A DNA stretch of 64,000 nt from Streptomyces rimosus (GTDB lineage: Bacteria > Actinomycetota > Actinomycetes > Streptomycetales > Streptomycetaceae), in NCBI RefSeq assembly GCF_008704655.1, contig NZ_CP023688.1, positions 2,604,001 through 2,668,000 of the forward strand, given 5' to 3'. Below, one piece after another: positions 1 through 64,000 of this stretch. The notes under the pieces are model-generated. The model was not told where the DNA came from, made no database searches, and worked only from the letters and a program-made list of their open reading frames with translations. Numbering within the stretch: the stretch's first letter is position 1; every line of letters starts with the position of its first letter. The position numbers and the translations under genes were made by a program.

Positions 1-52
1 AGTACGGCGGAAGGAAAAAGGGACCAATATCCCGCAATGCCAACAACCCTCC

Positions 53-83
53 TTGACGAGCCGTTCGGATCCGTCATTAGACT
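53..83 (+). promoter_or_regulatory. Candidate sigma-70-like promoter
   Basis: TTGACG at 53-58 and TAGACT at 78-83 resemble the Streptomyces vegetative promoter elements, but the 19-base spacer is longer than the usual 17-18. The site lies 60 bases before the first gene. It was read by eye only. Bases 1-143 hold nothing else recognised. Confidence 0.35.
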
Positions 84-143
84 CTTGACGCCGGTGCAGC
101 ACACGCGGTTGCTGTACCACCGAGTTCACCGGGGGCAGAAGAC

Positions 144-569
144 ATGAGCGGTATGAGCGGCGCGGGCAATGAGCGGCAGATCCAGGAAGAGGATCTGATG
201 GACGTGGCCCAGGATCGCGAACAGGCGCACCGGCTGCGCAAGGCCCTGCAGACGCTGGCCACCAACCCCAATGTCGGCGGAAAGCTCCAGGAGATGGCCC
301 AGGAGGTGCTCTCCGGGCGGATCGGCATGAAGGACGCCATCCAGTCCGAGGAGTACATGGGCGCGATCGGCGACCGCATGAACGAAATGCGGCGGGCGGC
401 CGAGAACCAGACCCAGGCCGAGCGGGAGGCGTCCCGCGAGCAGTTCGCGAAGTGGCAGAAGGAGCAGGAGGAGCAGGAGGCCCAGGAACGCGCCGAGCGC
501 GACGGCCCCTCGGGCGCCATCGTGACCGGACGGCGGGGCGGCCGGGGCGGCGCCAGCCACCGCAACTGA
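144..569 (+). CDS. Small charged hypothetical protein
   Basis: This 141-residue soluble protein is not assigned to a family. Residues 10-95 are predominantly helical and charged. Residues 85-120 are rich in Gln, Glu, Arg and Ala, as in a coiled coil. The end is a Gly/Arg-rich tail (RRGGRGG). There is no signal peptide or membrane segment. The ATG is preceded by a weak GGGGCAGA ribosome site. A perfect hairpin follows at 613-645, so it is probably transcribed alone. Its position next to ESX genes is suggestive only; no function is claimed. Confidence 0.7.
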   Translation: MSGMSGAGNERQIQEEDLMDVAQDREQAHRLRKALQTLATNPNVGGKLQEMAQEVLSGRIGMKDAIQSEEYMGAIGDRMNEMRRAAENQTQAEREASREQFAKWQKEQEEQEAQERAERDGPSGAIVTGRRGGRGGASHRN

Positions 570-612
570 GCCGCGATCCCGGCTGTTCCAAGCCGGGCGC
601 GCGCCTTTTGCT

Positions 613-645
613 CCCGTGCACGGCGGCCCGTACGCCGTGCACGGG
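613..645 (+). terminator. Hairpin terminator after the first gene
   Basis: A 13-base perfect stem (613-625 pairing with 633-645) with a 7-base loop lies 44 bases after the stop codon of the 144-569 gene. No U-tract follows, as is common in actinomycetes. Confidence 0.6.
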
Positions 646-865
646 ATTCCTCTCGGGTACGGGCTTGCGACACCTTCGACGGCTTCGGCCCCGATTCACA
701 CCTTGTATTCCCGCTCGTCCGCCGCACGGCCGACGAATGATCGCGTACGCCGGTATCCGATCGACTCCGAACGGCACTTGCCGGTTCGCATCGAGTTCTC
801 GACCGGCATTGCTATCGTGCGCGGTCGCGTGCCGGAGAAGCGCACGCGGGAGAGAGCGGAGCAAA

Positions 866-2179
866 ATGCCACAAATTCGGGTGCTCAGTAAGGGCGCGCG
901 GATCACGGCGGGCGCCTTGTGCCTGCTTTTCCTTCTGCACACCCTGTACTGGCTGGGACACGATCTTGTATCGACCGGTCCCGGCCCGCTGTGGGATTTG
1001 TGGACCGGCGGCACTTCGGTGAGCGGCGGCCGTGGTCCGGGCTCCGGTGGCGTCACGGACGACGGCTATCCGGTCTCGACTCCGTACGAGGTGGGTCTCG
1101 CCCTGGTGCAGGGAGCCGCCGTGGTCACCGCGTTCGCCGGGAGGCGGGTGGCCGGCGGCCTGCTGGCGGTGGCGACGGTGCTGACGCTCTCCCTGCGCGT
1201 ACAGGCCATCGTCAGCACCGGCAGCCACACCTCGACCAACCGCTGGTTCGTCGGCCTGGAGGGCGGCTACAGCAGCGACTCGACCTTCGGGGCAGTCTTC
1301 CTCTCGTCGGGTGCGCTGGTGCCGCTGACGCTCATCGCGGCCGTCGTACTGCTGGCCGGCATGCGCACCTGGCCGCGGCCTGGGGCAGACGCCGGTCCGC
1401 CCCCGACGCGCCCCGCCGCGCCGGCGGGCCCGGTGTCCGCCATCGCGCTGGGCGCGTCCGCGCTGCTCTGGGTGATCTGGATCTGCTACGTCATGGCGCA
1501 GTCCCTCGGCAGCGGGGACGGAGTCCCGCTGGACGTCATCTTCACCGGCCGTGGCCTGCTCGTCAGCCTGCTGGGACTGGCGCCCGGCTGGGTCTGGGCG
1601 ACCTTCCTGCCGCTGGCCGCGGTCGGCGCACTGCTGGCCGCCACCCGCCGGGTCTCCGCGCGCGGCTTCGCCATCGGCACGGCGCTGGTGGTGCTGCCGG
1701 TCAGCTTCCTGGACATGTGCGCCTACCTCCGTACGGGAACGCTCTTCGCCCTGGGTGACTTCGCGCCCTTCGGGGCGCTGCTGAGCCGGGCGCAGATGCT
1801 GGTGCATCTGGTCGGTTCGATCGCGGTGCTCGCACTGATGGGGCGGCGCGGGGAGCCGACCCGGCCGGGAATGCCCGGGATGCCGGGGCCGGGTCTGCCG
1901 GGCTACGCGGTTCCCGGGGCACCGGGGTTCGCGGGCGCTCCCGCGTACGGGAAGCCGGGCGGGCCGGTGCCTGGTGCGGCGGGGCCTGGCGCACCAATGC
2001 CCGGCGGGCCGGTGCCCGGTGCGCCGATGCCTGGCGGATACGGCGGGTACCAGCAGCCTCCGGTCGGCCCGGCGCCGGGCGGCTATCCGGGGCCCGCAGG
2101 ACCTCCGCCCGCAGGCCCTCCGGCACCCGGTGGTTACCCGCCGCCGCAGGGCGGTTTCGGTCCGCCGCCCACCGGCTGA
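866..2179 (+). CDS. Polytopic membrane protein with Pro/Gly-rich tail
   Basis: The 437-residue product has about seven hydrophobic segments within residues 1-330, starting with one at roughly 10-30. The last 100 residues form a low-complexity Gly/Pro/Ala/Met tail with repeated GxPG units, ending in PPPTG. The tail is probably cytoplasmic or a cell-envelope linker, like those on several ESX-associated proteins in this window. The reading frame is open upstream to 452, but the ATG at 866 is chosen because GAGCGGA precedes it and the hydrophobic N-terminus starts there. It lacks the ubiquitin-like N-domain and the eleven helices of EccD, so it is not that component. The function is unknown. Confidence 0.75.
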   Translation: MPQIRVLSKGARITAGALCLLFLLHTLYWLGHDLVSTGPGPLWDLWTGGTSVSGGRGPGSGGVTDDGYPVSTPYEVGLALVQGAAVVTAFAGRRVAGGLLAVATVLTLSLRVQAIVSTGSHTSTNRWFVGLEGGYSSDSTFGAVFLSSGALVPLTLIAAVVLLAGMRTWPRPGADAGPPPTRPAAPAGPVSAIALGASALLWVIWICYVMAQSLGSGDGVPLDVIFTGRGLLVSLLGLAPGWVWATFLPLAAVGALLAATRRVSARGFAIGTALVVLPVSFLDMCAYLRTGTLFALGDFAPFGALLSRAQMLVHLVGSIAVLALMGRRGEPTRPGMPGMPGPGLPGYAVPGAPGFAGAPAYGKPGGPVPGAAGPGAPMPGGPVPGAPMPGGYGGYQQPPVGPAPGGYPGPAGPPPAGPPAPGGYPPPQGGFGPPPTG

Positions 2180-2445
2180 CCTGGGGCTCCGCGGGCGACG
2201 GCGGCGGTGTCAGTGCCGGATCGTAGGATCGGCCCGAGTCGGAGAACCGAGGACGGGGGCACGGGGAGCAGCGGGGCAAGGGAAGCACGGAACGCGCAGG
2301 CGTCCGAAGCGGCGCGGGAAGCAGGAATCGCGCGGGCGGCGGACGCGGCGCGGACAACGGGAGCAACACGATCGGCGAAGATCGGCACAGCAGGACGGCC
2401 GGTCGGCACATACGCCGATCCACGACGGTAAAGGGCGAAGAATTC

Positions 2446-4638
2446 ATGGGGGACGAGGAATTCATGAACGCCTCGGACGAGGAGCGCGGCGGTGCGGTGG
2501 GATATGCGCCCCACCCGCACATCGGCGGCCGTACCGCCGTGCTGCGCGCGCTCGCCGCGTGGCGCATGCAGTGGCCCGGCGCGCCGCGCGTCGTCGTGCT
2601 CACCGGGAGCCCCGGCAGCGGCCGTTCGCGCCTGATGACCGGCTTCCTCATGCTGTGCGACCCGGAGTACCGCAAGCGGCTGCCGCTGGACGACCTGGAC
2701 CCGACGATCGTGCCGCCGGACCTGCCCGCGCCCGCCGTGCCGGATCCCCGGGGGCTCACCTCGGACCAGCTCCTGTGGACCCTCGCCGACCACTACGGCC
2801 TGGACGCCACCCGCACCGCCGACATCGTCCCCGAACTCGCCGCCGGTGACCCGGTCATGGTCGTCGTTCCGGACGTCGACCGGGCCGGGCCGGTGCGTGC
2901 CGCCGATGAACCCGCCCGTCTGGTGCGGGACGTACTGAAGCCGCTCGCGGCGACCGGGACCGTCCATCTGCTCGCCGACGTGCCGCGGGAGCTGGCCGCG
3001 GAGGTGATCGAGTCGCTGCCTGCCGGGCAGGGCCAGGTCATCGATCTGGACGAGCCACGCTGGGCCGACCCGGCGGGGCTGGTCCTCCAGGTCGAAACGT
3101 CGCTCGACCCGAGGTTCGGGGCCCCGGCACTGCCGTACACCGAAGATCCAAGCGCGCGCCGGGCGCTCGCCGAGGCCATCGCGGAGCGCGCCAACGGCAG
3201 CCGGCTGACCGCGCAGCTCGCCGTGCAGTGCATCCTCATGCGGCCCGAGGGCTTCGACCCGGCCGACACCTCGCTGCTGCCGGGAAACGCAGGCGAGGCC
3301 CTGGACTGGCACGCTCGGCGGCTCGGCGCCGACCCGCAGACGCTGCGACTGATGCTGACCCCGCCGGCCCTCGCCGAGGGGGACGGACTGCCCATCGAGC
3401 TGTGGGGCGCCCTGGCGAACGCCGTCGCCGGGCGCGACATGAGCCGTGAGATCGCGGACGGGATGCTGCTCGCAGGCCCGTTCGTGGAGCCGGTGGAGAT
3501 GCCGGCGCAGGGCGCGCCTGCGGAGCAGGACGGTGAGGCCGTCGGCAGTCGTACGCTGCTGCGTCTCGTCCACCCCGGTGTCGCCGACGCCATACGGGCG
3601 GGTCTGGCCGACGTGCGGGACGCGCAGACCCGTATCGCCATGGCGCTGCTGGAAGCCGTACCGCAGCAGGACTGGTCCCGGGCCGACCCGTACGTCCGCG
3701 ACCACCTCGCCGCGCACACCCTGGCCGCCGGTCTGCTGCCACAACTGCTCACCGACCCCGCCCTGTTCGCGCACGCCGACCCGGTGACGCTGCGGGCGGC
3801 CGTCGAGGCCGTCCCTTACGACGCCCTGGGCGCTCCGGCCCGTACGTACCTGCGCACGGCCCCGCTCCTCACCCGCTCCCAGGCGCCGGTCGGCATGCGC
3901 GCCGCGCTCCTGGAGACGGCCTTCGTCGAGGACGGCCTCGGTCCATACGCCGACGCTCTGCACGCGCTCGACCTGGACCTGCCGTGGCGCACCCTGTGGA
4001 GCGAGCCATTGCCCGGCGCCACCGACGTCACGGTCGGCAGCCTGCCGCAGGCTCCGGCCGACGGGGCGGGGACCGCGGGTCCCGCGGACGGCGGCCAGGA
4101 GAGCGATGCGGGTGCCCCGGCCTCCCCCGCGCTGCCGGTCGCCGTCGTCCTCGTCCCCGAGGGCACCCCTGGCTCGCGTACGGTCCCGGCCGGCGACGCG
4201 GGGACGGGCGGCACCGCCGTACTCGTCCACCCGCTGCTGAGCCCGGGATACGTGGACGCCGACCCGGCGCTGATCCTGCGCCCGTCGGAGGACATACGGG
4301 CTGCCGCACCGCTCGCGCTGAGCCGCGGTGCCGACTACGTCCGGGTGTGGGACCGGCGACGTCGGACGGTGGTGGCCGCCCTGATCAGCGACACTCCCTT
4401 CACGGGAGCCGACCTGTCGCCCGACGGCGTGCTCGTCGTCGCCACGGCGCGCGGCGTGAAGGCGTTGCGGATACCGCTGCCGGAGCCGGTATCCCTGCCG
4501 GAACCGGCAGGGGGCGCCGCCGCCACGGACACCGCCGCGCCCGGCGTCTCCGTACCGGCTCCCGCCGCGCCCTCCGACCCCGTCCACCCAGCCGACACCC
4601 CCGCCGGCCCGCACGGCCGCGAAGGAGACCGTTCGTGA
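2446..4638 (+). CDS. P-loop NTPase-like protein with an Arg in the Walker A motif
   Basis: This 730-residue protein starts with a nucleotide-binding domain. The Walker A-like motif GSPGSGRS is at residues 54-61, with Arg where Lys is normal. A Walker B-like run (MVVVPDVD) lies near residue 143. A long Ala/Leu-rich helical region follows, then a Pro/Ala linker. Near the C-terminus a WD40-like blade reads RGADYVRVWDRR followed by LSPDG. The architecture recalls a STAND-type signalling ATPase with a shortened beta-propeller, which is inference. The start at 2446 has AAGGGCGA upstream; ATG 2464 is a good alternative behind GGACGAGGAA. Its stop overlaps the next start (GTGA), so the two are translationally coupled. 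Confidence 0.75.
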   Translation: MGDEEFMNASDEERGGAVGYAPHPHIGGRTAVLRALAAWRMQWPGAPRVVVLTGSPGSGRSRLMTGFLMLCDPEYRKRLPLDDLDPTIVPPDLPAPAVPDPRGLTSDQLLWTLADHYGLDATRTADIVPELAAGDPVMVVVPDVDRAGPVRAADEPARLVRDVLKPLAATGTVHLLADVPRELAAEVIESLPAGQGQVIDLDEPRWADPAGLVLQVETSLDPRFGAPALPYTEDPSARRALAEAIAERANGSRLTAQLAVQCILMRPEGFDPADTSLLPGNAGEALDWHARRLGADPQTLRLMLTPPALAEGDGLPIELWGALANAVAGRDMSREIADGMLLAGPFVEPVEMPAQGAPAEQDGEAVGSRTLLRLVHPGVADAIRAGLADVRDAQTRIAMALLEAVPQQDWSRADPYVRDHLAAHTLAAGLLPQLLTDPALFAHADPVTLRAAVEAVPYDALGAPARTYLRTAPLLTRSQAPVGMRAALLETAFVEDGLGPYADALHALDLDLPWRTLWSEPLPGATDVTVGSLPQAPADGAGTAGPADGGQESDAGAPASPALPVAVVLVPEGTPGSRTVPAGDAGTGGTAVLVHPLLSPGYVDADPALILRPSEDIRAAAPLALSRGADYVRVWDRRRRTVVAALISDTPFTGADLSPDGVLVVATARGVKALRIPLPEPVSLPEPAGGAAATDTAAPGVSVPAPAAPSDPVHPADTPAGPHGREGDRS

Positions 4639-5963
4639 TCACCCAGGCGCAGGCCCAGGCCACCGCCGACCGCTGGCTCAACCCCGAGGGGCACCAGGGC
4701 CCGCCGCGCCAGGTCGGCATGCAGGAGTTCGACCTCGGCTGGGTGGTGTGGGCCGTTCCGCCGCCGCCCGAGGTCGATCCGGTGACCGGTCAGCGCCGGC
4801 CGCCGGCCGAGGTGGGGGCCGCCTGCGGCGTCGTCGACCGGGCCAGCGGTGAGCTGACGGTCTGGCCGTCCGTACCGGTCGACGAGGTCGTACGGATGTA
4901 CCAGCAGAAGCACGGCGCGGGCGGCGCCCCGGCCCCCGCCGAGCCGCCGGTCACCGGCCCCGGCAACACCGCCGTCGCCACCTACCGCGACCCGGCGAGC
5001 GGTGAGGAGACCAACCTCGTGCGGGTCTCCGGCCCCGGCCTGCCGCCCGCCGAGTACCAACTCGCGGACGAGCTGCGGCGCATCGGCGTACGCGGCGAGG
5101 ACGTGAGCGCCGTCCACACCGACCTCCGCCCGGCGCTGCTCCCCGGCGGCTATACGGGCGACTTCGTCTTCCGCGCCTTCCCGAACGCCCGGTTCTCCTG
5201 CACCGAGGGCTACGGCATGGCGCCCGAGCAGCGCGCCGAGGGCGTCGCCGGGCTGCTGCGGCACGTCGAGATGATGCACCAGCTCGCCGGACAGCAGCCG
5301 CCGCCGCGCCCGCACCGCCTGCCGGTCCCGTCGCCCGACAGCGTGCCGCGCGCCGAGCCCGTTCGGGACGTGGCGCTCGGCAAGCAGCTCGCCGAGGTCT
5401 TCGGCCCGCAGGGCGTGCTGCGTCCGGACGCCGACGACATCGCGAACACCCGGCTGCCCGAGGCCGCCAAGAAGACGCTGACCTGGGCCGGGCTGCCCGT
5501 GGAGGTGCCGTACTTCTTCACCGCCGACCAGCCGGACCGGGCGCCGGCCGGCGGCCTGTTCACGGACGCGGCGACGCATCTGCGCGCGATCGGCACCGAG
5601 GCCACCGAGGAGACGCTCGGCAACCTGGCGGGCCATGTCCGTATCGGCACGGACGGCAGCTATGTGATCACCGTCCAGTGCACGGCACCGGAGGACAGCC
5701 AGGCCCTGATCGGCGCCGTGTGGGCGGTCCAGCCGTCCACGGGCGGCGGCCGGCTCGTCAACGCCTCCCTCGCCGCGTTCCTGCGGTCGCTGGTCCTGCT
5801 GACGACCACCCGGCAGCAGATGCGGGGCATGGACCCGCGCGCGGCGGGGGCGGCGGTCGCCGCCTTCCAGGAGCAGTTGGTCGCGATCGACGCGTGGTCC
5901 CTGGACAGCGACAAGAACTGGTGGTCTCTGATCGTCGAGCAGATGTGGCACGGCCTGTTCTGA
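4635..5963 (+). CDS. SUKH-4-like immunity-type multidomain protein
   Basis: This 442-residue soluble protein has three apparent parts. Residues 1-95 resemble the YrhB/Imm35-type small immunity fold. The middle, about 110-210, contains a VHTD motif followed by PGGY, like deaminase-fold toxins but without the expected HxE and Cys zinc ligands. The C-terminal 180 residues resemble SUKH-4, with an LPEAAKKTLTWAGLP motif and a Trp-rich end. SUKH proteins are known as immunity or binding modules in polymorphic-toxin loci. Family calls are from recalled motifs, not a search. GTG 4635 is chosen because it overlaps the previous stop by four bases and has a strong GAAGGAGA site. Confidence 0.65.
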   Translation: MITQAQAQATADRWLNPEGHQGPPRQVGMQEFDLGWVVWAVPPPPEVDPVTGQRRPPAEVGAACGVVDRASGELTVWPSVPVDEVVRMYQQKHGAGGAPAPAEPPVTGPGNTAVATYRDPASGEETNLVRVSGPGLPPAEYQLADELRRIGVRGEDVSAVHTDLRPALLPGGYTGDFVFRAFPNARFSCTEGYGMAPEQRAEGVAGLLRHVEMMHQLAGQQPPPRPHRLPVPSPDSVPRAEPVRDVALGKQLAEVFGPQGVLRPDADDIANTRLPEAAKKTLTWAGLPVEVPYFFTADQPDRAPAGGLFTDAATHLRAIGTEATEETLGNLAGHVRIGTDGSYVITVQCTAPEDSQALIGAVWAVQPSTGGGRLVNASLAAFLRSLVLLTTTRQQMRGMDPRAAGAAVAAFQEQLVAIDAWSLDSDKNWWSLIVEQMWHGLF

Positions 5964-5995
5964 CCGTTCACGGCTTGCCCTGGCCGCTTTCGTCA

Positions 5996-6034
5996 CCGCC
6001 GACCGGAACACCACGCATGCGTTCCGGTCGGCGG
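5996..6034. terminator. Bidirectional hairpin terminator
   Basis: A 14-base perfect stem (5996-6009 with 6021-6034) and 11-base loop lie between two convergent genes, so it can end transcription from both sides. Confidence 0.65.
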
Positions 6035-6042
6035 CCGTCCGC

Positions 6043-6342
6043 TCAGGGCAACAGCAGCCAGTCTGCGGCGAGGGCCGCCGCCAGCCCGACACCCAGCAGC
6101 CAGCTGCCCAGCCGCGTACGCCCGTTCCGGCTCAGCTCGATCACGATCCCGCACAGGATCAGCGCGGCCCCGTACACCCCCACGACCAGGACCGACGTGC
6201 GGCTCGCGAGACGCACCACGAGCACCACGGCCATCGCCGCCATGAGCACGGAGGCCAGGACGATGCGCACCCGGCGGGCCTGACGGGGCGTCAGCTTCCC
6301 GAGGCGGCCGGGCAGGGGCTGTTCATCGGCGGGTGCGTCCAT
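6043..6342 (-). CDS. Small membrane protein
   Basis: This 99-residue protein has a hydrophilic N-terminus of about 27 residues, then three hydrophobic segments (near 30-48, 52-68 and 78-95). It is not assigned to a family. The frame is open further upstream, but the ATG at 6342 gives a compact protein; no convincing ribosome site precedes it, so the start is uncertain. It lies downstream of the three-membrane-protein cluster on the same strand. Confidence 0.55.
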   Translation of the reverse strand: MDAPADEQPLPGRLGKLTPRQARRVRIVLASVLMAAMAVVLVVRLASRTSVLVVGVYGAALILCGIVIELSRNGRTRLGSWLLGVGLAAALAADWLLLP

Positions 6343-6507
6343 GAGCGGGAATGGTACGGGACGGCTGTTCGGGTTCGTAGGGGCTCCCGGGCGGCGCACG
6401 TGGCACCGTACGGAACTTCCCCGACCACTACGGAACACCCCGTACCGCTTCGGGACAGTTCACTTCGTTCCGGAACAGTTCACTTGGGTCCGGAGGCGTT
6501 CGCTCCG

Positions 6508-7146
6508 CTACGTGAAGAAGAGCACCGCCCCGGACAGCACCGCGCCGATCAGCCCCGCGGCCATCACGCCCACCATCAGCGTCCGCAGCACCCCGGCACC
6601 GACCGACCGCCAGGCGTCGTCGAAGGACGGGGCGCCCCGGAACCGGTAGCCGGTCACGGTGCAGAGCACGCCGAGGACCAGGACGACCAGGCCGCCGCAG
6701 AGGCACAGCACCCCGTTGGCGAGCCGGTTCCAGCTGTGCTGCACATAGCTGGAGCGGCCGACCTGGCGGACCTCGATCAGGTCGCCCTCCTTGAACTTGT
6801 GCCAGGAGTCGACGCTGGCGTTCAGGTCCTTGGTCCGGCCGTCGTCCGAACGGAACGTGCCGTAGCACTGGATGTCGCGCGTACGGTTCCCGGAGTGCTG
6901 CTTGTTCGCGTAGTGGTAGTCGGTGGCGCACGCCTCCACCGTGATCTTGCCGGGGCTGCCGTCCACCCACACCGAATACGGGCCCACGTAGACGCCGACC
7001 GCGATCAGCAGGAGCCCGGCCAGGGAAACACCGACACCGATCAGCCGCCCCAGACCACGGTTCACCCCGTCCCGCACACCCGGCACGTTGTTCCCACTGG
7101 ACGCATGGGACGCGCCTGACCTGGTGTGTTCCGACTGTGCTGCCAT
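6508..7146 (-). CDS. Tandem membrane protein, copy 3
   Basis: This 212-residue membrane protein has a hydrophilic N-terminus, a first membrane segment near 37-55, and an exposed domain of about 75 residues. Two Cys in that domain sit in TVEACATDYHY and QCYGTF and could form a disulfide. Two further hydrophobic stretches follow. It shares this plan and several motifs with the two genes just upstream, so the three are paralogues. GGAAAGGATC precedes the ATG. The family has no name I recognise. The exposed disulfide domain and ESX setting would fit an envelope or immunity role, which is inference. Confidence 0.7.
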   Translation of the reverse strand: MAAQSEHTRSGASHASSGNNVPGVRDGVNRGLGRLIGVGVSLAGLLLIAVGVYVGPYSVWVDGSPGKITVEACATDYHYANKQHSGNRTRDIQCYGTFRSDDGRTKDLNASVDSWHKFKEGDLIEVRQVGRSSYVQHSWNRLANGVLCLCGGLVVLVLGVLCTVTGYRFRGAPSFDDAWRSVGAGVLRTLMVGVMAAGLIGAVLSGAVLFFT

Positions 7147-7306
7147 GGTCAGCGATCCTTTCCAGGGGCGTGCGGAGGAGCGGGACGAGCGAAGCGCGCA
7201 GCGGCATGCGGAACATGCCGACGCGTGCCGGGTGTACGGGCTTCTGCGACGTGCCCGAGCCTACGGCCCGTACGCACCCGCCCGGTCGGCCAGGCGGCCC
7301 GCAGTG

Positions 7307-7984
7307 TCACCCGTAATGCTGCAAAAAGAGAAAGACGGCTGCACCAAGGATGCCCATCCCGGCGACGGACAGCAGCAGCGGGCGCAGCACGAACCCGCCG
7401 GGCAGCCCCTCCCAGCTGTCCGCGAACGAACGCCCCCAGCGCGCGCCGAAGCCGGTCAGCAGGCAGAACGCGCCTGCCGCGAGCATCGGCAGCGCGACCG
7501 CCACCCCGGCGAGGTTGCCCCAGGCATACTTCCACCCGGCGGCCACGTACGTTCCTCCGTCCCCGGCCTGGACGGGGACCCGGGTACCCGGCGGGTACAC
7601 CGCGTCGGGGTGGAAGGTACCGAATGGATTGACACCGCCGGTACCGGAGGCGCTGCCGCGGTCATCGCTGTCGCCGTTCCGAGCGGGGTGGAAGGCGCCG
7701 GTGCAGCTGATCGTTCTGCCCGCATGGCGGCTGCCGGCGGCCGGGTAGCGCTCGTGACACTCCTCGACCGTGTACGTGCCGTGGGTACCCGCGACCCCGG
7801 CGGCGAGAGCCGCCTGCTTGGCCGAGATCACACCGACCATCACCCCCAGCACCAGCAGGACGAGCCCGACGGCGCACCCCAGCACGTAGCGGGCGGCGTT
7901 ACGGCGGCTGGTCACCGCCGCCAGCCCCCGGCGCAGCACCCCGAGCGAGGCCGGCAGCCCGCGGCGATCTGTCGCAGACCTCAT
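7307..7984 (-). CDS. Tandem membrane protein, copy 2
   Basis: This 225-residue paralogue of its two neighbours has a first membrane segment near residues 34-56. The exposed domain has the paired-Cys motifs TVEECHERYPA and ISCTGAF, followed by a Gly/Ser-rich insert. The C-terminal half is hydrophobic and carries FCLLTGFGARWGRSFADSWE, close to FCLLTGFGGRRGPGFREAWR in copy 1. The ATG at 7984 overlaps the stop of copy 1 as ATGA, showing translational coupling. The frame is open far upstream, but that extension only reads through the neighbouring gene. Confidence 0.7.
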   Translation of the reverse strand: MRSATDRRGLPASLGVLRRGLAAVTSRRNAARYVLGCAVGLVLLVLGVMVGVISAKQAALAAGVAGTHGTYTVEECHERYPAAGSRHAGRTISCTGAFHPARNGDSDDRGSASGTGGVNPFGTFHPDAVYPPGTRVPVQAGDGGTYVAAGWKYAWGNLAGVAVALPMLAAGAFCLLTGFGARWGRSFADSWEGLPGGFVLRPLLLSVAGMGILGAAVFLFLQHYG

Positions 7985-8583
7985 CGGACGATCCCGTCCA
8001 CCAGCAGCGCGGCTCCGGCACCGAGAGCGGCCAGCCCGCCGACCCCGACCAGGACGTAACGGACCACCACTCCCCCAGGCACACGGCGCCATGCCTCCCG
8101 GAACCCCGGGCCGCGGCGACCGCCGAATCCGGTCAGCAGGCAGAACAGACCCGCCACGACCGCACACACCGCGACACAGACGATCGCCAGGCTCCGCCAG
8201 ATCCACTGCTCGTCGATCATGACGAACCTGTAGTCCGTCTTCTGGATCCCCAGTTCCGTGCCCGGCTCGAATTTGGCCGGGGTCTCGACCGTCGCGTCCT
8301 CCACGACTGCGCCGCCCCGGTCGGCGCGGAAGGTGCCCGTACAGGTGTCGACGGGCCGCGCGTGCCGGTGCCGGGACGACCCGACGTGCTCGAACTGCGT
8401 ACGGCACTCCCGGACGGTCAGCGTGCCGGCGTCGCCCTTGTGGCCGTTGGGGTAACCCATGTCCGCGGCAGTCACCCCGCCGAAGAACACCCCGGCAAGG
8501 ACGAGACCGGCACCGACGACCCTGCCCGCGGAAGAGCGCCATCGGGCCGGGGAGCGCGGACGTGTGAAGGGCTGCGTTGGCAT
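7981..8583 (-). CDS. Tandem membrane protein, copy 1
   Basis: The 200-residue product is the first of three paralogues on the minus strand. A basic N-terminus is followed by a membrane segment near 20-38. The exposed domain has Cys motifs TVRECRTQFEH and DTCTGTFR. Two hydrophobic blocks finish the protein, the second after the FCLLTGFG motif. ATG 8583 is chosen by alignment with the sister proteins; the ribosome site is weak, and ATG 8616 is possible. Function is unknown. Confidence 0.65.
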   Translation of the reverse strand: MPTQPFTRPRSPARWRSSAGRVVGAGLVLAGVFFGGVTAADMGYPNGHKGDAGTLTVRECRTQFEHVGSSRHRHARPVDTCTGTFRADRGGAVVEDATVETPAKFEPGTELGIQKTDYRFVMIDEQWIWRSLAIVCVAVCAVVAGLFCLLTGFGGRRGPGFREAWRRVPGGVVVRYVLVGVGGLAALGAGAALLVDGIVR

Positions 8584-9222
8584 GGAGGCACCGTGTTGCT
8601 GTGGAGGACAGTTCATGAGTGCGGGGCAGTTGGGGCGGCTGCTCGGTGCTGGTACGGCCGGAGCCGCGGACCGGACGGTGAGCCGGGGACAGGGGCCGGA
8701 CCACCGGACGGTTGCATGGCCGGGGTGGCAGGATCGACCGCGAAGCCGGGGCGACCGGACGGAACGCGAGGCCGGGTGGGCCGGTGATCCGCGCCATCCG
8801 TACGACCGGGCAGGGCGCACGGTGGCCGCCCCATGCGGCCTGTGCGCCGCGTACTCCGAGGCGCACCACCGCTTGACCGGGCAGGTACCGAAACTTAACC
8901 ACCTCTTTCCCCGTCCGCACCACTCCCCTCCCGCCCCGCATTCCGACGGCCATCAACACCCACCCCGGGCAATCCCCCAAATTTCGATCCGCATTCGAGC
9001 GGATTCACCGAACCCCTCGCCCTCCAACCACCCTTCATCAACGCCCCGTTGTCCCCACTTTCACCACCGCTGTCCCCTCGCTGAGCGCCGCCGTCAACCC
9101 GGCGGCCGCCCCCATGGGCCGCCTTGACATGCCTGCGTTAAGAGCGCATAAAGTGGCCACGCTGGACGTGTCGAGAGTGAAACGCGCCAAGCACGAATGA
9201 CAGGGCAATGACGGGGGCTGTG
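8584..9222. other. Divergent intergenic region
   Basis: These 640 bases separate the leftward membrane-protein genes from the rightward WXG100 cassette. No open frame with a plausible protein was found. Positions 8900-9060 are strongly C-rich on the plus strand. The only feature noted is the promoter candidate at 9124-9154. Confidence 0.6.
9124..9154 (+). promoter_or_regulatory. Candidate promoter of the WXG100 cassette
   Basis: TTGACA at 9124-9129 is a perfect -35 box. TAAAGT at 9149-9154 fits the -10 box with a 19-base spacer; CATAAA at 9147 would give 17. The site ends about 70 bases before the start of the small ESX-like gene at 9223. Confidence 0.45.
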
Positions 9223-9552
9223 ATGGCGGACAAGGCATTCGACGTAGATCCCGACGTGCTGCGCACACAGGGTCACGCGTTCGTGAACATCGGCACGGAG
9301 TTCGCCAAGGCGGCCAAGAAACTGAAGGACGACCTGGAGGGCCTCGGAAAGCCCTGGGAGGACGCGGACTTCGGCGCCGTCTTCGACACCATCTACACAC
9401 CGATCCGCGACGGCATGTTCGAGTCAATGGATTCCCTGGGCGAACGCCTCGAAGACATCGGCGACAAACTCCAGGGCATGGCCCGAACGTACGCAGCGTC
9501 CGACGAACAGGGCGTGCACGTCGTCAGCTCGGTCCAGCGTCCCGCCATTTGA
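9223..9552 (+). CDS. WXG100-like small ESX protein, cassette A
   Basis: The product is about 109 residues, helical, with no signal peptide. GKPWEDADFGAVFDTIY holds the central Trp turn, a variant of the WxG motif, between two amphipathic helices. This is the size and shape of ESX substrates that dimerise and leave through type VII secretion. ATG 9223 is chosen because GGGGG lies five bases upstream; GTG 9220 and ATG 9208 are alternatives. It precedes a large WXG100_2-type protein by 200 bases. A clear paralogue lies in inverse orientation at 12400-12738. Confidence 0.7.
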   Translation: MADKAFDVDPDVLRTQGHAFVNIGTEFAKAAKKLKDDLEGLGKPWEDADFGAVFDTIYTPIRDGMFESMDSLGERLEDIGDKLQGMARTYAASDEQGVHVVSSVQRPAI

Positions 9553-9752
9553 GGCACCCGACTGACGGGCAGCCCGCACCGTACGGGCCGCACGAGGCCG
9601 CCCCGCACGGCCCACCCGGCCAGCCGCTCCCGCCCCCGCCTGGGGCCCGCTGCCCGCGCCCGCCCCTCGCCACGCCCTGATCCGCACCAACGCCAAGCTC
9701 AAGAACGACACTCCAGCCGCGCACGGCTGCTACCGCACGGGGGACGATCACT

Positions 9753-10745
9753 GTGTCACTGACACTGCCGAGCGAGGTCGCCTGGGTCCTCGGACTCCTC
9801 GGATACGACTGGCCGGAGGCCGACGAGGACGCGCTCTTCAAATGCGCCGAAACCTGGCGCACCTTCGCCACCCAGGTCGAGCAGGCGGCCTCGCAGGGCG
9901 GGTCGGCAGCAAATGAGGTGGTCGCGGCCAATACGGGCGAAGCGGTCGAAGGATTCACCAAGGAATGGGGCGCTTTCTCCGGCAGCTCCGGATCCGACCA
10001 TTACCTGCGCGATGCCCAACTGGCCGCCGAAGTCATCGCCCTGGCCTTCGACACGGCGGCCATCGCCGTACTCACCGGCAAGATCGCGATCATCGCCCAG
10101 CTCGTCGTGCTCGCTGTGGAACTCATCGCCGCACAGGCCGCCGCCCCGTTCACGTTCGGCCTTTCCGAAGCCGGCGCGGCGGGCGCCACACAGCTCACCC
10201 GCATCGCCGTCCGCGAAATCCTGAACAAGATCAAACAAGAGGTCGTCCAGGCCGCCACCAAGGCCATGGAACACGCGACGATGGACGCCATCAAGAAGAT
10301 GGCGAAGAAGGCCGTGTCCAAGGAAGCCCGCCAGCTGGCGCTGGACTACGCCAAGAAGACGGTCAAGGACACGGTCAAGGAGACCGTCAAGGACAAGGTC
10401 GTCGAAGAGGGCAAAGCAAAGGCCACCGAAGCCGCCACGGAGATGGGGCAGAACGTCGCCCAGCAGGGCATCGAGAACCATTTCGGCGCCCGCGACGGCA
10501 TGGACTGGGGCGAAACCGCCGACATCGGCAAGGAAAAGGCCGGCGAATACGTCGACGGCCTCAAGGAAGGCGCCCAGAGCCTGGCCGACCCCCAGACCTA
10601 CGTCGACCATGCCAAGGAAGACCTCACCAACCGCGGCCTCGACTCGGCCCAGAAACACGTCGACAACCGAACCGGCGGCGCCGCCACGCGCCATCAGGAC
10701 GTAACGGACGGTGCGAAGGATTCTGTGCGGGCTGTGTTTGGGTGA
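9753..10745 (+). CDS. WXG100_2-type large protein, cassette A (putative type VII substrate)
   Basis: The 330-residue protein starts with LPSEVAWVLGLLGYDWPEADED, the hallmark of the WXG100_2 (CpnT N-terminal-like) domain found at the front of actinobacterial type VII effectors. Residues 95-150 are hydrophobic and Ala-rich. The rest is a charged, Lys-rich amphipathic helical region with repeats such as TVKDTVKETVKD. No toxin or enzyme domain is recognisable after it. It ends in VRAVFG, as its inverse paralogue does. GTG 9753 is preceded by GGGGGA. It is probably exported with the small protein encoded upstream. Confidence 0.7.
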   Translation: MSLTLPSEVAWVLGLLGYDWPEADEDALFKCAETWRTFATQVEQAASQGGSAANEVVAANTGEAVEGFTKEWGAFSGSSGSDHYLRDAQLAAEVIALAFDTAAIAVLTGKIAIIAQLVVLAVELIAAQAAAPFTFGLSEAGAAGATQLTRIAVREILNKIKQEVVQAATKAMEHATMDAIKKMAKKAVSKEARQLALDYAKKTVKDTVKETVKDKVVEEGKAKATEAATEMGQNVAQQGIENHFGARDGMDWGETADIGKEKAGEYVDGLKEGAQSLADPQTYVDHAKEDLTNRGLDSAQKHVDNRTGGAATRHQDVTDGAKDSVRAVFG

Positions 10746-11268
10746 GGGGGCTGGGATGGGGGTTTGAGCGGGGGCAGTCGGCTGCGGGGCGCCGCCGCGG
10801 GGATCCGGAACGGCCGGTGCCAGCTGTTTGCATGGGGCGGTCGTTGTCCGTGGAACTGGCGCCCAACCCGCGACCACGTGGCCGGTGTCGCCGCACCGGC
10901 CGCACCAGCCGCACCCCCTCAGTCATCAGCCGATCGGGAACTCGAATCGAGGACGCGGAGGGGGTGGCCGGAGCCGCGAGTACCGCGGCACGCCCCGCGC
11001 CCGCCGCCCCGTACCCATCCCCTCGCTCGCCGGTCCGCACCCCGCACCCATCCCCTCGCCTTTCGCTCTTCGCCCCGCGCGTGTCCCCTCATGCCGCCGC
11101 CCGTACGAGAGTCGGGTTTGAGCAGCCGCCCCTGCGGGCGTTGCTGCGCACCCTCTACGAGCCCCGCCCCAGATGCCCGCCATTCGCACTCGAATCGGCC
11201 TGAGTGACCGAAGTACGAGCGCCGCGCGCCGTCACCCCATCCGCCATGCCGACGCCAATGCCGCACCA
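10746..11268. other. Convergent intergenic spacer, no gene seen
   Basis: These 523 bases lie between the two convergent cassettes. Frames are open by composition only, and none gives a credible protein. Short direct repeats built on the phrase CATCCCCTCGC appear near 11017-11062. No clear terminator hairpin was found by eye. Confidence 0.5.
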
Positions 11269-12372
11269 TCAGCCAAAGACAGCGCGCACGTCCTCAGCAC
11301 CACGACCTCCCGCGCCTCCGCCCCTTTGCACCCCTCTCCCCTCCCCCACCCCCTCAGCATCTCCCACTCCCTCATCCGGCCCTCCCTCATCCGCCTCTGC
11401 CCTCCCGCGCCGAAGGCCCTCCCTCGCCTTCGTCGCCAGCGCGTCGTTGCCCGCGTCCGTAGCCCCGTCGACCAGCCGATCCCGATGAGTTGCAGGGTCG
11501 AGAAGGCCGGCCAAGCCGCCCTCCCTCTCCCCGCCACCACTCGGCGCTCCGACGACATACTCACCGGGCTTGAACGCCCCACCTTCGACCGCACCGAACT
11601 GCTTCCCGAATTCCTCCTTGGCGCCGTCCAGCGTGTCCCCCAGATCGACGCCATCACGAGCACCGAAGTGGCTCTCGACACCTTGCTGGACGATGTCCTG
11701 CCCGGCCCCGGTCACGATGTCCGTCGCCTTCTCCTTGACGGGATCGACAACGACATCCCTGACGATCTTCTTCGCATAATCCGTCGCGAAGTCCTTGACC
11801 TGCTTCCTCACGAAGTCCGAGGCGATCTCCTTCACACCCTTCTCGGCGGCTTCCGCCATCGCCTTGGTAATCGCCTCGACAACCTCCCGCTTCAGCGTGT
11901 CCAAGAGCCGTCTCACCACGAGCCGGGTGGCCTGAGTCACCCCTAGTGCGCCCACCTCGGAAAGCCCAAGCGTGAACGGAGCGGCAGCCTGCGCCGAGAT
12001 GAGCTCAACAGCCAGCACGACAAGCTGCACGATCACCTCGACCTTGGCCGCGAAAACCGCAGCGGCCGCCACTTCGAAAGCCATCCCGATTACATCGGCC
12101 GCGATCTGCGCATCAGGAAGGTAAGCGCCCACCCCGCCGGAAAAGTCTTCCCAAGTCTCCGAAAAGCGGCTCACCGCCTCACCCGAGTTGGCGGACACAA
12201 CCTCTCGTACGACTGATCCGCCCCGCCCATCGGTCCGTCCGACCTGAGCCGCGAACTCCAGCCAGGCCCGCCCGCACTCCATGAGCTTGTCCTCGTCAGC
12301 CTCGGGCCAGGAGTACCCGAGCAGATCGAGCACCCACACGACCTCACCGGGCAACGTCAGCGCCACGGTCAC
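11269..12372 (-). CDS. WXG100_2-type large protein, cassette B (putative type VII substrate)
   Basis: This 367-residue paralogue of the protein at 9753-10745 matches it almost collinearly. It has the same LPGEVVWVLDLLGYSWPEADED opening, the LVVLAVELISAQAAAPFTLGLSE core and a QQGVESHFGARDGVD motif. A Gly/Glu-rich tail replaces the Lys-rich one, but it also finishes in VRAVFG. No toxin domain is seen. GTG 12372 is behind GAGGGGCG; GTG 12366 is possible. It starts 27 bases after its small WXG100-like partner. Confidence 0.7.
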   Translation of the reverse strand: MTVALTLPGEVVWVLDLLGYSWPEADEDKLMECGRAWLEFAAQVGRTDGRGGSVVREVVSANSGEAVSRFSETWEDFSGGVGAYLPDAQIAADVIGMAFEVAAAAVFAAKVEVIVQLVVLAVELISAQAAAPFTLGLSEVGALGVTQATRLVVRRLLDTLKREVVEAITKAMAEAAEKGVKEIASDFVRKQVKDFATDYAKKIVRDVVVDPVKEKATDIVTGAGQDIVQQGVESHFGARDGVDLGDTLDGAKEEFGKQFGAVEGGAFKPGEYVVGAPSGGGEREGGLAGLLDPATHRDRLVDGATDAGNDALATKAREGLRRGRAEADEGGPDEGVGDAEGVGEGRGVQRGGGAGGRGAEDVRAVFG

Positions 12373-12399
12373 CGCCCCTCGGGACGCGCCCCGCCACCA

Positions 12400-12738
12400 C
12401 TACCCCCAAGGCGAAGAGTACGAACGCGACACCTGCCCGACGCAATGCACCCCACCCCGCTCCGCCGCCTCATACCCCCTCGCCATTTCCTGCAGCTTCT
12501 CCCCCACCCCCTCCATCCGTTTCCCGAGCGAGTCCATGGACTTGAACATGCCGTCCCGAACCGGCTCGTAAATCATCGCGAAGGTCTCGGCGAATTCTGC
12601 CCCACGCCACGGCTCCCCCAGCCCCTTCAACGTCGCCTGCAACCGTTTAGAGGCAACCCCGAACTCCACCCCGATCTCAGCGAACTCTCGCCCCTGACAC
12701 CGAAGCCCATCCGAATCGACATCGAACGCACCACTCAC
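12400..12738 (-). CDS. WXG100-like small ESX protein, cassette B
   Basis: The product is 112 residues and is a paralogue of the 9223-9552 protein. Shared features are the FDVD start, GEPWRGAEFAETFAMIYEP at the Trp turn and DGMFKSMDSLG. Here the turn reads PWRG. GTG 12738 is preferred because GGGGG lies six bases upstream; GTG 12750 is less likely. It is followed after 27 bases by the large cassette-B protein, so the pair forms an operon. Confidence 0.7.
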   Translation of the reverse strand: MSGAFDVDSDGLRCQGREFAEIGVEFGVASKRLQATLKGLGEPWRGAEFAETFAMIYEPVRDGMFKSMDSLGKRMEGVGEKLQEMARGYEAAERGGVHCVGQVSRSYSSPWG

Positions 12739-13117
12739 CAAAACCCCCACTCGCGATCAGCCTCGCCGCATCAACAGACATCACACTCGCCAGCGGCTCA
12801 AGATGCCGCGAGCCTTCCAGGCCCCCACCCCCGCAGCAATCGCGCCCCTCACCACCCCCGCCACTTCAACCACACACCCCGAAGAAACCTTTATCGCCCA
12901 CACTCACGCGCCACCGAGACAGACCCCGCGCCCACCCCCACCACAAACCGAGCACTCCCGACCCCACCCCACCCACCAACTGATCCCCACCCCAGCAAAA
13001 ACCGACAACAACAGAACCAACACCGCCAAAAATCCACCACCACTCATCCGAGCGAACGACTATCACACCACTGACAAAACACACCGCTGTGCCGCTCCGC
13101 CCCGCCCAAACATGCCG
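12739..13117. other. Intergenic spacer upstream of cassette B
   Basis: This stretch of about 380 bases is rich in A and C on the plus strand and visibly lower in G+C than its surroundings. No credible coding frame was found. It must hold the promoter for the minus-strand cassette B, but no clear boxes were recognised. Confidence 0.5.
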
Positions 13118-13147
13118 AAGGGGCCCGCATCAGGCTGCGGGCCCCTT
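13118..13147 (-). terminator. Terminator after the broken mycosin
   Basis: A perfect 12-base stem (13118-13129 with 13136-13147) and 6-base loop lie 46 bases beyond the stop codon of the minus-strand mycosin remnant. Confidence 0.75.
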
Positions 13148-13192
13148 CTCGCTGACTGCTCGTTGGCTTCTCGCCGACTTCTCTTGCCGCGG

Positions 13193-14515
13193 CTACTGCC
13201 CGGGAGGCTGAGCGGGCGGAGCCGACGGGTACGAACCGTACGGGCTCGGCTGCTGCTGGTACGGGCCGGGCTGGTGCGGCGGGTAGCCGACGCTGCCACC
13301 GGGACCGCCGTAACCACCAGGACCACCGGACGGCGGACCACCGTTGTTCTTCTTCCGCCGAACCACAACGATGACGACCACGAGCAGCACCACGATCACG
13401 ACCAGTACAAGACCGATGATCACGATAGGCGGAATCCCGATACCGCCACTCCCACTCGCCTTCTGCTCACCGGCTTCGCCGGCAGCGGCCCCGTCATGAC
13501 CCGCCGACGTCGGATCCTGCACCTCAGGAGCCTTGAGCGGCCCGTACTTGGAGCCGGCCGGAATGTTCTCGGTCAGCGCGCGATACGGGCGGATGGTGCC
13601 GTAGCCGTACTTGGGACTCGGCGTGCTGATACCGGACTTGCCGTCAGGAGTAATCGCCGTCTTCGTCAGACGGTTGGCCACCTGGCCGGCAGTAAGGTCC
13701 GGAAACTTGGAGCGCACGAGCGCGGCCGCAGCCGACACGTAGGCCGTGGCGTCGGACGTCCCGTCGGCCTGACGGTACTTGGACCCGAGACCGGCGGAGT
13801 AGATACCTTCGCCGGGGGCGAGGAGGCGGATATGCGGACCGTAGTTCGAGTTCTCCCACACTTGATTGTTCTTCGTCACTGCGCCGACCGCCAGGACCCC
13901 TGGCGCAGCAGCGGGATACTGGGGCGTCGATTCCCCGTCATTTCCCGTACCAGCGACTAGCAATACATCCTTTTGCAGGGCATAATTGATTGCGTTTTTC
14001 TCGTCGTCGCCGATCTGCCCCTGCCCGAACGACATATTGACAACCTTGGCTCCTTAGTCTACCGCGTAGCGGAGCGGAGCCGCAAAGCCTTGTCCGGACA
14101 GAGTGTCCTCGGAAGTCTGTGTCTTGACCGGCAGGATTTTCGCATCCGGCGCCAAGCCCATAATTCCGTCAGCCTGGCTGGGCCCATGTCCGTGCCCGGC
14201 GATCAGTGCTGCCATCGCCGTCCCGTGGTCGTCGGAATCCTCGTGGTCAGCAGTACCGCCCCCAGGGGCGAAACTTTTTCCAGGAAGTACATTCCCCTTG
14301 AGGTCGGGGTGGTCCCCGTTGACTCCGCTGTCGATGACCGCCACGGTGACGTTCTTACCTGTGGACTGCTGGCGGATCTTGTCGGCGCCGAAGGCCCCGA
14401 GCGACCACTGCCCGTCCCGAATGTAATCCGCCGAAGCAGCCGGCGCGGTGCCGATGACCAGCGCTCCCACCAAAACTGCGCCGCTCACCGCACGCAGCAC
14501 CTGCTTAACGCTCAC
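13193..14515 (-). pseudogene. Mycosin-like subtilisin protease interrupted by an in-frame TAA
   Basis: Read through, the frame would encode about 440 residues like its intact neighbour at 14648-15961. The first part (14515-14054, 153 codons) has a signal peptide, the catalytic Asp in AVIDSGVN (62) and the His in DDHGTA (97). The reading frame then meets TAA at 14054-14056, exactly where the neighbour has Ala in YAVDAGAS. The second part continues in the same frame from ATG 14035 with NMSFGQG, the oxyanion-hole Asn, the catalytic Ser in GTSDATAYVS, a membrane segment and a Gly/Pro tail. The triad is therefore split. AAGGAG directly follows the stop, so reinitiation, readthrough or a sequencing error cannot be excluded. 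Confidence 0.75.
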
Positions 14516-14568
14516 CTCTTGAAACCTCTCTTGTGAGGGCTAACGCACAACCGGCGTTCCGAAAACAC

Positions 14569-14599
14569 AAAGCCCGCAGTCACACGGACTACGGGCCTT
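14569..14599 (-). terminator. Imperfect hairpin between the two extra mycosins
   Basis: A 13-base stem with two mismatches (14569-14581 with 14587-14599) and a 5-base loop lies 49 bases after the stop of the upstream intact mycosin. It may end that transcript before the broken copy. Confidence 0.5.
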
Positions 14600-14647
14600 G
14601 AGCCACTGCGTACATCACTCCGCCCGCCTAACGCGAGCGCTGAGCGT

Positions 14648-15961
14648 CTACTGCGGCGGCGGGGGCTGCTGCGGCGGGTACGACGGGTACGCGCCGGGAG
14701 GGCCCGCCTGCTGCTGATAGGCGTTCGGGGGGTAGGGAGCCCCTCCAGAGCCACCTGGACCGCCCCAGCCACCAGGACCACCAGGCGGCGGCCCGTTGCG
14801 ACGGTTCTTCTGACGGCTGACGACCACCACAACGATGATCACGACGACGATCAGGACACCCGCGGCAATACCGACAACAACACCGATGCTCAGACCGTCG
14901 TCCTTCTTGTCACCAGCCTGCTGGCTGCCGCCACTCGCGGCATTCGCGCCGCCCGTTCCGGTGGACGGTTGCACTTCGGGAGCCTTCAACGGACCGTTCT
15001 TCGACCCGGCTGGGATGTCTTGCGTCAGAGCCCGAAGGGGACGAATGAATCCATAACCGTAGTAGGGGTCGGGCAGGTTCTTGCTTTCCATGCCCGGAGG
15101 CATGCCTGCGGTCTTCACCAACCTGTTGGCGATCTGACCAGCGGTGAGGTCAGGAAACTTGGAGCGCAGCAGAGCTGCGGCAGCCGAAACGTAGGCGGTC
15201 GAGTCCGAAGTGCCCGTTGCCTGCCGGTATTGCCTCGAGGCAGCTGCTGACCTGATATGAATACCGGGAGCAGTCAGCATCAACGCCGAGCCGTGGTTGG
15301 AATCCTCCCACACTCGCCCGTTTTCTCCCACAGCGCCCACTGCGACGACACCGGGTGAGGAAGCCAAAGAGCCAAGCCGCATACCCTCATTGCCGGAACC
15401 TGCTACCAGCAGGACGTTCTTCTTGAAGGCATACGCAATCGCTTCTTCCTCCGACGACGAAATACTACTGGGCACAATCGACATGTTGATGACGGATGCC
15501 CCGGCGTCAACGGCATAGCGAATCGCCGGCCCCAGGTCAGTGCTGTCTACAGTCTCCCCGGTCACAGGAAGAGCAACAGGAAGGATCTTGGCGTCAGGAG
15601 CCAGCCCCTTCACTCCGGCTGAATTCCCCGGGCCATGTCCGTGGCCCGCGATGATCGAAGCCATGCTCGTGCCATGGTCCACGGTGCTTTCTTGATCAGC
15701 GCGCTGGCCTTCGATGAAGCTCTTGCCCTGAAGAACGTTCCCTTGCAAGTCAGGGTGCTGGCCGTTGATAGCGCTGTCGATTACCGCAACCGTGACGCCC
15801 TTGCCTGTCGACTTCTGCCACACTTGATCGGACAGAAACGAGGTCAGCGGCCACTGCGCGTCCCTGGTCTCATCCGCAGCAGCAACCGGCGCGGTGCCGA
15901 AGAGCATCGCTCCCGCCAGCACGGCACCTCCCACCGTGCGGAGCGTTCGCGCAAGTCTCAT
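14648..15961 (-). CDS. Type VII secretion-associated serine protease, extra mycosin
   Basis: The 437-residue membrane-anchored subtilisin-family protease has a signal peptide ending near APVAAADE. The triad is Asp62 (AVIDSAIN), His96 (VDHGTS) and Ser252 (GTSDSTAYVS), with Asn191 in GSGNEG as oxyanion residue. A strong membrane helix rich in Val and Ile lies near 360-385, then a Gly/Pro/Tyr-rich tail faces the other side. Mycosins process ESX substrates and stabilise the secretion complex. The long tail and a divergent Ser region (GTSDST, not GTSFAAP) separate it from the mycP at 18087-19370. ATG 15961 has GGAAAGG upstream. Confidence 0.85.
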   Translation of the reverse strand: MRLARTLRTVGGAVLAGAMLFGTAPVAAADETRDAQWPLTSFLSDQVWQKSTGKGVTVAVIDSAINGQHPDLQGNVLQGKSFIEGQRADQESTVDHGTSMASIIAGHGHGPGNSAGVKGLAPDAKILPVALPVTGETVDSTDLGPAIRYAVDAGASVINMSIVPSSISSSEEEAIAYAFKKNVLLVAGSGNEGMRLGSLASSPGVVAVGAVGENGRVWEDSNHGSALMLTAPGIHIRSAAASRQYRQATGTSDSTAYVSAAAALLRSKFPDLTAGQIANRLVKTAGMPPGMESKNLPDPYYGYGFIRPLRALTQDIPAGSKNGPLKAPEVQPSTGTGGANAASGGSQQAGDKKDDGLSIGVVVGIAAGVLIVVVIIVVVVVSRQKNRRNGPPPGGPGGWGGPGGSGGAPYPPNAYQQQAGPPGAYPSYPPQQPPPPQ

Positions 15962-15984
15962 CTCGAAACACCCTTTCCTGACAA

Positions 15985-16019
15985 GATGGGGCCCGCTTGC
16001 GGGGACTGCGGGCCCCATC
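15985..16019 (-). terminator. Terminator after the PPE-like gene
   Basis: A perfect 12-base stem (15985-15996 with 16008-16019) and 11-base loop lie 40 bases beyond the stop of the 16059-17711 gene, closing the mycP operon. Confidence 0.75.
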
Positions 16020-16058
16020 ACGCTTCACTACCGGTTACTCGACCGCGGTCATCGACTT

Positions 16059-17711
16059 CTACTCGATGACCCTCGGAGCCACGTTACGCTGCGTCGTCCA
16101 GGTCTCCTCGTCCTCCACGAGGTAGTCAGGACGCTGCCCGTTGTTCTGGTCCTTGTCCTTGCCCTTCGCGCCATGTGCACCCGGCGCTCCACCCATCGGG
16201 CGCCGCCCTTCCTTGGCGCCCTGCTGCGTGCCGCCCCGGCTTCGGTGCAAACCCGAACCACCCTGGGCTCCGGCTCCGGACTTCTTGCCGGCGCCGCCCA
16301 CGACCCCGCCCTTCTGACGGGCGAGAGGGCCACCGCGACCGGCCGCACCCTTACCGCCGGCGCCGCGGCCTGCGGCACCAGCCGCACCGCCCATGCCCGG
16401 CGTGCCACCGGCTCGACCGGTGCCACGCGCTCCGGCTCCGGTTCCGGCCCCCTTGGCTGCGCCGCCGCCCTTGGCCGCGCCACCACCGGTCCCGCCGATG
16501 CCGCCGATCATTCCGGGCGCACCGCCAGAGGGCCCGCCTCCACCGATGGAACCCAGGCTTCCGCCTCCACCGGGAAGACCACCGCCTCCCAATCCGCCAC
16601 CGCCGAGGCCAGTTCCGCCCCCCGGACCCAGGCCATTCTTGCCGCCACCGCCAAGGCCATCGAGCCCTGTGCCGATATTCGGCGGCTTCGGCCCAGGCGT
16701 CGGCGAAGTTCCGATACCGCCGTTGATGCCCTTCGGACGCGGCGGTTCCAGGGGAGTAGGCGTTTGATAACCGCCGCCCTTGAGCCCCGGAACCTTGGCT
16801 CCGCCGGTTCCCGGCTTTGGCGCGGAAGGCGTCGGCCCGAATCCACCGATTCCAGGCAAGGGACCACTACCACCTGGGCCTGGGTCGTGTGGTGTGATGT
16901 TGTCGTCCTTGTCGACGATGGCCCCGGACTTTTTAAGCGACGCGCTGCCAACACGGTAGACGGTCGCCAGCTGCTCCATGTAATGCGCAGCTTCGAGCTC
17001 TCGCTCCCTGTCAACCGACAGGTTGGTGCGGTTCGCATTCATGGCGTCGTAGATGCTGGTCTTGGGGTTGGCAAGAGCAGCATTCAGGCCGGAATCGTCA
17101 CGGCCGTCGCCCGCTCCGAAGATCTTCGCGCCAATTCCGGCCGCAATCTGCCCACCGGGGACAACGCCGCCGATGGCAGCCGCTTTCCCGGTGCCGGACT
17201 GGGCGAAGTCGCCAATCCGGTCGGCTTTCCGCTCCCACCATGTTGGTTCTTCAACGCCCTCCACCAGCTTCTTGACAGTGCTGAGGCGCTCACTGATCTG
17301 CTCCATGATGTGCCCCGTGTTGTGGGGGTACGGAGCGCAGGCTGCGAAGTTGTTGCTGATCTTTTGTGCGGCCCTGGCGAACGCGTCGGCACTCGCACCG
17401 TGCCAGGACTGGAGAACCTTGGTCACGGCATCGTCGAACTGCTTCTTGATTCCGCTGCTCCAGTCCTCGCCAACCAGCGAGACCCGGACCTTCTTCCAGC
17501 CGTTAGCGACGTCTGCGACCGTATCCGGGCTGGCGTTTTGCACCATCTGCTTCAGCGCGTTGAGTCGCTGCTGGGTGAACTGAGGACGGCTCTGCCCGAT
17601 TTCGTGCGGCGTTTCCCTGTTGTCACCGGACGACGCCGTCTTGCCGTCCGTGTCGTACCCCTTCGGCACCTTGATCTCCGCCGGCTTGAAACCAGATCCG
17701 TCTGAGGCCAT
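16059..17711 (-). CDS. PPE-like Gly/Pro-rich type VII secretion substrate
   Basis: The 550-residue protein has a helical N-terminal 260 residues with a WXG/PPE-like turn (QSWHGASADAFARAA near residue 103). Residues 270-500 are low-complexity Gly/Pro/Ala with many GGxG repeats. The conserved-looking end reads PDYLVEDEETW. This matches the helical-domain-plus-glycine-tail plan of actinobacterial ESX substrates, with no enzymatic domain. ATG 17711 follows GGGGGAC. It is third in an operon after mycP and the 104-residue ESX-like gene, 58 bases after the latter, and may use that protein as export partner (inference). Confidence 0.7.
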   Translation of the reverse strand: MASDGSGFKPAEIKVPKGYDTDGKTASSGDNRETPHEIGQSRPQFTQQRLNALKQMVQNASPDTVADVANGWKKVRVSLVGEDWSSGIKKQFDDAVTKVLQSWHGASADAFARAAQKISNNFAACAPYPHNTGHIMEQISERLSTVKKLVEGVEEPTWWERKADRIGDFAQSGTGKAAAIGGVVPGGQIAAGIGAKIFGAGDGRDDSGLNAALANPKTSIYDAMNANRTNLSVDRERELEAAHYMEQLATVYRVGSASLKKSGAIVDKDDNITPHDPGPGGSGPLPGIGGFGPTPSAPKPGTGGAKVPGLKGGGYQTPTPLEPPRPKGINGGIGTSPTPGPKPPNIGTGLDGLGGGGKNGLGPGGGTGLGGGGLGGGGLPGGGGSLGSIGGGGPSGGAPGMIGGIGGTGGGAAKGGGAAKGAGTGAGARGTGRAGGTPGMGGAAGAAGRGAGGKGAAGRGGPLARQKGGVVGGAGKKSGAGAQGGSGLHRSRGGTQQGAKEGRRPMGGAPGAHGAKGKDKDQNNGQRPDYLVEDEETWTTQRNVAPRVIE

Positions 17712-17769
17712 TTGCCGTCCCCCATTCCCGCTCGGAAAGTTCTATGTGTGTCATTACCGCGAGGCGTCG

Positions 17770-18084
17770 TCAGCCCATCGTGACCTTGTTCTCGGCCTCG
17801 GCGTCCTGGTAGGCACCCCGAGTCTTGTGCGACTTCTCGCCGAACTGGTTGACCAACTTCTCGATCAGGTCGACCAGGCCCTCGATTTGCGTTTTCATCT
17901 TGTCGTGAGCGTGGTAAAGCTCCGGCGCCTCTTTGAAATTTTCGCCCAACGCGCCCTGCGGCAAGTACGTGCTGTTCTTCGAGTGGTTCTGAGCGGTACC
18001 CATCTCCTTCAGGACATGGTTCAGCTCCTTCACCACCTGATCCAACGCGTCCAGATCGACGCCATACTCTTGATTCCTGCCCAT
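17770..18084 (-). CDS. ESX-like small helical protein
   Basis: The 104-residue protein is almost wholly alpha-helical, with no signal peptide or membrane segment. It opens YGVDLDALDQVVKELNHVLK and has a mid-protein break around PQGALGENF in place of a clear WxG. Length and helical hairpin shape match WXG100-family proteins. ATG 18084 follows a strong GGGGAGG site and starts two bases after the mycP stop, so it is co-translated with mycP and lies 58 bases before the PPE-like gene. It is a likely partner for that protein. Confidence 0.7.
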   Translation of the reverse strand: MGRNQEYGVDLDALDQVVKELNHVLKEMGTAQNHSKNSTYLPQGALGENFKEAPELYHAHDKMKTQIEGLVDLIEKLVNQFGEKSHKTRGAYQDAEAENKVTMG

Positions 18085-18086
18085 GC

Positions 18087-19370
18087 TCAGGCCTCCCCGT
18101 GTGTTCTGATTCCGGTCTTGCGGCGCCAGTCGCGCAGTGCGATCGAGGTGCCGACGACCGCGGCGACGGCCAGTGCGCCGCCGCCGATGATGTAGATGGC
18201 GATGCGGGTCTGCCGTTCCTCGGGGCTTTCGCCGATGGTGAGGACGGCAGGCTGGATGTTGGCGCCGGTGCCGGCCGGGTTGGAGTTGGTGTCCGGCTTG
18301 GGTTCGGCGGTGGGCTTGGTGTTGTCGTTCAGGGCCGCTACCGGGTCGACGACGCCCCAGCCGATGTTGTGGTCGCGGTTCTTGCGTACGCGTTCGGCGG
18401 TCTTCTCCAGGTGCCAGATGACCTCGCTCGGCTTCCACTCCTGGTGTTGGGCCTTGTTGCGGCCGATGAGGAGGGCCGCGGCGCCGGCGGCGTAGGGGGC
18501 GGCGAAGCTGGTGCCCTGGTCGACGCAGTTGCCGCCCTTGGGAACGGTGGAGACCATGTCCACGCCGGGAGCGGCGATGTCGACGAAGGAGCCGGCCTGT
18601 GAGAAGGGCGCGCGCTCGTTGTTGCGGTCGGATGCCGCGACGGCCATGACGTTGCTGTTGGGGAACGCGGCGGGGTACATCTCCTTCTCGCCGCCGTCCG
18701 CGCCGCCGTTGCCCGCCGAGGCGACGATCAGGACGCCGGCCTGCTCGGCCTTGTCGACCGCCTGCCGGAGGGTGGGGAGGAACCTCGGGTCCGCCGCCGT
18801 GCCCTGGGAGATGTTGATGATGTCGACGCCCGCCTTGACGGCGGCGTCTATGGCCTTGGCGAGGTTTTCGGCGGTGCCGCCCTTTTCCTTGTCCGTCTGC
18901 TGGAGCGGGAGGATCTTCGCGCCGGGTGCGATGCCGTAGAAGCCCGAGTCGGGGACCTGCTGGGCGGCGATGATGCCGGCGACCTTGGTCCCGTGGCCGA
19001 CCTGGTCCTCGGTGGCCTTGCCGCCGGTGAAGCTCTGGCCGGCGGAGGCCAGTGCCGGTTTCACCTGCTTGTTGCCGGCGTCGACGCCCGTGTCGATGAC
19101 GGCGACCTTGACCCCTTCGCCCTTTCCGTACGCCCACATCTGCTTGGTGAGCAGGCGCTGGAGCGACCACGGGGTTTCTTTGATGTTGTCGGCACCGAAG
19201 TTGCACTGCCCGTTGTTCAGCGGCACGTTCGTGTCCGCGAGAGCCGGGGCGGCGGTGGTCGCGGTCAGGCCGACGGCGCAGACCGCACCGGCCAGGGCCA
19301 CCGCCGCTCGACGGCGGTGGGCGGCTCGGTGGCCATTGGCACGAGGTCCCACGGGTTGTCTGCTCTCCAT
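18087..19370 (-). CDS. mycP: Mycosin, type VII secretion serine protease
   Basis: This 427-residue subtilisin-like protease has an N-terminal signal segment (about 21-46) and a C-terminal membrane anchor (about 390-412). The catalytic triad is Asp93 (AVIDTGVD), His126 (GHGTKVAG) and Ser288 (GTSFAAPYAAG); Asn221 is in ASAGNGG. It has the canonical mycosin length and motif set, unlike the two tailed copies further along. MycP caps the ESX membrane complex on the outer face and cleaves substrates. No clear ribosome site precedes ATG 19370; GTG at codon 7 is an alternative. It heads the operon mycP, small ESX-like gene, PPE-like gene. Confidence 0.9.
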   Translation of the reverse strand: MESRQPVGPRANGHRAAHRRRAAVALAGAVCAVGLTATTAAPALADTNVPLNNGQCNFGADNIKETPWSLQRLLTKQMWAYGKGEGVKVAVIDTGVDAGNKQVKPALASAGQSFTGGKATEDQVGHGTKVAGIIAAQQVPDSGFYGIAPGAKILPLQQTDKEKGGTAENLAKAIDAAVKAGVDIINISQGTAADPRFLPTLRQAVDKAEQAGVLIVASAGNGGADGGEKEMYPAAFPNSNVMAVAASDRNNERAPFSQAGSFVDIAAPGVDMVSTVPKGGNCVDQGTSFAAPYAAGAAALLIGRNKAQHQEWKPSEVIWHLEKTAERVRKNRDHNIGWGVVDPVAALNDNTKPTAEPKPDTNSNPAGTGANIQPAVLTIGESPEERQTRIAIYIIGGGALAVAAVVGTSIALRDWRRKTGIRTHGEA

Positions 19371-19492
19371 GTGTGGCGGATTCGGTGGAGGTGCGGAGGA
19401 GGAGTCGAGGGGAGGGTGAAGGAATGGGGGACGCGCGGGGGGGGGCGTACGAGAAGGCGCGTGGGAACGGGCGAGGTCGGCCGGACCGCGTA

Positions 19493-19525
19493 AGGGCGGG
19501 CGCACTGGTGCAGCGCGCCCGCCCT
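19493..19525 (-). terminator. Terminator after the WXG100 pair
   Basis: A perfect 11-base stem (19493-19503 with 19515-19525) and 11-base loop lie 71 bases past the second WXG100 gene, separating the small-substrate operon from mycP. Confidence 0.65.
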
Positions 19526-19595
19526 CATTCACCACTGTGCGAGCCTTCGTGGCTGCTCAGCCGTTGTGCCGTGGCTGTCTGTGGACAGCGACGGG

Positions 19596-19886
19596 TCAGC
19601 TCCAGATCTGAGCGTTCTTGGACTCGGTGCTCTGGTAGTTCTGAGCGGCCTGGTCCAGGGCCTTGGCGATGGCTTCCAAGGTCGAGTGCAGGGAAGCGGC
19701 GCGCTGGTCCCACTCGCGCTGCCGGGCCTGGTAGCCCTCCTGCGCGGAACCTTCCCAGCTGGCGGCGATCTTCTTGACGCCCGACTCGAGGTCGTCGAGC
19801 TGGGTACGGATGTTGTTGGCCGTTCCGCGCACGTCGGAGGCGGCCTGGGAGATCGTCGCGAAATTGACGAGGATCTGGCCGGACAT
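19596..19886 (-). CDS. esxB: WXG100 family secreted protein (EsxB-like)
   Basis: The 96-residue helical hairpin protein has the WxG motif in ASWEGSAQEGY (Trp near 44). There is no signal peptide. The family forms antiparallel four-helix heterodimers that are recognised and exported by the ESX machine; Streptomyces homologues affect sporulation. ATG 19886 is behind GAGGAGA. It lies 131 bases after the second WXG100 gene and probably pairs with it. Which of the two is EsxA and which EsxB is assigned by general resemblance only. Confidence 0.8.
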   Translation of the reverse strand: MSGQILVNFATISQAASDVRGTANNIRTQLDDLESGVKKIAASWEGSAQEGYQARQREWDQRAASLHSTLEAIAKALDQAAQNYQSTESKNAQIWS

Positions 19887-20017
19887 TGGGTCTCCTCAGG
19901 GAGTTGATCTGGTCGATTCACACGCCGCGGCAGAACGGCCGGCCCAGAGCCGCCGAGGCGGTGGGCCGGGGTGCGCTGCGGCGAAGTGGGCGCGCCGCGG
20001 CGGGCGGCGCGGTCCCG

Positions 20018-20341
20018 TCATCCGAAGGGCGAGGCCTGCGCGGAGACGTGGGACATCGACTGGGCCTGCTCCTCTTCCGAGGCCACGTAGTTCTTCGTGG
20101 TGGCGTCGATCGCTTCCTTGATCTCGTTCAGCAGCTGGTTCAGGCGCTTGGCGTCATCGTTGACCTGAGACTGCAGCTGGTGGTACGAGGAGGCCGCAGC
20201 ACCCTTCCACCCAGACGTGATGCCCTCGACGACCCCGTTCAGACGAGTGATCTCGCCCTGGATCGACTGGTTGACGGAGGCGATACGGCCGCTGAATGCG
20301 ACCATCTCCTCCTCAGTGGTTGTGAACTGCTGACCTGCCAT
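20018..20341 (-). CDS. esxA: WXG100 family secreted protein (EsxA-like)
   Basis: The 107-residue ESX protein has WxG in SGWKGAAASSYHQL (Trp near 45) between two amphipathic helices. The C-terminal tail is flexible. ATG 20341 is preceded by GGGGGAC at good spacing. It is the first gene of the small-substrate operon, with a 400-base leader holding palindromes at 20454-20495 and the terminator of eccB. It is likely to form a heterodimer with the 19596-19886 product. Confidence 0.8.
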   Translation of the reverse strand: MAGQQFTTTEEEMVAFSGRIASVNQSIQGEITRLNGVVEGITSGWKGAAASSYHQLQSQVNDDAKRLNQLLNEIKEAIDATTKNYVASEEEQAQSMSHVSAQASPFG

Positions 20342-20453
20342 AAGTCAACGTCCCCCATGAGACTCGTACGTCGTGCCGGGGTCCGTCGCTGAAGAGGCCC
20401 CCCGGTCGGCATCTCCTGCTGACGCCTTCCGCCACTTTAACCACTCCATACGC

Positions 20454-20495
20454 CTGTTCCCAACAGCGGGTGGGAGGTTGTGACGGGATCACAAC
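20454..20495. promoter_or_regulatory. Two palindromes upstream of the WXG100 operon
   Basis: CTGTT-CCC-AACAG (20454-20466) and GTTGTGA-CGGGA-TCACAAC (20477-20495) are two perfect inverted repeats spaced 10 bases apart, 113-154 bases ahead of the WXG100 start at 20341. They look like operators. The second recalls TGTGA/TCACA-type sites but has an odd 5-base centre. The rest of 20342-20665 holds no gene. Confidence 0.45.
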
Positions 20496-20665
20496 AATGC
20501 CAACTGACCGGTACGGAATGCCGATTCGATGGAAACGGACAGAAGTATTTCTTTCGGTCAGAGGGAGGAGGGAAGGGGGATGAGATCAAGAAGAGAGCAA
20601 GGGGTGGGAGGAAGCGAAGGGGAGATGGTGCGGAGATCTGGGGAGAGAGCCGTGGAGGGGCGAGG

Positions 20666-20699
20666 GCCTGACGCCGATCCGTGGTGACCGGCGTCAGGC
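20666..20699 (-). terminator. Terminator after eccB
   Basis: A perfect 11-base stem (20666-20676 with 20689-20699) and 12-base loop lie 40 bases beyond the eccB stop codon. Confidence 0.65.
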
Positions 20700-20738
20700 A
20701 GCGGGCGGCATAAGCGCCGGGGGCCGCTTTCGTCCCGA

Positions 20739-22370
20739 TCAGGAGCTCTGCGGCTTCTTCGCGCTCTGTGTGTTCAGCTCGGGGCCTTCGGAGAGCAGTT
20801 GCGACCACGCCTTGTCGACCGTCGGCGGGTGGACGCTTTCGTACCCGAGGTGGACCTGCGCCTGGTCCTGTTCCTTCTCGGCGTTGCCCGCCTTGTTGGC
20901 GCTGTCGTTGTTCCGGGGAATCGAGTAGCGCAGGCCGGTGTCGGTCACCAGGAACAGCGAGCCGGTCTTCGCGGTGCCGGACACCTGCTGGTAGAGCAGA
21001 CCGCTGCCGGGGGTGACATATGAGGACGAACCCGCGGCGATGTTGGCCGGGTAGTCCTTGCCGACCCAGGTCGACATCTTGGGCACGCCGCCTTCGAAGC
21101 CCAGGCGCTTGCCCGCGCCGTTGGCGTACTCGACGTTGCTGCCGTGGTAGACGCTGCAGGCGACGTCGGCGCCGGACTTCTGGTCGCCGAGGCCGGAGTT
21201 CTGCTTGGTGGCGGCCGCGTTCGCCATGGTCACCGCCTCGGAGGGCCACAGGTCGGTGCCCGGCTGATCGGACAGGTACTGGACGACCTGTCCGTTCTCG
21301 TCACGCTTGGGGTCGATGGCGGACGTGGAGACCGTGTGCGGCGTCAGCTTCGAGCCGTCCTTGTTGACGTCCGTGGCGTTCGGCCCCTCCAGCAGGAGCT
21401 TGGCCATGAAGTTCGACACCTTCACCAGGCCGTCGGGCAGGACGACGTACTTGTCGCCGGCGTTGGTCTGGAGGATGTTGCCGATGACGCTGTACTTGGC
21501 GGGCACGCCCTTGACGGGCGCGGGGCGGCCGGCGCCGGGAATGCGGGGCATAACGAGCGGCACCGGGCTCTTGATGAGGGTGTTCATCCATTCGGACGAC
21601 ACCTTCTGCGGCTGCGCGTCCCCGAAGATGACCTGGCGCAGCTTGGCGTTCGCCTGTTCCTTCAGCGCCGGTGTGACGCCCGGCTGGCCCTTGGTCGCGT
21701 CGAAGGCGAAGGCCACGCCGTTGTTGTCGACCAGGAACTTCTCGCCCTCGGGGTTCTCCACGTACAGCGCCTGGTGCAGATCCAGCTTCCCCTGGTTCTC
21801 CACCCGCGCCTTGTCCTTGCCGCCCAGGACGAACACCGCCTGCTGCGACTTGCTGTTCTCGCCGCTGCCCGGGCGGTCGCAGACCGCCCAGACCTTCGGG
21901 GTGCCGGCCTCCTTCTCGGTGGGGAGGCGGTCGGGGGCGTACGGGATTCCGATCGCGGGGCCGTGCGGGATTTTTCCGTCGAGTTCCTCTTCCTTCACCT
22001 TTACGACCTGAAACTTCTTCGGGTCCAGAAGGAGTTTGGCGGAGGCCAGGTTGAGGATCGGGTGCAGGAGTTTCTGGGTGCTGCCGTTTTCGCCCTTGCT
22101 GTTCAGGACGACATACCGGGTGGTGGACTTGTCGCCGACGATGACGTTTTGTGCGGGCGTGTCCCAGCCCTTCGGGGCGACCGGCTTGAGGATGCCGCAG
22201 GCGCCGAAGCCCACGGTGACGACCAGGCCGAGCAGGATGCTCGGGAGCACGGCCTTGAGCGGTCGCGGCGCACTCTCGATCGAGCCGTTCGGCAGCGGCT
22301 TCAGAAATGCCGCAGTCGTCCGCTTTCGAGCGAACGAATACGCATTCAGCTCGTCCCGACGTGATGCCAT
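20739..22370 (-). CDS. eccB: Type VII secretion protein EccB
   Basis: The 543-residue ESX core component has a short cytoplasmic N-terminus opening with SRRDELNAYSFARKR, typical of EccB. One membrane helix (about 40-61) is followed by a large extracytoplasmic domain with repeated folds and paired Cys (WAVCDRPG, VACSVYHG). EccB joins EccC, EccD and EccE in the inner-membrane pore and binds MycP outside. ATG 22370 follows GGGGAGAG. The frame stays open upstream through antisense of eccE, which is composition only. It is divergent from eccE with a 216-base shared promoter region. Confidence 0.92.
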   Translation of the reverse strand: MASRRDELNAYSFARKRTTAAFLKPLPNGSIESAPRPLKAVLPSILLGLVVTVGFGACGILKPVAPKGWDTPAQNVIVGDKSTTRYVVLNSKGENGSTQKLLHPILNLASAKLLLDPKKFQVVKVKEEELDGKIPHGPAIGIPYAPDRLPTEKEAGTPKVWAVCDRPGSGENSKSQQAVFVLGGKDKARVENQGKLDLHQALYVENPEGEKFLVDNNGVAFAFDATKGQPGVTPALKEQANAKLRQVIFGDAQPQKVSSEWMNTLIKSPVPLVMPRIPGAGRPAPVKGVPAKYSVIGNILQTNAGDKYVVLPDGLVKVSNFMAKLLLEGPNATDVNKDGSKLTPHTVSTSAIDPKRDENGQVVQYLSDQPGTDLWPSEAVTMANAAATKQNSGLGDQKSGADVACSVYHGSNVEYANGAGKRLGFEGGVPKMSTWVGKDYPANIAAGSSSYVTPGSGLLYQQVSGTAKTGSLFLVTDTGLRYSIPRNNDSANKAGNAEKEQDQAQVHLGYESVHPPTVDKAWSQLLSEGPELNTQSAKKPQSS

Positions 22371-22586
22371 TGTTGCTTTCTCTCCCCGCCTGTCGGATCC
22401 ACCGTGGACCGCCCCCGGCACTGAGGCCGCAGCGCCCTCTACTATGCCGTGTGTCGATCGACCCGTACGGTACGGGTGCCACCTTCCGGCGCACCAGTCT
22501 CGACAACGGTACTGAGGCCGGGAAGACATACCGCTCAGAGGCACAATGCTCGGAGCCACATCATCAGTAGAGGAGCAGGCCGGGGG

Positions 22587-23969
22587 ATGTCCAGCGCCAC
22601 CAGGGCTCGACGCCGCAATGGACGGCAACAGCAGCAACAGCCTTCCGCCGCGCCGCAATACGCGGGAAATGCGGGCCAAAACGGTATAGCTCCGGGCAAT
22701 GGAGGAAATGGGAGCCGGGGTGGTGGCGCGGACCGGCCGGCCGGCCCGGTGGTGCCCCGGTTGCGCGCGCAGGCCGGCAGCATCGGCGGCGTCCGTGTGC
22801 AGCAGCTCGCGATCATCGAGATCGCCGCGGCGCTGGTGCTGGTGGGGTGGGCGATCCATCCCGTCGCCCTGACCGTCGCCGCGGTGGTGGCGGCGGTCCT
22901 CGTCGTCTTCGCCCTCGGACGGCGCCGGCGCATTCCGCTGCCGGAGTGGATCACGACGGTGCGGGCGATGAAGCGCCGCGCCAAGCAGGGTGGTTCGGCC
23001 GGCGGCACCGTCGGTGTCGACCCGGCGTTCGCGCCGCTCGTGGAGTGCGACCCCGCGCTGCGTACGTACGAGTACACCGACGCGGAGCAGCGGGCGATCG
23101 GCTTTGTCGGTGACGGTACGTTCCTGACCGCCATCGTCCAGGTGGAGGGCCGCGACGAGCCGCTGCGCCCGCAGAGCGGCAGCCGTCCGCTGCCGATGGA
23201 CGTGCTGCACACCGCGCTGGACGTGGAGGACATTCACCTCGAATCGGTGCAGTTCGTGCAGTACACCCAGCCCGCGCCCGCCCCGCACCTGCCCGAGCAG
23301 GCCGTCGCCGCCCGCTCCTACGCGCCGCTCCAGGCGCAGACGAAGACCCCGGCCCTGCAGCTGACCTGGATCGCGCTCAAGCTGGACCCGGAGCTGTGCG
23401 CGGAGGCCATCGAGGCGCGCGGCGGCGGCATCGACGGGGCGCAGCGGTCGCTGCTGCGCGCCGCCGACCAGCTCGTCAGCCGGCTCTCCGCGCACGGTGT
23501 ACGGGCCAAGGTGCTCGCCGAGCGCGAGGTGGTCGCGGCGGTCGGCACCGCGGTGTGCGTCAGCCCGCGGGCCGCGAACGGCGCCATGGGCCGCGACGGC
23601 CGCGCCGCACGGCGCACCCAGGAGACGGTGCGCGCCATGCGCTGCGACGACCGCTGGCACACCACGTACTGGATCGGCCGCTGGCCCCAGCTCGGCCAGG
23701 GCGGCACGCCGCTGGCGGGCATCGTCCAGCTGCTCAACAGCACCCCGGCGATGGCGAGCACCTTCGCGCTGACCGCCTCGCACGGCAGCGGCCGGGCGCC
23801 CGCCATCTCGGGCTACGTCCGCCTCTCGACCCGCAGCGAGAACGAGTTGACCGCCGCGCAGAGCGAGTTGGAGCGCCGTTCCGGCTCCGTGAAGGTCGGT
23901 CTCGTACGGCTGGACCGTGAGCAGCTCCCCGGCCTGCTGGCCACGCTCCCCCTCGGAGGTACCCGCTGA
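22587..23969 (+). CDS. eccE: Type VII secretion protein EccE
   Basis: The 460-residue membrane protein has a Gln/Gly/Asn-rich N-terminal 60 residues. Two adjacent helices (about 74-90 and 92-110) follow, then a cytoplasmic domain of about 350 residues with the YWIGRWPQ and LASTF-type motifs seen in EccE. EccE sits at the periphery of the ESX membrane complex. ATG 22587 has GAGGAGCAGG upstream. The stop TGA overlaps the next ATG, and CGGAGGT inside its end drives the next gene, so the two are coupled. Confidence 0.85.
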   Translation: MSSATRARRRNGRQQQQQPSAAPQYAGNAGQNGIAPGNGGNGSRGGGADRPAGPVVPRLRAQAGSIGGVRVQQLAIIEIAAALVLVGWAIHPVALTVAAVVAAVLVVFALGRRRRIPLPEWITTVRAMKRRAKQGGSAGGTVGVDPAFAPLVECDPALRTYEYTDAEQRAIGFVGDGTFLTAIVQVEGRDEPLRPQSGSRPLPMDVLHTALDVEDIHLESVQFVQYTQPAPAPHLPEQAVAARSYAPLQAQTKTPALQLTWIALKLDPELCAEAIEARGGGIDGAQRSLLRAADQLVSRLSAHGVRAKVLAEREVVAAVGTAVCVSPRAANGAMGRDGRAARRTQETVRAMRCDDRWHTTYWIGRWPQLGQGGTPLAGIVQLLNSTPAMASTFALTASHGSGRAPAISGYVRLSTRSENELTAAQSELERRSGSVKVGLVRLDREQLPGLLATLPLGGTR

Positions 23970-24817
23970 TGGCGACGCCCACCTACCAGCCCCGCGCCAC
24001 CCCGAGCAGCGACGGCTGGCGCAATCCCCCCATCGGCGGCGCGCCCGCGGGGGGCGGGCCGCGGCTCTCGCACGAGCCCCGTCCCGACGAGCGGCAGGCG
24101 GCGCCCACGGGGCCGCGCCCGCAGCCCGGTTTCGGCCTGCGCGGCCCACGGCGCAGTCCGCACGTGCTCACCGCCGAGTCGCTGGGGTCGCTGACCCTGC
24201 CGGTCGCCGAGGACGGCGTCATCGTCGGCATCGACCCGCAGAACCAGCCCGCGGTGCTGAGCCTGCTGCGGCCCAACCCGCTCGAGGTGGCGCTGGTGGG
24301 CAGCATGTGGCTGGCGCAGGTGCTGGCGCTGCGTACGGTCGCCACCGGCGCGCGGGTCGCCGTCGAGACCGCGCGGCCGCCCGCCTGGGGGCAGATGGCG
24401 CAGGCCGCGGGTGGCGGGCAGCAGTGCGTCTCGGTCCACGAGGTACGGCAGATCGCGCCGCAGGGGCCGTCGGTCTCCAGCCCCGTCCTGGTCGTACGGG
24501 ACATGGGCGCGCGCCCGCCGCGCAACCAGCTGGCGCCGAGCCCCTGGCAGACCGTCCTGACCGTGCTGCCGTTCCTGGGGCCGCGATCTCCGCAGATGCT
24601 GGCCCGCGCCGACCTGGTGTGCCTGCAGCGGCTGTCGCCGGAGGAGGCCGAGGTGGTGACGCGCACCATGCGGCTGCCCGCGCAGATAGGACAGGTGCTG
24701 CCGACGCTCAGCGACAACGCGATGCTCTGGTGCACGCGGGACAGCCACGAGTTCGTGATGACGCAGCCCACCGAAGCGGAGACGCAGCTGCTCGGCCAAC
24801 CGCGGCGGATGGACTGA
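23969..24817 (+). CDS. ESX-associated protein of unknown function
   Basis: The 282-residue soluble protein has a disordered Pro/Gly/Arg-rich N-terminus (1-65) and then a compact domain. It has motifs LGSLTLPVAEDGVIVGID, LRPNPLEVALVG and TMRLPAQIGQVLPTL. No signal peptide or strong membrane helix is seen. It starts on the last base of the eccE stop (TGATG) with a strong ribosome site, so its amount is tied to EccE, and a role at the secretion complex is likely. I do not recognise the family. Confidence 0.65.
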   Translation: MATPTYQPRATPSSDGWRNPPIGGAPAGGGPRLSHEPRPDERQAAPTGPRPQPGFGLRGPRRSPHVLTAESLGSLTLPVAEDGVIVGIDPQNQPAVLSLLRPNPLEVALVGSMWLAQVLALRTVATGARVAVETARPPAWGQMAQAAGGGQQCVSVHEVRQIAPQGPSVSSPVLVVRDMGARPPRNQLAPSPWQTVLTVLPFLGPRSPQMLARADLVCLQRLSPEEAEVVTRTMRLPAQIGQVLPTLSDNAMLWCTRDSHEFVMTQPTEAETQLLGQPRRMD

Positions 24818-25201
24818 CGGCCCGGCACGACGCACGCACGGCGCGGGCGTCCGCGGGCCCCGCATGGGGCGGCCGCGGGCCCGCGCCCCGTGCGTTGTCG
24901 TACGTACGGCCGCGTGACCGAGCCGGTTCGGACCGGCGGCGAATGACGGGCCGGCGGATGCGCCCATCGGTGCGCCGGTGGGTTGCCAAGACGAGATGAC
25001 ATCGACTGCCGTTCGAGGCCGACTGTTGATTAGGCTGTATTGGAGAGCCGCAGGGGCACACCGACGGCTGCCGATACGGGGATGGAGACAGTTAGTGTTG
25101 GCGCAACCCGGGGTGGTGTGTTCCGACGTCCGCTACATCCGATTGATCCGCCTGTATCCGGTCCTGCCGTTCAGGTGCGTTTCAGTACACCAGGAGGCAC
25201 A
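24818..25201. other. Intergenic leader of the MinD-like gene
   Basis: These 384 bases hold no credible gene. Near 25025-25040 the sequence becomes locally AT-richer (TTGATTAGGCTGTAT), a possible -10 area, but no convincing -35 was found. An AGGAGG ribosome site at 25192-25197 fixes the downstream start. Confidence 0.5.
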
Positions 25202-28165
25202 GTGAGGGAGCAGGAGGCTTTCCGTCCGGACGGGAACGATCCTGACGACGACCAGTCCGAGTTCGATCTGACGGGTGAATTCAAGATCGATTTTGCGGCT
25301 CCGGCCTGGTACTCGAGCAACGACAGCAGCGGCGGCGCCACGACGGCGCCCGCCGCTTCGACACCTCCTGCCGCCACGCCTGCCCCGCCGCCCACCGGCG
25401 CGCCGCTGACCGGGCCGCCCCAGGCGGGGCCCGCCCAGGCCGCCCCGCAGCAGCCCCAGCAGGACGCCTCGGCGCCGCCTGCCGCGCCGCCCGGGTTCCC
25501 GACGCTGCGGCCCGACGGCGCCGCCGAAGGCCCCGCGGCGCCCGCGCCCACCACGCCGCCGGTCGCGTCCGCGCCCGTAGCGCCCGCGCCCGAGCCGACG
25601 GCTCCGGTGGCTCCCCCGGTGCCGCCCGCGCCCGTGGCCGAAGCGGCGCCGGAGGCGCCCGCCGAGTCCCCGGAGCCCGCGGAGGCGCCGTCGTCCGACG
25701 CGCCTTCCTCTGGGAACGTACGGTCCGGCGTCGGCGTCGACCCGTCGGCGTCGCTGTGGGACGACGACCCGGAGCCCGAACCGGCCCCCGCGCCCGCCCC
25801 GGTGGAGGCCGCCCTGGTCGAGGAAGCACCGGCCGCCGACGGGCTGCAGGCGGATGCCGCGGCGCAGTCCGGCGCCCCCGCCGAAGCCGAAGCGCCCCCT
25901 GCGGAGTTCACACCTCAGCCCGCTCCGGAGCCCGAAGCGCCGGTCGCCGCACAGCAGATGCCCGTACAGCAGGCGCCCGTACAGCCGGCACCTGCGCAGC
26001 AGGTACCTGTACAGCAGCAGTCCGCGCCGGATGGGCAGCCGCCGGCCCCTCAGCGGCCGGAAGTCCAGCCGCAGCAGGAAGCCCAGCCGCAGCCTGAGGC
26101 CGCGCCCCAGCAGGACGCCCCCCAGCAGCCCCCGTACGCACAGCAGGCACAGCCGCAGCAGGGTGCGCCTTGGGGCGCTGCCGCCGGGCAGCAGGCAGGT
26201 GCGCCTGCGAACCTGCCGCCGCTGCCTCCGGAGTACCAGCCTGCGGATCCGCATACGGCTCAGGCCCAGCAGCAGCCGTACCAGCAACAGGCTCCGCAGA
26301 CCCAGCAGCAGGGGTATGCGCAAGCACAGCCCCAGCAGCAGTACCAGCAGCAGGCCGGCTACCCGCAGCAGCAGCCGCAGGCCCAACAGCCCCAGCCGCA
26401 GCAGCAGGCGCCGCATCAGGCCCAGCAGGCCGCTTACGGCTACCCGCAGCCCGCGTACGGGTATCCGCAGCAGCCCCAGCAGGGCGCCCCGGTGCCGCAG
26501 CAGGCCGACCCCAATTCCGCTGCCGCGCAAGGCGGTTACGGCTACCCGCAGGCCCAGCCTCAGCAGCAGGCACCGCAGCAGGCTCAGCCGCAGCCTGCGT
26601 ACGGCTATCCGCAGCAGCAGGGTGGTTACGGCTACCCGCAGGCCGCCCAGGGCTACCCGCAGCAGGGCGCTCCCGCCCAGCAGCAGCAACAGCAGTACCC
26701 CGGCTACCCCCAGCAGCAGGCACAGCCCCAGCAGGTCCAGCAGCCCCAACAGCCGCAGGCACAACCGCCGCAGGCCCCACAGCCTCAGCAGGCCCAGCCC
26801 CTGGCCCCGCAGCAGCAGCCGCAGCAGCCGCAAACCCCCACCCCCGTCCAGGGCGCCGACCCCAACGCCGCTGCCAACTACGCCCAGTACTCGCAGCCGG
26901 GCCAGCAGCAGCCGCAGCAGCGGGCCGCTCCCGGCGCGCCCCTGGGCTACAGCGCGGCCGTCGAGCTGACCTCTGACCGGCTGCTGCGCAACCAGCCCAA
27001 GAAGAAGTCGAGCGCCAAGGCGCAGCCCTCGCGCTTCAAGCTGGGTGCGAAGAAGGAGGAGCAGGAGCGCCAGCGCAAGCTGGAGCTGATCCGTACGCCG
27101 GTGCTCTCCTGCTACCGGATCGCGGTCATCAGCCTCAAGGGCGGCGTCGGCAAGACCACGACGACGACCTCGCTGGGCGCCACGCTCGCCGCCGAACGCC
27201 AGGACAAGATCCTGGCCATCGACGCGAACCCGGACGCCGGCACGCTCGGCCGCCGGGTCCGCCGCGAGACCGGCGCGACCATCCGTGACCTGGTACAGGC
27301 GATCCCGCAGCTGCACAGCTACATGGACATCCGCCGGTTCACCTCGCAGGCGCCGTCCGGCCTGGAGATCCTGGCCAACGACGTGGACCCGGCCGTCTCG
27401 ACGACGTTCAACGACGACGACTACCGGCGGGCGATCGACGTCCTCGGCAAGCAGTACCCGATCATCCTCACCGACTCGGGTACGGGCCTGCTCTACAGCG
27501 CCATGCGCGGGGTGCTGGACCTCGCCGACCAGCTGATCATCATCTCCACGCCGTCGGTGGACGGCGCGAGCAGCGCCAGCACCACGCTGGACTGGCTGTC
27601 CGCGCACGGCTACGCCGACCTGGTCCAGCGCGGCATCACGGTGATCTCCGGGGTCCGCGAGACCGGCAAGATGATCAAGATCGACGACATCGTGTCGCAC
27701 TTCGAGACCCGGTGCCGCGGTGTGGTCGTGGTCCCCTTCGACGAGCATCTGGCCGCCGGTGCCGAGGTCGACCTGGACATGATGCGCCCGAAGACCCGCG
27801 AGGCGTACTTCAACCTGGCCGCGCTGGTCGCCGAGGACTTCTCCCGGGCCCAGCAGGCGCAGGGCGTATGGAACGACCCCGCCGCCCAGCAGCAGATGCC
27901 GGGCGACCCGAACGCCCAGCAGTACGGGCACCAGCAGTACGGCCAGCAGGGTTACGCGCAGCCGGGCCAGGAAGCGCAGGGCCAGCCGCCTGTCGGGTAC
28001 CCGCCGCAGCAGGGCGGATGGACCCAGCAGCCTCAGCAGCAGCCCCAGCAACCCCAGGCCCAGCAGCCGCCGGCCGGCTGGCAGCAGCCGCCTCCGGACG
28101 CGCCGCAGACACCCGGTCAGCCCGGCCTCCAGCCGGGCTGGACGCAGCAGCCTCCGCCCCAGTAG
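25202..28165 (+). CDS. MinD/ParA-like ATPase with very long disordered region (EspI-like)
   Basis: The 987-residue protein has about 610 disordered N-terminal residues, acidic at first, then Ala/Pro-rich and then strongly Gln/Pro-rich with YGYPQ repeats. A basic linker leads to a P-loop ATPase domain with KGGVGKTT (Lys646 to Thr653) and [11 protein letters not shown] second Gln/Pro tail follows. The domain order matches EspI-type ESX accessory ATPases of mycobacteria, which are thought to regulate or energise secretion. GTG 25202 is chosen for AGGAGG four bases upstream; the frame is open to 25040 but has no site there. Confidence 0.75.
25900..26930 (+). repeat. CAG/CCG-rich low-complexity tract
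   Basis: About 1 kb coding for Gln, Pro and Ala runs. Degenerate units of CAGCAG and CCGCAG recur, with several copies of TACGGCTACCCGCAG (for instance 26435, 26535, 26625). It is in frame inside the MinD-like gene and is prone to copy-number change and assembly error. Confidence 0.7.
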
Positions 28166-28173
28166 CAGCGCCT

Positions 28174-28207
28174 GCCGCGGGGCCCCGGACGACCGGGGCC
28201 CCGCGGC
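28174..28207. terminator. Terminator after the MinD-like gene
   Basis: A perfect 15-base G+C stem (28174-28188 with 28193-28207) and 4-base loop begin nine bases after the stop codon. Confidence 0.75.
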
Positions 28208-28216
28208 GCACGCGAC

Positions 28217-28248
28217 GAGGCCCGGCACTTACCCAAGTGCCGGGCCTC
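28217..28248. terminator. Second hairpin between convergent genes
   Basis: A perfect 14-base stem (28217-28230 with 28235-28248) and 4-base loop. With the preceding hairpin it insulates the ESX locus from the convergent ribF. Confidence 0.75.
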
Positions 28249-28299
28249 ATCCAGTATGTCCAGGCGCCCGCGCGAGCGGACGCCGCAGCCTGCCGCCCG

Positions 28300-29250
28300 T
28301 CAGTCCTCCGCCGAAGCGATCAGCTCGCGCGCTTCCTTCACGTCCACCGCCATCCGCTCCAGCAGCCCGTCGAGCGTCTCGAACTTCTCCTGGCCGCGGA
28401 TGTACGCGGTGAAGTCGACCGCGACGTGCAGGCCGTACAGGTCCAGCCCGACGCGGTCGATGGCGTACGCCTCGACGGTGCGGGCGGTGCCGTCGAACTG
28501 CGGGTTGGTGCCGACGGAGATGGCGGCGGGCATCTTCTCGCCGGCCGCGTGCAGATAGCCCGCGTACACGCCGTCCGCCGGGATGGCGGTGTGCGGCAGG
28601 GTCTCCACGTTCGCCGTCGGGTAGCCGAGCTCCCGGCCGCGCTGGGCGCCGCGTACGACCACGCCCTCGACGCGGTGCGGCCGCCCCAGGACCTCCGCCG
28701 CGCCCGCGACGTCGCCCTCGGCGACCAGCCGGCGGGTCAGGGTCGAGGAGAACGGCTCGCCGCCGCCCGCCGTGCCCCGCTCGAACAGGTCCACCACCTC
28801 GACCTCGTAGTCATAGGTGCCGCCCAGCTCGGCGAGCGTGTCCACGGTGCCCGCCGCCTTGTGCCCGAAGCGGAAGTTCGGCCCCTCGACGACCAGCTTC
28901 GCGTGCAGCTTGTCGACCAGGACCTTGACCACGAAGTCGGCCGGGGCCAGCTTCGAGAACTCCTTGGTGAACGGCAGGATCAGCACGGCGTCCACGCCGA
29001 GGCCCGCCATCAGCTCAGCGCGCCGCTCGTGCGGGGCCAGCAGCGGCGGGTGGGTGCCCGGCCGCACCACCTCGCTGGGGTGCGGGTCGAAGGTGACCAC
29101 CACGGCCGGTACGCCCAGCTCCCGGGCGCGTGCCACCGTCTTCCCGATGATCAGCTGGTGCCCGCGGTGCACGCCGTCGTAGGAGCCGATGGTGACGACG
29201 CTGCGTCCCCAGCCCTCGGGGATGTCCTCCAAGCCACGCCAGCGCTGCAC
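28300..29250 (-). CDS. ribF: Bifunctional riboflavin kinase / FAD synthetase
   Basis: The 316-residue enzyme phosphorylates riboflavin to FMN and adenylates FMN to FAD. The N-terminal FAD synthetase domain has the nucleotidyltransferase motif SYDGVHRGHQ and TFDPHP. The C-terminal riboflavin kinase domain has GRELGYPTANV. Length and domain order are normal. GTG 29250 is preceded by GCGAGGAGCG. It lies downstream of truB, as is usual in actinomycetes, but a strong hairpin at 29501-29538 separates them, so it probably has its own promoter in the 250-base gap. None was recognised there. Confidence 0.96.
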   Translation of the reverse strand: MQRWRGLEDIPEGWGRSVVTIGSYDGVHRGHQLIIGKTVARARELGVPAVVVTFDPHPSEVVRPGTHPPLLAPHERRAELMAGLGVDAVLILPFTKEFSKLAPADFVVKVLVDKLHAKLVVEGPNFRFGHKAAGTVDTLAELGGTYDYEVEVVDLFERGTAGGGEPFSSTLTRRLVAEGDVAGAAEVLGRPHRVEGVVVRGAQRGRELGYPTANVETLPHTAIPADGVYAGYLHAAGEKMPAAISVGTNPQFDGTARTVEAYAIDRVGLDLYGLHVAVDFTAYIRGQEKFETLDGLLERMAVDVKEARELIASAED

Positions 29251-29500
29251 TGTGCCCGCTCCTCGCCAGAACTCTCGTCCGTCACTGCGCCGGAAGAACC
29301 CGGTCGGATCCGGGCACCCTCGGCCTTACGCAGGTCTAAGACTGCCATGCCCCGTGCACCGGTTCGCGGGAAGGGTCGCCTCGCTTCTGTGGAGTGCGGC
29401 ACCCGGCGGCGCCCGTCCGGCCGCCACGGCCGCCGATTCACCCGCGCGCCGGAGCACGGCGCACCGCACGCGCCCCAGGGGCCCCGCCGCGGTGGTACGG

Positions 29501-29538
29501 CGACGGGCGGCGCCATGCGGGCATGGCGCCGCCCGTCG
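29501..29538 (-). terminator. Strong terminator after truB
   Basis: A perfect 18-base stem (29501-29518 with 29521-29538) lies 19 bases beyond the truB stop and marks the end of the nusA-infB operon. The rest of the 306-base truB-ribF gap holds nothing recognised. Confidence 0.8.
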
Positions 29539-29556
29539 TACTGCCCCGTGCCCCCG

Positions 29557-30531
29557 TTACGGCGCGAAGACCGCCAGGCTCTTCGCCCGGCCGCCCTGGT
29601 TCTCCAGCAGCGCCAGGAACGTCCCGTCCGGCGCGAACGCCGCGGCGGGCCGGCCCGCCGCCCCGTCGAACCGCGGCATCGGGATGCGCACCCCGTTGGT
29701 GAGCAGCCGCGCCTGGTCCACCGTGACGTCCCAGCGCGGGAAGGCCGCGGCCGCCGCCTCGCCGATCGGCATGACCGGCAGCCCGCCGCCCGCCTCGTCG
29801 TCCACGGATTCCTGCAGCTGCTCCAGGGTGCGGGCCCGGTCGAGCTTGTACGGGCCGACCCGGGTGCGCCGCAGCGCGGTCAGGTGGCCGCCGACGCCGA
29901 GCGCGTCCCCCAGGTCGCGGGCCAGCGCCCGGATGTACGTACCGGAGGAGCACTCCACCGAGACCAGCAGGTCGGTGACCGGCGTGCCGTCCTCGGCCTC
30001 GGTCTCCTCGGCGGAGTACACCACGAACGAGGAGACCGTCACCGGCCGGGCCGGTATCTCCACGTCCTCGCCCTTGCGCACCCGCGCGTAGGACCGCTTC
30101 CCGTCGATCTTGATGGCGCTGACCTTGGACGGGACCTGCATGATCTCGCCGGTCAGCGTGGCCACACCCGCGTCGATCGCCGCCCGGTCCAGGCCGTGCG
30201 CCGCCTTGGACGCGGTGATCTCACCCTCGGCGTCATCGGTGACCGAGGTCTGCCCCAGGCGGATGGTGCCGACGTACTCCTTCTCGGTCAGCGCGAGGTG
30301 GCCGAGCAGCTTCGTGGCGCGCTCGATGCCCAGGACGAGCACGCCGGTCGCCATCGGGTCGAGCGTGCCGGCGTGCCCCACGCGGCGGGTGCGGGCCATG
30401 CCCCGCATCTTGGCCACCACGTCGTGCGAGGTGAAGCCGGCCGGCTTGTCGACGATGACCAGGCCGTCCGGCGCCCCCTGCTTGGCGCGGGTGCGCTCCA
30501 CGCGCCGCGCGCCGGTGTTCTCCCGCTTCAT
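29557..30531 (-). CDS. truB: tRNA pseudouridine-55 synthase
   Basis: The 324-residue TruB isomerises U55 in the T-loop of tRNAs. The catalytic Asp58 lies in GHAGTLDPMATG. LVIVDKPAGFTSHD and SSGTYIRALARDLG are further family motifs, and the C-terminal domain has the actinobacterial extension. The ATG overlaps the rbfA stop by one base (TAATG), so the two are coupled. It is the last gene of the rimP-truB operon. Confidence 0.97.
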   Translation of the reverse strand: MKRENTGARRVERTRAKQGAPDGLVIVDKPAGFTSHDVVAKMRGMARTRRVGHAGTLDPMATGVLVLGIERATKLLGHLALTEKEYVGTIRLGQTSVTDDAEGEITASKAAHGLDRAAIDAGVATLTGEIMQVPSKVSAIKIDGKRSYARVRKGEDVEIPARPVTVSSFVVYSAEETEAEDGTPVTDLLVSVECSSGTYIRALARDLGDALGVGGHLTALRRTRVGPYKLDRARTLEQLQESVDDEAGGGLPVMPIGEAAAAAFPRWDVTVDQARLLTNGVRIPMPRFDGAAGRPAAAFAPDGTFLALLENQGGRAKSLAVFAP

Positions 30532-30977
30532 TACGCCGTGGTGTCCTCGTCCTCGTCGCCCGGCTTGCGGTACGGGTCCGCCTCGCCGGCGTACGCGGCG
30601 CCCGAGGACGCCTCGCGCACCTTGGCGTCCGAGGCCCGCGCCTTGTCGAGCAGGTCCTCGATCGTCTTGGCGTTCTCCGGCAGCGCGTCCGCGACGAACG
30701 TCAGGGTCGGCGTGAACTTCACGCCCGCCGCCCGGCCGACCTCGGAGCGCAGGATGCCCTTGGCGCTCTCCAGTCCGGCCGCCGCGCTGGCCCGGTCCTC
30801 GTCGTCGCCGTAGACCGTGTAGAAGACCGTCGCCTCCCGCAGGTCGCCGGTGACCCGGGTGTCCGTGATGGTCACGTGCGAACCCAGGCGCGGGTCCTTG
30901 ATGCCGCGCTGCAGCTTCTGGGCGACCACCTCCCGGATGAGGTCCGCCAGCTTCTTCGCCCGCGCATTGTCGGCCAC
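30531..30977 (-). CDS. rbfA: Ribosome-binding factor A
   Basis: The 148-residue KH-like 30S maturation factor has the family signature around VTITDTRVTGDLREATVFYTV. An acidic tail follows residue 120. GTG 30977 (ADNARAKKLADLIRE) is chosen because AGGAGAC lies at ideal spacing. The frame is open to 31043, but that start has no ribosome site. It lies between the DUF503 gene and truB, the standard order. Confidence 0.95.
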   Translation of the reverse strand: MADNARAKKLADLIREVVAQKLQRGIKDPRLGSHVTITDTRVTGDLREATVFYTVYGDDEDRASAAAGLESAKGILRSEVGRAAGVKFTPTLTFVADALPENAKTIEDLLDKARASDAKVREASSGAAYAGEADPYRKPGDEDEDTTA

Positions 30978-31032
30978 TGGTCCGTCTCCTTCTGTGTCTT
31001 TCACCATGGTGCTCGTGGCGCCGACGACCCGC

Positions 31033-31329
31033 TCAGTCGTCATCGTCGCCGTGGAGCCGCCGTCGTACCGACAGCAGCTCCACTTCGGGCCGTGCGGCGA
31101 CCATGCGCTCGCAGCGGTCCAGTACGTCTGTGAGGTGCCCCGGGTCCCCGGACACCATCGCCAGCCCGATCCGGGCCCGGCGGTGGAGGTCCTGGTCGCC
31201 GACCTCCGCCACGCTGACCGCGTACTTGCGGTGCAGTTCGGCGACGATCGGGCGGACGACGGAGCGCTTCTCCTTCAGCGACCGTACGTCGCCGAGGAGG
31301 AGGTCGAAGGACAGCGTCCCTACGTACAT
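31033..31329 (-). CDS. DUF503 (YlxP-like) protein
   Basis: The 98-residue protein has the family opening YVGTLSFDLLLGDVRSLKEKRSVV and the VAEVGDQDLHRRARIG motif. In Bacillus the homologue YlxP is linked to ribosome maturation, consistent with its place between infB and rbfA. The ATG at 31329 matches the family start. GTG 31359 is a longer alternative; neither has a strong ribosome site. Confidence 0.88.
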   Translation of the reverse strand: MYVGTLSFDLLLGDVRSLKEKRSVVRPIVAELHRKYAVSVAEVGDQDLHRRARIGLAMVSGDPGHLTDVLDRCERMVAARPEVELLSVRRRLHGDDDD

Positions 31330-31400
31330 GCGGTGCGGGTAAGGCCACCCGTGGGGCACTAGATGCCAGATGTACGAGCCATTCGAACCGTACACGCAAC

Positions 31401-31444
31401 GGCCGGGGCCGATCGACGGAAATATCCGCCGACCGGCCCCGGCC
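31401..31444 (-). terminator. Hairpin between infB and the DUF503 gene
   Basis: An 11-base perfect stem (31401-31411 with 31434-31444) encloses a 22-base loop that can itself form a CGGA/TCCG hairpin. It lies 59 bases after the infB stop and may act as an attenuator or partial terminator inside the operon. Confidence 0.5.
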
Positions 31445-31502
31445 CGCCCGCCACCCGGCCCACCACTGGCGGACCGGGCTTCGCGGGCAGTGATGCCTGC
31501 GA

Positions 31503-34500
31503 TCAGCCGCGCGGCTTCTCGCGCATCTCGTACGTCGCGATGACGTCGTCGACCTTGATGTCGTTGAAGTTGCCGAGGTTGATACCGCCCTCGAAGCCTT
31601 CGCGGATCTCGGTGACGTCGTCCTTGAAGCGGCGCAGACCCTCGATGTTGAGGTTCTCCGCGATGACCTTGCCGTCGCGGACCAGGCGGGCCTTGGTGTT
31701 GCGCTTGACCTCGCCGGAGCGGATGAGAACACCCGCGATGTTGCCCAGCTTGGACGACTTGAAGACCTCGCGGATCTCCGCCGTACCGAGCTCGACCTCT
31801 TCGTACTCCGGCTTGAGCATGCCCTTGAGGGCCGCCTCGATCTCCTCGATCGCCTGGTAGATGACCGAGTAGTAGCGCACGTCCACGCCCTCGCGCTCGG
31901 CCATCTGCGTCGCGCGGCCCTCGGCCCGGACGTTGAAGCCGATCACGATCGCGTCGGAGCCGGACGCCAGGTTGATGTCGGACTCCGTGACCGCACCGAC
32001 GCCGCGGTGCAGGACCCGGATGTCGACCTCTTCGCCGACGTCGAGCTGGAGCAGCGAGGACTCCAGGGCCTCGACCGAACCGGACGCGTCGCCCTTGATG
32101 ATGAGGTTGAGCTGCTGGACCTCGCCGGCCTTGAGCACCTTGTCCAGGTCCTCCAGCGACACCCGGCGGGTGCGCTTGGCGAACGCGGCGTTGCGCTCAC
32201 GGGCGGCGCGCTTCTCGGCGATCTGGCGGGCCGTACGGTCCTCGTCGACGACCAGGAAGTTGTCGCCGGCGCCCGGGACGTTGGTCAGACCCAGGACCAG
32301 GACGGGGGTCGACGGACCCGCTTCCTCGACGTTGTTGCCCTTGTCGTCGAGCATCGCCCGGACACGGCCGTACGCGTCGCCGGCCACCATCGTGTCACCG
32401 ACGCGCAGCGTGCCGCGCTGGACCAGGACGGTCGCCACGGCGCCGCGGCCGCGGTCGAGGTGGGCCTCGATCGCGATGCCCTGGGCGTCCTGCTCCGGGT
32501 TGGCGCGCAGGTCCAGAGCGGCGTCCGCGGTCAGGACCACGGCCTCCAGCAGCTGGTCGATGTTCTGGCCCTGGCGGGCGGAGATGTCGACGAACATCGT
32601 GTCGCCGCCGTACTCCTCGGCCACCAGGCCGTACTCGGTCAGCTGACCGCGCACCTTGGTCGGGTCGGCGCCCTCGACGTCGATCTTGTTGACCGCGACC
32701 ACGATCGGCACGTCGGCCGCCTTGGCGTGGTTCAGGGCCTCGATCGTCTGCGGCATCACACCGTCGTTGGCCGCCACCACGAGGATCGCGATGTCGGTCG
32801 ACTTGGCACCGCGGGCACGCATGGCGGTGAACGCCTCGTGACCCGGGGTGTCGATGAAGGTGATGCGCCGCTCTTCGTCGTTGACCTCGGTCGCGACCTG
32901 GTAGGCACCGATGTGCTGGGTGATGCCGCCGGCCTCGCCCGCGATGACGTTCGTCTTGCGGATCGCGTCGAGCAGCCGGGTCTTACCGTGGTCGACGTGA
33001 CCCATGACGGTCACCACCGGCGGACGGGAGACGAGCATCTCCTCGCCGCCCTCGTTCTCGCCGAACTCGATGTCGAAGGACTCGAGCAGCTCGCGGTCCT
33101 CCTCCTCCGGGCTGACGATCTCGACGACGTAGTTCATCTCCTCGCCGAGGAGGTGCAGCGTCTCGTCGGAGACGGACTGCGTCGCGGTGACCATCTCACC
33201 CAGGTTCAGCATGACCTGGACGAGCGACGCCGGGTTGGCGTTGATCTTCTCGGCGAAGTCGGTCAGCGAGGCACCGCGCGACAGGCGGACCGTCGCACCG
33301 TTGCCGCGGGGCAGCATGACGCCGCCCACCGACGGGGCCTGCATGGCCTCGTACTCCTGACGGCGCTGCCGCTTCGACTTGCGACCGCGGCGCGCGGGGC
33401 CGCCGGGACGGCCGAAGGCACCCTGCGTGCCGCCACGGCCACCGGGACCACCCGGACGGCCGCCGAAGCCGGGACGACCGCCGAAGCCGCCGCCACCACC
33501 GGGACCGCCGCCACCGGGACGGCCGGCGAAGCCGCCGCCACCGCCCGGACGGCCACCGCCGCCACCGGGACGACCGGCGAAGCCGCCGCCGCCACCCGGG
33601 CGACCGCCGCCACCGGGACGACCGGCACCGCCGGGACGACCGCCGCCGGGGCCCGGACGCGGGCCGGCAGCAGGGCTCTTCGGCATCATGCCCGGGTTGG
33701 GGCGGTTACCGCCGCCGGGACGCGGGCCGCCCTGGCCCGCACCCTGCGGACGGGGCATGCCGCCCGGGGTCGGACGGGCGCCGCCCGGAGCCTGCGGACG
33801 GGGACCGCCCTGGCCACCCTGGCCGCCCTGCGGGCGCGGGCCGCCGGGGGCACCCTGGCCGCCGGGGCGCGGCGCGCCGCCGGGGCGGGGGGCCTGCGGG
33901 CGGGCCATGCCGGTCGAGCCGCCGGAGGTGAAGGGGTTGTTGCCCGGACGCGGACCGGACGGACGGTTGCCGCCGGGGCGCGGGCCCGGACGCTCGCCGC
34001 CGGGACGCGGCGCGTTGCCACGGCCCTGGCCGCCCTGGCCGCCCTGCGGACGGGCCGGACGCGGACCGGGGGTGCCGGGCTTCGGGGCCGGAGCCGACGG
34101 CGGGGCCTGGAACTCGGGCTGCGCGGGCGCGGCCGGCGCAGGCTTGGGCGCCGGGGCCTTGGGGCCCGGCGTGGGGCGCGGACCCGGGGCCGACTTCGGG
34201 GCCTCGGCGGGAGCCGCCGGGGCCTGGGTCTTGGGCGCCTCGGGGGCGGCCGGCGCCGGAGCCGCAGGGCCCGGCTTGGGTGCGCCACCCGGCTTCGGGG
34301 CGGCGGGACGTGCGGCCTGCGCCGGAGACGGCGCGGCCGGCTTCGCGGCGGCCTTGCGCGGCGCCGCGGGCTTGCCGGCGGCACGGCCGTTGCCGTTGCC
34401 CGCCTGGAAAGCGTCGGTCAGCTTACGAACAACCGGCGCCTCGATCGTCGAGGACGCCGAACGGACGAATTCACCAAGTTCTTGGAGCTTGGCCATGACG

Positions 34501-34556
34501 ACCTTGCTCTCCACTCCGAACTCCTTGGCGAGTTCGTATACCCGGACCTTAGCCAC
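31503..34556 (-). CDS. infB: Translation initiation factor IF-2
   Basis: The 1017-residue GTPase delivers initiator tRNA to the 30S subunit. An N-terminal IF2N domain (1-55) is followed by a very long Pro/Gly/Ala-rich linker (about 60-400) with many GGRPGG repeats, typical of high-G+C actinomycetes. The G domain starts at MGHVDHGKT (518-526), then DTPGHEAF and NKID. The beta-barrel and C-terminal tRNA-binding domains are complete. GTG 34556 is behind AGAAGGAGCG. It is in the operon after nusA and ylxR, with an 11-base tandem repeat in its leader. Confidence 0.98.
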
Positions 34557-34605
34557 TTCGCTCCTTCTAGGTCCGGGTGTCCACCGGACCGTCGCTACTT
34601 CATGG

Positions 34606-34638
34606 GCGTACTCATCGCGTACTCATCGAGTGCTCATC
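34606..34638 (-). repeat. Three 11-base tandem repeats in the infB leader
   Basis: GCGTACTCATC occurs twice in direct succession (34606-34616, 34617-34627), followed by GAGTGCTCATC (34628-34638). On the minus strand this lies 50-82 bases before the infB start. A 7-base hairpin with a TTTT loop (34677-34694), overlapping the end of ylxR, sits between it and the gene upstream. Confidence 0.7.
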
Positions 34639-34704
34639 GCAATCTCGACCTACTTCCGACTCGCGAGGTACCTGACCGCACGGTTTTCCGTGCGCTGTGC
34701 TTTC

Positions 34705-35016
34705 TTACGGTGTTGCCTGATCAACCGGTGCGGCTTGATCAACATGCGCCCGTTCGACGAAGCGGCGCAAGGCCGTCGCATCGAACGGTCCCCGGCCCCG
34801 GAAGGCCCGGGGGAAGACCCGGCGGCGGACCGCCAGGTCGAGACAGACCCGTGTCGGGTGCACATAAGCACCCCGGCCGGGCAGCGTACCGCGAGGATCG
34901 GGGACACACTCGCCCTCGATCGCCACGATGCGCAGCAGATCGCCCTTGGCCGCTCGCTCCCGGCACCCCACACAGGTGCGCTCAGGGCATGCGCGGGCAT
35001 GCGTCCGGCCAGACAC
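34705..35016 (-). CDS. ylxR: YlxR-family protein
   Basis: The 103-residue basic protein has the family motifs RTCVGCRERAAKGDLLRI and GRGAYVH. YlxR homologues bind RNA and influence RNase P and expression of neighbouring genes. GTG 35016 is 12 bases after GGGGAGG, slightly far. It lies between nusA and infB as in most bacteria. Confidence 0.9.
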   Translation of the reverse strand: MSGRTHARACPERTCVGCRERAAKGDLLRIVAIEGECVPDPRGTLPGRGAYVHPTRVCLDLAVRRRVFPRAFRGRGPFDATALRRFVERAHVDQAAPVDQATP

Positions 35017-35184
35017 TGCTTAAGTCTACCTCCCCGTGACGGACTCACCCCTACGGGGTAATGCCCGAACGGTCGCTCAAAATTCCGGCGGACCGCCACC
35101 GATTTTCGGCTGCGGCCGCATCCTGACGTGCTCCGGACCGCCGGTGGGCGCGGGTGATGCCCCGTGCCCGCCGACGGCTCGGGA

Positions 35185-36177
35185 TCACCCCTGGTCGCCG
35201 CCCTGGTCGGTGTCCGGGCGGATGTCGATCCGCCAGCCGGTGAGCCGGGCGGCGAGGCGGGCGTTCTGCCCTTCCTTGCCGATGGCCAACGACAGCTGGT
35301 AGTCGGGGACGGTCACCCGGGCGGAGCGCGCCGCCAGGTCGACCACCTCGACCTTGCTGACCCGGGCGGGCGACAGAGCGTGCGCCACCAGCTCGGCCGG
35401 GTCGTCCGACCAGTCGACGATGTCGATCTTCTCGCCGTGCAGCTCGGCCATGACCGCGCGCACCCGGCCGCCCATCGGGCCGATGCAGGCGCCCTTGGCG
35501 TTCAGCCCGGAGCGGGTGGACCGGACGGCGATCTTGGTGCGGTGACCCGCCTCACGGGCGATGGCCGCGATCTCCACCGAACCGTCGGCGATCTCCGGCA
35601 CCTCCATGGCGAAGAGCTTCTTCACCAGATTGGGGTGGGTGCGCGAGAGCGTCACGGACGGGCCGCGCACGCCCTTGACGACCCGGACCACGTACGAGCG
35701 CAGGCGCGTGCCGTGCGTGTACTCCTCGCCGGGGACCTGCTCCTGCACCGGCAGGATGGCCTCCAGCTTGCCGATGTCGACCAGGACGTTCTTCGGGTCC
35801 CGGCCCTGCTGGACGACGCCCATCACGACGTCGCCCTCCCGTCCGGCGTACTCGCCGAAGGTGATCTCCTCCTCGGCGTCCCGCAGCCGCTGCAGGATGA
35901 CCTGCTTGGCGGTGGTCGCCGCGATCCGGCCGAAACCCGACGGGGTGTCGTCGAACTCACGGGGCTCGGCGCCCTCTTCGAGGTCGGCCGGGTCCTCCTT
36001 GGCCCACACCGTCACATGGCCGGTGTCGCGGTCGAGCTCCACCCGCGCGTGGCGGCGGCTTCCCTCGGTGCGGTGGTACGCGATGAGGAGGGCCGACTCG
36101 ATCGCGGCGACCAGCAGGTCGAACGAGATCTCCTTCTCCCGTACCAGACCCCGCAGGGCACTCATGTCGATGTCCAC
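35185..36177 (-). CDS. nusA: Transcription termination/antitermination factor NusA
   Basis: The 330-residue NusA has an N-terminal RNA-polymerase-binding domain (1-115), an S1 domain (about 120-190) and two KH domains (ending [19 protein letters not shown]). It lacks the C-terminal acidic repeats of enterobacterial NusA, as is normal for actinomycetes. GTG 36177 starts two bases after the rimP stop, with AGGAGG inside the end of rimP, so the two are coupled. The frame is open upstream through rimP, but this has no significance. Confidence 0.97.
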
Positions 36178-36179
36178 GG

Positions 36180-36713
36180 CTACGCCTCCTCCTGGCTCTC
36201 GTCGTTCTGCTCGGCGCTGTCGTCGCGCCCCTTGTCCTGCTTGCGGTTGAACTCGATCTCCACGCGCGCCTTGGCGATCTCGGCGAAGGCGACCCGGCGG
36301 GCGGTGGGCTTGCGCCCCTTGACGCCCGGAACCTCCAGGTCCAGGCCCTCGTCGTCCACGGCGATGATGCGGGCCACCAGCTCGCCGCCCTCGTGGAGTT
36401 GAGCCTTGACGAGGCGGCCGACGGCGCGGCGGTAGTGCCGCGGCTCGGTCAGCGGGCGGTCGGCTCCGGGGGAGGTGACCTCCAGCGTGTACGGGGCGCC
36501 GCCCATGGCGTCGGTGTCGTCCAGCACCTGCGACGCCTCGCGGCTGAGCTCGGCGCACTCGTCGAGCTGCACGCCGTCGTCGGAGTCGACCACGATCCTC
36601 AGCACACGACGCTTTCCGGCCGGTGTCACCTCGATCTCTTCCAGATCCAGGTCTCGCGCGGCGACCAGCGGTTCAAGCAGTCCGCGCAGCCTCTCGCTCT
36701 GGGTGGTGCTCAT
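36180..36713 (-). CDS. rimP: Ribosome maturation factor RimP
   Basis: The 177-residue RimP helps 30S assembly. The N-terminal domain ends near [14 protein letters not shown], the family signature. An SH3-like C-terminal domain and an acidic Asp/Glu/Gln-rich tail follow. It heads the operon rimP-nusA-ylxR-infB-DUF503-rbfA-truB. The 118-base gap to the divergent lipoprotein gene should hold the promoter; TAGGCT on the minus strand at 36770-36775 may be the -10, but no good -35 accompanies it. Confidence 0.95.
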
Positions 36714-36831
36714 CCGGGTGACTCCTCGGCCGCGTGTGCTGTTGTGGGAAGGTCGCGTGTCGGGTCAAAGCCTAGCTGTTCCGGCGGGGTACTGACGATT
36801 CGGTGGCGGAGCACGGATACGCTCGCCTGCG

Positions 36832-37431
36832 GTGATCACTACGGACGCCCCCACCGAAGACCCCGGGAAGTCACACGTGCACAACGTCGCGCTCACGCGC
36901 AGGAGGACCTTGCTGGCCGGCTCCGTGCTCGGCGGGGCGGCACTGCTGCTCACCGGCTGCTCGGAGGATTCCGGGCCCGGCGGGAGCAGGCAGGAGGCGG
37001 ACGCGGCGGCGGAGGCCCGGCTGCGCGGGCAGGCCGCGCGGGACAGCGCCGCGCTGCTCGCCCACTACGACGCGACGCTCGCCGCGCACCCCGGGCTGGG
37101 CGAGCGCCTGCGGCCGCTGCGCGCCGAAGTGGCCCGCCACGCGGCGGCGTTCGGCGGGGCCTCCCCCGCCCCGTCCGCCCCGTCCACGGCGCCCCGTGCG
37201 GGCGCCTCGGCCGCACCGTCCGCTTCGGCCACGGCCTCCGCTCCCGCCTCCCCCGCCGTGCCGCCGGACGAGAAGCAGGCGCGCGCGGACCTCGCGGCGG
37301 CGGAGCGGCGTACCGCCGACGCCCGGGCCGCGGCCCTGGTGAGCGCGCCGCCGGAGCTGGCCAGGCTGCTGGCGTCGGTGGCGGCGGCGGGCGCGGCGCA
37401 CGCGTACCTGCTCACGGAGGACGGCGCGTGA
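36832..37431 (+). CDS. Putative lipoprotein with Ala/Pro/Ser-rich region
   Basis: The 199-residue protein has an N-terminus with RRR and a lipobox LLTGC, so it is probably lipidated and attached outside the membrane. The mature part has an Ala/Arg-rich helix, a Ser/Pro/Ala linker (about 110-145) and a further Ala-rich helix. GTG 36832 is used; GTG 36877, nearer to the twin Arg, would also leave a good signal peptide. It is followed by a ferritin-like gene on the same strand, so the two may work together. Function is unknown. Confidence 0.65.
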   Translation: MITTDAPTEDPGKSHVHNVALTRRRTLLAGSVLGGAALLLTGCSEDSGPGGSRQEADAAAEARLRGQAARDSAALLAHYDATLAAHPGLGERLRPLRAEVARHAAAFGGASPAPSAPSTAPRAGASAAPSASATASAPASPAVPPDEKQARADLAAAERRTADARAAALVSAPPELARLLASVAAAGAAHAYLLTEDGA

Positions 37432-37507
37432 GGCGCGCCGCGGCGGCGGTGGCACTCATCACGGGCGACAGGCCGGGTCCGGGCCCGGCCGCGGAAGGGG
37501 TACGGCG

Positions 37508-38017
37508 ATGCTGACATCCAGGGCGGCGCGCTCGGAGGCGACGGCCGACGGCGCGCACGGGGCCGAGTTGAAGGCGCTCCAGGCGGCGCTGGCGGCCGAG
37601 CACGCCGCCGTCTACGGCTACGGCGTGGTCGGCGGCCGGATCGGCGCCGACCGGCGCAAGGAAGCACGGGAGGGGTACGACGCCCACCGCGCGCGCCGTG
37701 ACGAGCTCCGGCGCGGCGTACGGGATCTGGGCGGCACGCCGCAGGCCGCGGCGGCCGCGTACGAGCTGCCCTTCCCGGTGCCGGACGCGGCGGCCGCCGT
37801 GCGGCTGGCGGCGGAGCTGGAGGACCGGGTGGCGGCCGTGTACGCCGATCTCGTACGGGCCGGTGGCGCGGCGCGGCGCCGGGACGCGGCCGGGGCGCTG
37901 CGCGAGGCCGCGGTGCGGGCGGTGCGCTGGCGCGGCAGCGGCGTAGCCTTCCCTGGGCTCCCGGAGCGGGCCCGGGGCACCGGTGCCCCGTCCGGCGCCG
38001 CTGCGGCCGGGCACTGA
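37508..38017 (+). CDS. Ferritin-like DUF4439 protein
   Basis: The 169-residue helical protein has the ferritin-like opening LKALQAALAAEHAAVYGYGVVGGRIG and later a second Glu-containing helix (ELEDRVAAVY). The family has a four-helix bundle; metal binding has not been shown and is only possible here. ATG 37508 is preceded by GGAAGGGG. It lies 76 bases after the lipoprotein gene and probably shares its transcript. Confidence 0.75.
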   Translation: MLTSRAARSEATADGAHGAELKALQAALAAEHAAVYGYGVVGGRIGADRRKEAREGYDAHRARRDELRRGVRDLGGTPQAAAAAYELPFPVPDAAAAVRLAAELEDRVAAVYADLVRAGGAARRRDAAGALREAAVRAVRWRGSGVAFPGLPERARGTGAPSGAAAAGH

Positions 38018-38124
38018 CGCACCGCCCGCGCCCGGGACCTGTCGTCGGCTTCCCGTCCTTCGGGCGGACAGGAGGCCCCGGGCCCACCGCGTTCAGCACC
38101 TCCACCGAAAGGGACAGCACAGGC

Positions 38125-39039
38125 ATGGCTACGGCACCCATCGAACCGCCGCAACGGCTGGTGAGCGCGCTCGGCGGCGATCCGGACGGCCCGGCCGGTG
38201 CCTGGCTCGACGCGCTGCCCGGCCTCGTACAGCAGCGGCTGGACGCCTGGGAGCTGACGCTGGAGCGGGTGCACGAGCCGGGCGGGCGCAGCAGCCTGCT
38301 CGCGTACGTACGGCAGGCCGACGGCACCCCGGCGGCGCTGAAACTCCCGGCACCATGCAGGGCGGCGCACGAGGGCGCGGCGCTGGAGCAGTGGGACGGC
38401 TGGGGCGCGGCACGGCTGCTGTGCGCCGATGCGGACAGCGGTGCGCTGCTCCTGGAGCGGCTGGGGGGCTCGGTCACCCTGCGCTCGCTCCCGGAGGCGA
38501 AGGCCCTGCTGGAGGCGGCGGGCACGGTGCGGCGGCTGTGGGTGGCACCGGCCGAGGGCCATCCCTTCGCGTCGCTGGCGGGCCGTACGGAGGAGGCCGT
38601 CGAGGAACTGCGGACCCGTGGGGCCACGACGCAGGCCGCGGGGCCGCTGCTGGACGAGTGCCTGGAGCTGCGCCGGGCGCTGCCCGCCGACGCGTCCGAG
38701 GAGGTGCTGCTGCACGGCGCGTTCCGGCAGGGCAAGGTGCTGGCCGGGGAGCGGGCGCCGTGGCTGGCGGTCGGCCCGTCGCCGGTGGTGGGCGAGCGGG
38801 CGTACGACCTGGCCTGGCTGGTGCTGGACCGCTTCGAGGATCTGGCGGCCGGTTCGGGGGCCGCGTCAGCGGCCCGCCGCCGGGTGGCCAAACTGGCGGA
38901 CTCCCTGGACGTGGACCGGGACCGGCTGCGCAGTTGGACGCTGTACCGCGCGGTGGACGCGGGGGTGCGCGAACTGACGGCGCCGGGCGGGGACGGGCAG
39001 CGCGGTGAGCTACTGCTGGAGTTCGCCACCTGGCTGTAG
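38125..39039 (+). CDS. Aminoglycoside phosphotransferase-like protein without catalytic aspartates
   Basis: The 304-residue protein resembles the APH(6)/hydroxyurea phosphotransferase family, with an ATP-lobe Lys in AALKLP and LLLERLGG. The brackets of the active site are conserved (LLHG...VL, WLAV.P.PVVGERAYDLAWLV). The catalytic loop reads HGAFRQGK (197-204) instead of HGDLHxxN, and the metal-binding DPK-type motif reads GPS (217-219). Both acidic residues needed for phosphotransfer are gone, so it is probably a pseudokinase. ATG 38125 follows AAAGGGA. Confidence 0.7.
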   Translation: MATAPIEPPQRLVSALGGDPDGPAGAWLDALPGLVQQRLDAWELTLERVHEPGGRSSLLAYVRQADGTPAALKLPAPCRAAHEGAALEQWDGWGAARLLCADADSGALLLERLGGSVTLRSLPEAKALLEAAGTVRRLWVAPAEGHPFASLAGRTEEAVEELRTRGATTQAAGPLLDECLELRRALPADASEEVLLHGAFRQGKVLAGERAPWLAVGPSPVVGERAYDLAWLVLDRFEDLAAGSGAASAARRRVAKLADSLDVDRDRLRSWTLYRAVDAGVRELTAPGGDGQRGELLLEFATWL

Positions 39040-39057
39040 GGGCGGCAGGACTGCCCT

Positions 39058-39170
39058 CTGGGGGCAACGCAGCTGCTGCCTGGGGCAGCACGGCTGCCAT
39101 CCGGGAGCGGCACCGCTGCCCCTGGGAGCGGCACCGCGGCCGTCCAGGAGCGGCACGGCCGCCGTCCGGA
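39058..39170. repeat. Degenerate tandem repeats, noncoding
   Basis: Four to five imperfect units of roughly 23 bases built on GGGAGCGGCACCGC(T/G)GCC follow each other between the pseudokinase stop and the proS terminator. They are not in any gene. Confidence 0.55.
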
Positions 39171-39178
39171 AAACGACC

Positions 39179-39218
39179 GGGGCCGGGCGGCTCCGGTTTC
39201 CCGGCCCCGCCCGGCCCC
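39179..39218. terminator. Terminator between pseudokinase gene and proS
   Basis: GGGGCCGGGC at 39179-39188 can pair with either 39200-39208 or 39209-39218, giving two alternative stems between the convergent genes. Confidence 0.6.
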
Positions 39219-39236
39219 GTGACCGCGCTTCGTCCG

Positions 39237-40937
39237 TCAGGCGCTCAGCCGGGCCACGGCCTCCTCGACCGTCAGCTCCTCGCGCTCGCCCGTACGGCGG
39301 TCCTTCAGCTCGACGACGCCCTCGGCGGCGCGGCGGCCCGCGACCAGGATCGTCGGGACGCCCAGCAGCTCGGCGTCGGTGAACTTCACGCCCGGCGAGA
39401 CGCCGGCCCGGTCGTCCACCAGGACGCGCAGCCCCGCGGCGCCCAGCTTGTCGCCGACCTCCAGGGCCAGCTCGGTCTGCTTGGCCTTGCCCGCGGCGAC
39501 CACGTGCACGTCGGCCGGGGCCACCTCGCGCGGCCAGCACAGGCCGGACTCGTCGTGGGTCTGCTCGGCGAGGGCGGCGACGGCGCGGGAGACGCCGATG
39601 CCGTACGAGCCCATCGTGACCCGCACCGGCTTGCCGTTCTGGCCGAGCACGTCCAGCTCGAAGGCGTCCGCGTACTTGCGGCCCAGCTGGAAGATGTGGC
39701 CGATTTCGATCGCCCGGTCGATGCGCAGGCCGGCGCCGCACTGGGGGCAGGGGTCGCCCGGCTCGACCACGACGACGTCCAGGTACTCGTCGACCTCGAA
39801 GTCCCGGCCCGCGACGACGTTGCGGGTGTGCTTGCCGTCCTTGTTGGCGCCGGTCACCCAGACGGTGCCGGGGGCGACGCGCGGGTCGGCGAGGTACTTG
39901 AAGGACTTGCCCGCCAGGCCCTGCGGACCGACGTAGCCGCGGACCAGGTCCGGGCGGTCGGTGAAGTCTTCGGCGGTGACCAGCTCGACCGTGGCCGGGG
40001 CCAGGTGCTCGCCCAGCTTGCCGAGGTCCACCTCGCGGTCGCCGGGGACGCCCACCGCGACGATCTCGCCGTCCACCTTGACGAGGAGGTTCTTCAGGGT
40101 GGCGGAGGCGGGGATGCCCAGGTGCTCGGCCAGCGTCTCGATGGTCGGGGTGTCCGGGGTGTCCAGCTCCTCCATGGCGCCGGCGCCGGAGGCGTCCGAG
40201 GGCTCGACCTTGACCGTGACGGCCTCGGTGTTGGCCGCGTAGTCGCAGGCCGGGCAGTCCACGAAGGTGTCCTCGCCGGCCGCGGCGGGGGCCAGGAACT
40301 CCTCGGAGGCCGAGCCGCCCATGGCGCCGGAGACGGCGGAGACGATGCGGTAGTCCAGACCGAGGCGCTGGAAGATCTTCTGGTACGCCTCGCGGTGCAG
40401 GCGGTAGGACTCCGCCAGGCCCTCGTCGCTGGTGTCGAAGCTGTACGAGTCCTTCATCTGGAACTCGCGGCCGCGCAGCACGCCGGAGCGGGGGCGCGCC
40501 TCGTCCCGGTACTTGGTCTGGATCTGGTACAGCATCACCGGCAGGTCCTTGTAGGACGTGCACTGGTCCTTGACCGTGAGGGTGAAGATCTCCTCGTGGG
40601 TGGGCCCGAGCAGGTACTCGGCGCCCTTGCGGTCCTTGAGGCGGAACAGCAGGTCGCCGTACTCCTCCCAGCGCTGGGAGGTCTCGTAGGGCTCCTTGGG
40701 CAGCAGCGCGGGGAGCAGGACCTCCTGGGCGCCGATGGCGTCCATCTCCTCGCGCACGATCCGCGAGACGTTCTCCAGCACCTTCTTGCCCAGCGGCAGC
40801 CAGGTCCAGATGCCGGCGGCGGTGCGGCGGACGTAGCCGGCGCGCACGAGCAGCTTGTGGCTGGCGGTCTCGGCGTCGGCCGGGTCGTCGCGCAGCGTCT
40901 TGATCATCAATCGGGACATGCGCTGGACCTGGGCCAT
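39237..40937 (-). CDS. proS: Prolyl-tRNA synthetase, bacterial type
   Basis: The 566-residue class II synthetase has motif 2 ([20 protein letters not shown]), then an inserted YbaK-like editing domain of about 180 residues. Motif 3 ([16 protein letters not shown]) and the C-terminal anticodon-binding domain follow. The insertion identifies the bacterial form that edits Ala-tRNA(Pro). ATG 40937 ([11 protein letters not shown]) is behind CAGGAGAA; the upstream extension is not needed. Confidence 0.97.
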
Positions 40938-41040
40938 GGTGATTCTCCTGCGTAAGAAAGGTGACTTCCGCGAGGTTATCCGGAGGGGCACGCCCCATGG
41001 AAATGGGATCCGCGCCGCGGGTTCCGTACGACCGGCCCCG

Positions 41041-41574
41041 TCAACGCTTGAGCGGCAGCGGCGCGCCCATGACCGCGTACGGGAGCGGGGCGCTCGGGAA
41101 CAGCACGCGGCGGGCCAGGTCCTGGTAGCCGAGGGCGCGGTAGAGGCCGCGGGCCGGGCTGTCGGTGTCGATGGCGGACAGGATGCTGCGCGGTTCGGTG
41201 GCCCCGTCGGTGATGCGGGTGATCAGTTCGCGGCCGATGCGCCGGTTCTGGAAGGCGGGCAGCACATGCAGTTCGGTGATCACGAAGGAGTCGTCGAGCC
41301 AGTGGTCCAGGCCGCGGGCGCGCAGATACGGCTCGACGACCGTGGACCACCAGTGCGTACGGCTGTTGGGCATGCCGTAGACGAAGCCGACCAGCCGCCC
41401 GCCGGGCGTCGTGGCGCCGAGGGCGCGGGCGCCGGGGCTGGTCAGATGGCGCAGGACGATGTGGCGGCGGACGCCGATCTCGTCGTCGGTGAGGCCGAAC
41501 GCGAGCGCCTGTACGGCGAGCGCGTCGTCCACGCGGACAGCGAGATCCAGGGGGCCGACCGCGACGTCATCCAT
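41041..41574 (-). CDS. GNAT-family acetyltransferase
   Basis: The 177-residue protein has the acetyl-CoA-binding stretch [20 protein letters not shown] and later [11 protein letters not shown], both typical of the GNAT fold. The substrate is unknown. The ATG at 41574 has no clear ribosome site, so the start is provisional. It lies 89 bases downstream of another, longer GNAT gene on the same strand. Confidence 0.8.
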
Positions 41575-41663
41575 GGTCGGGAGCGTACAAGGCGCCGGGG
41601 CGTAAGACGATCGGCAGGACGGCCGGAGTGCGGCGGCATCCGGCCGCACGGGGCGCGGGCGGG

Positions 41664-42509
41664 TCAGAAGAGCACGCTCATGAAGGCGCCGGTCTCCTGG
41701 AAGCCGACCCGCCGGTACGCGGCGCGCGCCGCCGTGTTGAAGTCGTTCACGTACAGCGAGGCGACCGGCGCGACCTCGGTGAGGGCGTAGCGCAGCACCG
41801 CGGCCATGCCCGTCTCGGAGAGGCCCTTGCCGCGGTACTCGGGCGCGACCCAGACGCCCTGGATCTGGCAGGCCCGTGGCGTGGCGGCGCCGATCTCGGC
41901 CTTGAAGACGACCTTGCCGTCGTCGACCCGGGCGAACGACCGCCCGGCGCCGACCAGCTCGGCGACGCGCGCCTGGTAGAGCAGTCCGCCGTCGCCGGCC
42001 AGCGGCGAGATGCCGACCTCCTCGGTGAACATCGCCACGCACGCGGGCATGATCAGATCCATCTCGTGCTTGCCGATGCGCCGGACGTACGGGTCCGGCT
42101 CGACCTCGCTGGCGAAGGAGGACGTGACCATCAGCGGCTGCTGGGCGCGCACCTCGCGGGCCGGGCCCCAGGCCGGCTCCAGGAGGGACCACAGTTCGGC
42201 GGTGGGTCCGGCCGGGCCGACGATGGAGGAGCAGCGGCGGCCCTGGCGGCGGGCCCGCTCGGCGAAGCCGCGCACCGCCTCGGGGGTGGCGCAGACGGGG
42301 ACGAGGTTGGCGCCCGCGTAGCACAGCGATTCCAGGCGGCCGTCGGCGTACCAGCCCCACATCTCGCCGCCGAGCCGCCACGGGTCGAGCCCGGCGACCT
42401 GCACGCGCGCGGCGACGAACGCGTTGGCGACGGGGTCGCGGTCCAGCACCGCGAGCGCGTCGTCGAGCTCCCCGGGCTCCAGAACCTTGGTGGTCGTGGT
42501 GGTCAGCAC
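41664..42509 (-). CDS. DUF4081 plus GNAT acetyltransferase
   Basis: The 281-residue protein has an N-terminal DUF4081-like domain (1-120, with FVAARVQVAGLDPWRLGGEMWG) fused to a GNAT domain. The GNAT domain has IQGVWVAPEYRGKGLSETGMAAV and YVNDFNTAARAAYRRVGFQ. It is a conserved actinobacterial neighbour of ispG. The substrate is not known. GTG 42509 has AAGGTGAGG upstream, somewhat far. Confidence 0.85.
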   Translation of the reverse strand: MLTTTTTKVLEPGELDDALAVLDRDPVANAFVAARVQVAGLDPWRLGGEMWGWYADGRLESLCYAGANLVPVCATPEAVRGFAERARRQGRRCSSIVGPAGPTAELWSLLEPAWGPAREVRAQQPLMVTSSFASEVEPDPYVRRIGKHEMDLIMPACVAMFTEEVGISPLAGDGGLLYQARVAELVGAGRSFARVDDGKVVFKAEIGAATPRACQIQGVWVAPEYRGKGLSETGMAAVLRYALTEVAPVASLYVNDFNTAARAAYRRVGFQETGAFMSVLF

Positions 42510-42635
42510 GTGTCGGAAAGCCTCACCTTTACGGGCCTGGGAGGCCAGGCAACTGCGGGTCCTGGAACTTTACCTCCCCGGCGGCGCGGGCAGCGGATCC
42601 GTTCCGGGTACCGCTCCCGGCACGATTTACGCACG

Positions 42636-42671
42636 GAGCCCCGCCACCGGTGTGGGCCGGTGGCGGGGCTC
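42636..42671 (-). terminator. Terminator after ispG
   Basis: A perfect 15-base stem (42636-42650 with 42657-42671) and 6-base loop lie 36 bases past the ispG stop. Confidence 0.8.
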
Positions 42672-42706
42672 GTGGGGCGCGCGGGGCGCCGGAGGCGGTG
42701 CGGGCG

Positions 42707-43864
<1,158 letters not shown>

Positions 43865-44016
43865 CTGGCGAGCAACCCCAAGGTGTGGATCTAGGTCCCG
43901 AGATCGGCGGGCTCCGGTCTTCGAGATTACGGCACGGCCGTTGCCGTGGGCACATCGAACCCCTCCCGCCCCCCGTTGGGAGGCGGCGGAGCACCCGTGT
44001 GCGCGGTTTGAAACGG

Positions 44017-44039
44017 CCGGGGCGGGGATACCGCCCCGG
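44017..44039 (-). terminator. Hairpin after rseP
   Basis: A 9-base perfect stem (44017-44025 with 44031-44039) and 5-base loop begin next to the rseP stop, before ispG. Confidence 0.55.
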
Positions 44040-44042
44040 TAC

Positions 44043-45344
44043 CTATGTCAGCTTCACCGGATTCACCACATCGGCCACCAGGACCAGCAGCGTGAAGCAG
44101 ATGAAGATCCCGGCGACCACGTAGGCGACCGGCATGAGCTTGGCCACGTCGAAGGGGCCGGGGTCGGGGCGGCGGAAGACCCGGGCGAACGCGCGGCGGA
44201 CCGACTCCCACAGGGCGCCCGCGATGTGGCCGCCGTCCAGCGGCAGCAGCGGGAGCATGTTGAACAGGAAGAGGGACAGGTTGAACCCGGCGACCAGGAA
44301 GAGCATGGTCGCCACCCGCTGCTCCGGCGGGATGTTCAGCGAGAAGACCTCGCCGCCGACCCGGGCCGCGCCGACCACGCCCATCGGGGAGTCCTGCTTG
44401 CGCTCGCCGCCGTTGAAGGCGGCGTCCCACAGGTCGGGGACCTTGGCGGGCAGGTTGACCAGGGACTGGACACCCTGTTCGACCATGTTGCCCATGCGGT
44501 CCACGGACTGCCCGAAGGACTGCTGGACGATGCCGGTGGCCGGGGTGAAGCCGAGGAAGCCGGCGGTGACGTACTCGCCCGGCACGTAGGAGCCGTGCCC
44601 GTCGGTCTTGGCGACCTTGTTCTCGATCAGGTTCGCGTGCAGCTGCTGCCGCTTGCCGTCCCGCTCGACGGTGATCGTCGCGGGGCCCGTGGTGTCCCGG
44701 ATGCTCTGCTGGAGGCTGCCCCAGTCCGGTACGGGCTTGCCGTTGAAGTCGACGATCTTGTCGCCGGCCCGCAGCCCCGCGGCCTTGGCCGGGGAGTCCT
44801 TGGCACCCTTGGTGCACTTGTCGGTCTTGGCGGAAGCCGCTATCACGCAGTCCGAGACCGAGCCGACCTGGGTGGTCTGGGTGTTGATGCCGAAGCCCAT
44901 CAGCACGCCCATGAAGATCACGACCGCGAGGATCAGGTTCATGAACGGCCCGGCGAACATCACGATGACGCGCTTCCAGGGCTTGCGCGTGTAGAACAGG
45001 CGCTTCTCGTCACCCGGCTGCAGCTCTTCGAAGGCCGCCGAACGGGCGTCCTCGATCATGCCGCGCCAGGGGGAGGTGGAGCGGGCGGTGATGGCGCCGT
45101 CCTCCCCCGGCGGGAACATCCCGATCATGCGGATGTAGCCGCCGAGCGGTATGGCCTTGATGCCGTACTCGGTGTCGCCCTTGCGCCGGGAGAACAGCGT
45201 CGGCCCGAAGCCGACCATGTACTGCGGCACCCGGATGCCGAACATCTTGGCCGTGGACAGATGGCCCAGCTCGTGCCAGGCGATCGAGAAGAGCAGGCCG
45301 ACGACGAAGACGACTATGCCCAAAACGGTCATCCAGGTCGTCAT
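44043..45344 (-). CDS. rseP: Site-2 membrane metalloprotease (RseP/RasP)
   Basis: The 433-residue zinc protease cleaves substrates within the membrane, usually anti-sigma factors. The active site HELGH (24-28) is in the first helix, a PDZ domain is near 200-280, and the second metal motif is LDGGH near the C-terminus. Further helices are at about 125-145, 340-360 and 405-428. ATG 45344 overlaps the dxr stop (ATGA) and GGAGG lies seven bases upstream, so dxr and rseP are translationally coupled. Confidence 0.95.
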
Positions 45345-46612
45345 GCGCGAGCCTCCGATGTCGTACGGGCCGCTCGGGCGGCCAGCTCACGGGCGCGGGC
45401 GCGCGCCCAGGTTTCCGCCTGCAAGACGTCCGCGACCGTCAGGGAGGTTCCCCTGTCGGGCGTGCCGTGCCTCGCGACCACTTCGGCGACCGTATCGACA
45501 ATCCCTGTGAACGGCAGCCCGCCCTTGAGGAAAGCATCGACGCATTCCTCGTTGGCCGCGTTGAAGACGGCCGGCGCGGTGCCGCCCAGATCGCCGACGT
45601 GGCAGGCCAGCGGCACGGACGGGAACGCCTCGGTGTCCAGGGGCAAGAAGTCCCACTGGTGGGCCCTGGTCCAGTCGATGCCCGGGGCGGCGTCCGGGAC
45701 CCGGTCCGGCCAGCCGATTCCGAGCGCGATCGGCATGCGCATGTCGGGCGGGCTGGCCTGGGCCAGGGTGGATCCGTCGGTGAACTCCACCATCGAGTGG
45801 ATGTAGGACTGCGGATGGACGACGACCTCGATGCGGTCGAAGGGCACGTCGTACAGCAGGTGCGCCTCGATGACCTCCAGGCCCTTGTTGACCAGGGTCG
45901 CGGAGTTGACGGTGATGACCGGGCCCATCGCCCAGGTGGGGTGGGCGAGCGCCTGCTCCGGCGTGACGGACGCCAGCTCCGCCTTCGTACGGCCGCGGAA
46001 CGGCCCGCCGGAGGCGGTGACGACGAGCTTGCGCACCTCGCTGCGGGGGCCGCCCAGCAGGCCCTGGAAGAGCGCGGAGTGCTCGGAGTCGACGGGCACG
46101 ATCTGGCCGGGGCGCGCCTGGGCCTTCACCAGCGGCCCGCCGACGATCAGCGACTCCTTGTTGGCGAGCGCCAGCGAGCGGCCCGCCTTCAGGGCGGCGA
46201 GGGTGGGCGCGAGGCCGATGGAGCCGGTGATGCCGTTGAGGACGGTGTGGCAGTCCAGGGCGGCGACCTCGGTGGCCGCGTCGGGCCCGGCGAGGATCTC
46301 CGGCAGCCGCTCCCCCGCCCCGTACCGCGCGGACAGCGCCTCGCGCAGCGCCGGCACCGCGTCCTCGCGGGCCACCGCCACCGTACGGACCCGCAGCTGG
46401 TGCGCCTGCTCGGCCAGCAGCTCCACCCGGCCGCCGGCCGCGGACAGCGCGGTCACCCGGAAGCGGTCGGGGTTGCGCAGCACCAGGTCGATGGCCTGGG
46501 TGCCGATGGAGCCGGTCGAGCCGAGGATCACGATGTCGCGCGGCCCGTCGCCGTCGCCGGTGAGCGGGGCGGGGACGAAGCGCAGATGCGGGTCAGCGAG
46601 GGTGTCCGTCAT
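45341..46612 (-). CDS. dxr: 1-deoxy-D-xylulose 5-phosphate reductoisomerase
   Basis: The 423-residue enzyme makes MEP from DXP with NADPH. The nucleotide motif is [20 protein letters not shown] is the family signature, and metal ligands lie in PVDSEHSAL. The C-terminal helical domain has [12 protein letters not shown] and [15 protein letters not shown] 46612 is preferred; ATG 46621 is three codons earlier. Neither has a strong ribosome site. It is coupled to rseP downstream and close to ispG. Confidence 0.97.
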
Positions 46613-46687
46613 GGGGACCATTGTTGCCGGTCCGGACGGGGCCGTGAGCCGCAGGGGATTGTCAGTGGGTCGTGGGACCGTACGGCC

Positions 46688-47512
46688 ATGGAACGAACGA
46701 TGTCCCCGCCCGCGCGGCTGGCCGCCGAGCTCATGCCCGCCGGCGCGGCGGAGCGCTGGACGGCGCTGCTGCGTCCGGCGGTGCGCCTGACCCGCCCGGA
46801 CGACCGCCGCGCCCCGCTCGCCGGGCCGCCCGTGGGGTATCTGGGCGGCCGTCCCGAGCTGCCGGACGACGTGCCGTGGCCGGTGTGGGAGGGGAACGGA
46901 CCGCTCACGTTCGTCGCTTCGCTGTCGCTGTCCGCACTGGCCGGCGCGGACCTGGACATACCCCTGCCCGAGGACGGCACGCTGCTGTTCTTCGTGTCCT
47001 ACGGCCCCGGGCAGGGCGACGGCGTGCCCGGCCTCGGCCCGGAGGGGCAGCGGGGCGCCCGCGTCGTGTACGTACCCGAGGGCACGCCCGTCGCCGAGCG
47101 CCGGGTTCCCGGGGGCCTCGAAGAGCCGTACCGCCGTGTCCCGCTGTCGGCCGAGCCGGAGATGACGTGGCCCGACCGCGAGGAGTTCTGGCTGGGGGAT
47201 CTGGTGGGTGCCTCACCCGGTGACGAGCTTCCGGAGTGGGTGGACGCCTTCGACGACGCCTTGATCGACCTCTCACCCAAGATATGGCACCGCGTGGGCG
47301 GCTACCCCATACCCATACAGGGCGGCTTGGACTGCGACTTCCTCGGTGCGGACGAGGACCCGGACGACTGGGTGCTGCTCGCCCAGATCGACAGCGACGA
47401 CCGGGCCCGGATGGAGTGGGTCCACCAGGGCACCCTGTACTGGCTGATATCCCGGGCGGACCTGGCCGCGCGCAACTTCGCGGGAGCGCGCTTCACCTGG
47501 CAGTTCCTCTAG
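46688..47512 (+). CDS. YwqG-like DUF1963 protein
   Basis: The 274-residue soluble protein has the family motifs YLGGRPELPDDVPWP and LTFVASLSLSAL, and an end that reads GTLYWLISRADLAARNF. The function of the family is unknown. ATG 46688 is used, with ATG 46700 as alternative; no good ribosome site was found. The long upstream frame is composition only. It is convergent with the acyl-CoA dehydrogenase gene, with a 30-base gap and no hairpin. Confidence 0.75.
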   Translation: MERTMSPPARLAAELMPAGAAERWTALLRPAVRLTRPDDRRAPLAGPPVGYLGGRPELPDDVPWPVWEGNGPLTFVASLSLSALAGADLDIPLPEDGTLLFFVSYGPGQGDGVPGLGPEGQRGARVVYVPEGTPVAERRVPGGLEEPYRRVPLSAEPEMTWPDREEFWLGDLVGASPGDELPEWVDAFDDALIDLSPKIWHRVGGYPIPIQGGLDCDFLGADEDPDDWVLLAQIDSDDRARMEWVHQGTLYWLISRADLAARNFAGARFTWQFL

Positions 47513-47542
47513 AACCCTCCGCTGAAGCGCGCCCCGTCCGGC

Positions 47543-49462
47543 TCAGCGGATCGGCCGGTGGACGTTCTCCTTGGCCGACGGTCCGGGTGTCGCGTCGGCG
47601 ATCCAGGGGCCGTCGCCGCTCGGGTCCACGACGCCCTCCTCCAGCCAGGCGTACGTACCGGTCAGCACGCCCGAGACGACCTTGCGGTCCAGGTCGTCGG
47701 TGTTGGTCCACAGCCGCCCGAAGAGCTCGTCCACGCGGATGCGGGCCTGCCGGCAGAACACGTCGGCGAGCTGGTGCGCCTCGCGGCCGTGGTCGTCGGT
47801 GGCGCGCAGGTGCTCGGCCCGTACGACGGCCGCGCTCATGGCGAACAGTTCGGCGCCGATGTCCACGATCCGGCCGAGGAAGCCCTGTTTGGTCTCCATC
47901 CGGCCCTGCCAGCGGGACATGGCGTAGAAGGTGGACCGGGCCAGCTTGCGCGCTGCCCGCTCCACGTACCGCAGGTGCCCGGCGAGTTCCCCGAACTCCG
48001 TGTACGTACGCGGTAGTTGACCGGGCCCGGCGACCAGCTTGGGCAGCCAGCGGGCGTAGAACGTACCGGCCTTGGCGGCGGCCCTGCCCTTGTCGCCGAG
48101 CGACTTCTCGGGGTCGATGAGGTCACCGGCCACGGACAGGTGCGCGTCCACCGCCTCGCGGGCGATGAGCAGGTGCATGATCTCCGAGGAGCCCTCGAAG
48201 ATCCGGTTGATGCGCAGATCGCGCAGGATCTGCTCGGCGGGCACGGCGCGCTCGCCGCGGGCCGCGAGGGAGGCCGCGGTCTCGAAGCCCCGGCCGCCGC
48301 GGATCTGTACGAGTTCGTCGGCCATCAGCCAGCCCATCTCGGAGCCGTACAGCTTGGCCAGTGCCGCCTCGATGCGGATGTCGTTGCGGTCCTCGTCCGC
48401 CATCTGGGAGGACAGGTCGACCACGGCCTCCAGCGCGAAGGTGGTGGCCGCGATGAAGGAGATCTTGGAACCGACCGCCTCGTGCTCGGCGATCGGCTTG
48501 CCCCACTGCTCACGGGCCGCGGACCACTCACGGGCGATCTTCAGACACCACTTGCCGGCGCCGACGCACATGGCGGGCAGCGAGAGGCGGCCGGTGTTGA
48601 GCGTGGTCAGCGCGATCTTCAGGCCGGCGCCCTCGGGTCCGATGCGGTTCGCGGCGGGCACCCGTACGCGGTGGAAGCGGGTGACGCCGTTCTCGATGCC
48701 GCGCAGGCCCATGAAGGCGTTGCGGTTCTCGACGGTGACGCCCTCGGCGGCGGCCTCCACGACGAACGCTGTGATGCCGCCCTTGTGGCCCTCGCTCTTC
48801 GGGACGCGCGCCATGACCACGAGGAGGTCGGCGACGACCCCGTTGGTGGTCCACAGCTTGACGCCGTCCAGGACGTAGTCCTCGCCGTCGGGCACCGCCA
48901 TGGTCGCCAGCCGGGCCGGGTCGGAGCCCACGTCCGGCTCGGTGAGCAGGAACGCCGAGATGTCCGTCCGGGCGCAGCGCGGCAGGAAGGTGTCCTTCTG
49001 CTCCTGGGTGCCGAACAGTTTCAGCGGCTGCGGTACGCCGATCGACTGATGCGCGGAGAGCAGCGCGCCGATGGCGGGGTTGGCGGAGCCGACGAGGGCG
49101 AGCGCCTTGTTGTAGTAGACCTGCGTGAGGCCGAGGCCGCCGTACTTGGTGTCGATCTTCATACCGAGCGCGCCGATCTCCTTGAGACCGTCGATGGTCT
49201 CGTCGGGGATCTGCGCCTCGCGTTCGATGCGGGCGCCGTCGATCTTCGTCTCGCAGAAGTCGCGGAGCTTGGCGAGGAACTCCTCACCGCGCTGGGCGTC
49301 CTCGGTGGCGGGGGTGGGGTGCGGATGGATGAGGTCGAGCCGGAAGCGGCCCAGGAACAGTTCCTTGGCGAAGCTGGGCTTGCGCCAGTCCTGCTCCCGG
49401 GCGGCCTCGGCGACCTGCCGGGCCTCGCGCTCGGACACATTGCGGGTGGATGGAGCGGTCAT
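47543..49462 (-). CDS. Large acyl-CoA dehydrogenase
   Basis: The 639-residue flavoenzyme is longer than the common 380-residue type. It has N-terminal helical, beta-barrel and helical ACAD domains plus a C-terminal extension of about 180 residues, as in very-long-chain enzymes. Motifs are AFLLTEPDVGSDPA, KLWTTNG and RINRIFEGSSEIMHLLIAR, the last holding the likely catalytic Glu area. It oxidises an acyl-CoA at C2-C3; chain length cannot be told. ATG 49462 has GGCGAGGTGAG upstream at rather long spacing. Confidence 0.9.
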   Translation of the reverse strand: MTAPSTRNVSEREARQVAEAAREQDWRKPSFAKELFLGRFRLDLIHPHPTPATEDAQRGEEFLAKLRDFCETKIDGARIEREAQIPDETIDGLKEIGALGMKIDTKYGGLGLTQVYYNKALALVGSANPAIGALLSAHQSIGVPQPLKLFGTQEQKDTFLPRCARTDISAFLLTEPDVGSDPARLATMAVPDGEDYVLDGVKLWTTNGVVADLLVVMARVPKSEGHKGGITAFVVEAAAEGVTVENRNAFMGLRGIENGVTRFHRVRVPAANRIGPEGAGLKIALTTLNTGRLSLPAMCVGAGKWCLKIAREWSAAREQWGKPIAEHEAVGSKISFIAATTFALEAVVDLSSQMADEDRNDIRIEAALAKLYGSEMGWLMADELVQIRGGRGFETAASLAARGERAVPAEQILRDLRINRIFEGSSEIMHLLIAREAVDAHLSVAGDLIDPEKSLGDKGRAAAKAGTFYARWLPKLVAGPGQLPRTYTEFGELAGHLRYVERAARKLARSTFYAMSRWQGRMETKQGFLGRIVDIGAELFAMSAAVVRAEHLRATDDHGREAHQLADVFCRQARIRVDELFGRLWTNTDDLDRKVVSGVLTGTYAWLEEGVVDPSGDGPWIADATPGPSAKENVHRPIR

Positions 49463-49702
49463 GAGGGGCTCACCTCGCCGCGGAGTCGGGTCACGGAGTG
49501 GGTCGGTGGGGACCGGGCGCCCCGCGGTCACGGAATCCGGCGTTCCGTACCGGTCGGCGCCGGGCCGGTGTGCGTACGGCGCTCCCGCCGCCGTCCGGCT
49601 ACCGGTCAGTGCTACTTGTGAGTCTGTACCCGTTCCGTTCGACTTGCACCAGACTCCGCGGCACGGAACGGGGCGGACGGCGCCCCTCCCGCCCCGCCCG
49701 CC

Positions 49703-50389
49703 TCAGCGGGCGCCCGGCGTGACCAGCCCCGTCTCGTACGCCAGCACCACGGCCTGGGCGCGGCTGCACAGCCCCAGCTTGGCCATCGTCCGGTTCAGAT
49801 GCGTCTTGACCGTGGCCTCGCTGATCACCAGCCGGGCCGCGATCTCGGGGTTGGACAGGCCCTTGGCGGTGTGCCGCAGCACCTCCAGCTCGCGGGCGGT
49901 GAGCGCCTGGAGGGTCTCGGGCCCGTCCGCCGCCTCCCGGCCCGGTTCGTCGCGCTGGCGCGCGTACGCCTCGACCAGCCTGCGGGTGACGCTCGGCGCG
50001 AAGAGCATGTCGCCGCCCGCGACGGTGGCGAGGGCCGAGAGCAGCCGCTGCGGCGGGGTGTCCTTCAGCAGGAAGCCGCTGGCTCCGGCGCGCAGCGCCG
50101 CGTAGACGTACTCGTCCAGGTCGAAGGTGGTCAGCACCACGACGCGCGGGGCCGGCTCGCCCGCCTCGGCCGCGCCGCGCAGGATGCGCTCGGTGGCGGT
50201 GATGCCGCTGACGCCGGGCATCCGGATGTCCATCAGGATCACATCGGGGCGGTGTTCGGCGGCCAGCCGGACCGCCTCCTCGCCGTCCGACGCCTCGGCC
50301 ACCACCTCGACGTCGGGCGCGGCCCGCAGCAGGGCGGCGACGCCGGCCCGGATGAGGACCTGGTCATCGGCCACCAGCACCCTGATCAT
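49703..50389 (-). CDS. LuxR/NarL-family response regulator
   Basis: The 228-residue protein has a receiver domain with the phosphorylation site Asp54 (ILMDIRMPG), acidic pair DD at 8-9 and Lys in LLKDTPP. A C-terminal LuxR helix-turn-helix has LTARELEVLRHTAKGLSNPEIA. ATG 50389 lies inside the end of the kinase gene (26-base overlap), so the two are a coupled pair. Target genes cannot be inferred. Confidence 0.93.
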   Translation of the reverse strand: MIRVLVADDQVLIRAGVAALLRAAPDVEVVAEASDGEEAVRLAAEHRPDVILMDIRMPGVSGITATERILRGAAEAGEPAPRVVVLTTFDLDEYVYAALRAGASGFLLKDTPPQRLLSALATVAGGDMLFAPSVTRRLVEAYARQRDEPGREAADGPETLQALTARELEVLRHTAKGLSNPEIAARLVISEATVKTHLNRTMAKLGLCSRAQAVVLAYETGLVTPGAR

Positions 50390-51683
50390 GCTCTGTCGTC
50401 CCTTTCCGAGGCGGTGCCGGCCCCGCCCCGGGGTGGACGGGCAGGGTGAGCCGCACCTGGAAGCCGCCGCCCGGGAGAGGCCCGGCCCGCAGACTGCCGC
50501 CGTAAATCCTGGCCCGCTCGCGCATCCCTATCAACCCGTGTCCGGTCGATACATGGCCGGAAGTCGCCGGTGGAGCGGCGGCTTCCGCGGGCGGGCCGCC
50601 GTCGTCGCGCACCTCGACCGTGAGGCGTTCGGCGCCGTGGTGGACGAGCACCACGACGCGGGCGCCCCGTGCGTGCTTGAGGGCGTTGGTCAGCGCTTCC
50701 TGCACGACGCGGTAGGCGCACTGTTCCAGCCCCGGCGCGTACGGCCGCCGCTCCCCCGTCGTCCGCAGCTCGGCCGGCAGCCCCGCGGCCCGTACCCGCT
50801 CGACGACCCCGCCGATCCGGTCGAGGCCCGGCGCCGGTTCGTAGGCCGCGGCGTCCTCGCCTTCGCCCGTTTCCGAGCGGTCCACGGCGGCCGGGCCGCC
50901 CGCCATCTCCCGCGGGTCCACGCGCAGGACGGCCAGCAGCCGCCGCATCTCCTCCAGCGCCTCGCCGCTGGTCCCGGCGATGGTGCCGAGTGCGCGCCGG
51001 GCGGTGTCCGGGTCGGAGGCGAAGACGTACCCGGCCAGCCCGGCCTGTACGGAGATCACGGACATGTGGTGGGCGACCACGTCGTGCAGTTCGCGGGCGA
51101 TGCGCACCCGTTCGTCGGCGACGGCGCGCCGGGCGTTCTCCTCCTTCTCGCGACGCAGTTGCCCGGCCATCTCGGTGAGCCGGACGTTGCGTTCGGCGGA
51201 GGTGCGGGCGACGTTGCCGAACCAGCACAGGATGACCGTGTACAGCACGCTCTGCCCGAGCGTGGTCGGCCAGGCGCTCTCGTTGCCCGTCGTACCGGCG
51301 AAGTTCCACAGCGCGGCCAGCAGCACGGAGCAGCCCGCGGCGACGCGCGGGGGGCGGTGGGAGGCGACGGTGTAGAGCGCCATCAGGCCCGCGAGGCTGT
51401 TGACGACGGGCCAGTAGTCCAGCGCGATGTAGGCGAACCACAGGAGGAAGACACTCAGGCACACCGCGACGGGGGCCCGCCTGCGGGCCACGAGCAGCAG
51501 GTTGATCAGGCAGGTCAGTACGGAGCCGAGGCCGTCCAGACGGTGCCAGCCGGCGGGCGCGTTGTCGTGGCCGAGCAGCAGCGACACGGTCGCGAAGGCC
51601 GCGGCGACGGCCGTGTCCAGAGCGAACGGCGAGGGTTTCCGCACCCACCGTCGCACCACCCCGGCCACCCCGCCCCTGCGCAC
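50364..51683 (-). CDS. Sensor histidine kinase, HisKA_3 type
   Basis: The 439-residue NarL-group kinase has four or five N-terminal membrane helices (20-155) with little outside domain. The dimerisation domain has His200 in ARELHDVVAHHMSVI. The ATPase domain has VVQEALTNALKHA (N-box) and GHGLIGMRERA (G-box). The Pro/Gly tail overlaps the regulator gene. The poor extracellular part suggests it senses the membrane itself, as in many Streptomyces kinases, which is inference. Start is GTG 51683. Confidence 0.92.
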   Translation of the reverse strand: MRRGGVAGVVRRWVRKPSPFALDTAVAAAFATVSLLLGHDNAPAGWHRLDGLGSVLTCLINLLLVARRRAPVAVCLSVFLLWFAYIALDYWPVVNSLAGLMALYTVASHRPPRVAAGCSVLLAALWNFAGTTGNESAWPTTLGQSVLYTVILCWFGNVARTSAERNVRLTEMAGQLRREKEENARRAVADERVRIARELHDVVAHHMSVISVQAGLAGYVFASDPDTARRALGTIAGTSGEALEEMRRLLAVLRVDPREMAGGPAAVDRSETGEGEDAAAYEPAPGLDRIGGVVERVRAAGLPAELRTTGERRPYAPGLEQCAYRVVQEALTNALKHARGARVVVLVHHGAERLTVEVRDDGGPPAEAAAPPATSGHVSTGHGLIGMRERARIYGGSLRAGPLPGGGFQVRLTLPVHPGAGPAPPRKGTTEHDQGAGGR

Positions 51684-51890
51684 GGCCGCAGCGTAACCCG
51701 GGCGGCACGGCGGGGCATCGAACCGGAGGAGGCGGTCCGGCTACCGCGGAAGTTGTACGTCCGGCCGGGAGCTACCACGGAAGTCACGCGCGCTTTTCCA
51801 CCCGTGACGGGACGCCCCGGCGCACGGGGCGCGCGTACGGTCGCAGAGCGACACCGCACCACGGCGCCGCCACGGGGGAACGGGGGAGGC

Positions 51891-51923
51891 AGCGCGCTCC
51901 GGGACGCGGTCCCGGAGCGCGCT
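51891..51923 (-). terminator. Terminator after the aldehyde dehydrogenase gene
   Basis: A perfect 15-base stem (51891-51905 with 51909-51923) and 3-base loop lie 24 bases past the stop codon. Confidence 0.8.
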
Positions 51924-51946
51924 GCTCGTCTTCCCGAGGCCGGCTT

Positions 51947-53392
51947 CTAAAGGTCCAGCCCCGTGAGGACCAGCACCCGCTCGTACGTGTAGTCCTCCAT
52001 CGCGAAGCGCACGCCCTCGCGCCCCACGCCGGACTGCTTGGCGCCGCCGTACGGCATCTGGTCCGCGCGGTAGGAGGGCACATCGCCGATGATCACGCCG
52101 CCGACCTCCAGCTCCCGGTGCGCCCGGAAGGCGGCCTGCACGTCGTGCGTGAACACGCCCGCCTGGAGGCCGTACTTGGAGTCGTTGACGGCGGCGAACG
52201 CCGCTTCCTCGCCGTCCACCTTCGTCAGGCTGAGGACCGGTCCGAAGACCTCCTCGCAGGCCAGCGTCACACCGGCCGGCACGCCCTCCAGGACGGTCGG
52301 GGCGTAGGAGGCGCCGTCCCGCTTGCCGCCCGCGAGCAGCTTCGCGCCCGCGCCGACGGCCTCGTCCACCCACGCCTCGACGCGCTTGGCGGCGTCCTCG
52401 CTGACCAGCGGGCCGACCTCGGTCTCGTCGTCCGACGGGTCGCCGGTGACCTGCGCGTTGACGGCGGCCACGATCTTCGGCACCAGCCGGTCGTAGACGG
52501 ACGCGTCGGCGATCACCCGCTGCACCGAGATGCAGGACTGGCCGCCCTGGTAGTTGGAGAAGGTGGCGATGCGCTGCGCCGCCCAGTCCAGGTCGGCCTC
52601 GGAGGCGAAGTCGGCCAGCACCACGGCCGCCCCGTTGCCGCCCAGTTCGAGGGTGCAGTGCTTGCGCGGCACCGAGTCCATGATCGCGTAGCCGACCTTC
52701 TCGGACCCGGTGAAGGAGATCACCGGCAGCCGCTCGTCCTGGACCAGCGCGGGCATCCGGTCGTTGGACACCGGCAGGATCGACCAGGAGCCGGCCGGCA
52801 GGTCGGTCTCGGCCAGCAGCTCGCCGAGGATCAGGCCGGACAGCGGGGTGGCCGGGGCGGGCTTGAGGATGATCGGCACGCCCGCCGCGATCGCCGGGGC
52901 GATCTTGTGGGCGCAGAGGTTGAGCGGGAAGTTGAAGGGCGCGATGCCCAGCACCGTGCCGCGCGGGAAGCGGCGGGTCAGCGCGAGCCGGCCGGCGCCG
53001 CCCGCGTCGGTGTCCAGACGCTGCGCCTCGCCGCCGTTGAAGCGGCGGGCCTCCTCGGCCGCGAACCGGAAGACGGACACGGCCCGGCCCACTTCGCCGC
53101 GGGCCCACTTCATGGGCTTGCCGTTCTCGGCGGAGATCAGCCGGGCGATCTCCTCCGTGCGCTCCACCAGGCGCCGCTGCACATGGTCCAGGGCCGCCGC
53201 GCGTACGTGCGCGGGGGTTGCGGACAGCTCGGCCTGTACGGCGACGGAGGCCGCGACGGCCTCCTCGACCTGCGCCTCGGTGGGAACGCTCACCGTGCCG
53301 ACGAGACGGCCGTCCCAGGGGGAGGTGACGGCGAAGGTGTCCTCGCCGGTGGCCTGGCGACCGGCGAGCCAAAAGGCGGTGGGAGAAGTCAC
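51947..53392 (-). CDS. NAD(P)-dependent aldehyde dehydrogenase (succinate-semialdehyde-type)
   Basis: The 481-residue enzyme oxidises an aldehyde to the acid. It has catalytic Cys287 (GGQSCISVQR), general base Glu249 (TLELGGNG), cofactor motifs PFNFPLN and FTGSEKVG, and FGPVLSL near the end. Neighbouring gabT, a PucR-type regulator and a Rid-family protein suggest succinate semialdehyde from GABA as substrate, which is inference; glyceraldehyde- or other semialdehyde-dehydrogenase roles remain possible. GTG 53392 (TSPTAFWLAG) is used because upstream sequence is repetitive noncoding DNA. Confidence 0.88.
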   Translation of the reverse strand: MTSPTAFWLAGRQATGEDTFAVTSPWDGRLVGTVSVPTEAQVEEAVAASVAVQAELSATPAHVRAAALDHVQRRLVERTEEIARLISAENGKPMKWARGEVGRAVSVFRFAAEEARRFNGGEAQRLDTDAGGAGRLALTRRFPRGTVLGIAPFNFPLNLCAHKIAPAIAAGVPIILKPAPATPLSGLILGELLAETDLPAGSWSILPVSNDRMPALVQDERLPVISFTGSEKVGYAIMDSVPRKHCTLELGGNGAAVVLADFASEADLDWAAQRIATFSNYQGGQSCISVQRVIADASVYDRLVPKIVAAVNAQVTGDPSDDETEVGPLVSEDAAKRVEAWVDEAVGAGAKLLAGGKRDGASYAPTVLEGVPAGVTLACEEVFGPVLSLTKVDGEEAAFAAVNDSKYGLQAGVFTHDVQAAFRAHRELEVGGVIIGDVPSYRADQMPYGGAKQSGVGREGVRFAMEDYTYERVLVLTGLDL

Positions 53393-53542
53393 AGTGGGTC
53401 CCGGCCCTTCCGAAGTGGGGGTGGTACGGACGGCCCCGCGGGGGCCTGGGTCCACCGTAGGGGCGGGGTACGGCCGGAGCGTTTGTCCGGCACGTAGTAG
53501 TCGTACGGCGCGGCTTGCCGCATTGGCGTACGGGGCGCCGCC

Positions 53543-53734
53543 CGGCGCTACATGGGCCGCCCCGCGCCATGCGGGCCACCCCTGCGCCACGCGAGCCACC
53601 GCCCCGCGCCACACAGGCCACCGCTCCGCGCCACGCAGGCCGCCCCGCGCCACACGGGCCACCGCTCCGCACCACACAGGCCGCCCCGCGCCATACGAGC
53701 CACCGCCCCGCGCCGCATGGGCCGCCGCCCCGCG
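53543..53734. repeat. Degenerate minisatellite between aldehyde dehydrogenase and pucR-type gene
   Basis: About nine units of 19-22 bases follow one another, each a variant of GGCC(GC/ACCG)CCCCGCGCCA(C/T)(A/G)C. They keep all frames open and so produce long spurious frames on both strands. They reach to the stop codon of the regulator gene. Nothing else is seen in the 342-base gap. Confidence 0.75.
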
Positions 53735-55396
53735 CTACGTGGTGCCGCCCCCGTACGGTTCCGTGACCGCCGCCGTCGTCTTCAGCGCCAGCCACAGCTC
53801 CATGCGCACGTCCGGGTCGTCCAGCGAGCGCCCCAGGATCTCCTCCACCCGCCGCATCCGGTAACGCAGCGTGTGCCGGTGCACGCCCAGGTCGGCGGCT
53901 GCCGCGTCCCACTGGCCGTGCCGGGACAGCCAGGCCCGCAGGGAGGCGACGAGGTCGCCGCGGCCGGTGGCGTCATGCTCGTGCAGGGCGCGCAGCAGGC
54001 CGTCCGCGAAGGCCCGTACGGCGTCGTCGGCGAGCAGCGGCAGGACCGACCCGGCCGCCACGTCCTCGTGCTCGACGAGCACCCGGCCTCGGCGGCGGGC
54101 GACGGAGAGGGCCTGTTCCGCCTGGCGGTAGGCGTGCGCGGCGTCCCGCGGCCCGGAGGGCGCGGACAGGCCGATGGCCAGGCCCTCGCCGGAGCGCCCC
54201 GCCTCCGCGCGCGCCGCGCGCCCACGGGGCAGCGGCTGCCCGCCGAACCGGGCCTCGGCCGTCGCGGCATGCTCAGCGCACGCCTCGGCGGCGGCCCCGC
54301 CGTCGGCGGCCAGGACGACCAGCCTGCCGCCCTCCGGCACGGCCAGCACCGCCTCGCCGGTGCGGGCCGCCGCCGACTCCATGGCGTCGGCGAGTGCGTC
54401 CAGGGCGGGCGGGCCGCCCGCGGACTCCGCGCCGTCCGCGCCGTCCGCAGCGACCGATTCGGCCACCACCACCCGGAACGGGGCATCCAGAAGCCCGCCG
54501 TACAGCCGGCCCGCGACCGCCCGCGCGTGGTCCGGCTCGCCCGCCAGCAGCATGCGCAGCACCGCGGCGCCGAGCCGCTGCTCCGCCTCCTGAAGGGCGC
54601 GGGAGCGCTCGGTGGTCAGGGTCAGCAGGGCGACGGCGGAGTGCACGGCGAAGCGCTCGGCGGTGCCCAGGGGCGCGCCCGTGCCGACCGCGAGCACGCC
54701 GCGGGCGCGGCGGCCGGTGCCCAGCGACTGCAGCTCCACCCGGTCGTCACCGGCCGCCTCGCTGACCACGGAGCTGGCGGGGGCGGGGCGCTCGCGCAGC
54801 CGCCCCACGTCGTCGCCGAGCCGGGCGGCACGGCGGGCCGCCCAGTCGGGGGCCGCCGCGACCACCGCGCCGGACGCGTCGTACAGCGCGGCCCAGCCCT
54901 TGAGGTGCGCGGCGAGCCGGGCCAGCAGCTCGGCCGGGCCCTCGGCACCGAGCGCCGCCCGGGTCAGCTCGCGCTGCGCCTCGAAGCCCTCGGTCACCGC
55001 GCGGTACTGGTCGGCGGCGACCGCGGCGGAAACGGCCTTGCTGATGGCGATGAACGGGGTGCTGCGGGGCACGCCCAGCAGCGGCAGCGCCTCCTCCTCG
55101 GCGGCGGTGACCAGCGCCTGGGGCACGTCCTCGTAGTTGACGCCGACCGCGAAGCCGAGCCCGACGACACCGGCGCCCGCGACCCGCCGCACATACCTGC
55201 GGGCGGTCTCCGGGTCCTCGGCGTCCAGCTTGAGGGCGGTGATGAGCAGCAGCTCACCGCCTTCCATGTACGGCACCGGGTCGATCAACTCGCTGGCGTG
55301 CGCCCAGCGCACGGGGGTGGCCAGCCGGTCCGCGCCCGCGAGCACCGTCAGCTTGAGCGCGGAGTGGTGGACCAGGGAGGCGAGCGTGTGCGGCAT
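53735..55396 (-). CDS. PucR/CdaR-family transcriptional regulator
   Basis: The 553-residue regulator has an N-terminal PucR domain (about 10-125, with GELLLITALKL), a central GGDEF-like CdaR region and a C-terminal helix-turn-helix ending QWDAAAADLGVHRHTLRYRMRRVEEILGR. Regulators of this family govern purine, GABA and amino-acid catabolism by sensing a metabolite. Here it lies between an aldehyde dehydrogenase and a Rid gene, with gabT nearby, so control of GABA use is likely (inference). It is divergent from the Rid gene across 361 bases. Confidence 0.88.
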   Translation of the reverse strand: MPHTLASLVHHSALKLTVLAGADRLATPVRWAHASELIDPVPYMEGGELLLITALKLDAEDPETARRYVRRVAGAGVVGLGFAVGVNYEDVPQALVTAAEEEALPLLGVPRSTPFIAISKAVSAAVAADQYRAVTEGFEAQRELTRAALGAEGPAELLARLAAHLKGWAALYDASGAVVAAAPDWAARRAARLGDDVGRLRERPAPASSVVSEAAGDDRVELQSLGTGRRARGVLAVGTGAPLGTAERFAVHSAVALLTLTTERSRALQEAEQRLGAAVLRMLLAGEPDHARAVAGRLYGGLLDAPFRVVVAESVAADGADGAESAGGPPALDALADAMESAAARTGEAVLAVPEGGRLVVLAADGGAAAEACAEHAATAEARFGGQPLPRGRAARAEAGRSGEGLAIGLSAPSGPRDAAHAYRQAEQALSVARRRGRVLVEHEDVAAGSVLPLLADDAVRAFADGLLRALHEHDATGRGDLVASLRAWLSRHGQWDAAAADLGVHRHTLRYRMRRVEEILGRSLDDPDVRMELWLALKTTAAVTEPYGGGTT

Positions 55397-55757
55397 GGGA
55401 CCTTCGGGGGCGTCGGCGGGGCGGGCGGTGCGGTGACGGTCGGTGATCTTCGCCGTCCCGTATGAACGGTCGCTCCCGATTCTGCCTCAGCGGAAGGGTG
55501 CGGGGGTGGGTTCGTTCGGGGATAGGGCCGTACGGGGCGGGGCGGCCCCGTACGGGTGGCGGGCGGACGCGGTCGGCGTGCGCGCCGTCGCCCACCGCGC
55601 CGACGGCCCCGTGCGGGTGGCGGGCGGGGCGGCCCCGTACAGACGGTGGCCGGGCCGGTCCCGGCCGGGGAAAACCGGTGGACGCACCCGGCCCCGCCGT
55701 GAGCTGATCGGCACCGACCGATCCGGCACCACGCAGACGCCGTCCGAAGGAGCCCCG
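55397..55757. other. Divergent control region of regulator and Rid genes
   Basis: The region is 361 bases with no gene. Near 55528-55660 the words CCCCGTACGG and GGTGGCGGGCGG recur several times, including a hairpin at 55528-55555. GAAGGAG at 55746-55752 is the Rid ribosome site. Promoter boxes were not identified. Confidence 0.5.
55528..55555. promoter_or_regulatory. Palindrome in divergent region, possible operator
   Basis: CCGTACGGGGC (55528-55538) is the exact inverse of GCCCCGTACGG (55545-55555) with six bases between, about midway between the two divergent starts (131 and 202 bases). It could be the binding site of the PucR-family regulator. Confidence 0.4.
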
Positions 55758-56216
55758 ATGGCCCGCTTCACGACCGTGCCCGGCCTGTTCCCGCCCCCGC
55801 GCTACTCGCACGCCGCCGTCGTCGAGGCAGGTGAGCGCCTGGTCTTCACCGCGGGCGCGGTGCCGCTCGACGCGGACGGCAACCTCGTCGGCCCCGGCGA
55901 CGTCGCCACCCAGACCCGCCAGGTACTCGGCAACCTCGCCACCCAGCTGGAGGCGGCCGGCAGCGGCCTGGACCGGGTGATCGCCAGCACGGTGTACGTG
56001 GCCGCCACCACCACCGAGGCGCTCTCCACCGCCTGGGAAGAGGTCCGCGCCTCGGCCCTCTCCACGGGCCCGCATACGTCCACGCTCGTGGGCGTCACCG
56101 TGCTCGGTTATCCGGGGCAGCTGGTGGAGATCACGGCGACGGGCGTGGTGCGGGAGGACCCGGTCGATTCCGCGCCGCATGGGGCCGCACGGCGGGAGGA
56201 ACGGGGCGGGCTCTGA
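55758..56216 (+). CDS. Rid-family (YjgF/UK114) protein without the deaminase arginine
   Basis: The 152-residue trimeric-fold protein has PPRYSHAAVVEAGERLVFTAGAVPLD, the Rid opening, and ASTVYVA. In true RidA an Arg in the motif around CVEVARLP binds the imine substrate. Here the equivalent stretch reads LVGVTVLGYP, with no Arg, so it belongs to a Rid subgroup not expected to deaminate enamines. A polar tail of about 20 residues follows. ATG 55758 has a strong GAAGGAG site. It is divergent from the PucR-type regulator. Confidence 0.82.
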   Translation: MARFTTVPGLFPPPRYSHAAVVEAGERLVFTAGAVPLDADGNLVGPGDVATQTRQVLGNLATQLEAAGSGLDRVIASTVYVAATTTEALSTAWEEVRASALSTGPHTSTLVGVTVLGYPGQLVEITATGVVREDPVDSAPHGAARREERGGL

Positions 56217-56271
56217 CGCGGCTCGGCGAGACGGCCGACCGCGGCGACTTCGATCCGTTCACCGGCGGCAA

Positions 56272-56333
56272 GGCGGCGCACCGTACGGGAACGCACCGTG
56301 CGGCGGCGCACCGTACGGCAGCGCACCGCGGAA
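56272..56333. repeat. Short tandem GCACCGTACGG repeats
   Basis: GCACCGTACGG or a one-base variant appears four times at 13-17-base intervals in the 229-base gap between convergent genes. No hairpin terminator was recognised in that gap. Confidence 0.55.
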
Positions 56334-56445
56334 GCCCACCGTCCGGCATCGAAGTCCAAGGCGACGGATCGCGCCTGACCCGGCGCGCCTGCCGGTCGAC
56401 CTCCGCCGGACGCCGGACACCGGATACCGGCCCCGAAGACCCTCC

Positions 56446-58608
56446 TCACCCCCGCAGATCCACCAGCACCGGCGGCGCGTGCTCCCCCCGCACCGACGTC
56501 ACCGACAGCACCGCGTGCCCCGGCGGCACCGAGTTGGCCAGGTCGGAGGCGGACCAGCGTTCGCGTTCGACGGTGCGGACGGTGACGGCCTTGGCGGTGG
56601 CGGCCTTGCCGGTGACCAAGTGCCGGAAGATGTGGAACGCCTTCATCGCGGCGCCCTCAGCGATGATCTGCCGGTCCGTCACATCGCGCGTCTCGACCCA
56701 CTCCTTGCCCCATACCTCGGCGAACCGCGCCCCGTCCCACGTCGTCACGCCCGCGAACGCCATCCGGCAGCCCACCGCGCCGAGCAGCGCGCTGCGCAGC
56801 GACTCGGGTACGTCGTCGAGGGAGCGCAGGGTCAGCAGGACGCCCGCGTTGGCGGCGCGCAGCCGCTGGAGGCCGCGCAGCGACTCGGCGGTGACGGTGT
56901 GCGCCGCGTCGTCGAGGACCAGGCAGGCGAAGAGCGAGCGGTCGGTACGGGCCGCCGCGCACTCGGTGAACTGGGCCAGCACCAGCCGGGCCAGGATGCG
57001 CGACGCCTCCGCGTGGCCGCGTTCGGGCAGGTCGATACGGACCCGGAGCGGGTGGTCGAGCGCACGCAGGGAGATCTGGCGGTCGCCGCCTTCGGGGTCG
57101 AAGTACGGCGCGAAGGCGGGGCGGTCGAGGAGGGCGACGCGGTCGGCGAGGAGGTCGCCGATGTCGCCGGGGCGGCCGGACTGCCGCGCGCGGGCGTCGA
57201 GTTCGCGCAGCAGCGGCTGCGCCCCGGCGGCCTCCAGCGCGTCGCGCAGCGCGTCCAGCGCCGTCGCCGAGCCGTCGAGGAGTTCGCGCAGTTCGGGTAC
57301 GGACGGGAAGCGGCCGTGCGCGGCGCGGTACGGGCCGAGGAGCTGGCCCAGCGCGGTCGCGGCGCGCCGGCTGTCGCCGCCGGGCAGGGTGGCGGCCAGG
57401 TCGCCCACGAGCGCTTCGGCGAGGATGCCGGCCGCCTCGTCGGGGTCGGTGGTGCCGCCGTACAGGTCGATGTCGCAGTCCGGTTCGGGGGCGCCGATCC
57501 GTACGACCGCGTCGAACGCGTCGTCCGGGCCGAGGGCGGAGCCGGCCGCGCCGACGGCGACCACCGCGCCGCGCCCGGCCAGCGCCTGGAGGCACATGGC
57601 CTCCACGACGGGGCGCACCACGCGGGTGGTCTTGCCGCAGCCGGGCGGGCCGACGGCGAGCAGCGAGGTGCCCAGCAGCGCCGGGTCGAGGGCGCAGCCG
57701 GCGCCACGGTGGGCGTGCGGGTTGCGCGGGTGGTCGGTGGCGGTGCCGATGCGCACCTGCTGGGCGAGCAGGTCGTGGTGGGCGGCGCGGGCGGGCAGGT
57801 CGCGCAGGCCTGAGGGGTGGGCGCAGGCGGCGGCGCCGTGCCGCAGGACGGTGTCGGTGAAGGAGGCGAGGGAGTTCTTGCCGGAGCGCACGGAGTGCCA
57901 GGCGCGTTCGATGCGGGACACGTCCACGTCGTTCATGCGGCCGGCCAGGGCCTCGGCGGCGAGCTTGTCGGCGGCGTCCGGTGCGCCGCCCGCGCGCAGG
58001 GCGGGCCATTGCGCGCGGTCCGCCTCCGGCTCCGGTACGGCGTCGGGCCGCTGTTCCCTGGCGCGGCGCAGTACGGGCCCCAGCAGGCGCCGCCCCAGCT
58101 CCCGCCAGCGTCCGAGCCGTCCGAAGACCAGCACGAGGACGGCCAGGACGAGCGCGTAGTAGAGGTACGTCAGCGTAACGAAGATCATCTTGTCGCCGCC
58201 GGCCGAGCGCCAGGAGTCCGGCGTCAGGAGCAGCAGCGGGTAGAGCCAGTACGGGCCGAGGTAGCCGTTCCACAGCAGGGACCACAGCAGCCAGCCGCAC
58301 AGGAACGAGATCAGCGCGCCGGTGACGAGCTGCCGGGTGGGCACCCGGTCGGGGTTCTCGGCGGGCCGGGGGACGTGCCCGTACGTCCAGATGCCGGGCG
58401 CGGCGGCCCGGCGCGGCGCGCGCAGCCAGCGCAGGAACGCGCCGTCCTCGAAGGCGGGCGGGGCCGACGGCACCGGCGGGATGCCGGGGGACGGCCGGGC
58501 GGACGGGGCCGACGGCGGGGCGGGCGGGACCGGTGGCGCCGCGGGGCGGGGTACGTGGTGGTCGGTGCGGGTGTGCGGTGCGTCGTGCTGCGTGCCCTCG
58601 GTGTCCAT
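56446..58608 (-). CDS. VirD4/TraG-like membrane P-loop ATPase
   Basis: The 720-residue protein has a disordered Pro-rich N-terminus (1-55), a hydrophobic pair of helices near 93-130 and another at about 143-167. A large ATPase domain follows with Walker A GPPGCGKTT (Lys326) and Walker B LVLDDAAH, and later LLTLRSLDDVP as a sensor-like motif. This is the plan of type IV coupling proteins, which pump DNA or protein through membranes. No relaxase or other transfer gene is nearby, so it is a chromosomal orphan of unknown role. It is also similar in outline to FtsK/TraB-type pumps. Confidence 0.75.
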   Translation of the reverse strand: MDTEGTQHDAPHTRTDHHVPRPAAPPVPPAPPSAPSARPSPGIPPVPSAPPAFEDGAFLRWLRAPRRAAAPGIWTYGHVPRPAENPDRVPTRQLVTGALISFLCGWLLWSLLWNGYLGPYWLYPLLLLTPDSWRSAGGDKMIFVTLTYLYYALVLAVLVLVFGRLGRWRELGRRLLGPVLRRAREQRPDAVPEPEADRAQWPALRAGGAPDAADKLAAEALAGRMNDVDVSRIERAWHSVRSGKNSLASFTDTVLRHGAAACAHPSGLRDLPARAAHHDLLAQQVRIGTATDHPRNPHAHRGAGCALDPALLGTSLLAVGPPGCGKTTRVVRPVVEAMCLQALAGRGAVVAVGAAGSALGPDDAFDAVVRIGAPEPDCDIDLYGGTTDPDEAAGILAEALVGDLAATLPGGDSRRAATALGQLLGPYRAAHGRFPSVPELRELLDGSATALDALRDALEAAGAQPLLRELDARARQSGRPGDIGDLLADRVALLDRPAFAPYFDPEGGDRQISLRALDHPLRVRIDLPERGHAEASRILARLVLAQFTECAAARTDRSLFACLVLDDAAHTVTAESLRGLQRLRAANAGVLLTLRSLDDVPESLRSALLGAVGCRMAFAGVTTWDGARFAEVWGKEWVETRDVTDRQIIAEGAAMKAFHIFRHLVTGKAATAKAVTVRTVERERWSASDLANSVPPGHAVLSVTSVRGEHAPPVLVDLRG

Positions 58609-58847
58609 CCGGTGCCCCTCGTCCCCCTTGAGACGTGCGGGCGCGGGGCGGAGTGCCCCGCCCGCGCACCCTGCTGTTCGCTGCGTACGCCGCCGCTCAA
58701 TCTACTGGCCGCACCCCGCCGCTATGTCCGGTGCGGACAACGCAACACGCGTACTTCTCCCGAACGGAACATGCCGACGTCCCGCTCCGCCCCCTAGCCT
58801 GCGAGCACAACCCTTCAGAACGTCCCGTTCCACCCCAGGAGACTGCC

Positions 58848-60197
58848 ATGACCGAACTGTCCGGAGGCCCCGCCCTCCCCCAGGAGCGTCGCGTCGTCAC
58901 CGCGATCCCCGGCCCGAAGTCCCAGGAGCTGTGGGCGCGCAAGCAGGCCACCGTGGCCGGCGGCGTCGGGGCGGTGCTGCCCGTCTTCGCCAAGCGCGCG
59001 GGCGGCGGCATCCTGGAGGACGTCGACGGCAACTCCTTCATCGACTTCGGTTCGGGCATCGCCGTCACCTCGGTCGGCAACAGCGCCGAGGCCGTGGTGC
59101 GCCGCGCCACCGCGCAGCTCGCGGACTTCACCCACACCTGTGTGATGGTCACGCCGTACGAGCCGTACGTGGAGGTCTGTGAGCAGCTGGCCGAGCTGAC
59201 CCCGGGCGACCACGCCAAGAAGTCGGCGCTGTTCAACTCGGGCGCCGAGGCCGTGGAGAACGCCGTCAAGATCGCCCGTGCGTACACCAAGCGCCAGGCG
59301 GTCGTCGTCTTCGACCACGGCTACCACGGCCGGACGAACCTGACGATGGCGCTGACCGCGAAGAACATGCCGTACAAGCACGGCTTCGGCCCGTTCGCCC
59401 CGGAGGTCTACCGGGTGCCGCTGGCCTACCCCTACCGCTGGCTGACCGGCCCGGAGAACTGCGCCAAGGAGGCCGCCGACCAGGCCATCTCGCAGATCAC
59501 CAAGCAGATCGGCGCGGAGAACGTGGCCGCGATCATCATCGAGCCGGTGCTCGGCGAGGGCGGCTTCATCGAGCCGGCCAAGGGCTTCCTGCCCGCCATC
59601 GCGGACTTCGCGAAGGAGAACGGCATCGTCTTCGTCGCGGACGAGATCCAGTCCGGCTTCTGCCGTACCGGCCAGTGGTTCGCGTGCGAGGACGAGAACA
59701 TCGTCCCGGACCTGATCACGACCGCGAAGGGCATCGCGGGCGGTCTGCCGCTGGCGGCCGTCACCGGCCGCGCCGAGATCATGGATGCGGCGCACGCGGG
59801 CGGCCTGGGCGGCACCTACGGCGGTAACCCGGTGGCCTGTGCGGCGGCGCTCGGCGCCATCGAGACGATGCGCGAGCTGGACCTGAACGCGAAGGCCCGC
59901 CGGATCGGCGAGATCATGAAGCCGCGTCTGCAGGCGATGGCGGACAAGCACGACATTATCGGCGAGGTCCGCGGCCGGGGCGCGATGATCGCCATCGAGA
60001 TCGTGGAGTCCGGTTCCAAGGAGCCGAACCCGAAGGCGACCGCGGCGCTGGCCGCGGCCTGCCACCAGGAGGGTCTGCTGGTGCTGACCACCGGCACGTA
60101 CGGCAACGTGCTGCGCTTCCTGCCGCCGCTGGTCATCGGCGAGGACCTGCTGAACGAGGGCCTGAACATCATCGAGAGTGCGCTCGCGACGGTGTGA
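58848..60197 (+). CDS. gabT: 4-aminobutyrate aminotransferase
   Basis: The 449-residue class III PLP aminotransferase moves the amino group of GABA to 2-oxoglutarate, giving succinate semialdehyde. PLP Lys294 is in TTAKGIAGGLP. Asp265 is in VADEIQSGF, and the phosphate site is NSGAEAVENAVKIAR. Length is normal. ATG 58848 has AGGAGA upstream. The aldehyde dehydrogenase at 51947-53392 could take the product onward. Confidence 0.92.
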   Translation: MTELSGGPALPQERRVVTAIPGPKSQELWARKQATVAGGVGAVLPVFAKRAGGGILEDVDGNSFIDFGSGIAVTSVGNSAEAVVRRATAQLADFTHTCVMVTPYEPYVEVCEQLAELTPGDHAKKSALFNSGAEAVENAVKIARAYTKRQAVVVFDHGYHGRTNLTMALTAKNMPYKHGFGPFAPEVYRVPLAYPYRWLTGPENCAKEAADQAISQITKQIGAENVAAIIIEPVLGEGGFIEPAKGFLPAIADFAKENGIVFVADEIQSGFCRTGQWFACEDENIVPDLITTAKGIAGGLPLAAVTGRAEIMDAAHAGGLGGTYGGNPVACAAALGAIETMRELDLNAKARRIGEIMKPRLQAMADKHDIIGEVRGRGAMIAIEIVESGSKEPNPKATAALAAACHQEGLLVLTTGTYGNVLRFLPPLVIGEDLLNEGLNIIESALATV

Positions 60198-60300
60198 CCC
60201 ACCGTGATCGGCGGCAGGACGTGAAGAATGTGTGCGGGGCCGATGGTGGCCGGGTGATCCGGCTGTCCGGCCCCGCCTCCCTGCCGTACGGTTTCTGCAG

Positions 60301-61212
60301 ATGAGAGATACACCCCGCTCACGGGAAGCCGTGAGCGACGCCCGGCCGGGGCTTCCCCGGCTTCGGCCAGGCCGTGCCTTCGCGCACACATCCGGGGCCC
60401 CGCGCCCCGGGCATCCTCACCGATCGGACGGCCGCCCGCCCCAAACCCCCCGGGGCGCGCGGCGCTCCGGTCAGCGCGGCCGCCTCGGAACCACCCCCCC
60501 TGTTCCGAGGCGGCCGGCCTTCTTCCTCCGGCGCGGCCTTCTCCCCGCCGTTCTGTGCGCCGTGCTCTTCACGGTCCTCGCCTGGCAGGTGGCCTCCGGC
60601 GGTCCGCTGTGCGCGCTGGACGAACGCCTCGGCCGCACACTGGTCCACAGCGCCATGCCCGCCTCGCTCGCGGAGTTTTTCGCCGACCTCGGCAACACGG
60701 TCGTCGCGCTGCCGGTGCTCGCGCTCGCGGCGCTGCATGCGGCCTGGCGCGGCAGGCGGGCAGCCGCGCCGCGCTGGTGGTTGGCGCCGCTGGCCGCCGT
60801 ACTGACCATGGCGGTGGTGCCCGCGCTGGTGGTCCCGTTGAAGGTCTGGCTGGCCCGCCCGGGGCCGCCCGAGATGGCCGGCGGCGCGCACACCGGCTTC
60901 TTCCCTTCGGGGCACGCGGCGACGGCGGCGGTCGCGTACGGATCGGTCGCCCTGCTGCTCACCGCGCTGCGCGAACACCCGCGCAGTCCGATGCCGGCCG
61001 CTGTCGCAGTCATCGGCGTGGGGCTGCTCAATCTGGCGGTCGGCATCGGCCTGGTGCGCCGCGGCTATCACTGGCCGCTGGATGTGCTGGCCAGTTGGTG
61101 CCTGGCCGGGGTGCTGCTCACGGTCTGCACGGCGGTATGCGGGCGGTGGGCCGCCCACCCGCACCAGCCGGACAGTCAGCTAGCCACGTCGAACAGCTCC
61201 GACGCGATGTAG
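60301..61212 (+). CDS. PAP2-family membrane phosphatase
   Basis: The product has at most 303 residues; its first 70 are Pro/Arg-rich and may not be translated. Five or six membrane helices follow from about residue 75. The phosphatase signature is complete: KVWLARP (Lys181 to Pro187), PSGH (202-205) and RGYHWPLD (Arg254, His257, Asp261). It probably dephosphorylates a lipid phosphate or pyrophosphate at the outer face. No ribosome site fixes the start. Its end overlaps the convergent isonitrile synthase gene by 37 bases. Confidence 0.82.
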   Translation: MRDTPRSREAVSDARPGLPRLRPGRAFAHTSGAPRPGHPHRSDGRPPQTPRGARRSGQRGRLGTTPPVPRRPAFFLRRGLLPAVLCAVLFTVLAWQVASGGPLCALDERLGRTLVHSAMPASLAEFFADLGNTVVALPVLALAALHAAWRGRRAAAPRWWLAPLAAVLTMAVVPALVVPLKVWLARPGPPEMAGGAHTGFFPSGHAATAAVAYGSVALLLTALREHPRSPMPAAVAVIGVGLLNLAVGIGLVRRGYHWPLDVLASWCLAGVLLTVCTAVCGRWAAHPHQPDSQLATSNSSDAM

Positions 61213-62216
61213 TGGCTCGGCCGCCAGCTCGGGCCCGCCGGTATCCCCACCCGCTCCGCCTCGTGCCGCTTCATCAGCCGGAAGCGGTCCGTGCCGGTCT
61301 GCACGACGACGGCGTGCCAGGGCGTGAGCCAGTTGTCCGCCGCCTCCAGCAGCGCGATCCCGAACTTCGCCGCGCCGCAGGGCTGGGGGTGGATGGACAG
61401 CCGCACGTTGCGCGGGTAGTGGTGGGCGATCAGCTCGCCCCATGCCCGGCTGCGCCGCAGCACGCCGTACGCGCGCCCGCGGCATTCGCGCTGCAACTGC
61501 GCCTTCGAGCCGGTCCAGTTTGCGGTGTCCTCGACGAGGAAGCGGATGGTGCCCCGGTAGTGGCTGAGCGCCGGGCCGCCGCCCCGTACCTCGTCCCGCA
61601 GTTCCTCCAGGCTCTGCGCGTGGTCCCGCTCCAGGAGAGCGCGTTTTTCGTCGTAGGTGCGGTCCTCGTAGACCTGGTCCAGCCCGAAGGTGTCGATGTG
61701 CTTCAGGCCGGTCGCCTCGATCATGTCGCGCAGCGCCTTGCCGTACGCGTCGATGTGCGCGTCCGGGACGCGTATGAGGTCGCCGAAGACATGGCCGTCC
61801 GAGCAGATCAGCAGCCGGGCGCCGGGCGGGTAGACGGCGCCGATCGCGACGCACAGGTCGTCCAGGAAGCGCAGCGAGAGCAGTTCTCCGAGGTCCGGCA
61901 GGTGGCCGGCGACCTTGGCGGGGTTGGGCGACTTGCAGGGGAACGCCGGCAGGGTCAGCAGCACCGGCTCGCGGCGGGCGACGAAGTCGCGCAGCTGGGC
62001 GAGCTGTTCGGCGAAGCACTCCTCCGGCCGGTGGCCGTCGTGCGGGCCGCCGTCCCCGGCCGCCGCCTCGTCCGGGGCACCGACGGGGCGGCGGTGCGGC
62101 AGCAGCAGTTCCAGGATCTGTGCGCAGTACTGCCGCGTGGCGGCTTCGTACGCGGCGTCACCCTCGTCCTCCCCCTGCGCCGGGCGCTCGGCGTGCTGCT
62201 CGTACGTCACGGTCAT
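61176..62216 (-). CDS. PvcA/DIT1-family isonitrile synthase
   Basis: The 346-residue protein of the DIT1/PvcA family converts the amino group of Tyr or Trp to an isonitrile, using a pentose phosphate as carbon source in studied members. It carries LTLPAFPCKSPNPAKVAGHLPDLGE, ICSDGHVFGDLIRVPD and RLSIHPQPCGAAKFGI, which are family hallmarks, and it is full length. ATG 62216 overlaps the oxygenase stop as ATGA, with GGGGGAC upstream, so synthase and oxygenase are co-translated. It is expected to be the first committed enzyme of a small-molecule pathway; the amino acid used cannot be told from sequence alone. Confidence 0.9.
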   Translation of the reverse strand: MTVTYEQHAERPAQGEDEGDAAYEAATRQYCAQILELLLPHRRPVGAPDEAAAGDGGPHDGHRPEECFAEQLAQLRDFVARREPVLLTLPAFPCKSPNPAKVAGHLPDLGELLSLRFLDDLCVAIGAVYPPGARLLICSDGHVFGDLIRVPDAHIDAYGKALRDMIEATGLKHIDTFGLDQVYEDRTYDEKRALLERDHAQSLEELRDEVRGGGPALSHYRGTIRFLVEDTANWTGSKAQLQRECRGRAYGVLRRSRAWGELIAHHYPRNVRLSIHPQPCGAAKFGIALLEAADNWLTPWHAVVVQTGTDRFRLMKRHEAERVGIPAGPSWRPSHYIASELFDVAS

Positions 62217-63142
62217 GCCGTCCCCCGCTGGGTGTCGGTCCCGGTGGCGCTCTGCTGGTCGTGGACGTAGCTGCGCAGCGGGGGATCGCCCAGGACGTGG
62301 ACACGGCGCAGGTGGCGGGGCAGTCCGCGGCGGTAGGGCACACGAGTGTGCAGCAGGGTGTAGTTGTCGGCGATGACGATGTCGTCCTGCTGCCAGGCGT
62401 GCACGTACACATGCCGGGGGTCGTACGCGGCGTCGCGGATGGCGGCCAGTTCGGCGGCCTCCGCCTCGCCCGTCAGGCCGTTGATGCCCACGTCCGGCTC
62501 GTTGATGATGTGCTCGCCGTCCGGCACCGGTTCCAGGAACCGCATCACCGGGAACCCGGCGTCGGGGTGCGGCTCGATCAGCGGCGAGACGACGAGTCCG
62601 CCGTAGTGCGAGACCTTGGCGTTGCGGTAGCTCAGGGTGAGTCCGCGCCAGCGCTCCAGGGTCTCCGGGTCGGCGTCGGCGAGGACACGGGTGGTGTCGC
62701 AGAAGAGCGTGCCGCCGCCCTCGGCCGCCTCGGGGGCCGCGACGCAGTGGAAGATCTGGAACTCGGGTACGTGCTCGACGTACATTCCGTCCCAGTGCAG
62801 CGGCATGAAGCCGGTGTCGAAGACGTGGTCCTCGGGGTCCTGGTGGGCGCGTACGTCGAAAACCGTGCCGAACGGCCATTCCATCACCTCGCCCCAGGTG
62901 CGCGCGTAGGCGTCGAGGGCCGTGGCGTCGGCGGGCGGGGTGAAGCCCCGCAGGGCGACGAGATGGTGGCGGCGGGCCAGGTCGCGCAGCCACGGCACGG
63001 GGACGGCGGTGACCGGGGTGCCGGGCTCGGCCGGGGTGATCAGGACGCCGAAGGGGCCGGGTTCGGCCAGGGTCCAGGACCGGGTGTCGTCTAAGGCGGC
63101 GGCGGTGGCCGGGCCGGACGCGGGGACGGCTTGGGACGTCAT
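62213..63142 (-). CDS. PvcB-like Fe(II)/2-oxoglutarate oxygenase
   Basis: The 309-residue TauD-family enzyme has iron ligands His116 and Asp118 (LHWDGMYVEH) and His265 (LLHTRVPYRRG). Arg276 or Arg279 probably holds 2-oxoglutarate. In pvc/isn systems this partner oxidises the isonitrile amino acid, causing decarboxylation to a vinyl isonitrile or ring closure. Coupling to the synthase by ATGA supports that here. ATG 63142 follows GGAGAGGAA. It is divergent from a DegT-family aminotransferase across 268 bases. Confidence 0.88.
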   Translation of the reverse strand: MTSQAVPASGPATAAALDDTRSWTLAEPGPFGVLITPAEPGTPVTAVPVPWLRDLARRHHLVALRGFTPPADATALDAYARTWGEVMEWPFGTVFDVRAHQDPEDHVFDTGFMPLHWDGMYVEHVPEFQIFHCVAAPEAAEGGGTLFCDTTRVLADADPETLERWRGLTLSYRNAKVSHYGGLVVSPLIEPHPDAGFPVMRFLEPVPDGEHIINEPDVGINGLTGEAEAAELAAIRDAAYDPRHVYVHAWQQDDIVIADNYTLLHTRVPYRRGLPRHLRRVHVLGDPPLRSYVHDQQSATGTDTQRGTA

Positions 63143-63203
63143 GGTTCCTCTCCGGGACAGCGGTGTGCCGGGCCGGTCGGCCGGGCACGGGACAGCGACA
63201 GTA

Positions 63204-63255
63204 CTTGAGGTTTCAAGAGCTTTCCATCTTCGAGTGACATCTCGCTGACAGATGT
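63204..63255. promoter_or_regulatory. Palindromes between isonitrile operon and aminotransferase gene
   Basis: CTTGA-GGTT-TCAAG (63204-63217) and ACATCT-CGCTGAC-AGATGT (63237-63255) are perfect inverted repeats in the locally AT-richer part of the divergent region. They are candidate operators for shared control. Promoter hexamers were not convincing. Confidence 0.4.
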
Positions 63256-63410
63256 GACCCTTCCGCCGCCGCCCCGTGCGCGGAAGACACCGCCGCCGGA
63301 CCGAACCGTCCATGGCCGCTTCGGTCCCGCGCCGCCCGCTTCCCGGGCCCCAGGCACCGCCCCAGACTCGCCCCAGGCACCCGCCCCTTCGAGGATGTGA
63401 GGACCACGAC

Positions 63411-64000
63411 ATGATCGACCTCTTCCAGCCGCAGGCCGGGGACGCGGAACTGGCCGCCGTGGCGGCGGTGTTCGCGGACCGCTGGCTCGGCCACGGGCCG
63501 CGCAGCGCCGCCTTCGAGGCCGCCTTCGCCGCGCACGTCGGAGTGCGCCCGGAGCATGTACTGTTCCTCAACTCGGGCACGGCGGGCCTCTTCCTCGCCA
63601 CCGAACTTCTCGGCCTGCGGCCCGGCGACGAGGTGATACTGCCCTCGCCCAGCTTCGTGGCCGCCGCCAACGCGGTCGTACGGGCCGGCGGCCGCCCCGT
63701 CTTCTGCGACGTGGACGCCCGCACCCTGAACCCGAGCGCGGAGGACATCGAGGCCGCCGTCACGCCCCGTACCAAGGCGGTGGTGGTGCTGCACTACGGC
63801 GGCTACCCCGGCGACATCGCGCGCATCGCCGCCCGCTGCCGCGCGGCGGGCCGCACCCTGATCGAGGACTGCGCCTGCTCGGTGGCCTCACGCGCGGACG
63901 GCCGGGCGGTCGGCACTTTCGGCGATCTGGCGATGTGGAGCTTCGACGCGGCCAAGGTGCTGACCACCGGCGACGGCGGCATGCTGTACGTACGCGACGC
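63411..64000 (+). CDS. DegT/DnrJ/EryC1-family aminotransferase, partial at right edge
   Basis: The first 196 residues are in the window; the gene continues beyond. It is a PLP-dependent enzyme of the sugar-aminotransferase family with LFLNSGTAGLFLATELLGL, GDEVILPSPSFVAAANAV and DFG-type LIEDCACS. The expected PLP Lys is in WSFDAAKVLTTGDGGM. Such enzymes aminate nucleotide-bound ketosugars or related cyclic ketones. ATG 63411 has GTGAGGA upstream. Being divergent from the isonitrile operon, it likely belongs to the same biosynthetic cluster, perhaps making an amino-sugar part (inference). Confidence 0.85.
   Translation, partial: MIDLFQPQAGDAELAAVAAVFADRWLGHGPRSAAFEAAFAAHVGVRPEHVLFLNSGTAGLFLATELLGLRPGDEVILPSPSFVAAANAVVRAGGRPVFCDVDARTLNPSAEDIEAAVTPRTKAVVVLHYGGYPGDIARIAARCRAAGRTLIEDCACSVASRADGRAVGTFGDLAMWSFDAAKVLTTGDGGMLYVRD

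Follow-up and report, generated by a model that had tools for sequence, protein, structure and literature searches.

A 64,000-nucleotide stretch of the Streptomyces rimosus genome (the window) carries near its right end a pair of genes resembling an isonitrile synthase and its partner oxygenase, together with a divergent DegT-family aminotransferase gene. Reading the sequence alone had suggested that this was the edge of an isonitrile natural-product cluster with a glycosylated or aminocyclitol-bearing product. The locus raises the question of whether its two halves belong to one pathway and, if so, what that pathway would make. In our assessment it is probably a compact gene set for a glycosylated isonitrile, operating by the full pathway set out below.

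Results

The isonitrile pair

The synthase gene (G000:C1:2665179-2666216 in genome coordinates) and the oxygenase gene overlap at ATGA and are both intact (Table 1), in agreement with the sequence-only reading. The DIT1_PvcA domain scores 256.7 bits against a cut-off of 26.4, which places the protein in the PvcA/IsnA family, whose isnA reaction is documented (PMC7949033, available part). Against the NCBI L-tyrosine isonitrile synthase equivalog the score is 249.9 bits where the cut-off is 600, for which reason we infer tyrosine as substrate rather than assign it. The best matches of PvcB among solved structures are 7TCL (PIsnB, E 9e-83) and 3EAT (PvcB, E 3e-75), and alignment to PIsnB bears out the intact HxD...H triad (aligned to His101, Asp103 and His250) with retention of Trp74 and the carboxylate-anchoring Arg265. 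According to the available part of PMC9467999, the product can be forecast from positions 107 and 188, which are Lys/Arg and Asn/His in PIsnB-type enzymes (vinyl isonitrile) and Leu and Cys in PvcB-type enzymes (isocyanoacrylate). The window enzyme has Val and Leu at the positions of PIsnB K107 and N188, as do all three close orthologues read (L037-L039), and so fits neither signature in the alignment, making it a direct test case for the published rule. The Val/Leu pair also argues against a simple rhabduscin analogue.

Table 1. Features of the locus. Positions are those of the window, or of L003 (genome 2660001-2680000) where so marked.
Feature	Position	Strand	Evidence
pvcA-type isonitrile synthase	61176..62216	-	intact frame, 346 aa; PF05141 DIT1_PvcA E 3.5e-76; PDB 3E59 E 4e-75
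pvcB/isnB-type Fe(II)/2-oxoglutarate oxygenase	62213..63142	-	intact frame, 309 aa; PF02668 E 3.7e-46
Divergent intergenic region, pvcB/first aminotransferase	63143..63410	.	268 bp
Operator-like palindrome CTTGAG-NN-TTCAAG	63204..63217	.	alignment of orthologous regions
DegT aminotransferase 1 (DegT1), TlmJ-like, assigned C-4 aminotransferase	63411..64000, ends L003 8571	+	386 aa; TlmJ 5UID E 2e-144
Glycosyltransferase (GT)	L003 8575-9708	+	PF06722/PF21036; CalG3 E 1e-72; rhamnosyltransferase 9KE1 E 8e-70; SnogD E 6e-65
C-methyltransferase, TcaB9-type 3-C	L003 9728-10954	-	TcaB9 E 5e-145
2,3-dehydratase, EvaA-type	L003 10954-12300	-	EvaA E 5e-127
DegT2, second DegT aminotransferase	L003 12300-13412	-	7B0D E 2e-88; 2OGA E 4e-84; QdtB E 2e-75
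RmlB	L003 13409-14389	-	TIGR01181 over cut-off
RmlA	L003 14386-15453	-	TIGR01208 over cut-off
HTH regulator	L003 15621-16640	-	PF13384 28.3 bits vs cut-off 24.6; PF00196 under its cut-off

The divergent region and the sugar block

The DegT1 gene starts 268 bases from pvcB and runs out of the window, as first described, so that the isonitrile and sugar halves share one divergent region. This region carries a palindrome kept in all five orthologous intergenic regions, with only its two middle bases varying. The sequence ACTTGANNNNTCAAGA occurs once genome-wide, and the longer block around the palindrome has one exact genome match and one with three mismatches.

The window does end within the cluster, which runs on for about 8.6 kb past its edge: DegT1 is complete beyond the window, and a glycosyltransferase, further sugar genes and a regulator follow. 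Of the rightward neighbours that the sequence-only reading had proposed to look for, only an exporter is missing; between pvcA and the regulator, where genes were called by a simple script based on positional composition and tuned for high-GC sequence, none was recognised for export, self-protection or N-acylation. The glycosyltransferase scores 196 bits against TIGR04516, under the cut-off of 440. The two aminotransferases have distinct relatives, DegT1 scoring 484 bits to TlmJ, against 190 to its next match, and DegT2 300 to 7B0D, 286 to 2OGA and 123 to TlmJ; two of the 120 relatives listed for DegT1 are named dTDP-4-dehydro-2,3,6-trideoxy-D-glucose 4-aminotransferase. From these relatives DegT2 is assigned putatively to C-3 and DegT1 to C-4. 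The top match of DegT2 is a chain named glutamine--scyllo-inositol transaminase, with sugar enzymes close behind. An aminocyclitol route was rejected, as the adjoining dTDP-hexose genes point to a hexose and the best matches of DegT1 are sugar aminotransferases; of the earlier proposal, the glycosylated alternative is supported by the glycosyltransferase and dTDP-sugar genes and the aminocyclitol one falls away.

With the aminotransferases so assigned, the cluster holds the kijanose/tetronitrose-type enzyme set (RmlA, RmlB, 2,3-dehydratase, 3-aminotransferase, 3-C-methyltransferase and 4-aminotransferase). All enzymes for the predicted sugar are found in the cluster and none is surplus, because the C-4 aminotransferase stands in for a 4-ketoreductase and no 5-epimerase is required for a D-sugar. 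The genes called between pvcA and the regulator include no recognisable flavoprotein that would oxidise the 3-amino group, so that a diamino sugar is predicted and a nitro sugar was rejected. An FAD oxidoreductase lying farther right belongs to the DAO family. Gene calls over window positions 1-60500 and 52 kb rightward gave no recognisable PKS, NRPS or other aglycone pathway, the flanking genes having been named partly by inspection of their sequence instead of by family search.

Conservation and distribution

Four species share the order of the enzyme genes: that of the window's genome (G000) together with G036, S. monomycini and S. sp. CB02923, where protein identities are 78-95%. In pairwise comparisons of G000 with each of the other three, the nine enzyme genes have dN/dS values of 0.17-0.40. 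A fifth species having the pair, S. rimosus WC-3904, has lost most of the sugar block, and its DegT1 and glycosyltransferase genes are pseudogenes. On the WC-3904 branch dN/dS, a three-taxon estimate over short distances, is 0.26 and 0.32 for pvcA-pvcB, 0.62 for DegT1, 0.75 for the glycosyltransferase and 0.83 for the methyltransferase remnant, this last a weak value from 120 codons that also stands at 0.80 on the intact G036 branch. DegT2 was excluded, its WC-3904 'match' being, from its low identity, apparently a cross-match to DegT1. Since pvcA and pvcB stay constrained with the sugar block lost, the pair in WC-3904 does not depend on the sugar.

In a PvcA tree of 45 rows, assembled without cyanobacterial tryptophan isonitrile synthases and Xenorhabdus enzymes, the window sequence clusters with its own species group alone (4 rows, 100/100) and with no characterised Streptomyces cluster, a placement that would have spoken against the sequence-only reading. 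The sister group comprises 20 Streptomyces/Kitasatospora PvcAs adjoining a P450 gene; gene contexts were read at 39 of the 42 loci (L037-L039 and L040-L077 without L068 and L076; L057 short). A separate origin of pvcA and pvcB was considered but not adopted, as the PvcB tree does not settle how the window clade branches relative to those around it. Among 392 genus genomes, at least three have a TcaB9-type methyltransferase gene no more than 10 kb from a PvcA gene, all of them in the window's species group; of the 57 having such a methyltransferase relative, the count is likewise at least three. These are lower bounds, with at most four candidates scored per genome and contig breaks that may hide neighbours, and the PvcA, methyltransferase and listed dehydratase places were matched by eye. 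Of 13 neighbourhoods read around relatives of the methyltransferase or the C-4 aminotransferase, 12 have no PvcA. A distinct PvcA + P450 + deoxysugar cluster (DH12-type; L046, L105-L109) occurs in at least six other Streptomyces genomes, and the window clade is therefore not alone in having sugar genes next to PvcA. Within 20 kb around the PvcA of G007 there are no sugar genes of the window-cluster kind.

Discussion

PvcA-type enzymes form isonitriles with ribulose-5-phosphate as carbon donor, and the window PvcA would by analogy act on an aromatic amino acid, most likely L-tyrosine, turning its amino group into an isonitrile. PvcB is predicted to desaturate the side chain, with the carboxylate lost or kept. 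RmlA and RmlB would supply dTDP-4-keto-6-deoxyglucose, from which the 2,3-dehydratase may remove the 2-hydroxyl, DegT2 aminate C-3, the TcaB9-like enzyme add a methyl group at that carbon and DegT1 aminate C-4, giving a putative dTDP-3,4-diamino-3-C-methyl-2,3,4,6-tetradeoxy-D-hexose that the glycosyltransferase would transfer to the phenol. The predicted product is a rhabduscin-like isonitrile glycoside with its sugar made within the cluster; substrates, order of steps and final linkage are here predictions. The resemblance of the glycosyltransferase to CalG3, a rhamnosyltransferase and SnogD was counted in favour of the pathway, and the PvcA score under the tyrosine cut-off, the PvcB residues outside both signatures and the missing exporter, self-protection and N-acylation genes were counted against it. 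We know of no compound from this cluster.

The decay in WC-3904, with higher branch dN/dS in the remaining sugar genes than in the constrained pair, would also suit two independent adjoining units, of which pvcA-pvcB would make a free isonitrile or paerucumarin-like product and the sugar block would glycosylate a compound made elsewhere in the genome; the infrequent co-location of methyltransferase relatives with PvcA fits this too. We consider it unlikely, as the same order and common divergent region are kept in four of the five species having the pair, the genes called beside the sugar block include no recognisable orphan aglycone pathway, and the loss in WC-3904 shows modularity, which is not proof that the halves act separately in intact strains. 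That break, in one of five species, could alternatively mark the whole cluster as a relic, silent or useless elsewhere, which the intact frames and the low pairwise dN/dS in the other four make extremely improbable.

A single joint pathway might still lead to a 3-C-methyl sugar that has one amino group or is built in another order, for instance if one DegT enzyme were redundant or the two acted on separate branches, given that C-3 and C-4 aminotransferases form one family and the roles here come from sequence relatives. We judge this distinctly unlikely, because the two are clearly distinct in their similarity to TlmJ and, without DegT1, no cluster gene would complete C-4. Returning to the glycosylated isonitrile, a further extension seems rather doubtful: that PvcB gives a third type of outcome beyond the two published, that a new class of isonitrile results, dibasic and bearing a C-methyl-branched diaminosugar, and that the free core is itself useful, which would keep the WC-3904 core genes under selection, the sugar being a group that delivers or protects the core and can be removed. 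WC-3904 offers a natural experiment on the need for glycosylation in the isonitrile's role, and since the nine enzyme genes are self-contained the product should be reachable by expression and isolation.

Comparison with known systems

Tetronitrose (tca) and kijanose (kij) are both sugars of the spirotetronates, and the tca pathway uses the same six enzyme types as the window sugar block. The early kij order is KijD5, KijD4, KijB1, KijD2, KijD1 and KijD7, plus the oxidising flavoprotein KijD3, and the window set equals it minus KijD3 (PMC10951976, as far as the available text goes). Unlike kij and tca, the cluster has among its called genes no recognised nitroso-forming oxidase, N-methyl or carbamate genes, and the neighbour of its sugar block is an isonitrile pair instead of a polyketide synthase. 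The DH12-type clusters likewise have a PvcA relative adjoining dTDP-deoxysugar genes, but with a P450 in the place of PvcB, a 3,5-epimerase (PF00908) and ketoreductase-like genes indicative of an L-sugar, neither a C-methyltransferase nor a C-4 aminotransferase within the 20 kb read, and a glycosyltransferase in two of six; we found no paper on them. Nor did searches of an open-access library, which covers part of the literature, list a characterised Streptomyces cluster with the same gene order. The paerucumarin pathway of Pseudomonas aeruginosa is not known to include sugar genes. Its pvc genes share PvcA and PvcB homologues with the window, the oxygenase carrying Leu/Cys there (PMC9467999, available part) and Val/Leu here.

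Rhabduscin borrows its 4-acetamido sugar from the cell-envelope supply, whereas the window cluster contains a complete dTDP-sugar pathway for a predicted C-methyl-branched diamino sugar. Both systems bring together isonitrile synthase, Fe/2OG oxygenase and glycosyltransferase, the isnA-isnB-GT trio that rhabduscin requires in Xenorhabdus nematophila and Photorhabdus luminescens (available parts of PMC6386379 and PMC13005658), with the window glycosyltransferase on the divergent strand. They differ at the oxygenase positions, Val/Leu against the K/R and N/H of the PIsnB type (PMC9467999, same part), and in host, Streptomyces here and insect-associated bacteria for rhabduscin. A glycosylated isonitrile is not in itself new, since rhabduscin is one (PMC13005658, likewise in part) and at least six Streptomyces genomes carry PvcA/P450/deoxysugar clusters. 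What is new here is a predicted variation on rhabduscin, an isonitrile bearing an unusual branched amino sugar, in a cluster that unites PvcA/PvcB isonitrile chemistry with that of the branched diamino sugars of the kijanose line.

Gene content and predicted product

The window maps to G000:C1:2604001-2668000, within a 9.36-Mb single-contig genome, and the PvcA, PvcB and DegT genes described in the sequence-only reading are all real and correctly placed, with intact PvcA and PvcB frames and a DIT1_PvcA domain. The ATGA overlap between the pvcA and pvcB frames is likewise present, and the divergent DegT gene does start 268 bases away, at 63411 on the opposite strand. Reading the same genome past 64000 (positions there are extended window coordinates, that is, the coordinate in the genomic stretch L003 plus 56000) revealed a glycosyltransferase (GT), NDP-sugar genes (RmlA, RmlB and others) and a regulator, on the side where that reading suggested looking for them. 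One- to four-base overlaps join the five minus-strand sugar genes. Its neighbours are class-III aminotransferase and PAP2 genes on one side, and a DAO-family FAD oxidoreductase gene with ABC-transport genes on the other. No aglycone pathway was recognized among the 44 called genes of window positions 1-60500, which appear to comprise a region for type VII secretion along with housekeeping genes.

Genes of the predicted isonitrile and sugar cluster, in window coordinates extended past 64000
Gene	Position	Strand	Evidence
PvcA, isonitrile synthase	61176-62216	-	intact 346-aa frame; DIT1_PvcA domain E 3.5e-76
PvcB, Fe/2OG oxygenase	62213-63142	-	intact 309-aa frame
DegT1	63411-64571	+	TlmJ closest, 484 bits; next match 190
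GT	64575-65708	+	matches CalG3, a rhamnosyltransferase, SnogD
C-methyltransferase	65728-66954	-	TcaB9 E 5e-145; YDEH stretch present
2,3-dehydratase	66954-68300	-	EvaA E 5e-127
DegT2	68300-69412	-	closest 7B0D, 2OGA, QdtB; taken as C-3 type
RmlB	69409-70389	-	above NCBI equivalog cut-off
RmlA	70386-71453	-	above NCBI equivalog cut-off
Helix-turn-helix regulator	71621-72640	-	

Two of 120 database relatives of DegT1 among the matches listed are source-named dTDP-4-dehydro-2,3,6-trideoxy-D-glucose 4-aminotransferase; 2OGA, called only 'Transaminase' in the match table, is presumably DesV. Published kijanose assembly runs through KijD5, KijD4, KijB1, KijD2, KijD1 and the C-4 aminotransferase KijD7, with KijD3 as an oxidizing flavoprotein (PMC10951976). 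This set minus KijD3, with no enzyme missing and none to spare, leads to 3,4-diamino-3-C-methyl-2,3,4,6-tetradeoxy-D-hexose, which the sugar genes would thus be expected to produce, and the GT would link this diamino hexose to the phenolic group of an isonitrile derived from tyrosine. The cluster, with its assigned enzyme families, intact frames, conserved order and constraint, probably makes an isonitrile glycoside bearing a kijanose-type diamino sugar by a pathway whose substrates, step order and linkage are predicted.

The pvcB-DegT1 divergent region carries a palindrome, CTTGAG-NN-TTCAAG (63204-63217), kept in five of five orthologous divergent regions with varying central bases. The 9.36-Mb genome contains ACTTGANNNNTCAAGA a single time (reversed control, 0); for a longer block there is a single exact match and one further match with three mismatches. 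The palindrome may reasonably be guessed to be a putative local operator.

Distribution and loss of the sugar genes

PvcA matches (E <= 1e-20) occur in 79 of the 392 genus genomes searched, with identity of at least 88% only in G000, G036, G048 (WC-3904) and G337 (CB02923); the methyltransferase (E <= 1e-60, 57/392) and PvcA are no more than 10 kb apart in at least three genomes, G000, G036 and G337, places being compared by eye. Close orthologues occur in S. rimosus subsp. rimosus WC-3904, S. monomycini and S. sp. CB02923, which would place the genome within or close to the S. rimosus group. G036 holds the entire cluster, regulator included, in identical order at 90-95%; S. monomycini and CB02923 have the nine enzyme genes (78-92%), the regulator being outside view because the compared sequence ends just past RmlA. 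In a PvcA tree of 45 rows (all 42 contig loci, two own copies and one solved enzyme), 20 rows with an adjacent P450 gene form the sister group of the four-species clade (100/100 for the 24).

WC-3904 lacks the stretch matching L003 10269-16295. Missing with it are the dehydratase, DegT2, RmlB and RmlA, the larger part of the methyltransferase and roughly two thirds of the regulator. DegT1 and GT are pseudogenes there, and the pvcA-pvcB pair is intact. Separately, 2.4 kb between the broken GT and the methyltransferase remnant (4112-6537 of the WC-3904 locus, L037) encodes an amidohydrolase (PF04909) and a MarR-type gene (PF12802). Branch dN/dS in WC-3904 is 0.26 for PvcA and 0.32 for PvcB against 0.62 for DegT1, 0.75 for GT and 0.83 for the methyltransferase remnant (120 codons), which indicates that the pair was retained once the sugar was lost; the flanking controls gave 0.27 (class-III aminotransferase), 0.29 (PAP2) and 0.17 (FAD oxidoreductase). 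This retention supports a use of its own for the predicted isonitrile aglycone, and is also the best evidence that the isonitrile pair and the sugar block are independent halves, a reading we consider unlikely beside that of a single glycoside cluster.

Oxygenase signature and other PvcA loci

According to PMC9467999, two PvcB positions split product types, K/R with N/H accompanying vinyl isonitrile (PIsnB type) and L with C accompanying isocyanoacrylate (PvcB type); since single substitutions at these positions are reported there to have left the product unswitched, the rule is a correlate. Both positions were scored in the window PvcB and in those 22 of the 42 related loci whose PvcB-like match spans at least 150 residues. 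The window PvcB and its three close orthologues (L037-L039) carry Val and Leu, four loci the PIsnB signature (L058, L060, L064, L068), one the PvcB signature (L066) and two neither (L057, L059). Twelve PvcB-like oxygenases from Actinomycetota and Bacteroidota (L062, L065, L067, L069-L076, L078) have Ala/Ala, Val/Ala or Thr/Ala, differing from both published types. In Kutzneria sp. 744 (L062 7277-12784) PvcA has a class-V aminotransferase gene and one resembling a flavin reductase as neighbours, and a PvcB-like gene lies on the opposite strand. The PvcB tree (25 rows) supports the window clade at 100/100, gives no firm branching among its neighbours and does not favour either product type.

Comparing PvcA with 2,3-dehydratase places among the matches listed turned up at least five additional genomes in which the two lie no more than 10 kb apart (G387, G301, G196, G058, G032), which with S. 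sp. DH12 share a second architecture (L046, L105-L109). All six have P450, PvcA, RmlA, 3,5-epimerase-, ketoreductase- and 2,3-dehydratase-like genes. Four of them also carry RmlB and a C-3-type aminotransferase; within the stretch read, three show a SARP-like regulator and two a GT. C-methyltransferase and C-4 aminotransferase are absent from the 20 kb read in all six. Deoxysugar genes adjoining PvcA thus occur in at least two forms in Streptomyces, which lowers the uniqueness of the S. rimosus cluster. The S. rimosus genome also has a second PvcA, 57% identical and P450-adjacent (G000:C1:6525284-6534507, spanning L006 and L007), neighboured by a set of transport genes (binding protein, FecCD, ATPase) and by genes for a P-type ATPase for heavy metals and a PCuAC copper chaperone; its predicted product looks like a metal-binding, xanthocillin-type compound. 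Among 19 P450-adjacent PvcA contig loci, 17 have Fec-like genes and 13 an ATPase-like gene in view.

Comparison with known systems

No Streptomyces PvcA/PvcB cluster with sugar genes was found in the open-access literature searched, judged by title or abstract start. Rhabduscin, which requires isnA, isnB and a GT (PMC6386379), is the precedent for the GT-glycosylated isonitrile proposed here. Compared with the kijanose pathway (PMC10951976), the S. rimosus cluster reproduces the published order of enzymes without the flavoprotein KijD3.
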